Source of the DNA: Stratiformator vulcanicus
GTDB taxonomy: Bacteria; Planctomycetota; Planctomycetia; Planctomycetales; Planctomycetaceae
Assembly: GCF_007744515.1 (NCBI RefSeq)
Contig: NZ_CP036268.1
Span: 2,271,712-2,335,711, forward strand
Length of the DNA: 64,000 nt
Direction: 5' to 3'
The position numbers and the translations under genes are program-made. The first letter of the stretch is position 1; each line of letters begins with the position of its first letter. Under the pieces are notes generated by a model. The model was given only the letters and a program-made list of their open reading frames with translations, was not told the DNA's origin and did no database searches. Below are positions 1 through 64,000 of this stretch, in pieces.

Positions 1-168
1 GTCGGCATCGGTTTTGCACGATGAAGTGCCGAGTTCGGGTGGACGGATCGGGCACTTCCCGCGATAACTCAGCACACCGTACAGAGTTTCGTCCGCGCCC
101 GACTCGCCGGCGTGGAGGTCCCGCTCCGCCCGTTTTCTATTCATCGAGCGTTGGAGTCTTTCACCATC

Positions 169-819
169 ATGCCAGTTTCGCTCGATTCGCTGTCCGGGAT
201 TTCGACGCTTGTCATTGCCGGATTTTGTGGTGCGCACGTTCTCGCATTCGCAGTTCTTTCGATTTGGGCGGGCCGCGATCTGCGGGTGATCGCTTCATCT
301 CTGGACCAGTTCACGCGGAGCCTGCGACATCGCAGCATTCTCGAAGGCACAGCGGGGCTCGCCGACCAGATTCAGGCATTTCTCGCCGACGTCCGGGAGG
401 TGCTCGACAACCCGAAGGCGGTCGAGGAACGACGGTCGCTGCTCGACCGAATCAAGGTGCTCGACGAGAAACGCGGCTATCTCAATTCGCTGTCGTTCGA
501 AACGGCCTGGAACGTCGCCCGAACGATGATCGAGGCCTACCCCTTGGCCGGCGTGCTCGGAACGATCCTCGCGATCGGTTCTGCCTTGGCCGGTGATGCT
601 TCGACGGGAGATGCGTCGGCCGTCTCGGTCATTGTGGCCCGCTTCGGCGACGCGATTTGGTCGACGTTCGCGGGACTGACCGCAGCCATCCTGCTGATGT
701 TTCTGAGCAGCATCCTTGAACCAAGATTTGCCCGCTTGACCGAGAGCCGGGCCAATGTTCGCGACGTAATCGCACGCGCGAAGCGGGAACTGACGGTGAG
801 CGGGGAGAAGCCGGAATGA
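169..819 (+). CDS. MotA/TolQ/ExbB-type proton channel family protein
   Basis: A membrane protein of about 216 residues resembling the TolQ/ExbB channel subunit that uses proton flow to energise envelope work. It has an N-terminal membrane segment, a charged helical middle, and a C-terminal pair of hydrophobic segments. The first of these reads YPLAGVLGTILAIGSAL, the P-x-x-G-x-L-G-T pattern of the family. The second begins with WSTFAGLTAAILLMF. I chose the ATG at 169 because translation from there begins just before the first hydrophobic stretch; an in-frame upstream start at 112 adds a non-hydrophobic leader. It overlaps the next gene by four bases (ATGA), so the two are probably translated together. 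The family assignment is fairly sure; the cargo or partner is unknown. Confidence 0.75.
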   Translation: MPVSLDSLSGISTLVIAGFCGAHVLAFAVLSIWAGRDLRVIASSLDQFTRSLRHRSILEGTAGLADQIQAFLADVREVLDNPKAVEERRSLLDRIKVLDEKRGYLNSLSFETAWNVARTMIEAYPLAGVLGTILAIGSALAGDASTGDASAVSVIVARFGDAIWSTFAGLTAAILLMFLSSILEPRFARLTESRANVRDVIARAKRELTVSGEKPE

Positions 820-1637
820 AAATTCAGCGTCTCCACTTCCAACTCACGCCGCTGCTCGATCTGCTGCTCATCGTAATATTTGCGCAATATCTCGATGTGC
901 AACAAACTGCCGATCAGCAGTCCGAATCGGTCACCGCACAGGTCGCCGCCGAACGGGCCGAGATGGACACTCAGTTGAGCCGGAAGCTGGACGAGTTGGA
1001 ACAGCGATCGCAAACGACATTGGTCGTCGAAGGAGAACTCTCGCAACGCAAGGCGGAACTCGAACGGCAGATTCAGAAATTAGCCGAAGATCGAGCCGAG
1101 CTCGAAGCCCGACAGCGCACGGCCGGCAATTTGCTCGCGAAATTGTTCGACGTGCCTCAAGAGGTGATCGCCGAGGTCTTCCGTCCTCGAGAGCCGCCGG
1201 GCGTACCGCAGACCGCCGAAGAGGTGCAGCGGTTGAAGGACCAACTCGAACGCTTGGCCAATGATAAGGGTCGAGAGATCGTCGAGTTTCTGCTCACGTA
1301 CGATGAACTCCGCAAGCGAGCCGATATCTGGAGCGTGCATATCAGAGAGACCGGCGAGATCGTGCTCAAAGCGGGCGAATGGTCGAACGTCATCCGGGCA
1401 AAGACGCCCGACGAATTCGCGTCGAAGATATTCACGAACTACAAGACCCTACCGCAGCCGAAGAACCTTGTGGTGGTGCTCGTCTCCTACGGCGATGCCC
1501 GCGCCGACGCTCGTAATGCGGTTCTCAAGGGGCTGCCCATGGCACTCAAAGAAATGCGAGACGACCGGCTCGGACGAACACAATTCGAATATGCGATTTT
1601 GGGGTTCGACCCCGGAGACGGCCCGACGGTGCCATAG
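816..1637 (+). CDS. TolR/ExbD-like coiled-coil membrane protein
   Basis: A protein of 273 residues. The first 30 residues contain one membrane segment beginning LTPLLDLLLIVIF, in which a proline and an aspartate at the membrane edge recall the P-L-x-D motif of ExbD/TolR. It is followed by a long charged heptad-rich region (about residues 45-105, many E, Q, R and L) likely to form a coiled coil. A folded C-terminal part (about 140-273) is not one I recognise. It is coupled by a four-base overlap to the TolQ-like gene, so it is probably the second subunit of the same proton-driven complex, with the C-terminal part outside the inner membrane. The ExbD link rests on context and the N-terminal motif only. 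Confidence 0.6.
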   Translation: MKIQRLHFQLTPLLDLLLIVIFAQYLDVQQTADQQSESVTAQVAAERAEMDTQLSRKLDELEQRSQTTLVVEGELSQRKAELERQIQKLAEDRAELEARQRTAGNLLAKLFDVPQEVIAEVFRPREPPGVPQTAEEVQRLKDQLERLANDKGREIVEFLLTYDELRKRADIWSVHIRETGEIVLKAGEWSNVIRAKTPDEFASKIFTNYKTLPQPKNLVVVLVSYGDARADARNAVLKGLPMALKEMRDDRLGRTQFEYAILGFDPGDGPTVP

Positions 1638-1703
1638 TAGACTGATATCATCGGGGACTCTCCGCCGACCTCAGCCATTCTCAAAGCAACTGGAAAGACA
1701 GCC

Positions 1704-2162
1704 ATGCGACGTTTGCAGATCGGTATCTTCGCGGCCGCGGTCATTGGCGTGGCCGCGCTCCTGAACGGCTTGATGAACGGTTTCGGCTTGGGAGAGGGGG
1801 ATGGCGGAACGACCACGGTCACCGAGCAGACTTCGACTTCGGAAACCGAAAGTGAATCGGTGGCCGACGATCCTGACGTTGAGTCAAGTGAAATCGCCGA
1901 GTCGGACGGCTCGCTCGACGTTCTGATCGACGACCGCGAGTTCTTGGTCCGAGGGGCCGATTCCGGGTCCTGGGTACCGATCGACCTGTCAAAGTTGGTC
2001 TCGCTTATTGCGGAACAACCGGGCGATGACGGTCTGAAAGCAACGATCTATCGCACCCCAGCCGCTCGCGCTGCGGCTGAGGAGGAACTCCAAGCGGCGA
2101 TGAGCGAAGCCGGTATTGAGGACTCCGCGGTCGATCAGTCGGAGAAATTTATCGAACGCTGA
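1704..2162 (+). CDS. small exported or membrane-anchored protein of unknown function
   Basis: A product of 152 residues with an N-terminal hydrophobic segment (about residues 5-26) after two arginines, consistent with a signal peptide or single anchor. A Ser/Thr/Glu-rich linker (about 32-65) and a small acidic C-terminal domain follow. No known domain was recognised. It lies 66 bases after the TolR-like gene on the same strand, with a GGAAAG sequence upstream of the ATG, so it may be a third member of the membrane complex. The function is unknown. Confidence 0.55.
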   Translation: MRRLQIGIFAAAVIGVAALLNGLMNGFGLGEGDGGTTTVTEQTSTSETESESVADDPDVESSEIAESDGSLDVLIDDREFLVRGADSGSWVPIDLSKLVSLIAEQPGDDGLKATIYRTPAARAAAEEELQAAMSEAGIEDSAVDQSEKFIER

Positions 2163-2336
2163 ACGCCTGATTGAAGTAACCGCGGCGCTATTTCTCACCG
2201 TGAGGCGAGATTCCGATTCGACGTGCTGTCGCATCGGAGTTACCCTATAGATAGCTTCGGAGCGGCGATCCTCCCGGACGGGGACGGGCAAGCATTCCGA
2301 ATTCTCATCAACGATTTCGCTCGCGACGTGGTCAGA

Positions 2337-5051
2337 ATGCATCGCTATCGCTTTTTCGCGAACCCCTGGCTCTCAATCGCAGCGGCAGCCGCGATTGCGG
2401 TGGCGATCTTCGTTTCGGGAGAGGCACTTGCGGCAGAGCCGATTTCGAAGGCTGATCGGCACTTCACGCTGCAAGTGCTGCCGGTGCTCAAAGCGAAGTG
2501 TCTCGCCTGTCACGGCGAGGATGGGGACGACCTGAAAGGCGACTTTGATCTGTCGTCCCGTGCCGCCTTGCTCAAAGGTGGAGAGTCGGGCGAGCCGGGC
2601 ATCGTCCCGAAACAGCCCGACGAGGGCACAATGCTTTCGGCGATCCGCTGGGAAGGCTACGAGATGCCTCCCAAGGAGAACGATCGGTTGTCGGTCGAGC
2701 AAATCGCTGCGATCGAACGCTGGATTCGCGAGGGAGCTGTCTGGCCGAACGCCGACATTCAGAAACGGATCGTTGAGGATTCATGGAAGTCCGAATCGTC
2801 AGATCAAGGCGTGATCGTCGCGACATCGGGCGGGCTTTCCGATGATTGGACCTACCGCCGCTATCAGCCCAAAGACCTGTGGGCTTACCAACCGCGAGCG
2901 AATCCGGCAGTCCCCGAAATCGCATCGGCTGCAGGTGCGATTGAGCACCCGATCGATGCCTTCTTGCAACGCCGCATGTCGGAGGCCGGAGTGACTCCGG
3001 CAGGTCCCGCGGACCGGGTCGAGTGGATCCGCCGAATCACCTTCAATGTGACCGGCCTGCCGCCGACGCCGGACGAGGTAACGGCGTACGTCGAAGATCG
3101 GTCGGTCAACGCCGATCAAAGGGTCATTGATCGGCTGCTCGCGAGCCCTCATTACGGTGAGCGAATGGCTCAGCATTGGCTCGATGTCGTGCGGTATGCG
3201 GACACCGCAGGCTATGCGAATGACTTCAGTCGCCCCAACGCATGGCGCTACCGCGATTACGTCATCCGATCGTTTAACTCCGACAAACCGTTTGATCAAT
3301 TTATCCGAGAGCAAATCGCCGGAGACGAAATCGATCCGGACGACCCGGAAATGCTGATCGCGGTTGGGTTCCTTCGCATGGGACCTTGGGAGCACACCGG
3401 GATGTCTGTGTTCGCGGAGACGCGGCAGCTATTCCTGGACGACGCGGTCAATACCGTCGGGGAGACATTTTTGGCGACGAACATGAGTTGCTTTAAATGT
3501 CATGATCACAAATTCGATCCGCTGCCGACTCAGGATTACTATCGGATGCAGGCGGCGTTCGCACCGGTCCAACTCGCCGATCGCCCGGCCCCATTTCTGC
3601 CGGAAGAAAATACGACCGGCATGTCGGATCAACGCCGACGATACGAGCAGCTCGCCAAGAATGACGGCACCGAACTTATCATTCCGCCGGGAGCTGATGA
3701 AAAGTTAAAGCGGGAATTAAGGAAAGATTTTAAGAGAATTCAAAATAAAAACCGGGAGCAACATCGACGGACATTGCTGATGACCCAGCCGCGGGCTTTC
3801 AGTGTTTATAACGGTCCGTTAAATCCGAAATTTCGCTCGACGAAGTCGATCCACGAGGTCCCCAACAAACGTAGTGGCGAAGTCCAGCAGGTATCGATCC
3901 TCGTGGGAGGTTCGATCGCTTCACCGAGCACGGAGGTTGAGCCGGGCGTTCTCAGCGCGGTCGACCGCATGATCGATGAAGAACGGAATTCGAGCCTCAC
4001 GAATGAGATGACCGGTCGGCGGACCGAGCTCGCCGCGTGGATTGCTAGCGACGCCAATCCGTTGACCGCGCGCGTCTATGTGAACCGCATCTGGCAATGG
4101 CACTTCGGTCGTGGATTGGTCAATACGCCGAACAACTTTGGGGTCACGGGATCAGAACCGACCCATCCCGAACTTCTTGATTGGCTGGCGAATTACTTCA
4201 TCGAACAGGGCTGGTCGACCAAGGCGGTGCATCGCCTGATTCTGACGAGCGACGCCTACCGACGCTCGACGTCGCACCCGCAACGTGACGCCGTCGACAG
4301 TGTCGATCCGAATAACGAGTTGCTGAGCTGGTTTCCTCCACGACGGCTGACCGCGGAAGAACTTCGTGACTCGATGCTGGTCGTTTCCGGAGACTTAAAC
4401 GCCGAGATGGGCGGGATTCCAATTCGTCCTGAAATTAATCGGGATGTCGCCTTTCAGCCGCGGATGATCATGGGCGGGGTGGCTCCGGCCTATCAGCCGT
4501 CGCGAACTCCGCTCTTGCGGAACCGACGAACGATCTACGCTCAGAAGATTCGAGGACTTCGCGATCCGATGCTGGAGGTGTTCGATCAGCCGACACCCGA
4601 TCAATCGTGCGGGCGTCGTAATGCATCGACCGTCACCCCGCAGGTCTTTGCTCTATTTAATAGTGAGAGCGTCCACCATCGGGCGCTCGCGTTCGCCGTT
4701 CGTCTGATCGACGAAAATGCTTCGCCGAAGCAACGGATTCAATCGGCATATCGGCTCTGTTTTGGTCGTGAACCATCGAAACGGGATTTAATGGCCTGTC
4801 TCGACCACATCGGCCGATCACAGGTTTATCATTCCGCGAAAACACCGCCGCCGATCGAACTTCCGACGGAACTGGTCCGCGAACGGCTCGGTGAGCAGTT
4901 CGGGCATCAGATGCAGTGGCTCGAACAACTCGACGTCTATAAGAATTACGAACCGGACCTGACTGCCAATATGGCAACGGCAGAGCAGCGAGCTTGGGCG
5001 GAACTATGCCTCGTCCTCTTGAACTCGAATGAATTCGCCTACGTGTATTAA
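2337..5051 (+). CDS. planctomycete cytochrome c / DUF1549 / DUF1553 exported protein
   Basis: A protein of 904 residues with a signal peptide (residues about 12-33) and the planctomycete domain order. First is a cytochrome-c-like domain with a haem-binding CLACH motif at residues 55-59. Next is DUF1549 (about 205-415), which contains a second CFKCH motif. Last is DUF1553 in the C-terminal half, including NPLTARVYVNRIWQWHFGR. The ATG at 2337 was preferred over an in-frame start at 2223 because it places the signal peptide at the N-terminus. The gene is followed by a DUF1501 gene, the usual partner. The family is common in Planctomycetes and its biochemistry is unsettled; association with complex polysaccharide degradation has been suggested. 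Confidence 0.9.
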   Translation: MHRYRFFANPWLSIAAAAAIAVAIFVSGEALAAEPISKADRHFTLQVLPVLKAKCLACHGEDGDDLKGDFDLSSRAALLKGGESGEPGIVPKQPDEGTMLSAIRWEGYEMPPKENDRLSVEQIAAIERWIREGAVWPNADIQKRIVEDSWKSESSDQGVIVATSGGLSDDWTYRRYQPKDLWAYQPRANPAVPEIASAAGAIEHPIDAFLQRRMSEAGVTPAGPADRVEWIRRITFNVTGLPPTPDEVTAYVEDRSVNADQRVIDRLLASPHYGERMAQHWLDVVRYADTAGYANDFSRPNAWRYRDYVIRSFNSDKPFDQFIREQIAGDEIDPDDPEMLIAVGFLRMGPWEHTGMSVFAETRQLFLDDAVNTVGETFLATNMSCFKCHDHKFDPLPTQDYYRMQAAFAPVQLADRPAPFLPEENTTGMSDQRRRYEQLAKNDGTELIIPPGADEKLKRELRKDFKRIQNKNREQHRRTLLMTQPRAFSVYNGPLNPKFRSTKSIHEVPNKRSGEVQQVSILVGGSIASPSTEVEPGVLSAVDRMIDEERNSSLTNEMTGRRTELAAWIASDANPLTARVYVNRIWQWHFGRGLVNTPNNFGVTGSEPTHPELLDWLANYFIEQGWSTKAVHRLILTSDAYRRSTSHPQRDAVDSVDPNNELLSWFPPRRLTAEELRDSMLVVSGDLNAEMGGIPIRPEINRDVAFQPRMIMGGVAPAYQPSRTPLLRNRRTIYAQKIRGLRDPMLEVFDQPTPDQSCGRRNASTVTPQVFALFNSESVHHRALAFAVRLIDENASPKQRIQSAYRLCFGREPSKRDLMACLDHIGRSQVYHSAKTPPPIELPTELVRERLGEQFGHQMQWLEQLDVYKNYEPDLTANMATAEQRAWAELCLVLLNSNEFAYVY

Positions 5052-5126
5052 GTCCGGTCGGTAAGTCTTACTCGGCCGCCTGATACTTTGCGGTCAATCC
5101 CCACAACACCTTAATGGCTCGGTTCA

Positions 5127-6533
5127 ATGTCTTTGCCGCGTCGTGACTTTCTCTACGGCCTCGGTGCCACGCTCGGCACGGCGGCCTTGAATTCGTTCAC
5201 TCAGGCTGAGGACGCCCCCTCGGCAATCGAAGAGGCCGGGCCGCTTGCCGCGAAGCAGGGACATTTTGCAGCCAAGGCGAAGTCGTGCATCTTCATCACG
5301 CTCGCGGGCGGGCCGAGTCATATCGATACGTTCGATCCGAAGCCCGTGCTGCAAAAACTACACTTAAATGAATTTCGGCGCGATGACAAATTCGCGTCCG
5401 CGATGAACGGGGGCAAGCGCTATTACGTGGCCAGCCCCTTTCGAACGCGCCAGGTCGGACAGAGCGGCCTGTGGATGTGCGACCAGTTCGGCCATCTCCC
5501 GAAGGTGGCCGACGAGCTCTGTATTTATCGCGGATGCCAAGCTGAGTCGGTCAATCACCCGACCGCCCTTTATCACATCAACACCGGAAATCGCTTCGGC
5601 GGTGATCCGGCGATCGGGTCGTGGGTGACCTACGGACTTGGTTCGCTGAACCAGGATTTGCCCGGATATCTGGTGATGCCCGGCAGGGTACTACCGCAGG
5701 GCGGGGCGGCGAATTGGTCGAGCGGATATCTGCCGGCTAATTTTCAGGGGACCCCCTTGCGGCCGCAGGGAAGCCCGATTCTCGACCTCAATCCACCCCC
5801 GGGTGTGTCCACGCGGACGCAGCGAAGAAATCTCGATCTGTTGGCCGAGTTAAATGCGGCGCATCAGCAACGACATCCGCAGCACGAAGATTTATCGGCT
5901 CGCATGGCGAGCTATGAACTCGCTTTTCGAATGCAGATGACCGTGCCCGAGATTCTCGATATCGGCGGGGAAACATCCCGCACACTCAGAGACTACGGCA
6001 CGGAAGACCGAGTCACCGGCGAGTTCGGGCGGAAATGTCTGTTGTCCCGAAAGCTCATCGAGAAGGGCGTTCGATTTGTGCAGATTTATCAGGAAGGCTG
6101 GGATTCGCACGATTTCATCGCCGACGCGCACGGTCGGATGATCCGCACTGTCGATCAGCCGATCGCCGCTTTGATTGCCGACCTGAAACAACGCGGTTTG
6201 CTCGACGAAACGCTCGTTGTTATTTGCGGCGAGTTCGGCCGCAGTCCCGACAACGGTGTTCGATCGGGGGGCGTCTCGTACGGTCGCGATCACAATGCGA
6301 ATGCGATGTCGGTCGTGTTCGCCGGAGGAGGCGTAAGCGGAGGGCGCTATGTCGGCGCGACCGATGAGATCGGCGGCTCCGCCGTTGAAGTCGTCCATCC
6401 CATCAAAGACCTGCACGTGACGCTTCTGCGGATGTTGGGACTCGACGACAACAAGCTGACCTACTTTCACGCGGGGCGGTTCAAACAACTCTCGCAGGTC
6501 GGCGGCGAGGTCATCGACGAGCTGATGGCATGA
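5127..6533 (+). CDS. DUF1501 domain protein with twin-arginine signal
   Basis: A protein of 468 residues beginning with a twin-arginine export signal (PRRDFLYGLGATLG). The body is a DUF1501 domain, related to the alkaline phosphatase/sulfatase fold, with TLAGGPSHIDTFDPKP near the N-terminus, GWDSHD in the middle and CGEFGRSP near the C-terminal metal-site region. It lies 75 bases downstream of the DUF1549/DUF1553 gene in the same orientation. Such pairs recur in planctomycete genomes, so an exported two-protein unit is likely. The exact reaction is unknown. Confidence 0.9.
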   Translation: MSLPRRDFLYGLGATLGTAALNSFTQAEDAPSAIEEAGPLAAKQGHFAAKAKSCIFITLAGGPSHIDTFDPKPVLQKLHLNEFRRDDKFASAMNGGKRYYVASPFRTRQVGQSGLWMCDQFGHLPKVADELCIYRGCQAESVNHPTALYHINTGNRFGGDPAIGSWVTYGLGSLNQDLPGYLVMPGRVLPQGGAANWSSGYLPANFQGTPLRPQGSPILDLNPPPGVSTRTQRRNLDLLAELNAAHQQRHPQHEDLSARMASYELAFRMQMTVPEILDIGGETSRTLRDYGTEDRVTGEFGRKCLLSRKLIEKGVRFVQIYQEGWDSHDFIADAHGRMIRTVDQPIAALIADLKQRGLLDETLVVICGEFGRSPDNGVRSGGVSYGRDHNANAMSVVFAGGGVSGGRYVGATDEIGGSAVEVVHPIKDLHVTLLRMLGLDDNKLTYFHAGRFKQLSQVGGEVIDELMA

Positions 6534-6657
6534 TGCCGCGGGGATGAAACTACGTGTCCGGCAGCGGACCAAGCGGCTTGCGAATCACCGGTGTGTGGCC
6601 GCATGATGCCGCGACCTGAGCGCGTGACATCTTTTCGCCCCTGCGGTTTTCGATTTA

Positions 6658-8583
6658 ATGTGCGGCATCAGCGGCTATTTTTCACCGGGCGGCGGGCAGT
6701 CTGCCGAGGCGATGCGTTCGGTTGCCGGTGCGATGGCCGACACTCTTTCGCACCGCGGACCCGATGGCAGCGGGACGTGGGTCGATCCCGACGCGGGCAT
6801 CGCACTCGGCCATCGCCGGCTATCGATCATCGATCTCTCGGAGGCCGGCGCTCAGCCGATGCCCTCCGCCTGCGGGCGATATGTGCTGAGCTACAACGGA
6901 GAGATCTATAACTTCTCCGAACTGCGGGACGAACTCGAGTCGGCCGGTCGACGATTTCGCGGGCATTGCGACACCGAGGTGCTTCTCGAAGGCATCGCCG
7001 AATGGGGTATCGAGGCGACGCTGAAAAAATTGATCGGGATGTTCGCTTTCGCTCTGTGGGACCGCGAAGAGCGGACGCTCACGTTCGCTCGCGACCGCTT
7101 GGGGATCAAGCCGCTTTACTATGGCTGGGCCGGTCGAACTCTGCTCTTCGGGTCGGAGCTGAAAGCACTAAGAGCTCACCCTGAATTTGGTGCCGACGTG
7201 AATCGCGACGCCGTCGCCCAGGTCTTGCGGCACGGTTACATCCCGGCTCCCCTTTCGATCTATGCCGGAATCTCAAAACTGATTCCCGGAACGATCATTG
7301 AATTTTCGGCCGAAGAGCGCGATCCGTCCCCCCGAGCCTATTGGTCGCTGTCGGAGGTAGTCGAAGAGGCCTCCCGTCGAGCTTCCGGCAACGATTCCGA
7401 ACGGTCGGATCGAGAATATTGCGATGAGCTTGAGACCCTGCTGACCGATGCCGTCGGCAAGCGGATGATCGCCGATGTTTCGCTCGGAGCGCTCCTATCG
7501 GGCGGCATCGATTCCTCGTTGGTCGTGGCGTTGATGCAGAAGCAGAGCGGTCGGCCCGTGAAGAGTTTTTCGATCGGATTTTCTGAAACGGAATACAACG
7601 AAGCACCGCACGCCGCGGCGGTGGCGAAGCACCTCGGGACCGACCACACCGAACTCTACGTCGAGCCACGAGACGCCCTCGACGTCATTCCGAAGTTGCC
7701 GGAGTTGTATGACGAACCGTTCGGCGATTCCTCTCAGATTCCGACCTATCTGGTTTCGGAACTGACCCGGCGATCGGTGACGGTTGCACTGTCGGGTGAT
7801 GGCGGGGATGAGAGTTTCGGCGGCTACGAGCGTTATCGGGTGACGAGGGATGCGTGGAACATTCTGCGGCTCGCTCCGGGACCGGTCAGGCAAGCGGCCG
7901 CGTTGCTCGGGCGGCTCGGAACCGGCCGGGTGCCAGGTCGCATTCCGAAGCGGATCGTGCGACGGCTCAGTCGGGTGGGCGTCCGGACGGTCGGCGATCT
8001 CTACTGCGCCCAACTTCAGCATTGGACGAACGCGACCGACGTCGCCCTCGAATCTCGAGACACCCGCACGTTCGCATCGGACCCGGGCTTGTGGCCGGAC
8101 GCGCTGCGTTATCCGGAAACGTTTCTGTTTGCCGATACGCTCAGCTATCTGCCAGATGACATTCTCGTGAAAGTTGATCGGGCGAGTATGGCCGTGGGGC
8201 TCGAAGCACGTGTCCCGCTGCTCGATCATCGCGTCGTTGAATTCGCGTGGCAGATGCCATCGCGATTGCGGTGGGATCGCCGCGGGCGCGGGAAGTGGCC
8301 GTTGCAAGAGATTCTGGGGCGCTACGTTCCGACCGAATTATTCGACCGCCCGAAGAAAGGCTTCGGAGTCCCGATCGATCATTGGCTGCGCGGGCCGCTC
8401 CGCGAGTGGGCCGAGGAACTGTTGCGTGAGGATCGGCTCAGGGAGGAAGGTTACTTTGATCCGCAGCCGATTCGCGAGTTGTGGCGGCGGCACTTGGCCG
8501 GCGACAATTGGCATTATCTGCTGTGGAACGTGTTGATGTTCAACGCGTGGCTGGAGCGGCAGCGATCGGGCGTTGCGGTATGA
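6658..8583 (+). CDS. asnB: asparagine synthetase (glutamine-hydrolysing) family
   Basis: A protein of 641 residues. The start MCGISGYF places the catalytic Cys2 of a class II glutamine amidotransferase immediately after the initiator methionine, which fixes the start. The synthetase half has the ATP pyrophosphatase loop SGGIDSS at about residues 281-287 and a second conserved LSGDGGDESFGGY near residue 380. The family makes asparagine from aspartate, ATP and glutamine. Many paralogues beside glycosyltransferases act instead on surface-polysaccharide or exopolysaccharide precursors. Because the next gene is a glycosyltransferase overlapping by four bases, a role in glycan amidation is possible, and the symbol should be read as family level. 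Confidence 0.88.
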   Translation: MCGISGYFSPGGGQSAEAMRSVAGAMADTLSHRGPDGSGTWVDPDAGIALGHRRLSIIDLSEAGAQPMPSACGRYVLSYNGEIYNFSELRDELESAGRRFRGHCDTEVLLEGIAEWGIEATLKKLIGMFAFALWDREERTLTFARDRLGIKPLYYGWAGRTLLFGSELKALRAHPEFGADVNRDAVAQVLRHGYIPAPLSIYAGISKLIPGTIIEFSAEERDPSPRAYWSLSEVVEEASRRASGNDSERSDREYCDELETLLTDAVGKRMIADVSLGALLSGGIDSSLVVALMQKQSGRPVKSFSIGFSETEYNEAPHAAAVAKHLGTDHTELYVEPRDALDVIPKLPELYDEPFGDSSQIPTYLVSELTRRSVTVALSGDGGDESFGGYERYRVTRDAWNILRLAPGPVRQAAALLGRLGTGRVPGRIPKRIVRRLSRVGVRTVGDLYCAQLQHWTNATDVALESRDTRTFASDPGLWPDALRYPETFLFADTLSYLPDDILVKVDRASMAVGLEARVPLLDHRVVEFAWQMPSRLRWDRRGRGKWPLQEILGRYVPTELFDRPKKGFGVPIDHWLRGPLREWAEELLREDRLREEGYFDPQPIRELWRRHLAGDNWHYLLWNVLMFNAWLERQRSGVAV

Positions 8584-9761
8584 GTGGCACGATCGAAGGT
8601 CAGCAGCGCGTCCGCGTGATGGTTGTTTCGCACGCCCTGACCGGGGGCGGGGCGGAGACGCAAATCCGGGCGATTTTGCGGCATCTCGATCGATCGCTGT
8701 TTGAGCCGTTTCTCTATCTGTTTCGCGGCGAAGAAAAACTCGGAGAGCTAATTCCGGACGATATTTCGGTCGACGTATTTTGCGGCCCCGGCTCGTCAGG
8801 CCGCCGGTGGCGTCGAGGAGTTTCTCGCTTCACGTTGGCGAGAGATCTCGCCGCAACGTGCCGCCGGCACCGCATCGACGTTCTGTACGATCGGCTCATC
8901 AACACCACGCTGCAAACGGCTCCGGCCACCTGGCTGAGCGGTATCCCGCGCGTCTCGGCTTACAGCTCTAATCCGGATGCCGATTTCGCTTCGCGGCTCA
9001 AACCGTTTCCTCGCGTGCAACGCTACGCTGCGCGAAAGGCCTATCACTCGGCCGCGACCGTCACGGCGAATTCGGAATGCCTGCGGCGGAAGGTGATCGA
9101 GTTCTTTGACCTGCCGCCTGATCGGGTGGTGAATACGCCAAACCTGATCGACTTCGCTCAGATTCAAGCGAGCGTCGAGTCAGCGGATGAGATCGATCGA
9201 TCTGACGGCGCGACTCACCTTATTTGCGTCGGTCGGTTGCGCTCCGAGAAAGGCCAGCGTGATCTGCTTCACGCTCTAGCACTTTTGCGAACAAGGGGTG
9301 ACCAGCGACCGATGCGGCTCCATCTGCTTGGCAACGGCCCCGACGAAGCAGACCTGCGCCGTATCGCATCCGCCGAACAAATTGACGACCGCGTCGAGTT
9401 TCACGGTCACGTCGAGAATCCCTTTGAGATATTGGGTTCGGCCGATCTCTTCATTCTGCCATCGCTTGATGAGGGATCGCCCAACGCGCTACTTGAAGCG
9501 ATCGCTGCCGGCGTGCCGGTCATTGCAACCGATTGCCCGTGCGGCCCGGCGGAGATTCTGGACAACGGTCGGCTCGGGCGGCTCGTGCCGGTCGGCAGCC
9601 CCGTCGCGATTGCGGATGCGATCAGCGACTATCTGGACGACCCCCAAAGCTGGCGATCACGGACCGATGCGGCTCGGACGTTCGTCGAGCAACGCCACAC
9701 ACCCCGCCATGCGATTCGCGTGCTCGAAGAGGTGCTCCTTGATGCCGCCAATCGCGGCTGA
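8580..9761 (+). CDS. glycosyltransferase, GT4/GT-B type
   Basis: A protein of 393 residues with a GT-B architecture. The N-terminal Rossmann half starts VRVMVVSHALTGGGAETQ, with the glycine-rich donor-side loop. The C-terminal half begins at CVGRLRSEKGQRDLL and carries the E-x7-E motif in DEGSPNALLEA, with the first Glu at about residue 298. It most likely transfers a sugar from a nucleotide donor onto a glycan or lipid acceptor at the cytoplasmic face. The ATG at 8580 overlaps the asnB stop (ATGA), so the two genes are translationally coupled. The acceptor is unknown. Confidence 0.88.
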   Translation: MSGTIEGQQRVRVMVVSHALTGGGAETQIRAILRHLDRSLFEPFLYLFRGEEKLGELIPDDISVDVFCGPGSSGRRWRRGVSRFTLARDLAATCRRHRIDVLYDRLINTTLQTAPATWLSGIPRVSAYSSNPDADFASRLKPFPRVQRYAARKAYHSAATVTANSECLRRKVIEFFDLPPDRVVNTPNLIDFAQIQASVESADEIDRSDGATHLICVGRLRSEKGQRDLLHALALLRTRGDQRPMRLHLLGNGPDEADLRRIASAEQIDDRVEFHGHVENPFEILGSADLFILPSLDEGSPNALLEAIAAGVPVIATDCPCGPAEILDNGRLGRLVPVGSPVAIADAISDYLDDPQSWRSRTDAARTFVEQRHTPRHAIRVLEEVLLDAANRG

Positions 9762-9778
9762 TTTTTCCCGACCGCGCA

Positions 9779-9805
9779 TAAAAAAACGAGGGGCAGAGCC
9801 CCTCG
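9779..9805 (-). terminator. intrinsic terminator of the primary sigma factor gene
   Basis: Read on the minus strand, a seven-base-pair stem (CGAGGGG/CCCCTCG with a five-base loop, 9787-9805) is followed by a run of six T. This fits termination of the leftward sigma gene that ends at 9869. The converging glycosyltransferase ends at 9761. Confidence 0.8.
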
Positions 9806-9868
9806 CGGCCAATCCTTGGCCAAAGTGGTGAGAAATCCTTTTCTCACAAGCCTCACTTTGAGTGCTTG

Positions 9869-11560
9869 TCAGGCGGCCATGGGCATTGCTTCCTGCTCTT
9901 CGGCCTGCTTGGCGGCGATCGCTTGGAGCATCTCCGGATCGATGAAGCCCTTGAGCTGGCCGCTGCGCGTGTCGTGCTGCAGTTTTTTGAGCGCCTTCGA
10001 CTCAATCTGCCGGATGCGTTCCCGCGTAACTTTGAAGATGCGCCCCGTCTCTTCGAGCGTGTAGCTGTAGCCGTCGTTGAGGCCGTAGCGGAGCTTGATG
10101 ATTTCCCGCTCCCGCCAGGTCAGGCTCTTGAGGACGTGGTCGATTTTGTCCCGCAGCATCGAGTGCTGGGCTCCCATCGACGGCGCCGTTTCGTGGCCGT
10201 CTTCAAGGAAGTCGCGGTAGCTGGAGTCTTCGCTCTCGCCGACCGGCGTGTCGAGGCTGATGGGGTGCTTCCAAGTCTTCATGACCCGTTCGACATCTTC
10301 GGTCGCCATGTCACAGGCGGCGGCGATCTCTTCGTTCGTCGCCTCGCGGCCGGTCCGCTGGCGGATCGCCTCGGCCTTCGCCTTGAGCGTCGAGATGTTT
10401 TGGAACATGTGGACGGGGATGCGGATCGTCCGGGCATGGTCGGCGACGGCCCGGGTGATCGCTTGGCGAATCCACCACGTGGCGTAGGTGCTGAACTTGT
10501 AGCCGCGGCGGAATTCGTACTTCTCGACGCCCCGCATCAGGCCGGCGTTGCCTTCTTGGATGAGGTCGAGGAATGACAGGCCGCGGTTGCGATACTTCTT
10601 GGCAATCGAAACGACGAGCCGCAAGTTGCCGCCGGAAAGTTTCTGCTTGCCGACGGTCCAGCGATCGATTCGCCGTTGAATTTCGGTGCAGCGAGCTTGG
10701 AAGTCTTCCGGCAACTCGCCGACCATTAGAACCAGTTCTTCCCGCTCCCGGCGGAGGGCCGGCATCTCGTGGGCACGGCGGGGATCACTGGGAAGCCGCA
10801 GCAATTCCCGATCAATTTCGAGGAATCGCTCGGCGATCTGCTGCATCCGCTTGATGAGCGGCTGCAAGCGGTGCGTTCGCAGGGAAAGCTCTTCGGCCAG
10901 CGTGCACATTTTGCGACGGCGGCGAACGATCCGTCTTTGAATCTGTTCGCGTTCCGAATCACTTTCGGCGGTGCGAAACGCGGCGAAGTCGCTCGTGTTC
11001 ATCTCGAGCAGTGCCTTGAGCGTCGGCAAATTGGTCGGCAGGCGACCGGCGATTTGTTCTTTTTGGGTGTTTTCCGTCTCGCTGATGCGAAGCGTCCGTT
11101 CGAACGGCAGGTCCCCGGCGACCACCTTGTCAAAGATTTCGACCGCCTGTTTCAGGATAAAGTCCGATTCCATTGCCAACCGGCGGAACCATTTTCTGGT
11201 CGACTCGACCTGCTTGGCGAGAAAGATTTCGCGTTCCCGCGACAGCAACGGAATGTTTCCCATTTGGGACAGATACATGCGGATCGGATCTCGCGACGAC
11301 AGCGCCTGCGTTTCCATTTCCGACTGCATCGTGCTGGGTTGTTCTTCCTTCTTTTCGATTTCGAATTCGGGTTCCGGTGGGGCGTTCGGATCGTTTCGCA
11401 GGTCGAGACCGAATTCCTCGCAGGCGTAGATCAGGCGATCCATTGTGGTCGGGTCGCCGCCTTCGTCGGGCAGCATCGCGTCGATCTGCTGGAAGGTGAC
11501 GTAACCCTGAACGCGGGCTTGTTCCAGAACGGGAGCAATGTCTTTGTCGAATTCGTACAC
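9869..11560 (-). CDS. rpoD: primary RNA polymerase sigma factor (RpoD/SigA type)
   Basis: A group 1 sigma-70 of 563 residues that directs RNA polymerase to housekeeping promoters. It has a region 1.1-like N-terminus (about residues 15-55) and region 1.2 at SRDPIRMYLSQMG. Regions 2.1-2.4 contain FLDLIQEGNAGLMRGVEK and FSTYATWWIRQAITRA. Region 3 follows, and region 4.2 has the helix-turn-helix TLEETGRIFKVTRERIRQIE. The start is a GTG at 11560, supported by AAGGAG eight bases upstream. The span between regions 1.2 and 2 is long and charged, as usual for RpoD. The gene diverges from citrate synthase. Confidence 0.93.
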   Translation of the reverse strand: MYEFDKDIAPVLEQARVQGYVTFQQIDAMLPDEGGDPTTMDRLIYACEEFGLDLRNDPNAPPEPEFEIEKKEEQPSTMQSEMETQALSSRDPIRMYLSQMGNIPLLSREREIFLAKQVESTRKWFRRLAMESDFILKQAVEIFDKVVAGDLPFERTLRISETENTQKEQIAGRLPTNLPTLKALLEMNTSDFAAFRTAESDSEREQIQRRIVRRRRKMCTLAEELSLRTHRLQPLIKRMQQIAERFLEIDRELLRLPSDPRRAHEMPALRREREELVLMVGELPEDFQARCTEIQRRIDRWTVGKQKLSGGNLRLVVSIAKKYRNRGLSFLDLIQEGNAGLMRGVEKYEFRRGYKFSTYATWWIRQAITRAVADHARTIRIPVHMFQNISTLKAKAEAIRQRTGREATNEEIAAACDMATEDVERVMKTWKHPISLDTPVGESEDSSYRDFLEDGHETAPSMGAQHSMLRDKIDHVLKSLTWREREIIKLRYGLNDGYSYTLEETGRIFKVTRERIRQIESKALKKLQHDTRSGQLKGFIDPEMLQAIAAKQAEEQEAMPMAA

Positions 11561-12136
11561 AGGCCGGTCTCCTTACCAACTCAGGTCGAAAAAAGTGGGT
11601 CTCTCCAGACTACGAGCGAGATTTCGAAAGACGCACGCCGAGGGCGCGAACATTGGAGGCAGCGTTCCGGCAAGCGAAGCCGGAGCGAAGGCCGAGATCG
11701 GCCACACCAGCGATTGTCGAATGAGATCGGTCAAATCGCATGTCCCGCCTCCTTGCGGGGATTCGCGGCATCGCCGCGTGTCCGTCGAAATCGGTCCGGC
11801 CACACAGGCCTGACTCGTCAGTTGCCGATCACAAGGCTGAATCTTTCAATCCGAGTGATCGTCAATGGCAAACGCCATCCGAACGGGCGAGGATGCTACC
11901 CGAGAATTCGGCGAGCGCCACAACATTTTCTCCTGAGCGATCCATTTTTTACATATCCAACTTGGCTGATCTATCTCGCGCGGCCGGACTAAGTTCTTGA
12001 CGGTTTCTGAACATCAAGCGGGGCAACGCCTTCCGCCCGCTACTCGATCAGGCGTTCGTTGCGGCGGTACCCTGCGGTGATATACTCAGAAGGTGCGGCG
12101 AAAGACTCTTTCAACCGGGAATTGGAGCGGGAATCG
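11561..12136. other. intergenic region between divergent sigma factor and citrate synthase genes
   Basis: This stretch of about 575 bases holds no convincing gene. It contains three small dyads: TCCGGC/GCCGGA around 11665-11683, CCCGC/GCGGG around 11744-11759, and CGCGGC/GCCGCG at 11764-11778. It also holds the likely citrate synthase promoter near its right end. The promoter of the sigma gene should lie near the left end, but I could not assign one with confidence. Confidence 0.5.
12059..12086 (+). promoter_or_regulatory. candidate sigma-70 promoter of citrate synthase
   Basis: An extended -10 element (TG-A-TATACT, hexamer at 12081-12086) lies 51 bases before the chosen start codon at 12137. 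A weak -35 (TTGCGG, 12059-12064) sits 16 bases upstream of the hexamer. The prediction is by eye only. Confidence 0.4.
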
Positions 12137-13282
12137 ATGAGTGCGGAAGCGGGTAAAGACCAAGCAGTCGTCGCGAAAGGGCTCAAAGGCATCATGGCGG
12201 CCGACAGTTCCATCTGTCTGGTCGACGGCCAGCAGGGGAAGCTGCTGTATCGCGGCTACAACATCGACGACCTCGCCGAGAAGAGCAGCTATGAAGAGGT
12301 CGCCTATTTATTGATGAAGGGCGAACTCCCGGACGCCGTTCAGCTCGATAAGTTCGATGATCCGCTTTCAAAAGATGCGAAGCTTCTCCCCGAAGTGATG
12401 GCGTTTCTGAAGAACTCTCCGCTCGACGTCCCGCCGATGTCGCTGTTGCGCAGCGCGACGTCGGTCGCGGGGCTTTACGATCCGACGGCGGAAGATAATT
12501 CGGTCGACGGAGCGTACTCGAAAGCGATTCGCCTCATCGCGAAACTTCCCACGATGGTGGCCGCGATCCATCGCTTGCGCGAAGGCAAAGAACCGATCGA
12601 TCCGGTCGCCGACAAGAGCGTCGCTTGGAACTTCGTGCATATGCTCAAGGGAGACGAGCCGACCGGCGATGAAGTGAAGGCCGCCGATCTGATCCTCATT
12701 TTGCACGCCGAGCACGGCTTCAATGCCAGCACGTTCTCGTCCCGCGTCACGATCGCGACCTTGACCGACTTCTACTCGGCAATTACCGCCGCTATCGGCA
12801 CGCTTAAAGGGAAACTGCACGGCGGAGCCAATACCGCGGTGCTCGAAACGCTGATGGACATCGGCAGTGTCGAAGCGGTCGAACCCTACGTGGAGAAAGG
12901 ACTCGCGGCCAAAGAGAAATTTATGGGCTTTGGTCACGCGGTCTATCAGGTAGAAGACCCGCGGGCCAAGCATCTGAAGGCACTCAGCAAACGTCTCGGC
13001 GAAGAGCAGGGCAATACCAAATGGTATGACATGTCGGTGAAGATGGAGGAACTCGTCACGCCGGCCATCAAGAAAAATTGCAACGTCGACTTCTATTCCG
13101 CCAGCGTTCAACACTACCTCGGCATCCCCAAGGATCTCTTCACCTGCATCTTTGCGATGAGTCGCATCGCTGGCTGGAGCGCCCACGTGCTCGAACAGCT
13201 CTCCGACAACAAAATTATCCGCCCGAAGGCGCACTACGTCGGAGCGGAAGAGCGAAAGTATGTGTCAATTGGCGAGCGGTAG
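12137..13282 (+). CDS. gltA: citrate synthase
   Basis: A protein of 381 residues that condenses acetyl-CoA and oxaloacetate to citrate at the entry of the TCA cycle. The N-terminal lead DSSICLVDGQQGKLLYRGY is typical. Catalytic regions are KLHGGANTAVLE (first His), MGFGHAVYQVEDPRA (second His) and NVDFYSA (Asp). The residue after the second His is Ala, where many enzymes have Arg (GHRVY). The start at 12137 was chosen over an in-frame upstream start at 12059 because the candidate promoter lies inside the longer version and a GGAG precedes 12137. 2-Methylcitrate synthase is an alternative within the same family. Confidence 0.92.
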   Translation: MSAEAGKDQAVVAKGLKGIMAADSSICLVDGQQGKLLYRGYNIDDLAEKSSYEEVAYLLMKGELPDAVQLDKFDDPLSKDAKLLPEVMAFLKNSPLDVPPMSLLRSATSVAGLYDPTAEDNSVDGAYSKAIRLIAKLPTMVAAIHRLREGKEPIDPVADKSVAWNFVHMLKGDEPTGDEVKAADLILILHAEHGFNASTFSSRVTIATLTDFYSAITAAIGTLKGKLHGGANTAVLETLMDIGSVEAVEPYVEKGLAAKEKFMGFGHAVYQVEDPRAKHLKALSKRLGEEQGNTKWYDMSVKMEELVTPAIKKNCNVDFYSASVQHYLGIPKDLFTCIFAMSRIAGWSAHVLEQLSDNKIIRPKAHYVGAEERKYVSIGER

Positions 13283-13285
13283 GCT

Positions 13286-13699
13286 GTGGCGGAGAATTCA
13301 CGAAATGTGCGACTGTACCGGGGATTGGCAGTGCGTCGCCGCGAGGACGCGGATGTTCTCGTTGCGGCGGAACGGTACAGCGGAGCAATCTATCTGGGTG
13401 GATATGTCGCCGAATGTGTTCTGAAAGCTTTGATTTTGCGGCATACCGCAGCCGGCCAAGAGACGCAGGCGTTGAATGAAGTCAAATCGATCGGACACAA
13501 TCTGGAACGGCTGAAGACGCGGGCGATAGAGACGGGCTCCGTACATTTTCCTGCGGAAGTCATACGCGCTCTCAACTCACTCAATTATTGGTCCTCCGAA
13601 CTTCGCTACGACTTAAAGACTCCGGGCAGAAAAGATGTCTCTGCATTCTTTCGGGCTCTGAAAGTCATTGGTGAATGGTCCGAACGAGTCAGTTGGTGA
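13286..13699 (+). CDS. HEPN domain protein
   Basis: A helical protein of 137 residues with the HEPN pattern RREDADVLVAAERYSGAIY, then GGYVAECVLKALILRH, then GHNLERLK. HEPN proteins are often RNases in toxin-antitoxin or defence systems, or non-catalytic nucleotide-binding partners. The canonical R-x4-6-H RNase motif is not evident here, so catalysis is doubtful. It starts with GTG three bases after the citrate synthase stop, suggesting co-transcription, and is followed 24 bases later by a small unknown gene. The family call is from pattern only; the biological role is unknown. Confidence 0.65.
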   Translation: MAENSRNVRLYRGLAVRRREDADVLVAAERYSGAIYLGGYVAECVLKALILRHTAAGQETQALNEVKSIGHNLERLKTRAIETGSVHFPAEVIRALNSLNYWSSELRYDLKTPGRKDVSAFFRALKVIGEWSERVSW

Positions 13700-13723
13700 T
13701 GTTTGTTTTCGAAAGGTCATCAG

Positions 13724-14038
13724 ATGCCGGTAATTGAACGCGCGGAAAATAGGGGCGTGGCCGCAGATGCCATCGACAATGCCCTCACACTGCGATTTGG
13801 CTCAAATGTTGAAGTTCGCGAACGCCATCCGCTTTCTCTATGGATCAGGGTGCAGTCGGAAGAGTTTTCATCGCTTGATCGCGAAGGGCGTGAGGATTTA
13901 TTCTGGGCAGCCCTCGAGAGCGTCGATTCTGAAATGGTCCAAACGATCTCTTCGACCCGACTCAAGGCCCCAGGAGAAGAGACGAGTTTTAGCGACTATA
14001 TTTTTGACAATCCGCCTTCGTCAGAAACTTTGAATTAA
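13724..14038 (+). CDS. small protein, possibly BolA-like, paired with HEPN gene
   Basis: A protein of 104 residues. The ATG at 13724 has AAAGGT about seven bases upstream and was preferred to a TTG at 13703. The sequence has an alpha-beta look: an N-terminal helix, a strand pair around VEVRERHPLSLWIRV, a segment EEFSSLDREGREDLFWAAL, and an ending VQTISSTRLKAPGEE. The order (helix, strands, S-x-x-F, charged R-rich helix, strand, P-x-E) recalls BolA-family proteins, but this is my inference from pattern without an alignment. The close pairing with the HEPN gene suggests a two-gene unit. Confidence 0.5.
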   Translation: MPVIERAENRGVAADAIDNALTLRFGSNVEVRERHPLSLWIRVQSEEFSSLDREGREDLFWAALESVDSEMVQTISSTRLKAPGEETSFSDYIFDNPPSSETLN

Positions 14039-14061
14039 GATCGATCAGACAAGGTTCGAAC

Positions 14062-15507
14062 ATGTCATTTAAATTCGTCCCACCCGGTTCGAACCTGAAA
14101 GTAGCGGCTTTGGCGCTTAGAAAGCGATTGACGCAGTCCAGCGTTTTCGCCGTTGCTTTAATTGCTTTCCTTGAAGTGCCGCTGACGGCAGCCGATCGCC
14201 CGAATGTCCTGTTCATCGCGATCGATGACCTCAACGATTGGGTTGGGCCGCTGAAGGGGCATCCGGACGTTAAGACGCCGAACATCGATCGGCTGGCCAA
14301 ACGCGGCGTGACGTTCACCGACGCTCACTGCCAGTTTCCGCTGTGTGGTCCGTCGCGGGCGAGTCTGATGTCGGGGATGCATCCCGACACGCTCGAAGTT
14401 TTTTGGCATCAAGGCGGCAAGCCGGAGAACCTGATGCCTCGGGTTGCTGAACTCGGCGGGGTGCTGCTCGATCAGCATTTTCGCAACAACGGCTACGCGG
14501 TCTTCAGCCGCGGGAAGATCTATCACTCCGGGCATCCGAATGCCAAAAAGTACTTCGACGAGTGGGGCGGCCACGCCGGGTTCGGGCCGAAGCCGAAGCG
14601 GAAGTTCGCCTGGGACAGCGATTTTACGCAGACCGACTGGGGCGTCTTTCCCGATGACGTCACGCGGATGCCCGACTATCAGACCGCCGAGTTCGGCGTT
14701 CGCAAACTGGGCGAGGCTCGCGACAAACCGTTCCTGCTGATGGTCGGTTTCGTCCGCCCTCACGTGCCTTGGTACACGCCCCAAAAGTGGTTCGACCGAT
14801 TCGATCCCGACGCGCTACAGATGCCGCCATATCGGAGCGACGATCTGGATGACCTGCCGCCGATGTCATCGGAGATCAATCGAATGCCCGGGTCACCCAC
14901 GACCGAGTGGGCGAAGGAATCGGGTGAGTGGAAGCAGATCGTGCGGGCCTATCTCGCCTGTGTGAATTTCGTCGATGAGCAGGTCGGTAAGGTGCTCGAT
15001 GCCCTCGATGAGAGCGACTACGCGGACGAGACGATCGTGGTGCTGTGGTCCGATCATGGCTACCACATCGGCGAAAAAAATCGCTTTCAAAAGCATTCGC
15101 TGTGGGAACGCTCGACCCACGTGCCGGTGATCCTGGCTGGGCCGGGCATTCCGCAAGATGATAAGTGTGATCAGGTCGTGGGGCTGATCGACATTGCTCC
15201 GACGCTTGCCGATCTTTGCGACCTTCCGCCGAACAAACGCTGGGAAGGCCGCAGCCTGGCGCCGCTGCTACGCGGCTCGAATCCGAAATGGGATCGCGGC
15301 GTCTTGACGACCTGGAAGGAAGGCAATCACGCCGTGACGACCGAACGATACCGTCTGCTGCGATACCACGACGGAACCAAGGAACTTTACGATCGCGAGG
15401 CCGATCCGAATGAGTGGGTGAACCTCGCGGAGCGTTCCGAGTCCAAAGAGGTGATCGTCGAACTTGGCCGCCGCATGGATTCGCTACTGGGTCGCACACG
15501 CGAGTAA
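14062..15507 (+). CDS. exported sulfatase (iduronate-2-sulfatase-like)
   Basis: A protein of 481 residues with an N-terminal signal region (hydrophobic about 28-44, ending near TAADR). The metal-binding start is NVLFIAIDDLNDW. The formylglycine motif is C-x-P-S-R, with Cys95 in CGPSRASLMSG. A second metal region is VVLWSDHGYHIGEKN. A type I sulfatase hydrolyses sulfate esters after the cysteine is converted to formylglycine; a candidate maturation enzyme is encoded at 17105. The closing LYDREADPNEWVNLA is common in this subgroup. AAGG lies seven bases before the ATG. The substrate is probably a sulfated polysaccharide, not determinable here. Confidence 0.9.
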   Translation: MSFKFVPPGSNLKVAALALRKRLTQSSVFAVALIAFLEVPLTAADRPNVLFIAIDDLNDWVGPLKGHPDVKTPNIDRLAKRGVTFTDAHCQFPLCGPSRASLMSGMHPDTLEVFWHQGGKPENLMPRVAELGGVLLDQHFRNNGYAVFSRGKIYHSGHPNAKKYFDEWGGHAGFGPKPKRKFAWDSDFTQTDWGVFPDDVTRMPDYQTAEFGVRKLGEARDKPFLLMVGFVRPHVPWYTPQKWFDRFDPDALQMPPYRSDDLDDLPPMSSEINRMPGSPTTEWAKESGEWKQIVRAYLACVNFVDEQVGKVLDALDESDYADETIVVLWSDHGYHIGEKNRFQKHSLWERSTHVPVILAGPGIPQDDKCDQVVGLIDIAPTLADLCDLPPNKRWEGRSLAPLLRGSNPKWDRGVLTTWKEGNHAVTTERYRLLRYHDGTKELYDREADPNEWVNLAERSESKEVIVELGRRMDSLLGRTRE

Positions 15508-15633
15508 ACGGATTTGGGAAATCAACTTCTTCATCAATGTCTGGTGTCAAGCCTTTGAGATAGCGACTGCGAGAGCTTGAATCCCTTGCTCGCGCTGCGG
15601 GCTTGTGTCTCATAATTTAATTGAACGACTGCG

Positions 15634-15981
15634 ATGGCCAAGTGCGACGAGGGTTATCTCTGCGAAGTGTGCGGCGAGCCGGTGAAGGCGATCGTTGAGA
15701 GCGATCTCTATCTGCGGTACGTCATCGGCGAGATCGATGTCGCCGAGCTTGCGGCCTCGCCCGAGCGGCATCAGCGGTGCAATCCGACGATGGCCCAGTT
15801 CATTGTCGACGAGAAGTTCGAGCCGGTCACGGTCGAAGGACCGTTCTCGAAGGCGGAGCTTGACCGGGACGACGTCAAAGCGCGAGAGGAACTGGTAACC
15901 CGCGGCTGGCGGCGACTGCGGGAGGTCCGAAAGCTCGGATTGCCGATCAGCGATTATCCGCTGGAATCAGCGGCGCGGTAG
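15634..15981 (+). CDS. conserved small CxxC protein of unknown function
   Basis: A cytoplasmic-looking protein of 115 residues with a CEVCGE knuckle near the N-terminus and a further Cys in HQRCNP at about residue 49, so a small metal site is possible. The C-terminal half is rich in Arg and Glu. No domain name could be assigned. It lies about 125 bases after the sulfatase on the same strand, and its 3' end is followed by an inverted-repeat element. Confidence 0.6.
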   Translation: MAKCDEGYLCEVCGEPVKAIVESDLYLRYVIGEIDVAELAASPERHQRCNPTMAQFIVDEKFEPVTVEGPFSKAELDRDDVKAREELVTRGWRRLREVRKLGLPISDYPLESAAR

Positions 15982-15993
15982 GACTGACATGTG

Positions 15994-16131
15994 TGGCACG
16001 GACACCGTCCGTGCGGCGCAGCCGCCAGAGCATCCAGCTACCGACCACAATTTACATTGGGCGCCGGACTGGTAGGGATATCTCTGCCTGAATGCTCTGG
16101 TCGCTGTGCGACACGGACGGTGTCCGTGCCA
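15994..16131. repeat. imperfect inverted repeat with palindromic ends (MITE/REP-like)
   Basis: Two arms of roughly 40 bases (15994-16037 and about 16088-16131) are reverse complements with a few mismatches. The outer 20 bases match exactly. Each outer arm is itself a hairpin (CACGGAC/GTCCGTG). The element lies between two convergent genes, and nothing in it looks coding. Confidence 0.8.
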
Positions 16132-16145
16132 CTCAGGAGCCATTT

Positions 16146-16787
16146 CTACGCGGCGTCTTCACCGGCGCGGACGAGCGATTTTGGTTCGTCCGCCGATGGA
16201 CTCTCTGTCCTACGTCGCTCCCGCACTTTTTTGCGGTGCGCCTCGCGTCGCTTCTGAGCGGCTGCTCGGAACCCGATCAGCAGATAGTAGATCGCCGGAT
16301 AGGCGATAACCGCCCCGATGGTCGCCACAATCAACGAACCAATGACCAGGGGCCAGCCGATCTCAATGAACAGCTTCCAGACGGTCGCCCACCATTCGGA
16401 AAACCCCGAATACTGGAAGGCCTTCGCAAATTCATCGCGCGTCAAGTCGCCCCCGGTGAAATACCAGCCCACGCAGTAGCTGAACCAGTAAATCGGGATC
16501 GTGGTGATCGGATTGGAGATGTAGCAGGAGACGATCCCCGCTCGGCAGTTGAAGTCGAATGGCCTGCGGCAGAGGTACCAGATCATCCCGACAAGGATCA
16601 TCTGCACGCCGACGGTGGGGGTCAGTCCGACAAAGATACCGACCGCGAAGCCGAGGGCCACTCGATGGGGCGTGTCATCGAGCGACAGCAGGTAGCGCAC
16701 GATCGTCCGCGGGTTTGCCCAGCCGAATCGCCCCAGATCGGGAGACTTCGACCGCCCTGATTTTGGGGGGGATTGCTCTGCCGCCAT
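16146..16787 (-). CDS. DUF2062 membrane protein
   Basis: A protein of 213 residues with the DUF2062 signature: VALGFAVGIFVGLTPTVG, then SCYISNPITTIPIYW, then a final hydrophobic pair ending VIAYPAIYYLLIGF. Three or four membrane segments are visible, and the C-terminus is a basic cytoplasmic tail. The family's function is unknown; members are often found near lipid or glycan genes. It converges on the small CxxC gene and diverges from the formylglycine-generating enzyme gene. Confidence 0.85.
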   Translation of the reverse strand: MAAEQSPPKSGRSKSPDLGRFGWANPRTIVRYLLSLDDTPHRVALGFAVGIFVGLTPTVGVQMILVGMIWYLCRRPFDFNCRAGIVSCYISNPITTIPIYWFSYCVGWYFTGGDLTRDEFAKAFQYSGFSEWWATVWKLFIEIGWPLVIGSLIVATIGAVIAYPAIYYLLIGFRAAAQKRREAHRKKVRERRRTESPSADEPKSLVRAGEDAA

Positions 16788-17104
16788 AGACCGTCAGCCC
16801 AAAGGGTCTTTGTTGTCTGCCGGATTATAGTTCGGACATCGTGTGGGGGAGGAGTCAGTTCGAACGATTGGCTTACCCAATTTTCCCGGGTTCGTTCAAC
16901 GCGTCGATCCGAAAAACCACACCACCGTCCGTGAGCGGAACATCCGGACCATTCTGCGACTTGGGTAGAATCGAATCAAACAGGCAGGGGACGCGGCGAA
17001 CTCACGACAAAACGATGCCAATTGAATTTGCGTCGCGTGCCGCCGTACCATAAAGGGTCGACCGACCAATTTCTGCCCGAATCCTCAAATCTTGACGCCC
17101 GCTG
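16788..17104. other. intergenic region without recognisable features
   Basis: About 317 bases between divergent DUF2062 and formylglycine-generating enzyme genes. I see no convincing gene, repeat or structured element. Both promoters should lie here, but none stands out by eye. Confidence 0.4.
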
Positions 17105-18337
17105 ATGAAAATTAGCATTATCGCGCCGCTGGTCTTGCTCGCGCTGGCGGCTGTTTCTTTGGCAACCGTCGCGGTGTTGCCGACCGACGGCCCCGCCCGT
17201 TCGACGCCGGTCCCTCCGGAGGCGGGGGGCGACGCATCGACGACTTCGGACGCCAAGCTGAGCCAGCGAGCGACTCGTGAGCCAATCACCGAGGCTCCGG
17301 CGGCCGATCCCGACGGGATGGTTTGGATTCCGGGCGGCAGCTTCGAAATGGGAAATCCCGAACCGGGCGACACCCAAAAGGATGAAATTCCGGTTCATGC
17401 CGTCACGCTCGACGGATTTTGGATGGATGCGACCGAGGTGACCAACGCCGAGTTCTCCCGGTTCGTGGAAGCGACCGGCTACAAGACCATCGCTGAAACG
17501 AAGCCGAAGCGGGAAGACTTCGCGGGGCAGATTCCCGACATTTCGACGATCCCGGAAGAGAATCTGGTCGCCGGTTCGATTTGCTTCAACTCAGAATTTG
17601 ACCCTTCGACGATCGACAAGTCGCAGCCGTTATGGCCGTACGCCATTTGGCAACACGTCGAAGGAGCGAGTTGGCGAGAACCTGAAGGGCCGGGTTCCTC
17701 GATCGACGACCGCATGGACCATCCGGTCGTGCATGTGGCCTACGAGGACGCGGTGGCTTACTGCGAATGGGCGGGCAAACGATTGCCGACCGAGGCCGAG
17801 TGGGAATATGCCGCCCGCGGGGGGCTTGATGACGTCGCCTATCCGTGGGGGGACGAGCGAAACCCGGACGGGCAATGGAAGCACAATATCTGGCAGGGTG
17901 AGTTTCCTTATGAAAACAAGGTCGAAGACGGCTATCGGACGAGCGCTCCGGTCAAAAGTTTTGAGCCCAACGCCTACGGCCTTTACGACATGTCCGGCAA
18001 CGTTTGGGAATGGTGCCGCGACTGGTATCGCCCCGACTACTATCAGCGGAGCCCGATTTGGAACCCGTTCGGACCGGCCGCGAGCTTCGACCCGCAGGAA
18101 CCGATGATCCCCAAACGTGTCCAGCGCGGGGGTTCATTCATGTGCAGCGACAACTACTGTATTGGATACCGCGTTACCGCCCGGATGAAGGGCGATCCGA
18201 TGACCGGCACCTTCCACTGCGGGTTCCGCTGCGTTTTGCCGGCCGACGGAGCCGAGCCGGACCGGACGGCGGTGTCCGAAAATGAGCCGGATGCCGCAGG
18301 TCGACTTGCCGACGTCTCAGGCGATTCACGTTCATGA
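17105..18337 (+). CDS. formylglycine-generating enzyme (sulfatase-modifying factor family)
   Basis: A protein of 410 residues with an N-terminal membrane anchor or signal (about 4-24). The FGE-sulfatase domain runs from MVWIPGGSFEMGNPEPG to GFRCVLPADG. The C-terminal part has the two active-site cysteines five residues apart, Cys347 and Cys352 in GGSFMCSDNYC, matching the copper-binding pair of authentic aerobic FGE; many family members lack them. It should oxidise the sulfatase active-site Cys to formylglycine, and two C-x-P-S/T-R sulfatases are encoded nearby (14062 and 35735). Its four-base overlap with the next gene implies coupling. Confidence 0.9.
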   Translation: MKISIIAPLVLLALAAVSLATVAVLPTDGPARSTPVPPEAGGDASTTSDAKLSQRATREPITEAPAADPDGMVWIPGGSFEMGNPEPGDTQKDEIPVHAVTLDGFWMDATEVTNAEFSRFVEATGYKTIAETKPKREDFAGQIPDISTIPEENLVAGSICFNSEFDPSTIDKSQPLWPYAIWQHVEGASWREPEGPGSSIDDRMDHPVVHVAYEDAVAYCEWAGKRLPTEAEWEYAARGGLDDVAYPWGDERNPDGQWKHNIWQGEFPYENKVEDGYRTSAPVKSFEPNAYGLYDMSGNVWEWCRDWYRPDYYQRSPIWNPFGPAASFDPQEPMIPKRVQRGGSFMCSDNYCIGYRVTARMKGDPMTGTFHCGFRCVLPADGAEPDRTAVSENEPDAAGRLADVSGDSRS

Positions 18338-18945
18338 CGGTTCGATTCGAACTCTCCGCTGAAGATGTCGCTGAGTTCAGCGTCTATCTCTACAGCCGGT
18401 CGCCTGAGGGCCGAGCCGCCCGCTCACGGCAGTTGCGAACGGCCATCACATTCGCCGTCGTGGCCGCGCTGTTGTTTGCCGGATTGCAGTGGATTCAAAC
18501 GACCGAATCGGCCGGGCTGGCGACCCTGTTTTCGACGGGGGGATCGATCATGGCAATGCTCGCCTTCCTGGTCTTCCTTGGATGGCGGCGAACCTCAATG
18601 AGTGCTATCCGCAGCGCCGCAGAGCAGTTGGCCGGAACGAAGAATGCCCTGATCTCTGTCGAAGGCCCCTACGAATTGACAGTCGATGATCGGGGGGTGA
18701 GGCAGACCGCTGACGGGCTTGATGATTTTCTGGCGTGGCGACGTCACGCCCGCTTCGACGAGTCCGATTCGCACTTTTTTCTCCTGAGGACGTTTCACGC
18801 GATGAATAACGCCGTGGGAGCCACCGCTACAATCATTCCGAAGCGGGCCTTCGATTCCCCCGAGTCGATCGATCAATTCGCTCAATACGTGCGGCAACGC
18901 CTTGAGGATCAGGCGATCGATCTCGATGATTCCGACTTCTCCTGA
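18334..18945 (+). CDS. YcxB-like membrane protein
   Basis: A protein of 203 residues with two membrane segments (about 33-50 and 66-86). A C-terminal soluble domain includes ELTVDDRGVRQTADG and ends with IIPKRAFDSPESIDQF, typical of the YcxB-like C-terminal domain. The start ATG overlaps the stop of the formylglycine-generating enzyme gene. The function of the domain is unknown. Coupling to the FGE gene may simply be operon structure. Confidence 0.75.
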   Translation: MTVRFELSAEDVAEFSVYLYSRSPEGRAARSRQLRTAITFAVVAALLFAGLQWIQTTESAGLATLFSTGGSIMAMLAFLVFLGWRRTSMSAIRSAAEQLAGTKNALISVEGPYELTVDDRGVRQTADGLDDFLAWRRHARFDESDSHFFLLRTFHAMNNAVGATATIIPKRAFDSPESIDQFAQYVRQRLEDQAIDLDDSDFS

Positions 18946-19050
18946 GCGCGACCGCAGAACTCATTCTGCCATGAAAGTTGATCGCGGCACTTACTTGCGT
19001 GAATTGCGGTCGAACCCCTTCCTGTCAAACTCTGCTCATTTCGTGATTCG

Positions 19051-19488
19051 ATGATCGATCTCTACCCGATCGCGTTCGGCCTGTTTCTTGTCGTTTTGGG
19101 AATCGCATTCCTGCGGGGCCATTGGAAAACCTGGCAAAAGCACAGGTCGACCGACGACGCGGATTCCGCCGAACTCAAATTCCACCGCTCTCAATTTCGC
19201 CGCCGCGTGCAAACTTCGGCGTTGATTATCGCGATCGGGATTCTGATCCCGGTCGGTGACCTCGTGTTCGTCCGAAACGCCGATCCCCTGCTGTTCGGAT
19301 TTTTCTGGGTCGGCGTACTCGTGCTCGTCATCTGGGTCGTCGCGATGGCAATCGCCGATATCGTCGCGAGTCGGCTCTACACCAGAAATGCGATTGAAGA
19401 CATCGAGCAGCGCAAACGCGCGCTGGAACAGGAAGTCGCGGCGCTACGCCGGGAGCTTCACACGCCTCAACGGAACGGGCGGGAGTGA
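19051..19488 (+). CDS. small membrane protein of unknown function
   Basis: A protein of 145 residues with three hydrophobic segments (about 5-23, 53-71 and 77-100) and a C-terminal charged helix rich in Glu, Arg and Leu, probably a short coiled coil. No family was recognised. It follows the YcxB-like gene by about 105 bases on the same strand and may belong to the same transcript. Confidence 0.55.
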   Translation: MIDLYPIAFGLFLVVLGIAFLRGHWKTWQKHRSTDDADSAELKFHRSQFRRRVQTSALIIAIGILIPVGDLVFVRNADPLLFGFFWVGVLVLVIWVVAMAIADIVASRLYTRNAIEDIEQRKRALEQEVAALRRELHTPQRNGRE

Positions 19489-19576
19489 ATAAATGTCGGA
19501 AGTGTCATCTTCAACGACTTCAAACCTGCATTCGTCGTGATTCCATTTTTGATTCGAGCATCACTGGTCGGCGAAA

Positions 19577-19793
19577 TAAAAAGCCGGACGCGTCCGGGCG
19601 TTATGCCGCGGCATCATCCGCCTCCGGCAATCAAGCCTGACGGCTTGGCCTGTCGGCGGGACTAACGAGAGGGGGTCGACCGTTCCTCTACCCGATGCGA
19701 GTTGGTTGCGCGCCGGGTGGCCGGGGACGGCGCTTTCGCCGCCGCCCACAGGCACCCATTTGAGCTTCTGACTCGTGTCGCAGGGGGTCCGCT
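19577..19793 (-). ncRNA. candidate structured RNA (or structured 3' UTR), no known family
   Basis: Read on the minus strand, this gap folds into several GC stems. A long-range stem pairs GCCTGTGGGCGG with CCGCCGACAGGC (11 of 12 positions). Inside it are GGGCGGCG/CGCCGTCCC with a GCGAAAG loop and a hairpin AGAGG/CCTCT. After it come CAAGCC-GTCA-GGCTTG and a dyad around ATGCCGCGGCAT. The end is the palindrome CCGGACGCGTCCGG followed by TTTTTATTT (19578-19597), which resembles a terminator. It starts right after the stop of the small minus-strand gene at 19794, so it could be that gene's 3' UTR. I compared it by eye with tmRNA, RNase P, SRP RNA, 6S and common riboswitches and saw no match. Confidence 0.4.
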
Positions 19794-20150
19794 TTAGTTC
19801 GACCCACCCGCTTCGAACTCTGGCTCTTCGCCTGTTCGCTCGTTGCGGGCGGATTCGGCCTCAGCTTCTTCCTTCATGTATTTCGCAAGCTGAGTCTTTT
19901 GCCGTTCCGTCAGCAGGCCGAGGATTTCGGTACTTTGCTTCGATTTAAGCTCGGCGATCTGCTTTTCGAGTTGATAAATCTGTTTTTCGTATTTGTCTTG
20001 AATGTCGTAGATCTGCTCGCGCTGCTCCAAGCCGATTCCAATTTTGACGAAATGGTCCGGGAGCCTGCGACGGAGTTTGACTTCTTCGGCCATGCAGACG
20101 GGAATGGCGGCGGCCGCCACGAGCGCAGCAAGAATCGTCCAGCGAAGCAT
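19794..20150 (-). CDS. small exported coiled-coil protein
   Basis: A protein of 118 residues with a signal peptide (about 1-21, ending VCMA-EE). A helical region follows (about 40-100) with the pattern Q-x-x-I-Y-x-I-Q-D-K-Y and LTERQKTQLAKY, similar in style to Spy/LTXXQ-type periplasmic proteins. The C-terminus is acidic. AGGA precedes the ATG by about nine bases. It is probably periplasmic; the function is unknown. Confidence 0.6.
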   Translation of the reverse strand: MLRWTILAALVAAAAIPVCMAEEVKLRRRLPDHFVKIGIGLEQREQIYDIQDKYEKQIYQLEKQIAELKSKQSTEILGLLTERQKTQLAKYMKEEAEAESARNERTGEEPEFEAGGSN

Positions 20151-20267
20151 CTTAGAGTTCCTCGATTTGTTGGGCCGAAACGCAACATCCCTGCCGTATT
20201 GTCACTCCTGTACATACGAGTGACATTCTTGCCGACGAAACGCAAGCGCGAACTGAACGTCACGACG

Positions 20268-20297
20268 AAAAAAGGCGAGGCATTTTCATGCCCCGCC
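20268..20297 (-). terminator. intrinsic terminator after cysC
   Basis: On the minus strand, a ten-position stem (GGCGGGGCAT paired with ATGCCTCGCC, one mismatch, four-base loop, 20274-20297) is followed by six T. It lies 70 bases past the cysC stop at 20367. Confidence 0.75.
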
Positions 20298-20366
20298 TTT
20301 TGTTCGGCGTATCAAATGATTCGTATTCTGACGGCAAAGCTAACCGACCGAGAAACCGAGAAGTCA

Positions 20367-20978
<612 letters not shown>

Positions 20979-21181
20979 ACGTCTGTCTTTCCCTGCGGTA
21001 GGTGCCGAGATCGTGATCCCGGCGAAGTTCGGAACGCGTGGCTCGAATATTAGGCGAACTCCCCTCCAGGTGAAAGCGGACCGATGTTTGCGGGGGACCG
21101 CTTGCCCGGTCCGCTGCAATTTCGGATAAGCGGGGGCTGAGCCGCTCAAACTGTTCTCTTCTCGTATTTTGATCGCCGATC

Positions 21182-22060
21182 ATGCCCGCCGAAGTACTCA
21201 AACTTGGAATTCCCGCAGGGAGTCTTCAGGACGCCACCGCCGAGTTATTTCGCCGCGCGGGGTATCGCATCACCTTCTCTTCTCGCTCGTACTATCCCCA
21301 AATTGATGATGAGGAGATCGAGTGCCTGCTGATCCGCGCTCAGGAGATGGCCCGCTACGTGGAGCAGGGCGTCCTGGATGCCGGAATCACCGGCCTCGAC
21401 TGGGTTCGTGAAACCGAGGCCGATGTGACCGAGGTTTGCGAACTGGTCTTCTCGAAAGTCAGTCGGCGCCCGGTCCGCTGGGTGCTATGCGTCCCGAAAG
21501 ACTCGCCGGTTCAAAGCGTCAGGGACCTCGAAGGGAAGCGGATCGCGACTGAAGCGGTCGGGCTAACGCAGGCCTATCTCAAAAAGCACGGAGTAACGGC
21601 GAAGGTCGAATTCAGTTGGGGGGCGACGGAGGTCAAACCGCCGAGGTTGGCCGACGCAATTGTGGAGGTCACCGAAACGGGAAGTTCGCTTCGGGCAAAC
21701 GATCTGCGAATCGTCGATGAGGTTCTGCAGAGCACGACCCGGCTGATCGCCAACAAGGGCGCGCTCGCTGATGATTGGAAGCGGCGAAAGCTCGACGACC
21801 TGTCGTTGATGCTGCAATCGGTCTTGCGTGCGGAAGGCAAAGCCGGCTTGATGATGAATGTTCACAAGGATGATTTGAAAAAAGTGCTGGAGCTGCTTCC
21901 GGCACTCGACAAACCGACGATTTCCTCACTGGCCGACTCCGACGGCGTTGACGTGATCACAATCGTCGAAGAGCGGGTGATTCGCTCGATCATTCCGCAG
22001 CTGAAAGCGGCCGGGGCTCGAGGCATTGTCGAATACCCGATTACCAAGCTGATTGACTGA
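21182..22060 (+). CDS. hisG: ATP phosphoribosyltransferase, long form
   Basis: A protein of 292 residues that condenses ATP and PRPP, the first committed step of histidine biosynthesis. The N-terminus [18 protein letters not shown] and [14 protein letters not shown] are characteristic. The PRPP loop region [20 protein letters not shown] is present. The length and the C-terminal segment (from about residue 215, including [19 protein letters not shown]) indicate the long form with a regulatory ACT-like domain for histidine feedback. It diverges from cysC, and no other his gene is adjacent. Confidence 0.93.
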
Positions 22061-22429
22061 TCCCCGATGTCGGGGACCGCAGACAGGTGGAAGACGTAAA
22101 GGCTTTATCAATAGCCGCTTACGTCATTCGGCCGGCTCCCCCCACGTCGCGAGTCGCTGCTTGGGCGATTGTGGCGTTGGATTCAGTGAGTTGAGGTCGC
22201 TCGCTCGCTCTAACGGTCCACCGAGCTTGGAATCACGGCTTCTTCACTCAAAATCGCGCGAAGTGCTGCGATTGGTTCACGTGGCACAATCTGCCTAACC
22301 GATACCACCGATTAGTGCGTTTCAGTCCGCATGTCCGCGGCGACGGCCCGTACGGTACGCCGCGGGACAATCGCGCAGAGATATTTCGGGGCGGAGTCGC
22401 GACTCAATCGGAACATGGGAGAAGAAGGC
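22061..22429. other. hisG to DUF11 gene intergenic region with two dyads
   Basis: About 369 bases with no gene. A perfect CCCCGA/TCGGGG hairpin at 22063-22076 directly follows the hisG stop but has no T run. A larger hairpin (GTCCGCGGCG paired with CGCCGCGGGAC, 22333-22368) lies about 60 bases before the next start codon and may be a leader structure or part of an mRNA 5' end. The rest shows nothing recognisable. Confidence 0.45.
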
Positions 22430-24574
22430 ATGCGACTAGGTAGAATCGTGCTCGCCATCGGCGGGATCCTCACAACGGCCGGAGCCGTCGCGGTCGCTCA
22501 AAACGGCTACACGCCGGGCGGCTACTACGGCCAAGCCACCACGCGCAGCGATGCCTCGTTTGCTCGCGGCAGTGCGACGGGGACCTCTCGCTCCGACTTG
22601 AAAAACTACAATCGCCAACTGTTCGGCACTGAGCGGCCGCAACCGAAGACGGCAGCCGCTCCGGCGGAAGGCCGTTACACGTTGCGATCGTCGAACGTCC
22701 GTCAGGCGGCCGCCACGACCAACGACACCGCCTCCAAGGCGACCAACGCCGGCTTCGAACAGTCCGCCGGGACCAACCCGTACGGACAGATCGAAACCAT
22801 CGGCTACAAGGACGGCTCGAATCCGTTTGCCGGACGCAATCCGTTCGCAGCGCTCGAGTCGGAAGTGCAGTCGCGTCGGCCCGTCAAAGAAACGATTCGT
22901 CAAACGTCAGCAGCGCCGGAATTCGATCCGGCAATGCCCGCTCGCGACGACAGCCCGCGGGTCAATCGTTTGACGATTACCCCGCCGGCGACCGGCAGCG
23001 TGACCCGGCAGGCCGCTCCTCGAAATGAAGTCATCGACTTCGGCGTTGACGCGTTCGAACCTGCGGACACCACATTGCCGCCGCTGTCTGAGTCGATGCA
23101 GCCGCAAGATGTGCGGACGCCTGCGTTCGGTACAAACCTGCCGACGCCCCAGCCTTCAACCACTCTGCGAACGACCAACACCACCGCCCTTTCCGACGCC
23201 GCCTCAGCGACCGGGACTCAGGAAGCTTCGGTTTCCGTCAAGTGGGTCCGCCGCAGTGAAATCAACGTCGGGCAGGTCTGCGAGATTGAACTCGTCGTCA
23301 AAAACGACGGACCGTCCACCGCGACGGGCTGCGAAGTCGATGCCTTCTTCCCCGCCACCGTCCGGCTGAGCGAAACCAAGCCCGCCGCGGCCGATGCCGG
23401 TGATCACGTCACTTGGACCATCGGTGAACTCGCCGGTGGAGAACAGAAGTCATTCCTCATCTCGCTCGTCCCGAGCGTCCGAGGCAGCCTCGACGTCGCC
23501 GCCTACGTGCGAACGACAAACGTGGCCGGCGAGCGATTCTCGGTTCAAGAACCGATGCTCGCCATGACGCTCAAAGGACCCGAGCGGGTCGTGGTCGGTG
23601 ATCCGGCAACGCACACGATCGTCGTGTCGAATCCGGGTACCGGAACGGCCAAGAACGTGACCGTCGAAGCGACGCTGCCCGAAGGCTTGGAACACGCCAA
23701 GGGGCAGAAGTTGGCCATGAACATCGGGTCGCTCGCTCCGAACGAAACCCGAGTGATTCGGCTCGCACTGGCCGCCACCAAGGGTGGTCCGCAGCCGATC
23801 GAAGTCCTCGCAACAGCCGGTGAGACGCTCAGTCGCACCGCCTCGAACGATGTCTTTGTGGTCGCTCCGAGCCTGCGGCTCGAAATGGACGGACCGGGAC
23901 TGCGATACGTCGGACGAACCGCGAAGTACACATTGCGAGTCACCAACGACGGCTCCGCTCCGAACAACAATGTCCGGGTTTCCCACAAGGTGCCCAGCGG
24001 CTTCGAGTTCACCAAGACCGACATGAGCGGTCGCTACGATGAACTCAACCGCATGGTGACCTGGTTTGTCGGTCGACTCGACGCCGGCGAAACCAAGGAG
24101 CTTAGTCTCGAATTGACCGCTTCGGAAGCAGGCGTGTTCGAGCACCTCGCCGGTGCGATTTCCGAACACGGGGCCCGGGCCGAGACGTCGGTGCAGACCG
24201 AAGTCGACGGCATCGCCTCACTTGTTCTCGAAGTTGTCGATCTCGACGATCCGGTCGAAGTCGGCCGCGAGACGGCTTACGAAATCCGCGTGAAGAACGT
24301 CGGAACCAAAGAAGCGGCCAACGTCGACATCTCCTGCAAATTGCCGGAAGGCGTGATGCTGCTCGATGCCCGCGGACCTTCAGCCCACAAGGCCACCGGT
24401 CAGGTCATCTTCTTCCGACCGCTCGACAACCTTGGTGCCGGCAAAACCGCCGTGTTCCAGATTCACGTCAAAGGCTCGATCGAAGGCGACCAACGCTTCC
24501 GCGTCCGCCTTGCCAGCGACTCGATCACCGAGCCGCTGATCTTCGAAGAACTGACGAAGTACTACGGCGGCTGA
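22430..24574 (+). CDS. exported DUF11-repeat protein
   Basis: A protein of 714 residues with a signal peptide (residues 1-23, MRLGRIVLAIGG onward). A low-complexity Pro/Thr/Ala-rich N-terminal third follows, then about four tandem immunoglobulin-like DUF11 repeats of roughly 115 residues. Each repeat contains an N-x-G-x-x-x-A-x-x-V core (KNDGPSTATGCEVD, SNPGTGTAKNVTVE, TNDGSAPNNNVRVS, KNVGTKEAANVDIS). It is likely a cell-envelope structural protein. The start at 22430 is supported by GGAG nine bases upstream; longer in-frame starts at 22331 and 22415 lack this. A strong terminator follows. Confidence 0.85.
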   Translation: MRLGRIVLAIGGILTTAGAVAVAQNGYTPGGYYGQATTRSDASFARGSATGTSRSDLKNYNRQLFGTERPQPKTAAAPAEGRYTLRSSNVRQAAATTNDTASKATNAGFEQSAGTNPYGQIETIGYKDGSNPFAGRNPFAALESEVQSRRPVKETIRQTSAAPEFDPAMPARDDSPRVNRLTITPPATGSVTRQAAPRNEVIDFGVDAFEPADTTLPPLSESMQPQDVRTPAFGTNLPTPQPSTTLRTTNTTALSDAASATGTQEASVSVKWVRRSEINVGQVCEIELVVKNDGPSTATGCEVDAFFPATVRLSETKPAAADAGDHVTWTIGELAGGEQKSFLISLVPSVRGSLDVAAYVRTTNVAGERFSVQEPMLAMTLKGPERVVVGDPATHTIVVSNPGTGTAKNVTVEATLPEGLEHAKGQKLAMNIGSLAPNETRVIRLALAATKGGPQPIEVLATAGETLSRTASNDVFVVAPSLRLEMDGPGLRYVGRTAKYTLRVTNDGSAPNNNVRVSHKVPSGFEFTKTDMSGRYDELNRMVTWFVGRLDAGETKELSLELTASEAGVFEHLAGAISEHGARAETSVQTEVDGIASLVLEVVDLDDPVEVGRETAYEIRVKNVGTKEAANVDISCKLPEGVMLLDARGPSAHKATGQVIFFRPLDNLGAGKTAVFQIHVKGSIEGDQRFRVRLASDSITEPLIFEELTKYYGG

Positions 24575-24604
24575 TCGGAATCAGCGAACGCCGAGAACGC
24601 TCAG

Positions 24605-24638
24605 GGCGGGCCGATCAAACGATCGGCCCGCCTTTTTT
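24605..24638 (+). terminator. strong intrinsic terminator
   Basis: A perfect 12-base-pair GC-rich stem (GGCGGGCCGATC/GATCGGCCCGCC, four-base loop AAAC) is followed by six T, 30 bases after the DUF11 gene stop. Confidence 0.93.
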
Positions 24639-24874
24639 CGCTGCTTCGCCAAAATTTTCAGCGACGGTGGCCAAAAGAGGATTTCTTCCGGACGACCGGC
24701 GCCGATATTATTCGCGGCGGAATTGTTCATTGAAGGTGGGAGTTCGGCCCGTCGCATTTTGGTGGCGCTGAATTTTCTGATGTGGCTCTTGCATCACGGT
24801 CGGTGCAATCCCACAATTCCGCAGTTCTCACGCGACCGGCAGTGCTGGCCGGTTCGGTTCCGTTTGATGCTCTG

Positions 24875-24913
24875 GGAGGGTTTATGCGTTGGGAAAAGGT
24901 AATCACGTACTGA
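24875..24913 (+). promoter_or_regulatory. speD ribosome binding site and overlapping nine-codon reading frame
   Basis: GGAGG at 24875-24879 lies nine bases before the TTG used for speD (24889). An ATG at 24884, only four bases after the GGAGG, opens a nine-codon frame (M-R-W-E-K-V-I-T-Y-stop, 24884-24913) that overlaps the speD start in another frame. Translation of the small frame could compete with speD initiation. This is inference from sequence only. Confidence 0.35.
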
Positions 24914-25323
24914 TTGATTGTCGGAATGTGCCGCGGGATGTTTGCCTCGACGACGGGCGAATGCTGGAGGTCATGGCTCGCTCGGCTGCAAAAGCCGGGA
25001 TGCACGTGATCTCGCAGGTCCGATATCACTTCGGCCACAACTCCGCTCCCGGCTACACCTGCGTCGTATTGCTCGATGAGAGCCATTGCTCGGCTCACAC
25101 GTACGCCGATCTCGGGCTGATCGCCCTCGACGTGTTCACCTGCGGTGACACCGACCCTCGCAAGATTCTCGAGCACATGCGCGAGGAACTCGACTTGGGT
25201 GACGTCACCGTCCGCACCCTGCCTCGCTTCACCGGATCGGATATGCTTCCCAACGAAGCCACCGTCACCGAGTACGACGCGGACGAGGCTCCCGCAATGC
25301 AATACGCGGAAGCTACCTGTTAA
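24889..25323 (+). CDS. speD: S-adenosylmethionine decarboxylase family (SpeD)
   Basis: A protein of 144 residues of the small bacterial/archaeal proenzyme type, which self-cleaves to a pyruvoyl enzyme and makes decarboxylated SAM, the aminopropyl donor for spermidine. The cleavage region DESHCSAHTY is followed by the typical GLIALDVFTCGD. The TTG start is supported by GGAGG nine bases upstream and by the family N-terminus beginning at GKGNHVLID. Some SpeD homologues have become ornithine or arginine decarboxylases, so substrate is not certain. A DHS-like gene follows 88 bases later. Confidence 0.85.
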   Translation: MGKGNHVLIDCRNVPRDVCLDDGRMLEVMARSAAKAGMHVISQVRYHFGHNSAPGYTCVVLLDESHCSAHTYADLGLIALDVFTCGDTDPRKILEHMREELDLGDVTVRTLPRFTGSDMLPNEATVTEYDADEAPAMQYAEATC

Positions 25324-25353
25324 GCCGCGTTGCTGCCAAACGAGCGTTTTCAT

Positions 25354-25380
25354 CGTAGGGCGGGCACAGCCCGCCCTGCG
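25354..25380. repeat. palindromic GC-rich repeat between speD and dhs
   Basis: A near-perfect dyad AGGGCGGGC-ACA-GCCCGCCCT, extended by CGT/GCG flanks. This is the kind of intergenic palindrome that recurs in planctomycete genomes. It might form a hairpin in the speD-dhs transcript. Confidence 0.65.
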
Positions 25381-25411
25381 TTTCTCCACTTCACGCTCCG
25401 CCCTTCGCATC

Positions 25412-26485
25412 ATGTCCCGCGAACTTCACGACGGCCGCTCCGACGGACTCCGCCCCTTAAAGACCCTCGACCTTGCCGAGGTAAACACGTTTCCCGACCT
25501 GCTCAGGGCGATGGGAGATACAGCGTTCTCCGGGCGACAACTCGGCGAGTCGTTTGACGTCCTGCTGGAAATGGCACGAGATACCGACTGCAAGGTCGTG
25601 CTCACGCTCTCCGGAGCGATGACCGTCGCGAAGCAGGGCCGCATCTTCTGCGAATTGATCGATCGCGGCATCGTTCACGCCGTCATCTCAACCGGCGCCC
25701 TCATGGCTCACGGCTTGACCGAATCGATCGGCTTAACGCATTACCGCTACGACCCATCGCAGTCGGACGAAGACCTGTTCGAGAAAGGCTACAACCGGGT
25801 CTACGACACACTGGAGATGGAGTCGAATCTCAACGATGTCGAACGGGTCGTCTCGCAAACCCTGCGGACCGAGCAGCCCGAAGACGGCGTCTGGTCGTCT
25901 GCCCGACTATGCAAAGCGCTCGGGAAAGCGCTCTCCGAAATGGACGAGGGGCCGGGGATTCTTAAAAGCGCCTACGAGCAGAACGTCCCGGTCTTTATCC
26001 CCGCCTTCAGCGATAGCGAAGTCGGCCTCGACGTTTCGACCTGGGCGATGGGCCTCGCGGTGAAAGAATCGGGCAAGTCGCCGTCTGATATGACGCCCGA
26101 AGAGATGTTCCGAGCAGTGCCGCCCTTTAATCCGTTTCTCGACCTGCAGGAATACGCCCGCTTCATCGGCGAGAGTGACCGCATCGGTATCTTTACGATC
26201 GGCGGCGGCGTCCCCCGCAACTGGGCCCAGCAGGTCGCGCCGTACTACGACATCACGAACCATCGCATCGGCACCGAGTTCAAAGCCCCCCGCTTCCGCT
26301 ACGGCGTCCGCATCTGCCCCGAACCGGTCCACTGGGGCGGCCTCTCCGGTTGCACTTATTCCGAAGGCGTGAGCTGGGGCAAATTCGTCTCCCCCAAAGA
26401 AGGCGGCCGCTTCGCCGAAGTCTACGCCGATGCCACCGTCGTGCTGCCGATCCTGTGCAAAGCAATCTTCGACGAGCTCACTTAA
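25412..26485 (+). CDS. deoxyhypusine synthase family protein
   Basis: A protein of 357 residues with the NAD-dependent DHS fold. It has LTLSGAMTVAKQGRIFCELI and ISTGALMAHGLTESIGL near the N-terminus, IFTIGGGVPRNWAQQ in the Rossmann part, and the catalytic lysine at about residue 324 in EGVSWGKF, equivalent to the lysine that accepts the aminobutyl group. In eukaryotes DHS modifies eIF5A with spermidine; bacterial homologues are thought to act more often in polyamine metabolism, for example as homospermidine synthase. Adjacent speD supports a polyamine role. No EF-P or eIF5A gene is in the window. The ATG at 25412 begins the conserved region; an in-frame upstream extension overlaps speD and is ignored. 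Confidence 0.85.
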   Translation: MSRELHDGRSDGLRPLKTLDLAEVNTFPDLLRAMGDTAFSGRQLGESFDVLLEMARDTDCKVVLTLSGAMTVAKQGRIFCELIDRGIVHAVISTGALMAHGLTESIGLTHYRYDPSQSDEDLFEKGYNRVYDTLEMESNLNDVERVVSQTLRTEQPEDGVWSSARLCKALGKALSEMDEGPGILKSAYEQNVPVFIPAFSDSEVGLDVSTWAMGLAVKESGKSPSDMTPEEMFRAVPPFNPFLDLQEYARFIGESDRIGIFTIGGGVPRNWAQQVAPYYDITNHRIGTEFKAPRFRYGVRICPEPVHWGGLSGCTYSEGVSWGKFVSPKEGGRFAEVYADATVVLPILCKAIFDELT

Positions 26486-26497
26486 TATCTCACGTTT

Positions 26498-26591
26498 AGC
26501 CGCGCCGCAAGGAAGCGGATCAGGAATGAGCCGCCATCGCTGCAATGGAGAAAGTGGCCTCCAGATGATCCGCTCCTTACCAGTCGCGGCT
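26498..26591. repeat. inverted repeat element with AGCCGCG ends
   Basis: Arms at 26498-26522 and 26566-26591 are imperfect reverse complements: AGCCGCG, then a CGCAAGGAAGCGGATCA-like stretch, against its complement. The element sits between two convergent genes (dhs and ileS). The left arm's lead sequence CGTTTAGCCGCG also occurs at 38537, which points to an interspersed family. Confidence 0.65.
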
Positions 26592-26650
26592 GCCTTGCGG
26601 CGCCGCCCCGTTTTATAAGAACCGGGCCGCCCATGAATGCGGGAAGCTCT

Positions 26651-29600
26651 TTACTTTCCGCTCTTCACCACCGCGAGTCTTGCCTTCGCATCCCCGACAT
26701 TAACCGACTTCATATCGTCGCTCGCGGCATCTTCGATTGCATCCGCCAGCGTTTCTCCGCGGATATAGTCGCCCCATTCGGCTAAGGCCTTCTGCACTGT
26801 TTTCTCATCGGACTGCACCTGAATTTTAATTCGGTCTTCAATCTCCAAACCCGCATCCTTCCGCATCTGCTGCACCTGTCGGACGAAGTCGCGGGCGATG
26901 CCTTCGCGGGTAAGTTCCGGCGTGAGGTGCGTCGACAGCGCAATCTGAAGATCGCCATCGTCCCCCGCTACCCAGTCGGTCGACTGCTCGGTCCCGACCA
27001 GCACGTCGTCCGGCTCCAGGTTCAATTCATGCCCCGCGAGCGTTAAGGCGACGGGCAACTTTGCCCGCAGCGGGGCGAGTAGGGCCGGATCGAGATTCGG
27101 CAGTTCCTTGCGAATGACGCCCAACAGCTTTCCGTACTTTGGCCCGAGCGTCTTTAGGTTCGGCTTGAAGGTATATTGCACCAACTCGTCGAGGCTTTCC
27201 GCTCGGTTTAACTCCTTGATATTTAATTCGTCGGCGATCACGTCTTTCAACGCTTCAATCGCGTCGGCTTCTTTGTCGGTCGCCGAATATCGAAGCTCGG
27301 CTAACGGCTGACGCACACGCTGCTCCGCCTGCTCTCTTAAGCGATGCCCCAGCCGCACCACCCGCTGCGCGGTCGCCGCGCTGAACCTTAAAGCCTCGTC
27401 TTCCAACGACTCATCGGGCGACGGGAACCGGCACAGATGCACGCTCTCCGGGGCCGAGTCATCCCAACTGGTGACGAGATTTCGATACATCCGCTCCGCC
27501 AGAAATGGGAGCGCCGGAGCCAGCACTTTCGAAAGCTCGACGAGCACGTGATGCAATGTCTGATAGGCGGCCAGCTTGTCCGTATCGGCACCATCGGCCC
27601 CGCGCCAGAATCGTCGGCGATTGCGGCGGATGTACCAGTTCGACAGGTCATCAATAAAGAATGCGGCCGCGTCGCAAGCGGCTTGAGCGTCGTACGCTTC
27701 ATAGGCTTCCGTCGAGCGGCGAATTAAGTGTTGAAGTTCCGACAGAATCCAGCGATCGCCTTCAGTCAGATCGGCATGCGGCAGCTTCTTGGCGGACGGA
27801 TCGAAGCCGTCGAGACGGGCGTAGTTCACGAAGAACGCGTAGCTGTTCCACAAAGGAATTAAGATTTGACGCCGGGTTTCGTCAGCGGGGGTGCTGGTGA
27901 CAAGACAGGTTTCGAATCCGTCCTTCGTCTCCTTGATCAACCCGTCGGGCGTCTTTAATTCAACAGACTTCTTTGGATGTCGTAGCCCGAACCGTAGATC
28001 ATTTGCGGGGTTCTGAGATAAATACATCCAGCGCAGCGTGTCGACTCCGAGTTGCTCAGCCGCTTCTTCAAACCAAATCGCGGTGCCGTCTGATTTGTGC
28101 ATCGGTCGTCCGAACTCGTCCGTGACGAGACGGTGGCCGAGCAGCGTCTTAAAGGGTCGCTTTTCCTTGGGGTCTTCGGTCTCGTCGTGCCGCATCATCG
28201 TGGAGAGCGACAGCAGCGAATAGAACCAGTTGCGGAACTGCCCGGGGAAGCACTCCGTCACGAAGTCGGCGGGGTACCACTGCTCCCACATTTCGCGATT
28301 GTGATTGTAACCCATCGTGGAGAACGGCGTGATACCCGCGTCGAGCCACGGGTTGCCCACGTCGGGGACGCGTTCAAGAATCGCCCCGGTCTTCTCGCTC
28401 TTAATTTTAACGGCGTCGATCCACGGCTTGTGCGGCGTGTGCCCTTCGAGCACGTCCCAGCCCTCGACGGCCCGATCCTTTAACTCACCGAGTGACCCCA
28501 TCACCTCGAAGTCGGTCGGGTCATCGGGATTGATCCAGATCGGCAGCGCCAGCCCCCAGAAGCGTTTCTTGGAGACCATCCAGTCGCGCATGTTGGTCAG
28601 CCACTCGGTCTCGCGCTCCTTGCCCTGAATCGACTCCGGCAGCCATTCAATTTCCTGCACGACGTCCTTAATCTCGTCACGCCAGTCCATATTAATGAAC
28701 CACTCGTCGACGAGCCGGAAGATTAATTCCGTCCCCGTCCGCCAGCAATGCGGATAGATGTGCGGATAGACCTCGTCCGCAAAGTGAAAACCCTTTTCCT
28801 TCAGCCGCTCAATAACAAGGTCCGCCGTCTCCGGATCGGTGGCGTCGCGTCCGGTGAATTCGCCGAAGCCGTCGATGAAGCGGGCTTGTTCGTCGAGCGG
28901 GGCGATCGCGACGAGGCCGTTCTCTTCGCCGAGCGTGTGGTCGACATCACCACAACCGGGAGCGGTGTGAACAATACCGGTACCCTCGCCAGCGGTGACA
29001 ATCGGGTTGCCCTTGTTGTCGCGGCCGCCGTTGATGACGCGGTGGCACTCGACGCCTGAGGCCGATTCATTTTTCTCCAGGCAGACGATCACCTCTCGGA
29101 GAATAGCCACAAATCTTTCCACAATCGGCCATATCTCTGAATTGCCAGCGCGGGCTTCCTCGATCAACATTGCGAGAGAGTCGATATCTGAACGATATTC
29201 TCCCCCTCTAAGGCCTTTATGCAGTCGATCAAAATTTGATGCAGATTCCTGCAGAGTTGGCTGGTCAGCTTGCTTCTCCCATTCGAAAAACGCGAAATCG
29301 AAGGCAACGAGGTTCAGGAGCGAATTCGAGAAAGACCCGACAACCTCGAGCAGGCCGCTCGTTTCCGCAATTAATGCTCGTATTTGCGACTGTTGGAGGG
29401 GATGTTTGCCCTCAACCGCTTCGACGAAGTCGTAGAAAGCCTGCTTGCCGCCACGCCAGTAAGATAAGCCAGGCTTTTCCTTCTGCTCGTTCTGCGCCTC
29501 CAACTCATCAAACGGCCCCCGATACCGCAGGCCGATTAAGTCCGCCCCCTTCACCGTATCCAACTCTTCAAACCCGCCCTGTTCCTTAAACATTTGGGCG

Positions 29601-30877
29601 AGCGTCTTCAACTTGGCGACGCCCTTCGGCCACTTCCATTCCGGGCGTCCGAAGCCGTCTTTGAATTCGCTGGCGAGGCGTTGGTGATGAAGGTTGTCCT
29701 TCGCGAAGTAATAGACCGCCCCGTCCCGCTTGGCGCGGACCTTGATGTAATCGAGATCCGGATTTATCGCCGCCGCGACGTTGCTGGTGAGGGTCCAAGG
29801 CGTGGTGGTCCAGACCAGCAGGTATTCTTGAGCTGCCGCAGGCCCAAAAGTCGGCTGTGCCGACTCTCCCTGGGGAGAAGGTGCCCGAAGGGCGGATGAG
29901 GGGCTGCGGGGGCCTTTCGAATCTGTCTCACCGTCGGATGCTCGTTCGCTGACGGCCGATTCGCTCTCAGAGCGGCGATGTTGAGCGGGCGCCGCCGTGT
30001 TCCCCTCACCCCCGGCCCCTCTCCCCAGGGAGAGGGGGGAAGTCGCGTCATCAGCTGCTTTTTCTTGGCTGATGGCTGATGGCTGAGAGCTGACAGCTTC
30101 ATCCCGCAATATCGGGAACCGCACAAACACGGCCCGGTGCGTCGTCAACCGGCGGCCGTCATTCACCTCCATCTGCGAATACGCGCTGCCCGTGCGGCCG
30201 CCCCAGGGCATGACGTCGTAGCCGCGGTAGACTTTACCGCGGTCGTAGCACTTCTTGAGGAAGGTCCAGATCGTCTCGTTGTTCTCGGTGCTGAAGGTGA
30301 AGTAGCTGCCGCCCCATTCGGGGTTGCCGAGCTTGGCGACGATCTCCTCGGCGGTGCCGGTGGCTTCCTTGCCCGAGGGAGTGGTGACGGTGAGTTCGTC
30401 GTCGGTGCCGATGTGGTCGGCGAGCTTGCGGAGCGTGGCCGGGGCGTCCCAGTCCATCCAGTAGCCGAGGCGGATCGACTGTTCGGTCTGCCGGGCGGCG
30501 AAGCGGAGGACACGCTTCTTGCACTCGTGCACGAACCTGTCGACGCCGAACTCGCGGATGTCGTCCTTGGTTTGGAGGTTGAACTCCTTTTGCACCTCGA
30601 CCTCGACCCACAGCCCCTGACAGTCGAAGCCGTTCTGGTAGCGCAACTCGGCCCCCCGCATCGCGTGAAACCGCTGGTAGGCGTCCTTGTACGTCCGGCC
30701 CCACGCGTGGTGGACACCCATCGGATTGTTGGCGGTGATCGGTCCGTCGAGGAACGACCACTTCGGCCCACCGGCGTTCTGCCGGCGGAGCTTGGCGAAA
30801 ATGTCTTTCTCGGTCCAGAACTTCAGAACCTCGTGCTCGCCGGCAAGGAATCGGGCGTCCGTGACTTTTTGGAACAT
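26651..30877 (-). CDS. ileS: isoleucyl-tRNA synthetase with two large insertions
   Basis: A class I synthetase of 1,408 residues that charges tRNA-Ile and edits mischarged valine. The signature His region is [16 protein letters not shown]. The editing domain begins at [14 protein letters not shown]. The KMSKS region is [17 protein letters not shown], so the lysine-serine core is in a variant context. Two segments interrupt the editing region. Residues 261-349 are Ser/Pro/Ala-rich and encoded by repeat DNA. Residues about 469-608 form a predicted helical stretch between the YRGPFDE and ECHRVI segments, encoded by visibly A+T-richer DNA. The gene is therefore longer than the usual 940-1,080 residues. 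The ATG at 30877 starts MFQKVTD; an upstream frame to 31045 is ignored. Confidence 0.93.
29831..30097. repeat. interspersed repeat DNA inserted in frame in ileS
   Basis: The segment encoding IleRS residues 261-349 contains two inverted copies of a CTCTCCCTGGGGAGA-type repeat (29864-29903 and 30002-30039). They flank about 98 bases. A short tandem repeat of GGCTGATG/GGCTGAGAG-type units lies at 30068-30097. The translated product ([21 protein letters not shown]) has low complexity and no relation to synthetase domains. The length of 267 bases is a multiple of three, so the frame is kept. Confidence 0.75.
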
Positions 30878-31218
30878 GGCAGCGTTGGTAGTCGTTGAGC
30901 GTGCGTCCCGACGGCTGGGGCCTCGGGCTGGTCGTCGATTGGTGTGAAGCAAGTCGCAAATCGTAACGGGGCTGAGAGAAGCGGGAAAGGATGGGTTCGG
31001 GGAGGGCTGGTGAGCAAGAAGCGATCGATTCTGACGGTTCCCCAATGGCAGGGATGCGGGACATCGACGGAATTGTCGTTATCGAAGTCTGCGGTGCTTG
31101 ACAGGTTGTCGATAAGTGTTCAGTCTGAACGTGATTGCCCATTGTCGCTTGAAATCGCGTACGCGACGACTCCTTTCCGATCGGATGATACCTCCTCGAT
31201 AGTCCGCAAGTCATCATC
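30878..31218. other. divergent intergenic region between ileS and a protease gene
   Basis: About 341 bases without a convincing gene; small overlapping frames here have no recognisable features. Both promoters should lie here. I see no repeat, and no leader such as a T-box is evident on the ileS side by eye. Confidence 0.4.
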
Positions 31219-32937
31219 ATGCCACGACGTGCCCTCCCTCCCGAGTCTGCCCGCAGAAGTCGGTCGAAATCGCCAAATCGTCGACCGAGTAGGAAATCGA
31301 AACAGCCCGATTCGAGTGAACTGACCAAGGTGGTCGGGATTGTGACTATCGGTATCGTTTGTGTTGCTGTGCTGATTGTGGGCGCAAATATTGTAATGAA
31401 GTTTTCTTCGACACCTTCAGCGCCCCCGGCTGTGACCACGTACCGACCTCCGGGGCAGCCCGTAGCGACGCAACAGCCCACTGCAGTTGAAGAACGAGGG
31501 GTTGTTTCGCTGGGTGAGCGTGGCGAAAGTTCGTCGTCGGGATTTCGAACTGGGCAGACCATCTTTCTGACCGTGAAATCGAACGTTTATGGCGCGACGT
31601 ACGAAATCATCGACGGTGAGACCGAGGGCGTCGTCGAAGCGAAAACCGCAGAAAAAGATGAAGCAGAAGCAGCGTTGACATTTGAGAAGCCCGAGTCGAT
31701 GACGGTCCGAGTCAGCCTCGGGAACGAGATGACTGATCGGATCGACGTTCCTGTTGCAAATACCGATTCGATTGAGCTGAACTTCGATGATCTGCAGGTC
31801 CAGAACATCCGCAAAGCGGCGACTTGTCTCATTAAGATGCCTGACGGGGGCTTCGGGTCAGGTTTTTTGTTTGAGGATCGCCAAACGATTGTAACGGCCG
31901 CGCACTGTGTCGTCGCTCGTGACCCGAAGGATTTGCTATTCGTATTTAACCCGGAAGAGGACCACGAGGAGACGGTGAAGGGGGCTGAGTTGATGTATTT
32001 CGACTCTGCGCAAGATGTTGCCGTGCTGGTATTGCCTGAACCAATGGGAGATCATCGGCCTTACTTCCTACGCGGGGGCAAGCCAGAGCTTGACGATGCA
32101 GTAGTGGTGCTCGGCAATCCGGGTCGCGACGGCAAACCGGATCCAACCTATTCCCGGCAGGCGGTCATCAAAGGTGCTCGCCCGGACGAACTTTATCTCG
32201 ACATCGAAGTGAAGCCGGGCTACAGCGGAGGACCGGTTTGTCGAGCGGAAAATCTTGAGGTTCTGGGCATCACGAGCTTTAAAATCGTAGGCAATGCGGA
32301 CTACGAGGAGATCGGTCGAAGCTTCGCCAAGTCTTCGGAAATTGCCGCGGATGCCTGCGAAAACTTCTGGTCGACATCGGAAAGTAACCGCGAACGTCGA
32401 ATCACGCGAGTCACCGAACAATACGAAGGCCGTTTCGGTTTTAACTCGGCACGGGAGATCGCGGCGAAGCTGTTCCTCGACGGCTACAACCTGAACTACG
32501 TTGCTCGTCGTGTGGCTTCAAGCTACCGAGGCACGATCGGGGTGACCAAGATTAAGTACGCGCGGGCACGACGGTCTACGCGTGAGCGATACGTCGAAAA
32601 CGAACGCCGTCGTTTTCTCGGGAGCGAGGCTCAGGAAATAGCGACCAAGAGTCGCGAAAAAATCGATGAGGTACTCCGGTTTAAGACCGAATCGGCCTAT
32701 CACGAGGTGCTGGCTGAAGAGTCGTTACCCGAGTCGATCAAAGGGGAATTGCGAAGTCTCTATCAGATGTACGTCGACATCAAAGCGGATGCCGACAAAC
32801 TCTGCGATCCGACGTTGGGTGCACTGACGGGCCTGTCCGACGCTGAATTTCGCAAATTGACCCGCGACCGGCGCCGAGATCTGGCAGGCAATTTTAACGA
32901 CGTTATGAATCAGATCGCGGGATATATCGAAGAGTAA
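31219..32937 (+). CDS. membrane-anchored trypsin-like serine protease
   Basis: A protein of 572 residues. The N-terminus is basic and Ser/Arg-rich (1-35), followed by one membrane segment (about 36-56), then a Pro/Thr/Gln linker and a small beta domain. A chymotrypsin-fold protease then shows the triad His229 (TAAHCV), Asp266 (QDVAVLVLP) and Ser336 (KPGYSGGPV). The C-terminal 200 residues are helical and highly charged and match no domain I know. There is no PDZ domain, unlike HtrA/DegP. It is probably outside the inner membrane. It diverges from ileS. Confidence 0.8.
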   Translation: MPRRALPPESARRSRSKSPNRRPSRKSKQPDSSELTKVVGIVTIGIVCVAVLIVGANIVMKFSSTPSAPPAVTTYRPPGQPVATQQPTAVEERGVVSLGERGESSSSGFRTGQTIFLTVKSNVYGATYEIIDGETEGVVEAKTAEKDEAEAALTFEKPESMTVRVSLGNEMTDRIDVPVANTDSIELNFDDLQVQNIRKAATCLIKMPDGGFGSGFLFEDRQTIVTAAHCVVARDPKDLLFVFNPEEDHEETVKGAELMYFDSAQDVAVLVLPEPMGDHRPYFLRGGKPELDDAVVVLGNPGRDGKPDPTYSRQAVIKGARPDELYLDIEVKPGYSGGPVCRAENLEVLGITSFKIVGNADYEEIGRSFAKSSEIAADACENFWSTSESNRERRITRVTEQYEGRFGFNSAREIAAKLFLDGYNLNYVARRVASSYRGTIGVTKIKYARARRSTRERYVENERRRFLGSEAQEIATKSREKIDEVLRFKTESAYHEVLAEESLPESIKGELRSLYQMYVDIKADADKLCDPTLGALTGLSDAEFRKLTRDRRRDLAGNFNDVMNQIAGYIEE

Positions 32938-33141
32938 TTACGGACGGCTGTCATTGTGATGGCAGCGGGCCCACATTTCTCGAATCCCGCTCCGGCGAGA
33001 CCTGCGGTCGATTTTGTTCGGATTAACATGAGCGACGCGGTCGTAGACAACTCGCTGTTGCGGTCATGGACATCCAGCCTTTCTCGGGTGAGTAACATGC
33101 ATCGGATGCGCCTGCCCCACCCCTTATGAGAAGAGCATTGG

Positions 33142-34536
33142 ATGCCTGACCTGCCGCCACGGCGCCATCGTTCGAAGTCTTCCGAAACTGAGTCAGCGCG
33201 ACAGCATCGCACGATTTCATCCGCCCTAAATAAGAGGGAGAAGGATTCGAGGCAGAAGGCGTCGGATTGTGGCATGCTGCATTGGGTGTGGGTGACGTTG
33301 GCGTCGGTTGCGGCCGTTGTCCTGCTACTTTGCGGCGGCGGCGGGTATTGGTTTTACCTTCGTCCTCAATGGGCCTTAGATGCGGAGATCGCGCGGATTC
33401 GCGCGGCGGGAGAGCCGATCACTCCGGAGGAGATGCGGGCGTACCATAGGCAAATGGTCGGATCGGACCCTATTGGGCAGGGTGAATGGGTGGTCGTTGA
33501 TGAGTCCGCGGAGCAGGCATTCGTCGATGCCGAGCGGAACTACGAATACCTGCTTTCACCTGAGGAAGTCGATGATCCGGAGGCGTATGTCGCCGCTCTA
33601 CGATCGACCTCCGATCAACTGCGTTCAACGATCGATCGGTTGATTAATTTCGATGATCGCGGTCGATACATATTCGCTGAGATTGGTTACGACAGCTTGG
33701 ATGATTTGCCGCAAGAGTTCTGTGAAGACCTGAGATGGGCAACGCGACTGCTCGCGGTGGAGTGCTATCGAGCGACGGTCGACGATAGGCCGGAACGTAT
33801 CTACGATGCGCAGTTCGCAATCTTGCGAATGATTAGTGCGATCGGGCGGACACCGGAGCCGATCGTGCAATTGATTCGCGCCAATCTCGTCAGAATGCTG
33901 CAGCCGTGCGTCGAGCGAACGGCTGAAACATTAAACGATGATCAACTCTTGTCGATTCAAAATAAGTTGAAGTCAATTAAGTTCAAAGATATGGCGACGG
34001 AATCGCTTATCTGCGAGCGATCGAGAACCCTGTTTCTACTTCGAAATACGTCACCGGCCGGTGACCGACTCTTCCTGTTAAGGTCATTGAGAAAGTATTT
34101 GGGCGCTACCAGGCTTTCCATCAGAGAATGGAACATTGCATTCGATACCGCATCCCATGAGGTTGCACATGACACGGGTTTTGGCGACGGAGGCATGTTG
34201 CTTCTCATTGGGGCGACTGAGACTCTCGCGAAAGCTTTCGCTCGGGCGGAAGCCTATACAAGGGCGATGCGCGTTTTCGTCGCGGCGATTCGCATTGAGA
34301 AATTAAACGGAAGATGGCCGCAGGAAATGGGAGAGTTGGTTCCTCGATTTCTGCCGGAGCCTGTTCTCGATCCTTATACGGATCAACCATTTCAAATTCT
34401 TGTTGAGAATGATCAACTTGTCGTTTACGGGGTCGGGTCGAATGGCATCGATGACGGTCGCGATCCCTCCTTCGGCAGCGACGGAGAACCGCTTGACATC
34501 GTCATTCAGCAGCAATCGCTGCCCGGCGCAGATTAA
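33142..34536 (+). CDS. single-pass membrane protein with pilin-like C-terminal tail
   Basis: A protein of 464 residues with a basic N-terminal tail, one membrane segment (about 47-71), a long helical extracytoplasmic region, and a C-terminal segment. That segment reads [20 protein letters not shown], then LDPYTDQPF, then [13 protein letters not shown]. The ending resembles the type II secretion pseudopilin G C-terminal pattern common in planctomycete membrane proteins. No catalytic motif was identified. The start could also be the ATG at 33274, just before the membrane segment. Function unknown. Confidence 0.6.
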
Positions 34537-34582
34537 AGGTTCAGTTTGCCAAGCTGAATATTTTAGGACTCATCAATCACCA

Positions 34583-35053
34583 ATGTCATTCCTCCACATC
34601 GTCCTGCATCGTCCGGACATCCCTCAGAATGCCGGAAATATCGGTCGCACTTGTGTGGCCGTCGGGGCGAAGTTGTGGTTTGTGCGGCCGCTCGGATTTC
34701 GATTGGACGATCGTTATCTGAAGCGGGCGGGGATGGATTATTGGCAGCATCTTGACTGGGAAGCGGTCGATGATTGGCGGGAGGTGCCGCGGCGGTATCC
34801 CGAGGCGACGGTGTGGTGCGTTGAGAACGGCGGCGGCCGCACGATTTGGGAAGCGACTTTCGAGCGAGGCGATATCCTGCTGTTTGGCAGTGAGTCGAAG
34901 GGCCTGCCGGAGTCGATTCTGGCGGAGCATCGGGCGACCACAATCGAGTTGCCGATGCGGCCGGAAGTGCGGAGCCTCAATCTCGCCAGCACCGCCAACA
35001 CCGTTGTTTATGAAGCGGTGCGGCAGTTCGGTGGTCAGATTGATTTGTCTTGA
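34583..35053 (+). CDS. trmL: tRNA (cytidine/uridine-34-2'-O)-methyltransferase
   Basis: A SPOUT-class methyltransferase of 156 residues that methylates the wobble ribose in certain leucine tRNAs using SAM. The N-terminus [20 protein letters not shown] is diagnostic of TrmL, and the knot region has [11 protein letters not shown] and [15 protein letters not shown]. The length is typical (about 155). The ATG at 34583 begins the family N-terminus; an in-frame start at 34400 overlaps the previous gene and is not used. It converges with the DUF3592 gene, whose stop lies three bases away. Confidence 0.9.
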
Positions 35054-35055
35054 GA

Positions 35056-35562
35056 TTAGTAATGCGCCCGATACTGCGGCGATTTATAGTTCGCCTGTTT
35101 GCTGGCCCATTGCCAAAAGAAGATGCAGGCCAACGTGATGGCCGTCACAGCGATTAAAAAGATGACGAGAACGAAGTTGCTCTCGGTCCCCGCGGGACGT
35201 GATGATTCTTCGACTCCCCATAGAAAGACAACCTCAATACTGTCTCCGACGCTCAGTGAATCGCGGCCCGGCGGTGTCCAACTTTTGCCAACGACCTCTT
35301 CGCCTCGCCGGTTGGCTTCATCTTCGGTTTCTATCGAGAACCTCACCCGTCTTAAGTTCTCGTTGTCTTTGCCTTTCGGCTGCGAAATGCTCGTCACTTT
35401 GGCATCCGCACGGGTTCCAAAGACGCGATAGCGGACCTCTTTCAGCCCGTAGTATCCAACGAATAGGCTGAGGACGAGCACGAATCCCCAGAAGCGGACG
35501 GCCCGCATCATGCGGCGCTCATCTTCGTCGTAGCGGAGGCGGTCAAATAGTAGATTTAACAT
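35056..35562 (-). CDS. DUF3592 membrane protein
   Basis: A protein of 168 residues with two membrane segments (about 25-43 and 133-152) flanking a small beta domain. The domain's start, GTRADAKVTSISQP, and SLSVGDSIEVVFLWG match the DUF3592 pattern. Function unknown. It converges with trmL, leaving a two-base gap. Confidence 0.7.
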   Translation of the reverse strand: MLNLLFDRLRYDEDERRMMRAVRFWGFVLVLSLFVGYYGLKEVRYRVFGTRADAKVTSISQPKGKDNENLRRVRFSIETEDEANRRGEEVVGKSWTPPGRDSLSVGDSIEVVFLWGVEESSRPAGTESNFVLVIFLIAVTAITLACIFFWQWASKQANYKSPQYRAHY

Positions 35563-35734
35563 GGTCGGTCAGGTAGGGCCGAGACTTCTGGAAAACGTAT
35601 CGACGGTGTGCTGAGATGGTGATCGCCCGTAGCATATTTTGCAACTCAGAGAATCATGCCGTCCCTTGTGTTCGCTGCGATTCGTCGACTAGGTTGAGCG
35701 TGATCGCTCAAGGAAATATTGATAGGTTCTGCCC

Positions 35735-37204
35735 ATGCTTCGTCTCATTGTCGCGTTCGCGTTTCTAGGTCTGTCGCATCAATTGGTGATGGCTGCCGAG
35801 CGACCCAGCGTGGTGTTGTTTCTGGTCGACGATCTCGGATGGACCGATCTTGGTTACGCCGGCAGCGACCTTTATCAGACCCCGAATATTGACCGGCTCG
35901 CCGCGGAGGGCGTGCAATTCACGAATGCATATGCGGCGTGCAATGTCTGTTCGCCGACACGCGCCGCCGTGCTGACGGGGAAGTATCCGGCGCGTTTGAA
36001 TCTGACCGACTACATTGAGGGGCACACGTGGATTACGAACCGCAAACTCGAACTTCCTGACTGGACAAAGAAGCTGCCGATTGAAGAAGTGACGATCGCG
36101 GATGTCCTCTCGGAAGCAGGCTATCAAACCGCGCACATCGGCAAATGGCACCTGTCGCCGCGGTCGGTCGAAGGACGGATTGGCTACCTGCCGACCGACC
36201 AGGGTTTTGACGTGAACGTCGGCGGCGGACACATGGGGCTGCCCGGATCCTATTTCTATCCGTACGGTCGCGGGGGACGGCAGGTTCCGTACCTTCCCGA
36301 AGGCGGAAAGAAAGGCGACTACCTGACCGACTTGCTCGCCGGGGAAGCGTGCAAGCTGATTGAAAGCTGGAAGGACGAACCGTTCTTCATTAATTACTGG
36401 TTCTATACGGTCCACACGCCCATTCAGGGCAAGCCGGATTATATCGAGAATATTTCACCAACTGTTAAGAGAGAGTCCGTGCATCACAACGCGGGTTATG
36501 CCGCGATGGTTCGCTCGCTCGATGACGCGGTTGGAAGAGTACTCGACACATTGGAGCAAAACGGCTTGGCTGAGGAGACGCTAATTATCTTCACGTCAGA
36601 CAACGGAGGCTTGGATAAATCAGGCAGAGGCCCGACGAGCAATCATCCGCTTCGTCAGGGAAAAGGCACCGTCTACGAAGGAGGCGTGCGCGTACCGGCG
36701 ATCATTAAGATGCCTGGCATTACGAAGGCCGGCGGCGTGTGTCATGAGCCGATTATTTCGGTTGATTACCTGCCGACGGTCCTCGAACTTCTCGCCCTGA
36801 ATGAAGAACTCCCCGCCGAGGTCGACGGCTCAAGTCTTGTTCCGCTCTTAAGAGACCCGGATGTTAATTTAGAGCGAGAAGCCATTTATTGGCACTATCC
36901 TCACTATCACGCCGTGGGAGCGCGGCCTCACGGGGCGGTGCGGTCCGGGAAATACAAGTTGATTGAATTCTACGAGGACGACCGACTCGAACTTTATGAT
37001 TTAGAAACCGACATTCACGAAGATCACAATCTGGCGATGGAGCGACCCGCGATCGCACAGCGGCTCTATCACTTACTTGACAGGTGGCGGGGCGAAGTCG
37101 GTGCCCAAATGGGCGCGCCGAACCCCGAGTACGACCCGTCGCAGGCGACCGGTCGGAAGACCGATGCCGGGATTACGCCGCTTCCGCCGGTCCGGGAGCA
37201 TTAA
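35735..37204 (+). CDS. exported sulfatase (arylsulfatase-like)
   Basis: A protein of 489 residues with a signal peptide (about 1-20, ending VMAA-ER). Type I sulfatase features are the metal-binding start VVLFLVDDLGWTDLG, the formylglycine site C-x-P-T-R with Cys72 in CSPTRAAVLTG, then GKWHLS and FTSDNGG. The Thr in the fourth motif position is accepted within the family, and the Cys suits the formylglycine-generating enzyme at 17105. The substrate is unknown. Its last 32 bases overlap the 3' end of the convergent acyltransferase gene. Confidence 0.92.
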   Translation: MLRLIVAFAFLGLSHQLVMAAERPSVVLFLVDDLGWTDLGYAGSDLYQTPNIDRLAAEGVQFTNAYAACNVCSPTRAAVLTGKYPARLNLTDYIEGHTWITNRKLELPDWTKKLPIEEVTIADVLSEAGYQTAHIGKWHLSPRSVEGRIGYLPTDQGFDVNVGGGHMGLPGSYFYPYGRGGRQVPYLPEGGKKGDYLTDLLAGEACKLIESWKDEPFFINYWFYTVHTPIQGKPDYIENISPTVKRESVHHNAGYAAMVRSLDDAVGRVLDTLEQNGLAEETLIIFTSDNGGLDKSGRGPTSNHPLRQGKGTVYEGGVRVPAIIKMPGITKAGGVCHEPIISVDYLPTVLELLALNEELPAEVDGSSLVPLLRDPDVNLEREAIYWHYPHYHAVGARPHGAVRSGKYKLIEFYEDDRLELYDLETDIHEDHNLAMERPAIAQRLYHLLDRWRGEVGAQMGAPNPEYDPSQATGRKTDAGITPLPPVREH

Positions 37205-38453
37205 CCGGTGCTCGGGCCGAATCGGATTTCGGCCGCACGAACAACTTGCCATCGAGCAGCCGCTCAATCCACCGGCCCATGACGAAATGGCGATACGTCA
37301 CAAGGCAGGTGGCCCCGACGAGGGGCACGGCGATGAAAAACTTCAGCGTCGCGGCAATCGGCACAAAATAGAGCGCGGTCGCAACCGCGCCGACGAGGCC
37401 ATGATGGAGGAGATAAGTCCAATAACTGGCGCGGGCTAGGAAGCGGCAGCGCTCGCTCTTTCCAAAGTTGCCGAGCGAGAATAATCCGAGATGCCCGAAG
37501 GTTGCCGTGGTGGCGAATGCGGCGAGGAGCAATGTGCGTAGATGATCGGTCGTTGCAAGGCGGTCGCCCGCCAGCGTCTCGTGAACGACTGGCAATAGCA
37601 GCACAAAGACGGCTGCCGCTGCGGAAAGATAAACGATCCAACCTTTGCGCAGCGCGGCAAGCGGGTCATCGCAACGATGTAGAAGCAGGCCGAGACCGAA
37701 AAATAAGGTGCCGTGCAAGAACTTCGGCGGATAGGGCTGAAAGTCGTGCTGAAATCCGAGGTAGACCTCTGGCGACCAGTGAAAAATTGCGAGGCATCCG
37801 GCGAAGGCAACTAGCGGAGCAAATCCGAATGCGATCGGTTTCGAGAGAAGGTCGGCCACTCGCAAGTGCATCGAAATTCCGCGTTTTCGCAGCATCGCCG
37901 AGGCCGCCGAGATGGCCGCGACGCACAGGCAAAGCCGGAAGAGGTACTGGAGGTACCACAGGTGACTTGGCCCGAACAAATGGGTCTTGATGTCGTGCGG
38001 AATCGTCATCCGAAAGACTTCTCGCCACGTCGCCTGCTGCGTGAGGCCGAAGCCGACGCACCAGATGACGAGATCTGCGAAGACAAATACGATGCCGATC
38101 GTGAGCAGGGGAATGAGCAGGCGCTGCGTGCGGCTGGTGATCAGTTTCCACGCCCCGCGTTCCGCCGTTTGCGCAGCGAGATAGCCGCTCATCAGAAAGA
38201 AGACGGCCATCACCCAGCCTTCGATCCACCAGAAGGCGGCATTGGCCAGCGGACTCGGCTGATCGATCGGCACCGGCCAGACCAGCCCCGGCATCGGCCA
38301 GATGCAATAGGCGTACGCGGCGTGAAGCACGATGACCGCACCGGTCGCCCAAACGCGAATCGCGTCGAACTCAGGAATGCGACGAGATGTGCGCAATTCG
38401 GAATTCGATTTCGGGTGCGAAATCGAGACGGTCGTCACGTCGGGTTCGGCCAT
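37173..38453 (-). CDS. acyltransferase 3 family membrane protein
   Basis: A protein of 426 residues with about ten hydrophobic segments. It has the family start RIPEFDAIRVWATGAVIVLHAAY (here split by the cytoplasmic tail) and VFFLMSGYLAAQ. The pattern is that of integral-membrane O-acyltransferases such as OpgC/MdoC and OafA. It probably acylates a surface glycan. The C-terminus overlaps the sulfatase gene end in antisense by 32 bases, so the two convergent genes may influence each other's transcripts. Confidence 0.82.
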   Translation of the reverse strand: MAEPDVTTVSISHPKSNSELRTSRRIPEFDAIRVWATGAVIVLHAAYAYCIWPMPGLVWPVPIDQPSPLANAAFWWIEGWVMAVFFLMSGYLAAQTAERGAWKLITSRTQRLLIPLLTIGIVFVFADLVIWCVGFGLTQQATWREVFRMTIPHDIKTHLFGPSHLWYLQYLFRLCLCVAAISAASAMLRKRGISMHLRVADLLSKPIAFGFAPLVAFAGCLAIFHWSPEVYLGFQHDFQPYPPKFLHGTLFFGLGLLLHRCDDPLAALRKGWIVYLSAAAAVFVLLLPVVHETLAGDRLATTDHLRTLLLAAFATTATFGHLGLFSLGNFGKSERCRFLARASYWTYLLHHGLVGAVATALYFVPIAATLKFFIAVPLVGATCLVTYRHFVMGRWIERLLDGKLFVRPKSDSARAPVNAPGPAEAA

Positions 38454-38536
38454 CCCTGCTAGCGCCGCAAGAGGAATCGGATCGGTACGCTGCGGAAGCT
38501 AGGAAAAAGCGGACTCGGCGCGTAGATCACCTCTCT

Positions 38537-38564
38537 CGTTTAGCCGCGACCGTCAGGGAGCGCG
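38537..38564. repeat. AGCCGCG-type repeat supplying the stop codon of the DUF455 gene
   Basis: The sequence CGTTTAGCCGCG followed by ACCGTCAGGGAGCG resembles the left arm of the element at 26498. Read on the minus strand it encodes the last residues of the DUF455 protein (S-A-L-P-D-G-R-G) and its TAA stop. The repeat has therefore probably been captured into the gene's 3' end. Confidence 0.5.
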
Positions 38565-39385
38565 CTGCCGCTCAACCGCGCAATAAACTCCTCCCCCATC
38601 CCCGCCGCGCGGCGGGGTTCGTCGTGGAATTGGTCGCCGATGGCTTTGTCCGCGCGGAGCGGGTAGTGGAGGTGCTGGTTGAAGACCTCCCAGTCGTCGC
38701 TGCCGGGCGGCTTTAGCTTTCGCAGCCAATCGAGGCCGAAGCGCACGTGTTCGATTTCGTCACGGTGGATCGCGCGCATGATGCCGGCGCTTTTTTTGTC
38801 GCCGGCGTCGAGGAAGTACTGCTCAAACTCCAGTGTGTGGTCGAGATTGCGGCCCTCGAACACCAGCGGCAGCGTCGCAAGATAGTCGAGCACGCACTCG
38901 CAGGCCTGTGACTTTTTCCAGATGTAGCAATTCACCGGCAACGAACCGAACGGCTGGCCGAGTTCTTCGGCGCGGCGGAGGTGCATCAGGGTGTGCTTTT
39001 GCTCGTCTCGCATCACGTCGATCAGCCCTAGTCGAAACTCGGGCGGGGCTTCCGGGAAGGCGTGCAGGACGAACGCCATGACCTCCAGCGCCTGCAGTTC
39101 ATGATTGGCCATCACGTGGTGAGCAATCGCCTGTTTGGCCGGCTCACGAAGGGCGGGACCCTTCGGCATGGCGGGGGCGGTTTTGGGAGCGGCAAACTGA
39201 AGGTTGTCCGGCCGGGCCGGCTCGACCGGGCGACGTGGCGGCCCCGGCGAGTCGTCGGTAAGCGGCAATTCGGGAGGCAGCAATTTTTGTTCGAGCGACG
39301 GGCTTTGCAGTACCCGTTCGGCAAAGGCGGAAAGCTCCATGGATTCCTTCGGCAATTCCAGAGGGGCTCGGCGCGGTTGCGACAT
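38540..39385 (-). CDS. DUF455 ferritin-like protein
   Basis: A protein of 281 residues with a helical ferritin-like body containing HHVMANHELQALEVMAFVL, then DVMRDEQKHTLMHLRRAEEL, then AIHRDEIEHVRFGLDWL. These carry the paired Glu and His residues expected of a di-metal site. The substrate of the DUF455 family is unclear. AGGA five bases before the ATG at 39385 supports this start; the frame extends upstream over the PspA gene but those residues are low-complexity. The C-terminus is repeat-derived. Confidence 0.75.
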   Translation of the reverse strand: MSQPRRAPLELPKESMELSAFAERVLQSPSLEQKLLPPELPLTDDSPGPPRRPVEPARPDNLQFAAPKTAPAMPKGPALREPAKQAIAHHVMANHELQALEVMAFVLHAFPEAPPEFRLGLIDVMRDEQKHTLMHLRRAEELGQPFGSLPVNCYIWKKSQACECVLDYLATLPLVFEGRNLDHTLEFEQYFLDAGDKKSAGIMRAIHRDEIEHVRFGLDWLRKLKPPGSDDWEVFNQHLHYPLRADKAIGDQFHDEPRRAAGMGEEFIARLSGSALPDGRG

Positions 39386-39443
39386 TAAATCCTGTGTCGC
39401 AAACGGGGGCCGGAGATCGTCGGACAAACATTGGAGAGCGTCT

Positions 39444-39986
39444 TCAACCGCCGAGTTCTTTCTTGAGCGCGGCGAGCTCGTCATCGACCGATTTTCTTCG
39501 GCTTTGCTCCTCGGGAGACATCGTGGCGGCGATTGCAGACGCGGCCGGCGCGGCGTCGGCGGTGCCGGATAGCTCGGCCTGCTTGCGACGGGCATCGTTC
39601 ATGCGTCCCTCCAGAGCTCGGAGGGTCGTTTCCAGATGGACTCTCGTCTTCTCCGCGGCCCGCTGCTCCTGTTCGAGTCCCGCGATGACGTCCTCGACCT
39701 CTTGCTTGCGCATCAAGGCCAGGCGAGCGGCCTCCTCGTCTCCATCGGCGATGCGTTTGCGAGCCTGTTCCATCCAGATTCCGACTTGAGCTTGTTGCTC
39801 TTTAATCTCGCCCTTGAGCCGCTCGACGTTCGCCGAAGCCGTCGTGACGCTGCGGCGCGCCCCGGCGATCCCCTGTTCCATTTCGGCGAGAATTTCCGAA
39901 AGCGCCTCCGCGGGATTCTCCGTCTTGCCGATCAGGTCGGAGAGATTGCAGGTGACGATATCGGTTAGTCGACTGAAATAAGGCAT
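39444..39986 (-). CDS. PspA/IM30 family membrane-stress protein
   Basis: A protein of 180 residues, almost entirely helical and coiled coil. It starts PYFSRLTDIVTCNLSDLI and NPAEALSEILAEMEQGI, the amphipathic N-terminus and first hairpin of PspA/IM30. The usual length is about 220, so the C-terminal helices are shortened. Family members coat and repair damaged membranes under envelope stress. It lies upstream of DUF455 and about 200 bases downstream of an ECF sigma gene on the same strand, so the three may be co-regulated. Confidence 0.8.
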   Translation of the reverse strand: MPYFSRLTDIVTCNLSDLIGKTENPAEALSEILAEMEQGIAGARRSVTTASANVERLKGEIKEQQAQVGIWMEQARKRIADGDEEAARLALMRKQEVEDVIAGLEQEQRAAEKTRVHLETTLRALEGRMNDARRKQAELSGTADAAPAASAIAATMSPEEQSRRKSVDDELAALKKELGG

Positions 39987-40194
39987 GATTCAACTCTCCT
40001 CGCCCGCCGTATGGTGCGGACGTGAACGGTCCTGTGAGCGATTCGGTTCACCGGCGCGGGCCTTAAAACGGCATTGTGGCCGAAAAAGCCATTCGGGTTG
40101 TAGTGATCGCGCGGACTGGTGGGCGACCTCCGCTCGTCGCTGGGAATCGAGTGCGAGGGGCCGATCAGTCCGACAAGTTCCCGGCCGTTTCATC

Positions 40195-40968
40195 TCACGT
40201 CTCCTGCCGCTCAGAGGGATCGGTCAGCCCGATTCGGGCCAGGCGAGCCTGCAATTTTTCGCGGGCCAATCGCAGGCGACTCTTCGATGTCGCGACCGAC
40301 GTGTCGAGGGCGTCGGCCACTTCCGAGAGCGTCAAACCTGAGTAGTGATGCATCGTGAAGGTCAGCCGCTGTTCTTCGGGCAATTCTTCAAGCATGTCGT
40401 CGACGATCGCTTTGAGTTCGCGATGTCCCGCTTTGACTTCCGGCGGCAGCAGTCCGTCAGAAATCAGCGTCAGGATGTTGACCTCATCGTCCGAGCCGGG
40501 GCGGACCGAATGGACCAGTGCGTCATTGGTGCGTCTCCGGACGGTATCGATCAACAGGTTACGGGCGATGCGGAACAGCCATCCGCGGAAGCGGCCCTGA
40601 GGTAGGTAGTCCCACGATTGATTGTAGACACGCAACAGCGTCTCTTGGCTGAGATCTTCGGCCAGTTGACGGTCGCGGGTGTTTTTGAAGAAGAATCCGA
40701 TTAGCGGGGACTGATAGCGCTCGACGAGCTGCGCGAACGCATCGCGTGCCCCGGACTGCAGGCCGATCATCAAATCGTCGTCACTCATCCGGGAAGCTGC
40801 GTCGGCGATTGGTTCGGGATTGAACAAGGCTGGGAAAATCGTTGCGGTCCGGTCCTTGCGGCCAATCTCTCGATTGCTGCCGGACTGCAGACGCTTAACA
40901 TAAGGTGAAAGAGCAGGCGCCCCAACAGAAGCCGTGGGCGAATTGTCCGTTGTGATTCCCTCCTTCAT
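40195..40968 (-). CDS. ECF-family RNA polymerase sigma factor
   Basis: A protein of 257 residues with this start. The sigma core begins at MSDDDLMIGLQSGARDAFAQ (internal Met at 40788), with region 2 at DLSQETLLRVYNQS and FRGWLFRIARNLLID. Region 4 has LEELPEEQRLTFTMHHYSGLTLSEVADALDTSVATSKSR, here quoted in part. The ATG at 40968 has GAGG six bases upstream but adds about 60 residues without known homology. The Met at 40788 is the alternative and would leave more room for divergent promoters. No anti-sigma gene is adjacent. Confidence 0.83.
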   Translation of the reverse strand: MKEGITTDNSPTASVGAPALSPYVKRLQSGSNREIGRKDRTATIFPALFNPEPIADAASRMSDDDLMIGLQSGARDAFAQLVERYQSPLIGFFFKNTRDRQLAEDLSQETLLRVYNQSWDYLPQGRFRGWLFRIARNLLIDTVRRRTNDALVHSVRPGSDDEVNILTLISDGLLPPEVKAGHRELKAIVDDMLEELPEEQRLTFTMHHYSGLTLSEVADALDTSVATSKSRLRLAREKLQARLARIGLTDPSERQET

Positions 40969-40983
40969 TGAAGCCTCAACATT

Positions 40984-42222
40984 TTGCTTCCTGAAAACAC
41001 GCATCAGTATTCGATTCACTACGGAACGGATCGGTGCCTTGAACTCGACCTGCCTGTCGAACAGGTGACGGGCCATTTTACGGGGCCCGCAAGACTTGCC
41101 GACGTGACGGCGACGCTCGAATCGGCGCTCGACGATCCGGTCGAATTTCCAAAATTGGAGGAATCGGTCATCCCCGGCGATCAGGTTGTCGTGGTTGTCG
41201 ATGCTCGGACCCCGCACCTGCCGGAGCTGACCGCAGCCGTTATCGAACGATTGGTCCGAGCGGGGATCGATGCGGATGGAATCACGGTCGTGCCGAGTTC
41301 AAAGACGATGGCCGACAGCGGAGACGTTGCCGAGAGCACTGAAGATGCGCGGTACCAAAACATCAAGCATGATCCGGGATCGGAGGCGGCCTGTCGCTAT
41401 CTGGCTTCAACCTCGACTGGGGAACGCATCTATCTTTCGAGCCATGTCATTGATGCGGATGTCGTGATTTCGATCGGCCTGACGGCATTCGATCCGCTGT
41501 TGGGCTACTGCGGCACGAACAGCGTGTTTTACCCATGGCTCTCGAACGTGGAGGCGATTCAGCGAATCCGAGGTGCGGGGCATCGTGAACTCGGTCCCGA
41601 CGACGAACGTCCTCTCCGTCAGACCGTTGACGAAATCGGATGGTTGTTGGGGACGCAGTTCACCGTCCAAGCGGTCGCCGGGGCAGGGGGCGGTATTTCC
41701 CAACTGCTGGCCGGCGGCACGGAACCGGTGTTCCGCCGACTGAAGCGTTACCAAACGGAAAGTTGGAAATTGTCTCAGCCCGAGCGGTCGGAGACCGTCG
41801 TCGTGGCGGTCGACTCGGCACTGGGCGACTCCCCCGGGCAGGCGTGGTCTCGCCTCGCTGCGGCCGTCGACGTTGCCCGCAGGTTGGTTTGTCGGGACGG
41901 TCGCATCGTCGTGCTGACCGATCTCAGCGAGGAACCGCCCGCAGAGATCGCGGCGCTGGCACGTTTCGATCAACCGATTGACGTCGTCAGTGCCCTCAAA
42001 AGAGAAAACGCGGCGGTTGACCTCGGCGACACGTCGCGACTCGTTGATGCGCTCGATTGGGCCCGGGTCTATCTGTTGAGTCAGCTCGGCAGCGACCTCG
42101 TCGAAGACCTCTTCTTCATCCCGCTCGAGCATGAAGACGAGGTTCGCCGCCTGCTCTCGAGCGAAGACGAAATTCTGATCGTCGGTTCCGCTCAGCACGC
42201 GTTCGGCGAAGTGCTCGACTGA
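40984..42222 (+). CDS. LarA-like (DUF2088) protein, probably non-canonical
   Basis: A protein of about 412 residues related to the lactate racemase LarA. Visible markers are VVVVVDARTPHLPELTAAV and KHDPGSEAACRYLASTSTG. In true LarA the following segment carries a His and the Lys that covalently holds the nickel-pincer cofactor. Here the equivalent stretch reads IGLTAFDPLLGYCGTNSV and has neither, so lactate racemase activity is doubtful. The start is a TTG at 40984 because an in-frame stop lies at 40969 and no ATG precedes the conserved region. It diverges from the ECF sigma gene. Confidence 0.7.
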   Translation: MLPENTHQYSIHYGTDRCLELDLPVEQVTGHFTGPARLADVTATLESALDDPVEFPKLEESVIPGDQVVVVVDARTPHLPELTAAVIERLVRAGIDADGITVVPSSKTMADSGDVAESTEDARYQNIKHDPGSEAACRYLASTSTGERIYLSSHVIDADVVISIGLTAFDPLLGYCGTNSVFYPWLSNVEAIQRIRGAGHRELGPDDERPLRQTVDEIGWLLGTQFTVQAVAGAGGGISQLLAGGTEPVFRRLKRYQTESWKLSQPERSETVVVAVDSALGDSPGQAWSRLAAAVDVARRLVCRDGRIVVLTDLSEEPPAEIAALARFDQPIDVVSALKRENAAVDLGDTSRLVDALDWARVYLLSQLGSDLVEDLFFIPLEHEDEVRRLLSSEDEILIVGSAQHAFGEVLD

Positions 42223-42374
42223 TCGAAGTTCCCCAATGCCCGTTTGCATCGCTGCGGACCGGGGGAGTACACTTCGACATACTCTGATAGGTTCGTCAGC
42301 GAAAATTCGACGACACGAAGATTGTCATCATCTCGCTGATCCCGCCCACTCCAACAGCTCTCAGGTGTATTGTG

Positions 42375-43847
42375 ATGTCGAATCCAACAAATACCGACCG
42401 TCGGAAATTTCTCGGCCAGTCTGTCGCCGCCGCGGCAGCCGCTTCCCTCGCGCCCTTCACGTTTCCGACCGCACTGGCCAAAGCGAAGCAGGACGTCAAC
42501 AGCACGCTTCGCGTTGCGGTCCTCGGTCTGCGCAGCCGGGGTAAGACTCACCTGAACGGCTTCATCAATCGGAACAACTGCGAGGTGGTTGCGGTCGTCG
42601 ACCCCGACGAAGGTGTCGGTCAGAAGAAGGGTGTCGAAGAGGTCTACAAGCGGACCGGTAAGCGGCCTAAATACTACAACGAGTGCCGCGCGGCCGCCGA
42701 CGCTCAAGACATCGACATCTTCAGTGTGGCGACACCGAATCACTGGCACGCGCTGCAGGCGATTTGGGGCATCCAGTCGGGCAAGGACGTCTATGTCGAG
42801 AAGCCGGTCAGCCATAACGTCGAGGAAGGTCGCCGGATCGTTGATGCGGCCCGCAAGTACGACCAAGTCTGCCAATTCGGGGCGCAGTGCCGGACGATGA
42901 AGGGCACCCGCGAGATGGTGCAGTACGTCCTGAACGGCGGCATCGGCGAGGTCAAGCTCGCTCGCGGTTTGTGCTACAAACGCCGCAAGAGCATCGGCCC
43001 GGCCGGCTCGTATGGCGTGCCGCAGGGCGTGAATTACTCCGAGTGGCTCGGCCCTGCACCGATGCTTTCAGATGTGCCGCGAAAGCAGTTCCATTATGAC
43101 TGGCACTGGCAGTGGCCGTATGGCAACGGCGACCTCGGCAACCAGGGTATTCATCAGATGGACGTCGCCCGCTGGGGCCTCGGCGTTGAGAACATCGGTG
43201 ACTCGGTCGTCGCGTACGGCGGCCGGCTCGGCTACGAAGACGCCGGGACGACGGCCAACACGGAGGTTTCGATTCACACCTTCCCGAATGGCAAAAAGCT
43301 GGTCTTCGAAACCCGCGGCCTCGAGACGGACGCCTACAAGCAGGCGAAGATCGGGGTGATCTTCTACGGAAGTGAAGGCTACGCCGTTCAGCACAGCTAC
43401 GGTCGGTCGTCCGTCTTCGACAAGGATTGGAATAAGGTCAAGAGCTTCGGCGGCGGTTCCACGAATGACCACTTCGACAACTTCGTCGAAGGCGTTCGCA
43501 ATCGAGACCGCACGGTCCTGAATGGTGAGATTCTCGACGGCCATCTCTCCAGTGCCCTGTGCCATCTCGGCAATATTTCTTATCGCCTTGGCGAGGAGTC
43601 GAGCGAATCCGAGATTCGCGGAGCTCTTGATGGCAACGATGAAGCGGTCGAAACCTTCGACCGCACCGTCAGTCATCTCAAGAAGAACGGCGTCGACCTT
43701 GGGAAGACACCTCTGGCCTTGGGGCCGAAGCTGATGATCGATCCGTCGAAGGAGAAATTCGTCGGCGTGCGGTCCGAAGAAGCCAACCCGATGCTGACTC
43801 GCGAGTATCGCGAGCCGTTCGTCGTCCCTTCAGCAGAGAGCGTGTAA
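42375..43847 (+). CDS. Tat-exported Gfo/Idh/MocA family oxidoreductase
   Basis: A protein of 490 residues with a twin-arginine signal (TDRRKFLGQSVAAAAAAS, cleavage likely after ALA). An N-terminal NAD(P)-binding Rossmann fold has VAVLGLRSRGKTHLNG. The EKP motif is in VYVEKPVSHNVEEG. The C-terminal beta-sheet domain contains GNGDLGNQGIHQMDVARWGLG. Such planctomycete enzymes are thought to oxidise sugar derivatives in the periplasm. The ATG at 42375 was preferred to the adjacent GTG at 42372. A strong terminator follows. Confidence 0.88.
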   Translation: MSNPTNTDRRKFLGQSVAAAAAASLAPFTFPTALAKAKQDVNSTLRVAVLGLRSRGKTHLNGFINRNNCEVVAVVDPDEGVGQKKGVEEVYKRTGKRPKYYNECRAAADAQDIDIFSVATPNHWHALQAIWGIQSGKDVYVEKPVSHNVEEGRRIVDAARKYDQVCQFGAQCRTMKGTREMVQYVLNGGIGEVKLARGLCYKRRKSIGPAGSYGVPQGVNYSEWLGPAPMLSDVPRKQFHYDWHWQWPYGNGDLGNQGIHQMDVARWGLGVENIGDSVVAYGGRLGYEDAGTTANTEVSIHTFPNGKKLVFETRGLETDAYKQAKIGVIFYGSEGYAVQHSYGRSSVFDKDWNKVKSFGGGSTNDHFDNFVEGVRNRDRTVLNGEILDGHLSSALCHLGNISYRLGEESSESEIRGALDGNDEAVETFDRTVSHLKKNGVDLGKTPLALGPKLMIDPSKEKFVGVRSEEANPMLTREYREPFVVPSAESV

Positions 43848-43919
43848 TCGGAACGATTGTAAGGTTGATGAGACAACGACAGCCGTTGCTCGCAATCGCA
43901 GTCGTTCACGTGAAAAGAA

Positions 43920-43952
43920 GGCCCGTGGTTCCGGCGAACCGCGGGCCTTTTT
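43920..43952 (+). terminator. intrinsic terminator after the Gfo/Idh gene
   Basis: A 12-base-pair stem (GGCCCGTGGTTC with GAACCGCGGGCC, including one G-T pair) is followed by five T. It also lies just beyond the 3' end of the convergent dcd gene. Confidence 0.88.
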
Positions 43953-43958
43953 AGTCGC

Positions 43959-44537
43959 TCAGCTTAACCCGGAATCGAAATAGGGTTCATCATCGAACGT
44001 GAGCTCTTTCTGCGGATCGGGGAGCAGTTCTTTGTAGAGCAGGCTCGGTTGGATATCGCGGTTGTTTTGATACTTGCCGCCGGTGTATTCGCGAATGTCG
44101 CCTTCGACGGTGTGAAAGAAGATTTGGGCGATCTCGACGCCCGGATAGATGCGAATCGGTTGGACGGAGAACATTTCCAAAGTCCAGTAGCCTCGGAAGC
44201 CGACGTCACCGAAGCCCGCAGTCACATGCACGAACAGACCTAGTCGGCCGATGGACGAGCGGCCTTCCAGCATCGGTACCAAGTTGTGCGTTTCCGTCAT
44301 TTCGACGGTACGGCCGAGATAGAGCCGCTGCGGGGCGAGGAGCAAACCTTCTTCGGGAATGATCTTCCTCGTCGCGTTATTGGGCCGCCGCATATCGAGT
44401 TCGATGTCGTCGTAGACCATCAGCTCGTTGTGCAGCGTCAGATTGTAGCTGTTCGGATTGAGCCGACTTTCTTCGAACGGATCGATCTTGATATCGCCGC
44501 CGAGGCGCGCGTGAATTTCGGGGCCGGTCAGAATCAT
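43959..44537 (-). CDS. dcd: dCTP deaminase
   Basis: A protein of 192 residues that deaminates dCTP to dUTP, or directly to dUMP in the bifunctional subtype, feeding thymidylate synthesis. The conserved core is LEGRSSIGRLGLFVHVTAGFGD, here quoted to its natural end, followed by GYWTLEMFSVQPIRIYPGVEI. The Ser-Ser-Gly-Arg-type substrate region and the catalytic Glu are present. The length matches the family. It starts MILTGPEIHARL. Confidence 0.93.
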   Translation of the reverse strand: MILTGPEIHARLGGDIKIDPFEESRLNPNSYNLTLHNELMVYDDIELDMRRPNNATRKIIPEEGLLLAPQRLYLGRTVEMTETHNLVPMLEGRSSIGRLGLFVHVTAGFGDVGFRGYWTLEMFSVQPIRIYPGVEIAQIFFHTVEGDIREYTGGKYQNNRDIQPSLLYKELLPDPQKELTFDDEPYFDSGLS

Positions 44538-44609
44538 TGACAGAGGTGATCGGTAAGAGGTAAGTGGTGAGGGACGTTAAAGCTCTATGTTATTGAAACG
44601 ACAAAGGGA

Positions 44610-45428
44610 TCATTCGAGCGGGTCGAGGCCGACGCGTGGGCAGACCGAAAGCAGTGGGCAATCGGTGCAGGCTGGCTTCCGGGCCTTGCAGATTTGCCGT
44701 CCGTGATGAATAAGCCGGTGCGAGTAGTCGATCCAGTGTTTCTTCGGCAGCACGGCCATCAGATCACGTTCGATGATCTCGGGATTCTTACTTCGTGTCA
44801 GGCCGAGCAGATTGCTGATCCGCTTGACGTGAGTATCGACGACCACGCCACTGGGGATGCCGAACGCGACCCCGAGTACGACGTTCGCGGTCTTACGGCC
44901 CACGCCGGGCAGCTTCACTAATGAGTCCAAATCCTGAGGGACTTTGCCGTCGTGGTTTTCAACCAGCCCGCGTGCCATGCCGAGAAGGCTCTTGGCCTTT
45001 GAGCGAAAAAAACCGCACGACTGGACCAGCTTTTCCACATCGGCCTGCTTCGCACGAGCGAGTTTCTCGGGCGTCGGGTATTTCTTGAACAGGGCGGGGG
45101 TCGTCAAGTTGACCCGCTCGTCGGTGCATTGGGCCGAGAGGATTGTCGCCGCCACCAGTTCATAGGGATTGCGGTGCACCAGCGCGCATTCGGCATCGGG
45201 ATAGGTTTTGGCCAACCGACGCACGATCGTGCCGGCCCGCCGGCGCTGGTCACTTGAGACGCCCGCATCACTGGACTTCGACTTCGCGGTTGCACGCGGC
45301 AACTGAATTCTCCGTGATTTCCGAGCAGATAAGGCAGTACGATTCCGCCGTGAGAGTCTAGGCGAAGAGCAGGTGCGATACGAACCTTCGGCGCAATCGA
45401 AATTTCGAGGGGCGGCGAGGTCGTGCAT
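44610..45428 (-). CDS. nth: endonuclease III (DNA glycosylase/AP lyase)
   Basis: A protein of 272 residues that removes oxidised pyrimidines in base-excision repair. The helix-hairpin-helix [14 protein letters not shown] contains the catalytic Lys, and [15 protein letters not shown] contains the catalytic Asp. The iron-sulfur loop C-x6-C-x2-C-x5-C is complete in [17 protein letters not shown]. Compared with about 211 residues in E. coli, the N-terminal 60 residues are an extra basic, Ser-rich leader. The ATG at 45428 or GTG at 45437 could be used; a later non-ATG start is also possible. Confidence 0.9.
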
Positions 45429-45608
45429 TGCAGTCACGATAGCCGCGCATTTGCCGATTCAGTGATGCCGATTGTCGCGTTGCTGACGCGGATCGATCAG
45501 CCGCAATAGAGAAATACCGAGCAAATAGTCTGTCCTTCAGTGGTCCGGCGCATAAAATTGACGGATTCCAGCGGAGTATTCGAAGACCACTCATCGATTT
45601 TTCAGACC

Positions 45609-46307
45609 ATGGAACACCCGTTCGACCTGTCGAGCCAACTCGAGAACTTTTCCGGTCGGGTACCGTTGTTCCCGCTGCCTAATGTGGCGTTCTTTCCGCA
45701 CGTGCTGATGCCGCTGCACATTTTTGAGCCTCGCTATCGGCAGATGACGGCTGACGCGTTGGAGTCCGATCGCTATATCGCGATGGCGGTTTTGCAGCCG
45801 GGCTGGGACGACACGCCGGAGTTTCACGAGCCTGAGATCTACGATCACGTCTGCCTCGGAAAGATCGCGGCCGAAGAGCAACTTGAGGACGGCCGCTACT
45901 ACCTGATGTTGCAGGGGCTAGCGCGAGCCAAGGTGCTGTCCGAGGAGACGAACGATCTGCCGTACCGCGTGGGTCGGCTCGAAGTTCAACAGGATCGGGC
46001 TCTCATCCCGTCACAAATTGACCGCGTTTCGCGTCGGCAGGAATTGATCGCACTTTTTCAGAAAAAGTATCCGAAGGTCGAACTGAAAGGCGTGATCGAG
46101 TCGGCGACCGACCCGATCGTCTCCCTGGGACTCGTTTGTGACGTCATCGCCTCAGCGCTGGGATTGTCGGGACCGATGATTTACAAGATGCTCTGCGCCG
46201 ATGACATTGACGATCGCAGCGAGATTATTCGCGAGATCCTCATCAACGAGGTCGGGCCGACCGGACCGCTGAAACCCGAATTTCCGCCGAAATTCAGCTC
46301 CAATTAG
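45609..46307 (+). CDS. Lon N-terminal (substrate-binding) domain protein
   Basis: A protein of 232 residues made of a stand-alone LON substrate-binding domain: VPLFPLPNVAFFPHVLMPLH, then IFEPRYRQM, then GRYYLMLQGLARAKVL. There is no ATPase or protease part. Such proteins are common and their function is unsettled. The ATG at 45609 was preferred to an in-frame start at 45540, since the conserved region begins shortly after 45609. Confidence 0.85.
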   Translation: MEHPFDLSSQLENFSGRVPLFPLPNVAFFPHVLMPLHIFEPRYRQMTADALESDRYIAMAVLQPGWDDTPEFHEPEIYDHVCLGKIAAEEQLEDGRYYLMLQGLARAKVLSEETNDLPYRVGRLEVQQDRALIPSQIDRVSRRQELIALFQKKYPKVELKGVIESATDPIVSLGLVCDVIASALGLSGPMIYKMLCADDIDDRSEIIREILINEVGPTGPLKPEFPPKFSSN

Positions 46308-46587
46308 AGCCTGTGGCGGCTTCTGCGCACAGAAACTCATCGAGTTTGTATTAATCGAAGCCGGAACCCGCTACTTGACCGGGTATTCAATCACCGTCTT
46401 CGATTTGCCGGTCGTACTCGACCTCTCGTCGCGAGACGCGTTTTCTTTCAAACGCCGCAACGAACATCGTAGCGCTCCGCTTTTGTTTTTCTCTTCACCC
46501 AACTAATTTGACGGTTGGCGGCACTGAGCAACTTTCCGACGAATCATCGTTCGTCGACTTGGTCTTCTTTCGGTATCGAGTCCTCGT

Positions 46588-49467
46588 TTGGACGATCTAC
46601 GACAACGCCTCGCGGACGAGTTGAGCGGTGATCTGCGAGGTGAGATTCGCACCGATCCGGTCACCCGATCGATGTATGCGACCGATGCGAGTTTGCATCG
46701 GGCCGTCCCATTGGGTGTTGCGTTTCCGTTCGACATCGACGACGTTCGCGCGATCGTCCGGTTCGCCAACGAAGAAGATACCCCCCTGATCGCTCGGGGA
46801 GCCGGAACTTCGACGACCGGAGCAGCGCTGGGACCGGGCCTGATAGTCGATTTCTCCCGTCACATGCGGCGCATGCTCAGCCGCGACGACGAATACGTCG
46901 ATGTCGAACCCGGGGTCGTTCTGAGTGAATTGAATCGTCAGTTGCGTTCGACCGGCCATCGGTTCGGCCCCGACCCGGCCAACGCCGCGGTCACGACGGT
47001 TGGCGGAATGATCGGTGTCAATTCGTCCGGCTCGCGGTCCATTGCCGTCGGCGACGTGAGGCGTCACACCGCAAGAACCAACGTCGTCCTCAGCGATGCC
47101 GAAGTGCTACGCACCGGAGCAGATCGATCCGACGACGGAGGACAACATCATTCGGCGAGCGGAATCGTCACTCGGATGGAGTCGCTGCTGGGCGAGCGTC
47201 AGGAGTTGATTGAGAGATTGCAGCCGCAGCGCGAGCGTGACAGTTGCGGATATTTTCTTCGCCTGAAGACAACTGGCGGGCCTATCGACCTGACACCGCT
47301 ACTGGTCGGGTCAGAAGGAACGTTGGGGCTTCTGACGCAGGCCCGGCTTCGCATTGAGCCAATACCGCCTCATTCGGCGGTCTCGCTCGTGCTGTTCGAG
47401 TCGCTCGACGATGCGCTCGCCGCAGCGGTGTGTGCCGCTGATTTTCCCATATCGGCTTGCGACCTATTCGATCGTCGGCATCTTTCACTGGTGCGTGAAA
47501 CCGAAATCCAGTTTGAAAAATTAGTGCCGCGTGCTGCCGGCGCCGCGCTGTTGATTGAAACCGAGGGCGAAGAAGCGGGCGATGTCGGCCGCCGCATGGC
47601 TGACGTTTTGCACGCCATCGAAGATGTCGCGGCAACGGCCGATGTTGCCGCGCAGGCCGTTTCCGGATCGAAGACGGCCCTGAGTGTGGACGACCTGTGG
47701 TCCATCCCTCGGAAAATCATCCCCCGCCTGACCCGGCTCGGCGGCGAACGGCGCCCGGTCCCCATCGTCGAAGACATCGCCGTCCCGCCGGCCGCGCTGC
47801 GCGACTTCGTCCGCAACGCGCAGAACGTGTTTCAGCGTTATGAAGTGACCGCGACGATGTACGCCCATGCCGCGCACGGTCAGATTCACTTCCGCCCGTT
47901 CTTACCCGGCCCCGGCCCGGAACGTGACCGGCTGCTTGAGGCGATCCCGCGCGACCTGTACGCCGTCGCAATTCGGCACGGAGGAGTCATCAGCGGTGAG
48001 CACGGCGACGGACTGTCACGCTCCGCGTTTCTTCGCACGCAACACGGCGAACTCTATCGCGTCTTTCGCGAAGTCAAAGACATATTTGATCCGCACAATC
48101 TGATGAATCCGGGAAAAATCGTCACCGATGATCCCCACGTGACGATCCGACGGCTCCGCCAATCAGTTGACTCTGAAGCCCTGCCGCAACTTCAACTTCG
48201 CTGGTCGGCGCCCACGGCGACTCAAGTTGCTGCCGATTGCAATGGCTGCGGCAACTGCAAGAGTCGAAGTGATGCCGGTCGGATGTGTCCGGTATTTCGA
48301 GCCGACCCTGCCGAAGCATCGTCACCTCGCAGTAAGGCCAACGTATTCGAAAGTTTCTTGAGGGGAGATGTCACGGCGACCGACCTTGCGTCGCCGGCCG
48401 GTCGCGACCTGACCGACCGCTGCTTTCAATGTCTCCAATGTCGCAGCGAGTGTCCGGCCAACGTGGATATCCCGAGCTTGGTGATCGAAGCGAAGGCGGC
48501 GCAGATTGCCGTCGATGGAGCCGCGTGGCCCGATTGGGCATTGAGCCGGGTCCACGGGATCGGCGACCTCGCCACCGCCACCGCGTTTCTTAGTAATCCT
48601 CTGTTGGCCAATTCCACCGTCCGCTGGATGTTGGAACGGACACTCGGCATCAGTCGGCATCGTAACCTGCCGCGTTTCGCCCGGCGTCCGTTTCTTCGCA
48701 TCGTCCCCCGTAAGAACCGCGAGCAGGCCACGAAATCAGGTGACGACTTTGCCGCCGCCTATTTCGTCGATCAGTTCGCGAACTTTTTTGAACCCGAGAT
48801 CGGTCTCGACCTTCTGCGGCTGCTCGACGCGGTCGGTGTTCGATGCGTCGTACCGGCCGGACAGACCGCTTCCGGCTCTGCGATGCTGGCTATCGGCGAT
48901 ATCGAAGGAGCACGGACTCTGGCCGATCAGAACGTCCGTGTTCTCGGCCCGCTCGCGCGGCGCGGCTTGCCAATTATTTGCACAGAACCATCGGCCCTTA
49001 TTTCGCTCAAAGAAGAATATCCGCGGCTGCTGGACCATCCCGATGTCGCGGTGATCGCGAAGCATGCCGTCGACGCCGGAGTCTTTCTGCGCGAGTACGG
49101 CGATCAGCTCAGTCGGCTCAATTCCGACAGCCTTTTAGATACGACGATCGCCCATCACGAGCCGTGTCATTCGCGCACGCTTCAGACGCAACGGCCCTAT
49201 GTCGACCTGCTTCGCTATCTCGGCTCCAACAAGGTCGAGGCGATCGACGAAGGCTGCTCAGGCATGGCCGGCACGTACGGGCTGACCGCGCGCAATTATG
49301 ATTCGTCGCTGGCAATCGGTCGACCCTTAATTCAACGCTTAAAATCAGGAGCGTTCGATGTGGGAACATCCGAGTGCAGCGCCTGTCGCATGCAGATGGG
49401 GCACCGCTCGGGGCTGAAGGCGGTCCACCCGATCCGCCTGCTCGCCCGGTCTCTTCCAAGCCGGTAG
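46588..49467 (+). CDS. fused FAD-linked oxidase / Fe-S dehydrogenase (YdiJ/GlcD-GlcF type)
   Basis: A protein of about 959 residues. The N-terminal half is a PCMH-type FAD-binding oxidase (PLIARGAGTSTTGAALGPG and VGGMIGVNSSGSRSIAVGD), continuing with the substrate domain ending HGGVISGEHGDGLSRSAFL. The middle carries two 4Fe-4S clusters (CNGCGNCKSR... and CFQCLQCRSECP). The C-terminus has cysteine-rich CCG-type motifs (HHEPCHSRTL and SECSACRMQMGH). It probably oxidises a 2-hydroxy acid such as D-2-hydroxyglutarate or D-lactate. The TTG start at 46588 matches the family N-terminus (RTDPVTRSMYATDASLH follows). Confidence 0.88.
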   Translation: MDDLRQRLADELSGDLRGEIRTDPVTRSMYATDASLHRAVPLGVAFPFDIDDVRAIVRFANEEDTPLIARGAGTSTTGAALGPGLIVDFSRHMRRMLSRDDEYVDVEPGVVLSELNRQLRSTGHRFGPDPANAAVTTVGGMIGVNSSGSRSIAVGDVRRHTARTNVVLSDAEVLRTGADRSDDGGQHHSASGIVTRMESLLGERQELIERLQPQRERDSCGYFLRLKTTGGPIDLTPLLVGSEGTLGLLTQARLRIEPIPPHSAVSLVLFESLDDALAAAVCAADFPISACDLFDRRHLSLVRETEIQFEKLVPRAAGAALLIETEGEEAGDVGRRMADVLHAIEDVAATADVAAQAVSGSKTALSVDDLWSIPRKIIPRLTRLGGERRPVPIVEDIAVPPAALRDFVRNAQNVFQRYEVTATMYAHAAHGQIHFRPFLPGPGPERDRLLEAIPRDLYAVAIRHGGVISGEHGDGLSRSAFLRTQHGELYRVFREVKDIFDPHNLMNPGKIVTDDPHVTIRRLRQSVDSEALPQLQLRWSAPTATQVAADCNGCGNCKSRSDAGRMCPVFRADPAEASSPRSKANVFESFLRGDVTATDLASPAGRDLTDRCFQCLQCRSECPANVDIPSLVIEAKAAQIAVDGAAWPDWALSRVHGIGDLATATAFLSNPLLANSTVRWMLERTLGISRHRNLPRFARRPFLRIVPRKNREQATKSGDDFAAAYFVDQFANFFEPEIGLDLLRLLDAVGVRCVVPAGQTASGSAMLAIGDIEGARTLADQNVRVLGPLARRGLPIICTEPSALISLKEEYPRLLDHPDVAVIAKHAVDAGVFLREYGDQLSRLNSDSLLDTTIAHHEPCHSRTLQTQRPYVDLLRYLGSNKVEAIDEGCSGMAGTYGLTARNYDSSLAIGRPLIQRLKSGAFDVGTSECSACRMQMGHRSGLKAVHPIRLLARSLPSR

Positions 49468-49513
49468 GAGGAGCGTTGACTCTCGACGGAGCGATCGCTT
49501 CTTCGCGATTCGC

Positions 49514-50104
49514 TCACGCGGAGCTTCGTTCATCGACTGCGATCAGTTTCGGGATCGGTACTTTCAGACCGACGACGCCACCGTGCCGCGTCGCCAAGTC
49601 ATCGAATGACGAGGCCAGAAAGCCGACGATTGATTTGGACGGGCGGCCCTTCAAATACTGCTTGGCCAACTCCGCCATGTGTGCATCGTAATTGGCCTGG
49701 CTGCCGGTATGCGCGAAGCAGCGTCCTTCGAAGCGACGAATATCGCCGTTGAACTGCGGGCTGATGTGATACAACTCGTGCAGTGTGGTGACGAGCTTTT
49801 CCTGCGGCGAATGATCGAGGAATCGCGGCAGGTAAAATGTCAGTAGATAGAGCAGTTCCTGCTCGCCAGTAAATATCCGCTGCACCGTCCAAGTGCGACC
49901 CCGCCGGCGCTCGGTCAACACGCCGCCCGCGAACCGCATGGGGGTCAGCTTCGCCTGCAGCCCGTGCGGCACTCGGCGTCTCGCCTGCGCGTACGTGACG
50001 CCGACGGCATCCATGCGGATGTGCTGAAACTCCGGGATGCGAAGACAAACGTCTTCACAGAGACGGCGCATCGCGGCGCTGAAATCGAATGGCGTATTCG
50101 GCAT
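49514..50104 (-). CDS. putative zinc metallopeptidase
   Basis: A protein of 196 residues from the ATG at 50104 (a GTG at 50176 is an in-frame alternative). An HExxH zinc motif is present as HELYH in TTLHELYHISPQFNGDIRRF, and further His and Asp residues follow in FAHTGSQANYDAHM. The architecture resembles small predicted metallopeptidases, some of them phage-linked. It is the gene nearest the end of the ribosomal cluster, 103 bases past the bL17 stop, on the same strand. Substrate unknown. Confidence 0.65.
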   Translation of the reverse strand: MPNTPFDFSAAMRRLCEDVCLRIPEFQHIRMDAVGVTYAQARRRVPHGLQAKLTPMRFAGGVLTERRRGRTWTVQRIFTGEQELLYLLTFYLPRFLDHSPQEKLVTTLHELYHISPQFNGDIRRFEGRCFAHTGSQANYDAHMAELAKQYLKGRPSKSIVGFLASSFDDLATRHGGVVGLKVPIPKLIAVDERSSA

Positions 50105-50206
50105 GGCGAAGTCAGGATCGGTCTGCGGACAATGCAGAGTTTTACCTGTGCATCGTTTTTCCGCAATAGCGATCACCGCGCCGCCGGGGGCGCGATCAAT
50201 ACTCGC

Positions 50207-50917
50207 CTACGACTTCTGATCCTCATCTTCCGCTGCCGATTCAGTCTCATCGGCTTCTGCTTCGGACGCGGCGGTCGCTTCCGGTGAATCGGTCGAGTCG
50301 TCGACTTGTTCCGTCGATTCGGCTGATTCGTCCTCGGTCGTCTCTTCCTCGTCGTCAGTCACCAGCGGCGCCTGCGACGGCGCTCGGCGAGTACGATCTT
50401 TCACGCCGACGAATTCGATCAACGCCTGCTGACCGTTGTCGCCAAGGCGACGTTCTGCCAGACGAACGACACGGGTGTAGCCGCCGTCGCGTTCGGCGAA
50501 TCGTTTGACCAACTCATCGAATAGAATGTCGACCGCGTCATGATCTCGCAGCAACGAATAGGCGCGACGGCGAGCTGTGATGGACGGAGCTTTCGCTTCG
50601 GACCACTTTTGCCACTCATCGCTTTGCCGCCACTGTCGCCAGGCGTCCGAGTTGCGTTCGGCATTGGTCGCATGTTCGGCCGCGGCTTCTTCGCTATGCT
50701 GCGCTTTCTTTGCGATTGTGATCAGCCGTTCGACAAACGGCCGCAATTCCTTGGCTTTGGGAACCGTCGTAACGATGCGACCGGGAACCTTCGGCCGGTC
50801 CGGATCATCTTCATCGATTCGCACCGACTTGATGAGGCTCGCCGCCATATTGCGGAACATCGCTTTACGATGCGAAGGGTTCCGATTCAGTTTTCGACCG
50901 CGAATTTTATGTCGCAT
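50207..50917 (-). CDS. rplQ: large-subunit ribosomal protein bL17 with insertion and acidic tail
   Basis: A ribosomal protein of 236 residues; the E. coli protein has 127. The conserved N-terminus [20 protein letters not shown] and the C-terminal core [20 protein letters not shown] are intact. About 45 extra residues rich in Glu, Trp and Ala interrupt the middle (near residues 72-115). A strongly acidic tail of about 60 residues follows the core. It is the last ribosomal gene of the cluster, downstream of rpoA. Confidence 0.92.
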
Positions 50918-51044
50918 GATTCCGTACCGTCGATGAGCCGCTCGACTTGAGCATGTAAATTAGATTGTCGATCAAAGGCCGTTGGACGCAGCCGCCTTGA
51001 TAGGAGCCGTGGTCCGTCCGGTCTTCAGTGGTGACCGGCGTTCG

Positions 51045-52049
51045 TCAGGTTGATTGCGGGACACGCATCCCGAGTCGAAGCCCGATTTCTCGCAGCCGTT
51101 CGTTGACCTCGGTCAGTGTGGTCTCACCGAAGTTGCGGACGGTGAGCAGTTGGTCTTCTGACTTGGAGACGAGATCGCGGACGGTATTGATGCCCTCCGA
51201 CTCCAGGCAGTTCGTCGCCCGAACCGACAGGTTGAGCTCGGCCAGACTTTGGCCCAGCTTCTCTTCCAGTTCGAGGTCGACCGGGGCATAGCCGGTCTGA
51301 TCCATCATTTGCTTCAGGCCCGCTTCCGGCGGCAGTTCCGGTCCCGGCTCGCGGTAATTGATGAACGGGTTGAGGTGCTTCCGCATGATCTTCGCGGCTT
51401 CAACCAACGCCAGTTCCGGCGTCACCGTTCCGTCCGTCCAAATCTCGAGCGTCAGCTTGTCATAGTTCGTTCGCTGACCGACGCGGGTATCCTCAATAAG
51501 GTACTTCACGCGGGTCACGGGCGAGAAAATGGCATCGAGTGGAATGATGCCGATCTCTGACTCGCCGGCACTCGATTCAGCAGCTGGCAGGTAACCACGG
51601 CCGTTGTCGACCGTCAGTTCGATGCTCAGCGGAACGTCGTCGGTCATCGTTGCGATGACGAGGTCTTTGTTGATGACCTCGACCTGGCTGTCGGTGATGA
51701 TGTCCGCACCGGTGACGACGCCGCGCTCCTGCTTTTCAATGCGAAGCGTCTTGGAGGTCGGGCTGTCGTTGCGGAGAACCAGCGACTTCAGGTTCAGGCA
51801 AATATCGGTGACATCCTCGACGACGCCGGGGATGGTCGAAAACTCGTGCTGCACGCCTTGAATCTTAACCCGCGTGACCGCACTGCCCTCAAGACTTGAG
51901 AGCAAAATACGACGCAGGCTGATGCCGATCGTCGCACCAAAACCGCGCTCGAACGGCTCCGCAATGAACAAGCCGTACGTTGGCGTCGACGAATCGGGTT
52001 CAGGTGATACGCGACTTGGTAGTTCCAATCCTCGCCAGCGAATTCGCAT
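51045..52049 (-). CDS. rpoA: RNA polymerase alpha subunit
   Basis: A protein of 334 residues from the ATG at 52049, supported by GGAG eight bases upstream. A TTG at 52067 is in frame but weaker. The N-terminal assembly domain has [20 protein letters not shown], and the C-terminal domain has [19 protein letters not shown] and [13 protein letters not shown]. It assembles the polymerase core and contacts promoter UP elements and activators. It lies between uS11 and bL17. Confidence 0.95.
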
Positions 52050-52191
52050 CGGCTCAGCTCCCGACAATTTTATAAGGATTGCCCGGCGACGACACGTCCG
52101 GGCAAAGTTTCATTCGTTTGCAGCCGCATCGGTGGTGAGGCTCGACCCGCAACCCTGCGACCGTTCCCCGCACCAAAATCACGCCGATCAA

Positions 52192-52572
52192 TCAGACGCG
52201 ACGCTTCTTCGGGGGGCGACATCCGTTGTGCGGCAGCGGCGTGACGTCTTCGATTGCCTTGATCGAGATGCCGGCCGAATTGAGCCCCTGAATCGCGCTC
52301 TCACGCCCGGAGCCGGGGCCTTTAACGCGGACTTCCATTTCCTTCACGCCGAACTTTGCTGCCCGTTCCGCGCACGTTTCCGCAGCACGCTGCGCGGCGA
52401 ACGGAGTGCTCTTCCGGCTGCCCTTATAACCGACCGTGCCGGCGGACGCCCAGCAGAGGACCTCACCGTTCGTGTCGGTGATAGTCACGGTCGTATTATT
52501 GAACGTCGCCTTTACGTGGGCGATCGCCTTCGTAATACCGCGCCGAACTCGTTTCTTCTTTGTCTTGGCCAC
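52192..52572 (-). CDS. rpsK: small-subunit ribosomal protein uS11
   Basis: A protein of 126 residues that forms part of the 30S platform. The conserved body runs from [20 protein letters not shown] to [18 protein letters not shown]. The start is a GTG at 52572 with GAGG six bases upstream, giving the usual length; a TTG at 52584 would add four residues. rpsD (uS4), normally next in the alpha operon, is not present before rpoA. Confidence 0.95.
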
Positions 52573-52674
52573 TGTTCGCCTCAAACGAACTCAGGGAATC
52601 GGCCCAACGGCCGAGCAATGGAAAATCAAATCGAATCGCAACACACCAAGCGAACTCCGAAGGAGTCTCGCCGA

Positions 52675-53061
52675 TTAGTGCCGCATATCTTTGACGCCCT
52701 TCTTACCGGCGACAGTCTTCTTCGAGCCCTTGCGGGTTCTTGCGTTCGTCGAAGTCCGCTGACCGCGAACGGGGAGTCCCCGGCGATGCCTTAGACCTCG
52801 ATAGCAACCAATATCACGCAGGCGGGCGATGTCTTGCTGAACTCGCCGCCGTAACGCACCTTCGATCACGTAATCACGATCGAGCGTGTTGTTAATTTGC
52901 GAGATTTCGTCTTCGGTCAGTTCGTGTGACTTCCGACGCGGGTCGATATCGAGCGAATAGCAGATATCGATCGACGTCTTCGTGCCGATTCCGTAAAGGT
53001 AGGTCAACGCGACGTAAACCGGCTTATTGTTCGGAACGTCCACACCCTGAATACGTGGCAT
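52675..53061 (-). CDS. rpsM: small-subunit ribosomal protein uS13
   Basis: A protein of 128 residues at the 30S head, contacting the 50S subunit and P-site tRNA. It starts MPRIQGVDVPNNKPVYVALT and ends with the basic tail GSKKTVAGKKGVKDMRH. The length and order (bL36, uS13, uS11) are standard. Confidence 0.96.
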   Translation of the reverse strand: MPRIQGVDVPNNKPVYVALTYLYGIGTKTSIDICYSLDIDPRRKSHELTEDEISQINNTLDRDYVIEGALRRRVQQDIARLRDIGCYRGLRHRRGLPVRGQRTSTNARTRKGSKKTVAGKKGVKDMRH

Positions 53062-53091
53062 CTCAAAAGCTCCTTCGCCTACTCGGGCGTA

Positions 53092-53208
53092 TCAGCCTTG
53101 GCGTTGCTTGTGACGCGGATTCGCGGAGCAGATCACGTAGACCTTGCCCCGTCGGCGCACCACCTTGCACCGCTCGCAAATTCGTTTAACGCTTGCTCTT
53201 ACTTTCAT
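53092..53208 (-). CDS. rpmJ: large-subunit ribosomal protein bL36
   Basis: A protein of 38 residues with the zinc-binding pattern of the cysteine-containing bL36 type: C-x2-C in ICERCKV, then Cys in VICSANPRH with the following His. The start ATG at 53208 begins [10 protein letters not shown]. It lies between map and rpsM; infA (IF-1) is not found beside it. Confidence 0.95.
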
Positions 53209-53419
53209 TGTCGTCTCGCTCGGAACCAATACCGGTACCGCAAAAATCATCGAATGTAAGCCGAATACAAATCGGCTCGTAGGCGACGCCGCACCTTGGA
53301 GGTGGACGACTCGGGACCGCAGCCGCGCGAAGTTCTGCAATATAAACGTGTTGCGGTCGAAGTCTCAAGTCAACCGAATGCTGTCGGCGACGGAATTCCA
53401 AGTCCGCAGGCACGTCTCA

Positions 53420-54304
53420 TCACCTCAAATCGAGCGGCTCACCCACCCCTTCCGTCAGAATTCGCACGCCGTCACGGGTCAGCGCGACCGTGTGCTCGAA
53501 GTGGACGCTCGGCTCATCGTCGGCCGTGACGACGGTCCAGTCATCATCACAGAGTTCGACTTCCGCCGTGCCGCCGTTGATCATCGGTTCAATCGCGAGC
53601 ACCAATCCCGCACGCAGGTCAAAGTCTTCCTCGGCAAATTCTCCGCCGACGAAGTTCGGCACCTGCGGGGCTTCGTGCATCTCGCGTCCGATCGCGTGCC
53701 CGACCAGTTCCTTCACGACTCCGTAGCCGTTCGATTCGGCGAGTTCCTGCATCATGGCTGCGATATGCGTCCACTTCTTTCGGCGGGGCAGTTCGCGAAG
53801 TGCCAGTGCAAGCGTCTCGCGACCGACTTCCATCAACCGTTCGGTCGCAGGATCGATCTCACCAACCGTGTAAGTCCACGCGGAGTCGCCGCACCAGCCG
53901 TCGAGTCGGCAGCCGGTATCAACGCTCACAATGTCGCCGGATTCCAGCACACGTTCGGTCGGGATGCCGTGGACGACTTCTTCGTTGGTTGAAATGCAGG
54001 TCACAGCCGGAAAATCGGGGCCGCCTTCTTCGGGGCAGGGTACGCCCAGGAAGAGTGGCGTGGCCGCGTTTCGCAAAAAGACTTCTTCGACGGCAGCGTT
54101 CAGTTCCGCTGTCGTGACGCCGGGGCGAACGAGTCCTCGAACTGCGGCGTGAGCTTCGGCCACCAGTTGACCGGCGCGGTACATTTTGTCGATTTCGCGC
54201 CGGCTCTTCAGAACGATCGGCTTGCCGGGCTCGCGGCGCTTCCGCGGTTCCTGCGTCTTCTTCGCTTTCTGCTTGATTCGCCGGGGGAGCTTAGTTTTCG
54301 GCAT
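53420..54304 (-). CDS. map: methionine aminopeptidase, type I
   Basis: A protein of 294 residues that removes the N-terminal methionine from nascent proteins. The metal ligands are visible: Asp in VSVDTGCRLDGW and CGDSAWTY, His in VGHAIGREMHEAP, and Glu in LAIEPMI and HFEHTVALT. The first 30 residues are a Lys/Arg-rich extension not found in the E. coli enzyme. The start lies 14 bases inside the secY 3' end, so the two are likely translationally coupled. adk, often between secY and map, is absent. Confidence 0.95.
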   Translation of the reverse strand: MPKTKLPRRIKQKAKKTQEPRKRREPGKPIVLKSRREIDKMYRAGQLVAEAHAAVRGLVRPGVTTAELNAAVEEVFLRNAATPLFLGVPCPEEGGPDFPAVTCISTNEEVVHGIPTERVLESGDIVSVDTGCRLDGWCGDSAWTYTVGEIDPATERLMEVGRETLALALRELPRRKKWTHIAAMMQELAESNGYGVVKELVGHAIGREMHEAPQVPNFVGGEFAEEDFDLRAGLVLAIEPMINGGTAEVELCDDDWTVVTADDEPSVHFEHTVALTRDGVRILTEGVGEPLDLR

Positions 54305-55658
54305 CGAGCAGCCCCGAATAATTCCGCATCACGAGATGGCTGTCGATCTTCTGCACGAGGTCGAGCACGACCGACACGACGATCAGCAGTCCGGTGCCGC
54401 CATAGAACTGGGCGAGCACGAACGGGATGTCCATGTAAGCCGCGACGAGCGTCGGGATGATGGCCACGATCGAGAGGAAGGCCGCACCGACGTAGGTGAT
54501 CCGCAGCATGACCTGTTCGAGGTATGCCGCCGTCCGGGTGCCGGGGCGATAGCCGGGAATAAAGCTCCCGTAATCTTTGAGGTTCTCTGCCATATCTTTC
54601 GGATTGAACGTGATCGCCGTCCAGAAGTAGCAGAAGAAGTAGATCAGTACGATATACAGAATATTGTAAATGAAACCTCGGTCGCCGAAGATCCGCGCGA
54701 TGCCCTCGATTAACGGGATTTCTTGTCCCCACCCGGTTTGAGCGATCGAGTTGAAAATCAGATAGGGGAAGATCAGCAGGCTGGAGGCGAAGATGATCGG
54801 CATCACGCCGGCCTGGTTGACGCGAAGGGGGAGAAACTGCCGCTGGCCGCCAGCAACGCGTCGACCGCGTACGTGCTTGGCGCTTTGAATCGGGATGCGG
54901 CGCTGGCCCTGCGTGATCAAAATCACCCAGACGACGACAAACAGGAACAGCCCGGTGAGCAGCAGCAGTTTTTCAATCCCGTACTGCGTACCGATCGCGA
55001 GACCGTTCTGGATGGCGGGCTGAATGAATTCGGTATATCCGGCGGTCGGCATCTGCGCGAGAATACCGGCCATAATCAAAAGACTGATCCCGTTACCGAC
55101 CCCGTAGGCATCGATCTGCTCGCCGACCCACATCAGGAAAATCGTCCCGGTGGTCATTGTGATCGTACAGACGAGATAGAAATAAACGTTGTTGAACTGC
55201 TCCATGATGAGACTCTCCCCCTGGCCCAGGCCGGAAGAGAGGCCGACAATCCAAGCGTAGCTCTGCACCAGACAGATCAGAACGGTGGCGTACCGAGTAT
55301 ACTCATTGATCTTCCTGCGCCCGGCCTCTCCTTCCTTTTGCAGTTGCTCCAAAGGCGGATAAACACTGCCGAGCAGCTGAAAAATGATCGATGCCGAAAT
55401 GTAAGGCATGATCCCGAGGCCGAAGATCGTGCTGTTACTGATGTTCGATGCCGAGAACAGCGAGACGACCTGCATCACCTGACCGAAAGCGTCGTCGCCG
55501 CTCTTCGCGTCGGTGATGAACTCTTTAAGTTGATCCTGATCGATGAACGGGAGGGGGATGTTGAACCCCATCCGATAGACGGCCAGAAGCAGCAGCGTGA
55601 GCAGAATCTTCCGGCGCAATTCGGGGATGCGAAAGATCGTGATCAGTTTACTAAACAT
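54291..55658 (-). CDS. secY: preprotein translocase subunit SecY
   Basis: A protein of 455 residues with about ten membrane segments, the channel of the Sec export machinery. Conserved stretches include the N-terminal LLLAVYRMGFNIPLPFID, IFGLGIMPYISASIIFQLL for the pore region, and the loop before TM10 with TLVAAYMDIPFVLAQFYGG. It lies between uL15 and map, its normal spc-operon position, and overlaps map by 14 bases. Confidence 0.96.
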   Translation of the reverse strand: MFSKLITIFRIPELRRKILLTLLLLAVYRMGFNIPLPFIDQDQLKEFITDAKSGDDAFGQVMQVVSLFSASNISNSTIFGLGIMPYISASIIFQLLGSVYPPLEQLQKEGEAGRRKINEYTRYATVLICLVQSYAWIVGLSSGLGQGESLIMEQFNNVYFYLVCTITMTTGTIFLMWVGEQIDAYGVGNGISLLIMAGILAQMPTAGYTEFIQPAIQNGLAIGTQYGIEKLLLLTGLFLFVVVWVILITQGQRRIPIQSAKHVRGRRVAGGQRQFLPLRVNQAGVMPIIFASSLLIFPYLIFNSIAQTGWGQEIPLIEGIARIFGDRGFIYNILYIVLIYFFCYFWTAITFNPKDMAENLKDYGSFIPGYRPGTRTAAYLEQVMLRITYVGAAFLSIVAIIPTLVAAYMDIPFVLAQFYGGTGLLIVVSVVLDLVQKIDSHLVMRNYSGLLDAEN

Positions 55659-55754
55659 GACGGCGGGCGTCCTGCGAGGTCGGTCGTGCGTCGGAAAGCG
55701 GTGAGCGGAAGACTATCGAAATCGCTGTCATCCTGAAATTGCGATTCACGGACT

Positions 55755-56255
55755 TCAATCGTCGGACTCGCCGGTCGCATCCGGCGTCGCGATCGAATCG
55801 ACCGGCTTCTCAAGCCGCTCGATCGTTCCCCCGGCTTTGGTAATCTTCTCTTCGGCTGACTTTGAAAAACGGTGCGCCTTGACGGTCAGCTTCTTGGACA
55901 ATTCGCCGTCGCCTAAAACCTTGACGATTTCAAAGCGACCGAACGCGAGAGCCTTCTTCTTCAGCGACTCCGGATCGACGACTCCGCCATCCTCGTAGAA
56001 TTCGTTCAATTGGCGAACATTGACGACCGTAATCCGTTTTTGGAAGTAGGCGTTGCTGAAGCCGCGCTTGGCCACCCGCATGAACAACGGCGTCTGGCCT
56101 CCGGCAAAGCCTCGCTTCAACGACGATCCGGCTCGGCTGAAATAGCCCTTGTGACCGCGACCGGACGTCTTGCCGTGCCCCGATCCAGGGCCGCGGCCGA
56201 TCCGCTTGCGCTTCTTATTCTTCTTGATGTCACGATGGATGTCGTCGAGAATCAT
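55755..56255 (-). CDS. rplO: large-subunit ribosomal protein uL15
   Basis: A protein of 166 residues. The Gly/Arg-rich N-terminal part [19 protein letters not shown] and the [15 protein letters not shown] region are characteristic. A short acidic tail follows the core. The 119-base gap upstream of it is too small for uL30 plus spacers and shows no such sequence. Confidence 0.95.
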
Positions 56256-56374
56256 GCCGAACTTCCTGTTTCCGCGGCGAAGTGCCGCTCAATAATGCCT
56301 GCTTCGGCTATTGCCACCGAGTCTCTCGTGCCAGCAACAGTGCGATTTCAGCTCGTCTTCTTTTGACCGCGTCT

Positions 56375-56863
56375 CTACTTCAATTCGACGCCGCGAAGCC
56401 GTGCGATGGTCTCGCGTGTCCGAAGTTGTTCCAAGGCGTTGAACGTCGCTTTGACGAGGTTCATCGCGTTATTTGAGCCGAAGCTCTTAGTCAGAATATC
56501 GGTGATGCCCGCCGACTCAACGACGGAGCGGACCGCTTCGCCAGCGATAATGCCGGTACCCGGACTGGCCGGAATCAGAAGGACCTGAGAAGCGCGAAAC
56601 CGGCCGACGACTTCGTGCGGAATTGTCGTTTCGACGATCGGAACGCTGATCGTATTTCGCGAGGCCTGCTTGGTGGCTTTATCGACGGCGAGCGGGACTT
56701 CAATTCCTTTACCGTAGCCGTAGCCGACCTTGCCGTTCGAATCGCCGTTGACGACAAGTGCGGTAAAGCTGAAGCGACGGCCTCCCTTCACCACGCAAGC
56801 ACAGCGGCGGATCTGGACCACCTTTTCCGAATTGTCCCGTCCGCCTTGATTATCTGATGCCAT
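56375..56863 (-). CDS. rpsE: small-subunit ribosomal protein uS5
   Basis: A protein of 162 residues involved in decoding accuracy and mRNA entry. Conserved stretches are [37 protein letters not shown] and [18 protein letters not shown]. The length is normal. The gene sits between uL18 and uL15. Confidence 0.96.
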
Positions 56864-56964
56864 CGTCGTTTCTCTGAAGCCGAATCACGGCCGAAGGTCA
56901 TTCCGAATAGTGGACAGGACCGGCAGGCCAAAACTGTGGCGTGTTCGAATTTTCGCTGACTCGT

Positions 56965-57336
56965 CTAAACGTTCAAGCCGCCATCACGAGCCGCGTCGGC
57001 GAGCGCTGCGACGCGACCGTGATATCGATAGGAACCCCGATCGAATACGGCAGCCGTTATTCCATGTTCTTTCGCCCGCTCCGCCAACAACTTGCCGACT
57101 TTCTGGGCCGCGTCGATGTTTCCGGCGAATTTACCAACGCCGGCAATGTCCGGTTCCACCGTACTTGCTGAGACGAGCGTTTTGCCCGCCACGTCGTCAA
57201 TGATCTGAGCGTAAATATGACGATTGCTGCGGAAGACCGAAAGTCGGGGCCGACCGTGAGCATCCTTGCGGACGCGGTTGCGAACCCGATAGGTCCGCCG
57301 CTTCGTCGTCTTTTGGCTGCGTTTGAGGGTATTCAT
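56965..57336 (-). CDS. rplR: large-subunit ribosomal protein uL18
   Basis: A protein of 123 residues that binds 5S rRNA. Recognisable stretches are [20 protein letters not shown] and the C-terminal [20 protein letters not shown]. It is in its standard position between uL6 and uS5. Confidence 0.95.
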
Positions 57337-57440
57337 ATTGGGCCTCTTCGCCGATCAAGCTGTTATCAGTCAGAGCTGTTGGCTCAGGATTTCGAAACGG
57401 TTGTCTCGGAGATATACGACATCGCCGGAAATGCCACGGG

Positions 57441-57986
57441 TTAACCGCCGGCCGTCTTGCCGGCCTTACGCCGCACGTTCTCGCCGAGGTATCGAATTCC
57501 TTTTCCCTTGTATGGCTCCGGTGGCCTGACGGCACGGATATTGGCGGCAAATTGACCGCACTTATGCTTGTCCGGGCTGGTAATCGTGATGTGAGTTGGG
57601 TCGCTCAACTGGCAATCGACGCCGGCAGGGACATCGAGGGTGACGGTGTTCGCGAAGCCGACCTGCAAACGCAGCTTCTGGCCGTTCAATTGCGCGTTGT
57701 AGCCGACGCCTTGGATTTCCAGTTTCTTCTCGAACGGCGTTTGCACGCCGGCGACCATGTTGTTGATCAAGGCCCGCGTCAGGCCGTGAAGAGCACGATT
57801 GGCCCGCTGGTCGTTGGGGCGCGACACGACGACCGACTTTGAGTCGTCATCGTATTTGACGGAGATCGATGCCGGCGGATCGAACGTAAGTTCTCCCTTC
57901 GGTCCTTTGACCTTGACCGTACCTTTCTCAATCGTCACCGCGACGGCGTCGGGCACCGAGACGGGTTTTTTGCCGATCCGAGACAT
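57441..57986 (-). CDS. rplF: large-subunit ribosomal protein uL6
   Basis: A protein of 181 residues near the factor-binding site of the 50S subunit. It starts MSRIGKKPVSVPDAVAVTIE. The second domain has KKLEIQGVGYNAQLNGQKL, and the C-terminal PEPYKGKGIRYLGENVRRKA is the family hallmark. The length is normal. Confidence 0.96.
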   Translation of the reverse strand: MSRIGKKPVSVPDAVAVTIEKGTVKVKGPKGELTFDPPASISVKYDDDSKSVVVSRPNDQRANRALHGLTRALINNMVAGVQTPFEKKLEIQGVGYNAQLNGQKLRLQVGFANTVTLDVPAGVDCQLSDPTHITITSPDKHKCGQFAANIRAVRPPEPYKGKGIRYLGENVRRKAGKTAGG

Positions 57987-58072
57987 GGGTTGAAACTCCG
58001 CTGACTCTCTTCGCGGCGGGTGATGGCCGCCGGTGATTTCAATTGATCTTCAAGTGGCCGACAGGGCCGGTC

Positions 58073-58468
58073 TTAATAAACGGTGCAAAGAAGTTCGCCG
58101 CCGACGTTTTCCCGTCGGGCCTCACGTCCGCTCAAAATGCCTTTGCTGGTCGACAGGATCGCAATTCCGAGACCGTTAAGGACCCGCGGCGTATCACGGA
58201 CCTGCACGTACTGACGTCGCCCGGGCTTGCTCTCACGTTCGATCGCCTGGATCACCCGCTCACCGTTCGCACCGTATTTCAGTCGGATGCGGAGCACGTT
58301 GCGCGGTTGGTCTTCAACCACTTCGTAGTCCCAGACATACCCTTCGCGTTTGAGAACCTCGGCAATACCGACTTTCACCTTCGACGTCGGAATATCGACG
58401 TAAGGCTTTTCAATTGAGACGGCATTGCGGATTCGCGTCAGCATATCCGCGATCGGGTCGGTCATCAT
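58073..58468 (-). CDS. rpsH: small-subunit ribosomal protein uS8
   Basis: A protein of 131 residues that binds the central domain of 16S rRNA. It starts with two consecutive ATG codons (MMTDPIADMLTRIRN), and GGAGG lies ten bases before the first. The C-terminal motif STSKGILSGREARRENVGGE is diagnostic. The 126 bases between it and uL5 are too short to encode uS14, which normally sits there. Confidence 0.96.
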   Translation of the reverse strand: MMTDPIADMLTRIRNAVSIEKPYVDIPTSKVKVGIAEVLKREGYVWDYEVVEDQPRNVLRIRLKYGANGERVIQAIERESKPGRRQYVQVRDTPRVLNGLGIAILSTSKGILSGREARRENVGGELLCTVY

Positions 58469-58594
58469 CTGCGCTGGTCCTCCGGTTTCCCGGACGGCGT
58501 AAGCCGCTGTGTTCGGAACTGGCTGTTTAGTCGGGTGAAGCGGTTGAAACGCGTCACATTAAGGCGAGTCGCCCAGGTGGCGAACCGCACGTCG

Positions 58595-59155
58595 TCATTT
58601 CTTCGTCTTTTCGTCGTCGGTTCGCAGCGGCAAGCCGAGCGACCGCAGCAGTGCGCGGCCCTCTTCATTGTTCTGAGCCGAAGTCACGATTGTGATGTTC
58701 ATTCCTTGAACGTGCGGAATCTTGTCCGGATCGATTTCCGGAAAGACCAATTGCTCGGTCAAGCCGAAGCTGTAATTGCCGCTGCCGTCGAATGCCTTCG
58801 AGTTTAACCCCCGGAAGTCCCGCACCCGCGGTAATGCGAGCGTGATCAGTCGGTCGAGGAACTCGTACATCCGCTTGCGACGCAATGTGACGCGGCAACC
58901 GACTTCGGTGCCCTCACGAAGCTTAAAAGCCGCGATCGACTTTCGAGCCCGCGTGCGCTGCGCTTTCTGGCCGGTGATGACCGTCAGCGACTCGACGCAC
59001 TGATCAAGGATCTTCGAATCACGGGCGCCTTCACCGACGCCCATGCTGACGATGATCTTTTCCACACGCGGGACCGCGTGCAGGTTGGCTTTGCCCAACT
59101 CTTCTTTGAGTTGAGGGACCACCTTTTCTCTGTATTGTTCCAGAAGTCTGGCCAT
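58595..59155 (-). CDS. rplE: large-subunit ribosomal protein uL5
   Basis: A protein of 186 residues that binds 5S rRNA and contacts P-site tRNA. Conserved stretches are [40 protein letters not shown] and [20 protein letters not shown]. The length is normal. Confidence 0.96.
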
Positions 59156-59201
59156 AACCGTTTACTCAGAGTCGAACCGGTTCGATCGGCGACAGGGGAC
59201 G

Positions 59202-59564
59202 TTACGAAGTTTTGGCATACCGCGATTTAGGCGGGCTGACCGTCCCGGCCGAAGCCAGGCATTCTTTGTGGCGGCAATATCGTTCTTTGGCGCCGTCGTC
59301 CGTGTATCGATAGCCGAGCCGGGTCGGCTTTGAACACGTCGGGCAGTAATACATCACGTTCGAGGCGTCGATCGGCAGCTCGATCTGCAACCGTCCGCCC
59401 TGAGGGCTCTTGGGATGGCCGCGCTTCACATGCTTGTAAGCGCGATTAATTCCCTCGACGACGATTCGCCGACCGTCTTCTTCGACCGAGACGACATCGT
59501 GCGGATCGCTGGTTTGATGAGCGCCGCCGACAACGACGACCGGATCGCCTTTACGAATCTTCAT
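59202..59564 (-). CDS. rplX: large-subunit ribosomal protein uL24 with cysteine ribbon
   Basis: A protein of 120 residues that helps start 50S assembly. The KOW motif is at the start ([18 protein letters not shown]). The C-terminal half carries two Cys pairs ([14 protein letters not shown] and [11 protein letters not shown]), suggesting a zinc ribbon not present in the E. coli protein. It starts one base after the uL14 stop. Confidence 0.94.
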
Positions 59565-59565
59565 G

Positions 59566-59934
59566 TCACACGACCTCGCTGGCGAGGCTGATAATTTTCA
59601 TAAACTTGCGGGCACGGAGTTCACGGGCGACCGCACCGAAAATGCGGGTTCCGCGCGGTTCACCTTCATTGCTGACAAGCACGCAGGCGTTCCGATCGAA
59701 CCGCACGTAACTCCCATCTTCGCGACGGGCTTCCTTTTTCGTTCGCACGATGACCGCGCGGGTCACCGTACCTTTTTTCACCACCGACGCGGGAAGTGCC
59801 TTTTGCACGCTCACGACGATAATGTCGCCGAGACCGGCGGAACGCTTCTTCGTTCCGCCGAGCACCTTGATGCACTTGACGACTTTCGCGCCGGAATTGT
59901 CCGCCACGTCGAGTTCAGATTCCATCTGGATCAT
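59566..59934 (-). CDS. rplN: large-subunit ribosomal protein uL14
   Basis: A protein of 122 residues at the subunit interface. It starts [20 protein letters not shown], and the middle has [20 protein letters not shown]. The ending, [20 protein letters not shown], is family-typical. One base separates it from uL24, so the two are tightly coupled. Confidence 0.96.
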
Positions 59935-59989
59935 GGGACGACCCTTTCACCTTCCGCTGTCTTGACCTACGCGATTTGCGATGCCGACG

Positions 59990-60367
59990 TTATTCGCTCT
60001 CGTCGGCCTGTGGTGCCTCGGCAGCGGGTTGTTCTTCCGTTACTTCGTCGCCGGACACTTCCGGCGTCGTTTTGTTTTCTTTGGTTTCTTCGATCACTGC
60101 GGTGGAGACGTCGACCCGTTCGGTCCGCTCTCCCTCACGCACGACTTTCACCAACTCCCATCGCTTCAATTTCGACAGCGGGCGGGATTCGATGATTTCG
60201 ACGAGATCGCCCATTTGCGAATCGTTGTTTTCATCGTGGACGTGACAGACGGTGCGACCTTTGACGATCTTTCCGTATTTCGGGTGACGAAAGCGACGTT
60301 CGACCTCGACCCGGCGGGTCTTCAGGTTCTTATCGCTTTTGACAATGCCTCGGAGTGTTCGCCTCAT
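59990..60367 (-). CDS. rpsQ: small-subunit ribosomal protein uS17 with acidic extension
   Basis: A protein of 125 residues; about 84 is usual. The core runs from MRRTLRGIVKSDKNLKT through VCHVHDENNDSQMGDLVEII to RPLSKLKRWELVKVVREG. The last 45 residues are an acidic Glu/Thr/Pro-rich tail outside the conserved fold. Confidence 0.94.
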   Translation of the reverse strand: MRRTLRGIVKSDKNLKTRRVEVERRFRHPKYGKIVKGRTVCHVHDENNDSQMGDLVEIIESRPLSKLKRWELVKVVREGERTERVDVSTAVIEETKENKTTPEVSGDEVTEEQPAAEAPQADESE

Positions 60368-60435
60368 CGCCGCAGATCCCGTCGATTTTTTATCGTTATT
60401 CGCTGTGTTAATTCGCTGAGAAAAACCTGCGTGAC

Positions 60436-60657
60436 CTAAGCTTCGGTCGCCGACAGCTCACGTTCGCGTTGAATTGTCAGAATCCGAGCAATTTCCCGCC
60501 TGAGCTTCTTCAGGTTCGACGGCGCGTCGATCTTCTCGGTCGCCGCCTGAAACCGAAGCCGAAACAGCTCCTGACGAGTCTGTGTCAGTTCCGTTTCCAA
60601 CTGGTCGTCGCTCATTTCGCGGAGCTGACTCGATTTAGTTTGCTTCGCGTCTGCCAT
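60436..60657 (-). CDS. rpmC: large-subunit ribosomal protein uL29
   Basis: A two-helix protein of 73 residues at the 50S exit tunnel. Typical stretches are QLREMSDDQLETELTQTRQE, LFRLRFQAATEK and LKKLRREIARILTIQRERE. The order uL16-uL29-uS17 is standard. Confidence 0.94.
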   Translation of the reverse strand: MADAKQTKSSQLREMSDDQLETELTQTRQELFRLRFQAATEKIDAPSNLKKLRREIARILTIQRERELSATEA

Positions 60658-60722
60658 CGCTGAGTCATTTTCCGAAGGAACGAAATCCGATGCCCGAAAC
60701 CCGGACGATCGGGTCGCGTAAA

Positions 60723-61142
60723 TTAAATCACCGGTCGTCGTTCGACGAGCCGGACCTTAATTGGGAGCTTGTAAGAGACGCGGGCGAAACAATCTCGCGC
60801 CGCTTCCTTACTGACACCCAACACTTCAAACATCACGGTGCCCGGTTTGACGACCGCCACCCAATGGTCTGGATCGCCTTTACCCTTACCCATTCGAGTT
60901 TCGAGCGGGCGGGCGGTGACCGGCTTGTGCGGGAAGATGCGGATATACAACTTCCCTTCGCCGCGAATGTACTGATTGATCGCGATCCGTCCCGCTTCGA
61001 TCGTTCGAGCGGTTACGTATCCGGGTTCGAGAGCCTGCAGGCCGAAGTCGCCGTAGGCGACCGTGTTCCCGCGGTTCGCGTTACCTTTTATACGACCTCT
61101 TTGATGCTTGCGGTGCTTTACCCGCCTGGGCATCAGAGCCAT
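60723..61142 (-). CDS. rplP: large-subunit ribosomal protein uL16
   Basis: A protein of 139 residues that organises the aminoacyl-tRNA site. Conserved stretches are [20 protein letters not shown] and [20 protein letters not shown]. The start (61142, or the Met at 61133) lies inside the uS3 gene, giving an out-of-frame overlap of about 53-62 bases. The uS3 C-terminal tail is variable, which allows this. Confidence 0.95.
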
Positions 61143-61782
61143 CGGTATTCTCCTCGTCTGCGTAGTCGCCCAAATCGATCCACACCTTCACCCCGATGAC
61201 GCCCTGCGCGGTTTTTGCTTCCGCCAGGGCGTAATCGACGTGACGACGCAGAGTCGACAGGGGGACCGACCCCCGGGACGCCTTTTCGTTTCGGGACATT
61301 TCGGCACCGCCGAGACGCCCGGACAATTCCACTTTCACGCCGTGAACGCCCGATTCCATCACTTGGTCGAGCGACCGCTTGAGCGCGCGGCGGAAGCTGC
61401 CTCGCTTCTGCAATTGCTGGGCGATGTCTTCGGCCACCAAAACCGCACTCTTGCTGGCGTTGGGCAGTTCAATGATTTTGACGTCCATCCGTCGACCGGT
61501 CAGGTCTTCGAGCTCGGCTTTGAGCCGATCAATGTTCTGACCTTTCTGGCCGATCAAAATTCCCGGACGAGCCGAGTGCAGAAAGACGACAACCGAATCG
61601 CGCGTCCGCTCGATCACGATTCGAGAGATCGCGGCGTTCTGGTTTTTTGACTTAATGTAATCCCGAAGCTTCTTGTCTTCGACAAGAAGATCGCCGAACT
61701 CCTTCTTGGAGGCGAACCACTTACTGCGATGAGGTTCGGTAATTCCAATGCGGAATCCGGTCGGGTTTGTCTTCTGACCCAT
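61081..61782 (-). CDS. rpsC: small-subunit ribosomal protein uS3
   Basis: A protein of 233 residues at the mRNA entry channel. It has [20 protein letters not shown], the KH-domain loop [20 protein letters not shown], and the C-terminal domain with [17 protein letters not shown]. The final 25 residues form a low-complexity tail that shares DNA with the start of rplP. Confidence 0.96.
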
Positions 61783-61865
61783 TGTTGACCTTAGTTGGTT
61801 GACCTTAGTCGTCAGAGTTCGTGTGTAGTCGTGAATAATTGCTTCGAATGGTTCGCCGCGGCGAA

Positions 61866-62207
61866 CTACACGTCCGGTGTTTCCAAAGCAACGTGAATGT
61901 GAGCCGATCGCTTTTTAATGAATCTCGCTGCACCTCTGGCGGCCGGACGCAGCCGCTTGTAGGCAGGCCCGCCGTCAACGCGTGCTTCGACCACTTCCAA
62001 AGCTTCCGGGTTTCGAATATCTCGGTCGTCCGCATTCGCGATCGCGCTTTTTAAGACTTCTCTTAAGAAACGTGCCCCGCGATTGTGGACATATTTTAAC
62101 GCATCCATCGCTTCCCCGGCTTCCATACCGCGGATCAAGTCCGCGAACGGCCGCACTTTGCGGGCGGAAATGCGTGCGTATTTGTGACAGGCTTTGACGT
62201 TCGCCAT
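61866..62207 (-). CDS. rplV: large-subunit ribosomal protein uL22
   Basis: A protein of 113 residues lining the exit tunnel. Conserved stretches are ARISARKVRPFADLIRGM, AIANADDRDIRNPEALEVVE and the C-terminal RLRPAARGAARFIKKRSAHI. The length and place between uS19 and uS3 are standard. Confidence 0.95.
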   Translation of the reverse strand: MANVKACHKYARISARKVRPFADLIRGMEAGEAMDALKYVHNRGARFLREVLKSAIANADDRDIRNPEALEVVEARVDGGPAYKRLRPAARGAARFIKKRSAHIHVALETPDV

Positions 62208-62270
62208 GGCTTAATATTCCGGCCGATTTATCCTGACAAAGAAGCGGTGCGCCTCAAGGATCGGATCGGT

Positions 62271-62540
62271 TTAACGTTTCCCTTTGGCCCCGTGTCCGCG
62301 GAACGTTCGCGACGGCGCAAATTCGCCGAGCTTATGTCCCACCATTTCTTCAGTGATATAGACGCTGACGTGCTGCCGCCCGTTGTGCACGAGAAACGTG
62401 TGCCCGACAAAGTCGGGTGAGATCGTGCTCGACCGCGCCCAAGTCTTGATCGGAATTTTCGTGCCGTCATCGTTCTGCTGTGCGACTTTGTCGTACAGCT
62501 TCGGATCGATGAACGGACCTTTTTTGAGTGAACGCCCCAT
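62271..62540 (-). CDS. rpsS: small-subunit ribosomal protein uS19
   Basis: A protein of 89 residues in the 30S head. It starts [19 protein letters not shown], and the rest ([36 protein letters not shown]) is highly conserved. Normal length and place after uL2. Confidence 0.96.
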
Positions 62541-62596
62541 CTGGCTCTCTCAATGACGGCAGCGAATTTCAACGCTGCCAAAATAACGTGGTGAAC

Positions 62597-63454
62597 TCAA
62601 ACTTTCAGTTGGCCGTAGCGCCGTGAACGCCGGCGACGCACGATCGCTTTCGACGAATTCTTTCTGCGTTTTCGCGTCTGCCCGCCCTTGGCCAACTTGC
62701 CGGTCGGGCTGCAGGGGTGACGACCGCCCGCATTGCGGCCTTCGCCACCACCCATCGGGTGAGCGACCGGATTCATGGCAGTTCCACGAACTTTCGGGCG
62801 ACGACCCATCCAACGGCGTCGACCGGCCTTTCCAAGGCTGATCGCGCTATGTTCGCTGAATCCAACAGCACCGATTGTGGCTCGGCAGTGACTCGGGAAT
62901 CGCCGAACTTCGCCGGACGGTAACGTGATCTGGGCCCATTTCCCGTCGCGGGCATTCAAGACCGCTTCGGTTCCGGCACTGCGGCATAACTGACCGCCCT
63001 TGCCGGGACGCAGCTCGACATTATGGATCGTAGTTCCGGGCGGGATGTGCGAGAGCGGAAGACAATTGCCGACCTCGGGATCCGATTCCGGGCCGTTCAT
63101 GACTTTCATGCCGGCAGTCAGCCCCGCCGGGGCGATGATGTATGACTTCTCGCCATCTTCATATTGGATCAGAGCGATCCGTGACGTCCGGTTCGGATCA
63201 TATTCGATGAACAGAACCTCAGCCGGCACGCCGTCTTTAATTCGACGAAAATCGATGATGCGATAAAGCTTCTTATGACCGCCACCACGATGCCGGACAG
63301 TAATCTTGCCCTGGTGGTTGCGACCGGAATGTTTCTTCAAGCGGACCGTCAGCGACTTCTCCGGCCGCTTCTTGCGGTCGGTGATTTCGGCGAAGTCTGC
63401 GACGGTCCCGGCTCGGCGGCCGGGGCTTGTCGGTTTGTAAGCTCGTATTCCCAT
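62597..63454 (-). CDS. rplB: large-subunit ribosomal protein uL2
   Basis: A protein of 285 residues needed for subunit association and peptidyl transfer. It starts [20 protein letters not shown]. The core has [20 protein letters not shown] and [20 protein letters not shown], followed by the functionally important [13 protein letters not shown] with its conserved His. Confidence 0.97.
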
Positions 63455-63549
63455 GATTCTTAGCTTTCAGCGATCGGCTGTCAGCGATCAGATTCGTTTT
63501 CGTTGCCGTCGCCCACGACTCACATTAAGTCGAGGATCGAACAGCGTTC

Positions 63550-63897
63550 TTAAAAGAATGCGATGCGGTCTTCTTCGTGCAGTTCAACGATCGCTTTTTT
63601 CCACTTGCGGGTATGGCCGATCGCCATCTTATGGCGTCTCGGCTTGCCCTTCCGATTCTGCGTGCGGACTTTGACGACACGCACGCTCCAGATTTCTTCA
63701 ACGGCCCGCCGGATGTCGGGCTTTTCGGCCCGTGCATGGACTTCAAAAGTGTAGGCGTTAAACCGTTCCGAAAGGTGAGTGCCCTTTTCCGTGACGAGCG
63801 GACGGATGATAACCTGGTACGGATCCATGCCCGTACCTTCCGGACGCTTTGCCCTCACCTCGCCGGCTGTCGAAACCGTTGCCTGATTGTCTGCCAT
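63550..63897 (-). CDS. rplW: large-subunit ribosomal protein uL23
   Basis: A protein of 115 residues at the exit tunnel, where trigger factor and SRP dock. The core begins [19 protein letters not shown] and ends [20 protein letters not shown]. The ATG at 63897 has GAGG six bases upstream and adds about 23 residues to the core. The Met at 63828 is the alternative. Confidence 0.94.
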
Positions 63898-63942
63898 GTC
63901 GAACCTCGTCGATCCGTTCTTCCGCAAAAATGCGTTTGCCGA

Positions 63943-64000
63943 TTACGCCGCCGAACCTTCGGGCTGCGTTTGTGCTTCTTCGTCTCGCAACGGCTTCTTG
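63943..64000 (-). CDS. rplD: 3' end of large-subunit ribosomal protein uL4 (partial)
   Basis: The frame ending in TAA at 63943-63945 reads ...KKPLRDEEAQTQPEGSAA and runs off the right edge of the window. Identity is inferred from gene order (uL4 precedes uL23 in the S10 operon) and from strand; the visible 18 or so residues are a non-conserved tail and cannot prove it. Confidence 0.55.
   Translation of the reverse strand, partial: KKPLRDEEAQTQPEGSAA

Follow-up and report, generated by a model that had tools for sequence, protein, structure and literature searches.

HEPN RNases are widespread among bacteria as toxins and as defence effectors. In the dyads that are known best, they are paired with nucleotidyltransferases or with ATPases of the ParA type (PMC3710099, a census of HEPN proteins cited here and below for the part of its text that was available), and the HEPN-MNT and HEPN-ParA dyads are the precedents for the unit described here (PMC3710099, PMC7641770, the latter also available in part). 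The MNT gene lies before the HEPN gene in the known dyad, and in toxin-antitoxin dyads the antitoxin gene usually comes first (PMC3710099). In the HEPN-ParA precedent, a HEPN protein of the MAE_18760 family, which has the Rx4-6H motif, is encoded beside a ParA/Soj gene (PMC3710099). A third point of comparison is PDC-M28, a PADLOC candidate in which component A is a HEPN protein, B is ParA-like and C is AAA/ORC-like; PADLOC's PDC systems are unvalidated candidates (PMC12988326, in the part available). PDC-M28 was not found by name in the open-licence PMC literature, and the available parts of PMC12839542 and PMC8195603 hold no HEPN + ParA + CDC6 system.

The window, the whole 64,000-nucleotide stretch of Stratiformator vulcanicus (Planctomycetota) DNA analysed here, contains two small adjacent genes directly downstream of the citrate synthase gene gltA, all on the + strand. 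gltA (12059..13282; PF00285, E 3.5e-128) has its mechanical ORF start at 12059, with an ATG at 12137 as the likely start, and its TAG stop (13280-13282) is separated by 3 bases from the GTG start at 13286 of a gene for a HEPN-domain protein of 137 amino acids (13286..13699), a predicted RNase or effector according to Pfam, PADLOC, AlphaFold2, VIA-align and residue conservation. The second gene (13724..14038) encodes a 104-residue protein of predicted BolA fold (PDB profile, AlphaFold2, Foldseek, VIA-align and histidine columns) that is a predicted HEPN inhibitor or adaptor; its ATG at 13724 lies 24 bases past the end of the HEPN gene (13699), and the mechanical ORF could begin at TTG 13703. 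The earlier note had described a HEPN gene 3 bases behind gltA followed by a 104-residue gene, and its coordinates are correct. From the 3-base gap we infer that the pair may be placed in a common housekeeping transcript with gltA. The downstream neighbour, a sulfatase gene (14062..15507, +; PF00884, E 3.8e-45), is not considered part of the unit. The GC content of the pair (0.519) is in the lowest 1.1% of 753-base positions in the window (window mean 0.587), and its GC3 is 0.51-0.54 compared with 0.72-0.74 in gltA, the sulfatase gene and the gene at 17105. A 115-residue protein without a Pfam match, starting MAKCDEGYLCEVC, is encoded near the pair in the window (15634-15981), and the same type of protein is found directly behind the pair in another locus (L021:4047-4397; L and G numbers are our handles for loci and genomes).

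The pair resembles HEPN-MNT (HepT-MntA, type VII toxin-antitoxin) in consisting of two small adjacent genes, one of them HEPN, and in a HEPN fold that aligns with 6m6u. However, its partner has a predicted BolA fold and is not a nucleotidyltransferase, the HEPN gene comes first, and the HEPN protein has no canonical Rx4-6H; PF18765 (Polbeta) has no match in the S. vulcanicus genome. Many relatives of the window HEPN are encoded beside a ParA-type gene as in the HEPN + ParA/Soj dyad (PMC3710099), whereas the window pair has no ParA gene, and the window family does not show the Rx4-6H listed for the MAE_18760 family. The window HEPN matches component A of PDC-M28 (PADLOC, E 1.4e-10), and PADLOC lists its family as a phage-defence candidate, but B and C are missing in the window and the pair falls outside that system. 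The window unit is thus without the partner that defines each of HEPN-MNT, HEPN-ParA and PDC-M28. The small protein is like BolA and IbaG (YrbA; PF01722) in predicted fold and profile similarity, although it stays below the Pfam cut-off and has lost the canonical histidines. No description of a HEPN-BolA pair was found in the open-licence PMC literature, as far as its texts were available; there is no BolA antitoxin among the matches listed from that literature, and BolA has 0 occurrences in the main text of the HEPN census in its available part (PMC3710099). As far as the literature found shows, the window unit, judged by its gene content, appears to be a previously undescribed variant of HEPN two-gene modules.

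The HEPN protein scores above the cut-off for PF05168 (25.4 bits versus 22, E 1.7e-5). HEPN profiles matched no PDB sequence, and the assignment therefore rests on Pfam and on the fold. Its AlphaFold2 model (pLDDT 94.2) has the HEPN helical fold, aligning by VIA-align to 1ufb with Z 15.2 (119 aligned, rmsd 2.0), to sacsin HEPN with Z 14.2, to 2hsb (AF0298) with Z 14.0 and to MntA-HepT 6m6u with Z 9.8 (112 aligned, rmsd 3.4). VIA-align was clearer than Foldseek, which gave no match below 0.001 for this model (best E 0.004, 1wol). The earlier note had found no clear RNase motif. This stands for Rx4-6H, which is absent from the window protein and from 26 of 28 aligned HEPN proteins (23 from BolA-like pairs and 5 from other partner classes), the remaining 2 having an H at that spacing; it does not stand for an alternative set of residues, E43, K47, H71 and R107, which together with Y36, G39, C44 and W102 are invariant in 28 of 28. 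In AF0298-like HEPN-T and AbiV proteins the motif H is typically missing with the basic residue present, and a second, more N-terminal conserved H could form an alternative active site; the census also puts a conserved acidic residue of helix 2 beside the motif (PMC3710099). The window HEPN is like these proteins in its kept R, missing motif H and upstream conserved H; the partner genes differ, however, and AbiV aligns more weakly (9bj6, Z 7.6). By analogy, the window HEPN probably has an active site of alternative arrangement, built from the motif R and the upstream invariant H, and the fit of its family to the AF0298/AbiV description makes RNase activity plausible.

The 104-residue protein had been noted to have a layout resembling BolA, and profiles of its relatives, an AlphaFold2 model, Foldseek and VIA-align all give BolA. 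Taken alone, the window protein has no match to BolA (PF01722), no credible Pfam match of any kind and none in NCBIfam or PADLOC. PF01722 matches 4 of 10 relatives weakly (best E 0.035, below cut-off), and none of 21 genomes, S. vulcanicus included, has a PF01722 match above the cut-off; weak matches occur in 7 of the 21, and at least two of them (L097, L098) are HEPN partners. Single relatives gave weak PADLOC matches (JetB 0.0033, Mem_02 0.005, PglZ 0.0075), which we discounted as isolated cases. A profile of ten partners matched 16 PDB sequences, all of the BolA family (best 3e-5), and with 27 partners 18 of 20 matches were BolA (best 9e-6), the other two being SLD5 at 0.49; the matched chains include 1xs3, 5zb6 and 2n8q, which we take to be BolA. 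The model (pLDDT 84.8) was built from 36 HEPN-associated sequences and no canonical BolA, and its elements run in the order helix, strand, strand, helices, strand, helix. BolA proteins occupy Foldseek ranks 1-19, with a best E of 4.5e-4 and only two matches below 0.001, and the model aligns by VIA-align to the BolA structure 4pui with Z 9.3 (77 aligned, rmsd 2.0); 18 of the first 20 VIA-align rows are BolA, and the two remaining rows belong to a T. gondii mitoribosome protein. Structure prediction of both proteins, a check suggested in the earlier note, thus gave a HEPN fold and a fold not unlike BolA, and on the combined evidence of profiles and model the small protein is predicted to have the BolA fold.

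The histidines of BolA bind metal or Fe–S. All 10 canonical BolA proteins compared (10 of the 11 found by the partner profile, L121 being left out as very like L118) carry each of the three, against 1, 2 and 1 of 27 HEPN partners; the window protein has none of them. A small tree places the ten canonical BolA proteins together (support 0.85), the branches around them being weakly resolved.

The pair recurs within the phylum. A first scan of 294 Planctomycetota genomes found HEPN relatives in 13, S. vulcanicus included, and in 10 of these a BolA-like ORF on the HEPN strand follows directly 3'. In the remaining three, a 190-residue protein (L012) or another protein (L015) is present instead, or the HEPN itself is interrupted (L013). 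When the same 294 genomes were searched with profiles, HEPN was matched 20 times, in 16 genomes, and the partner 29 times, in 25 genomes. Directly 3' of the HEPN matches are 14 BolA-like partners, 2 of a class of about 130 residues (one a fragment), 1 of ParA type and 3 that are none of these; because the profiles contain many of the sequences counted, such counts are classifications more than independent tests. Independent are the exclusive position of the strong partner hits behind HEPN genes (each of the 11 with E<1e-13 immediately follows a HEPN match, 10 of them being rows of the profile used) and the finds outside the profile (G166:C40:25519, G166:C330 and G277). The other 18 partner hits consist of 2 HEPN partners, 11 canonical BolA proteins (matched to 1.1e-7), 3 MNT-like proteins, 1 apparent partner fragment and 1 unclear case, the canonical BolA (IHAL-type motif) and MNT-like hits being recognised by eye. 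A scan of relatives (21 genomes, S. vulcanicus included), likewise part of the independent evidence, gave 8 HEPN matches in 5 genomes, 7 with a BolA-like partner, five of which (in G298, G303 and G306) are in no profile, and 1 (G257) with a partner of the 130-residue class. HEPN and partner distances are correlated over the 22 of 27 partners for which both proteins are in the alignments (Mantel r 0.74, 1 in 10,000; null mean 0.00, sd 0.08), a result that fits co-evolution and shared descent alike. The survey of neighbourhoods upholds the suggestion of a distinct two-gene unit, and the two outcomes that the earlier note had named as refuting it, a fold unlike BolA and no recurrence of the pair, both came out the other way.

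A wider scan, in which 84,980 species were represented by one genome apiece, yielded 106 confirmed stretches. The best 80 were taken as loci; some of them are near-copies of one another (L037/L038), and two (L034, L077) come from genomes that the phylum scan had covered as well. Among these best 80 loci, 21 have a small BolA-like partner, in Planctomycetota, Poribacteria, Myxococcota, KSB1, Verrucomicrobiaceae and unclassified bacteria. HEPN and partner genes range from 28 bases overlapping to 16 bases apart in 19 of the 21, and the HEPN is interrupted in the remaining 2. A further 26 loci, mostly cyanobacterial, encode a BolA-like domain and a ParA region in one ORF, of 869-902 residues in 23 of the 26, with the BolA-like domain N-terminal. 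The small proteins are homologous to these fused N-terminal domains (hhalign 96.4%, E 1.3e-9 and 95.5%, E 1.4e-8; reversed controls 0.2 and 0.1%), and 0 of 13 fused BolA-like domains have the BolA histidines. The other loci have a partner of about 130 residues (18 loci), a ParA-type partner without a detected BolA-like part (12) or another or no partner (3). When small, large and second large BolA-like alignments were compared with ParA-only N-termini and 130-residue partners, hhalign gave 0.2-3.3% (best E 0.013; reversed controls 0.1-0.3%), none of it convincing. Nine partner proteins were scanned with PADLOC: L046, L092, L079, L029 and L075 match PDC-M28B and PDC-M28C, L073, L095 and L050 match PDC-M28B only, and the 130-residue partner of L065 has no Pfam or PADLOC match. 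Judged by these sequence comparisons, the pair belongs to a larger set as one of its branches, and elsewhere in that set the same BolA-like domain heads large ParA-containing proteins. The genes of the 130-residue class, whose profile has no credible match in the PDB, have in all 18 loci a possible start that gives a 22-base overlap with the HEPN gene; these loci include L032, L040, L044, L058, L060, L062 and L065.

We propose that the pair is a toxin-inhibitor (conflict) module complete in itself, in which the BolA-like domain is the HEPN-binding inhibitor, and we consider this reading probable on balance. The HEPN protein would be an RNase with an alternative active site (E43/K47/H71/R107), able in its free state to arrest growth or the production of phage. 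A single short transcript would supply both proteins, and the BolA-fold protein would keep its partner inactive by binding to it. The HEPN protein would be set free when the BolA-fold protein is lost or senses a signal. In the larger relatives the BolA-like domain would tie HEPN to ATPases that could sense invaders. The module is supported by the two predicted folds, the recurrent adjacency of the genes, the paired divergence of their products, the domain shared with larger proteins and the fact that the BolA histidines have been lost. We infer for it RNase activity, toxicity, binding, inhibition and co-transcription.

Several features of the distribution are consistent with the toxin-inhibitor module. 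It is patchy, with HEPN matches in 5 of 21 genomes, the neighbours vary by host and the GC content is low. The place of the small gene is taken by other partners in other HEPN relatives (130-residue in 18 and ParA-only in 12 of the best 80 loci), as expected of exchangeable antitoxins, and one pair (L052) lies between Fic and HsdM genes. Other observations speak against it: the HEPN gene comes first, the canonical Rx4-6H is absent, 6 of 20 HEPN matches have no BolA-like partner, 13 of the 14 pairs with a Pfam-identified neighbour lie beside ordinary metabolic or similar genes and not defence genes, and the position behind gltA, common to two genera, suggests stable residence. Among the queries tried, none of 32 pattern matches on viral contigs was confirmed as a phage match, and two HEPN queries (L010 and L017) had no match on plasmids. 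The HEPN-first order and the housekeeping neighbourhoods argue somewhat against a classical addiction module.

Because a BolA-like domain heads large ParA proteins in cyanobacteria and elsewhere, we favour reading it as the part of a wider system that docks on HEPN; the pair in the window would be the ATPase-free version of that system. We advance more tentatively, as possible and somewhat short of probable, the idea that the BolA fold is a dedicated HEPN-docking domain in a class of conflict systems ranging from the HEPN + BolA-like pair to HEPN with BolA-like-ParA-AAA/ORC ATPases, the 130-residue and ParA-only partners being perhaps further docking partners, undetectably diverged or analogous. 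BolA is known as a redox, Fe–S and transcription protein. If the proposal is true, BolA gains a role in conflict systems, a BolA-fold partner is a further kind of HEPN control, and a function is suggested for the N-terminal region of the BolA-like-ParA relatives of PDC-M28.

The main rival, which we regard as unlikely, is a signalling or defence sensor pair: free HEPN would be harmless, and the BolA-like (KH-like) domain, having captured a nucleic acid or another ligand, would hand this over to the HEPN RNase or activate the enzyme. BolA resembles class II KH domains, and KH-type structures appear in the fold lists of the small-protein model (the KH domain of S3 at Foldseek rank 28, KhpB/EloR at VIA-align row 48). 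The fusion of the BolA-like domain with a ParA region in 26 of the best 80 loci also suits a sensor, as does the listing of the HEPN family by PADLOC as a phage-defence candidate. The four BolA-like-ParA proteins scanned match PDC-M28C in their C-terminal half, and Pfam ORC-CDC6-like scores above its cut-off in two proteins (L046, L029) and weakly in L079 and L092, with no listing of it for L075; a ParA + ORC/CDC6-like build is that of sensing ATPases. However, the small version has no ATPase, and no ligand site stands out, because in the alignment of 27 partners E85 alone comes close to being invariant.

It is less likely still that the pair is a housekeeping regulator, with BolA working with Fe–S clusters and glutaredoxin or as a TCA-cycle transcription factor and HEPN as an accessory, a reading that takes its appeal from the neighbourhoods. 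The S. vulcanicus genome has a second, divergent HEPN + BolA-like pair (G000:C1:4630759-4632266, - strand; also L150:783-3008), in which sucC (recognised by eye) is followed by a 156-residue HEPN whose start overlaps the sucC stop and then by a 173-residue partner. This pair was missed by the first partner profile at E 0.01 and found once relatives from G166 were added; its partner is related to the G166 partners by phmmer (3.1e-7 against 30 sequences) and by profile (3.8e-5 in a six-frame locus scan). By eye, E, K, H and R appear to be kept in the second HEPN, with the corresponding C and W replaced. Of 18 other sucC loci read, 13 have a start motif that we take to be sucD-type close behind sucC; the S. 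vulcanicus genome has no such motif there, and the second pair is in that place. Both BolA-like pairs found in this genome (2 of 2) thus lie behind TCA genes, gltA and sucC, which is too few cases to build on.

The order gltA-HEPN-BolA-like also occurs in a different genus (G298), in 2 of 20 gltA loci read, with identities to the window of 40% for HEPN, 41% over 59 residues for the partner and 67% for gltA, so that the gltA position is kept in two genera. A distant pair (L053) lies behind an Fe–S assembly gene. Other pairs, however, adjoin asd and/or lysA (L008, L009/L077 and L094; by Pfam for L009 and L094, by eye for L008) or guaA, guaB, purD, gltX, ahcY, etfA and glycan phosphorylase genes (names inferred from Pfam). 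Neighbours were chosen by a longest-ORF rule covering part of the pairs; among the 14 pairs with a Pfam-identified neighbour, the window included, that between Fic and HsdM is the one exception to metabolic, tRNA-synthetase, transferase, flavoprotein or Fe–S assembly genes. The rarity of the BolA histidines in HEPN partners and the 16 of 21 relatives without a HEPN match of this kind also argue against a housekeeping role.

A degenerate HEPN-MNT, in which the small gene would be a minimal nucleotidyltransferase without its catalytic half that merely resembles BolA, is very improbable. The partner profile weakly matches L125, L126 and L128, MNT by eye (E 0.004-0.009), and L125 adjoins a HEPN hit. 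The same profile nevertheless matches canonical BolA better, its PDB sequence matches are BolA in 18 of 20 cases and MNT in none, the model and its leading Foldseek ranks are BolA, and the gene order is the reverse of MNT-HEPN (PMC3710099). The VIA-align list for the BolA-like model contains no MNT, an absence that proves nothing. The weak L125, L126 and L128 matches to MNT-like nucleotidyltransferases may be due to chance or to a shared local layout. That two unrelated small genes lie behind gltA as chance neighbours has next to no probability and is refuted by the way the pair recurs across many genera and several phyla, with a single gene order and correlated divergence.

Some variants of the arrangement were seen in single loci. 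A tandem HEPN-BolA-HEPN-BolA is present in G166:C40 (L148/L151), one HEPN having an in-frame stop, and in L020:3396-4075 two consecutive BolA-like ORFs lie behind a single HEPN. BolA-like partners with a C-terminal extension of about 100 residues occur in L021:3414-4040 (209 residues) and in G298 (L153/L196, about 200 residues). A short piece like the partner C-terminal end, standing where there is no whole gene (L130; G266:C1:173752-173853), is perhaps the remnant of a lost pair.
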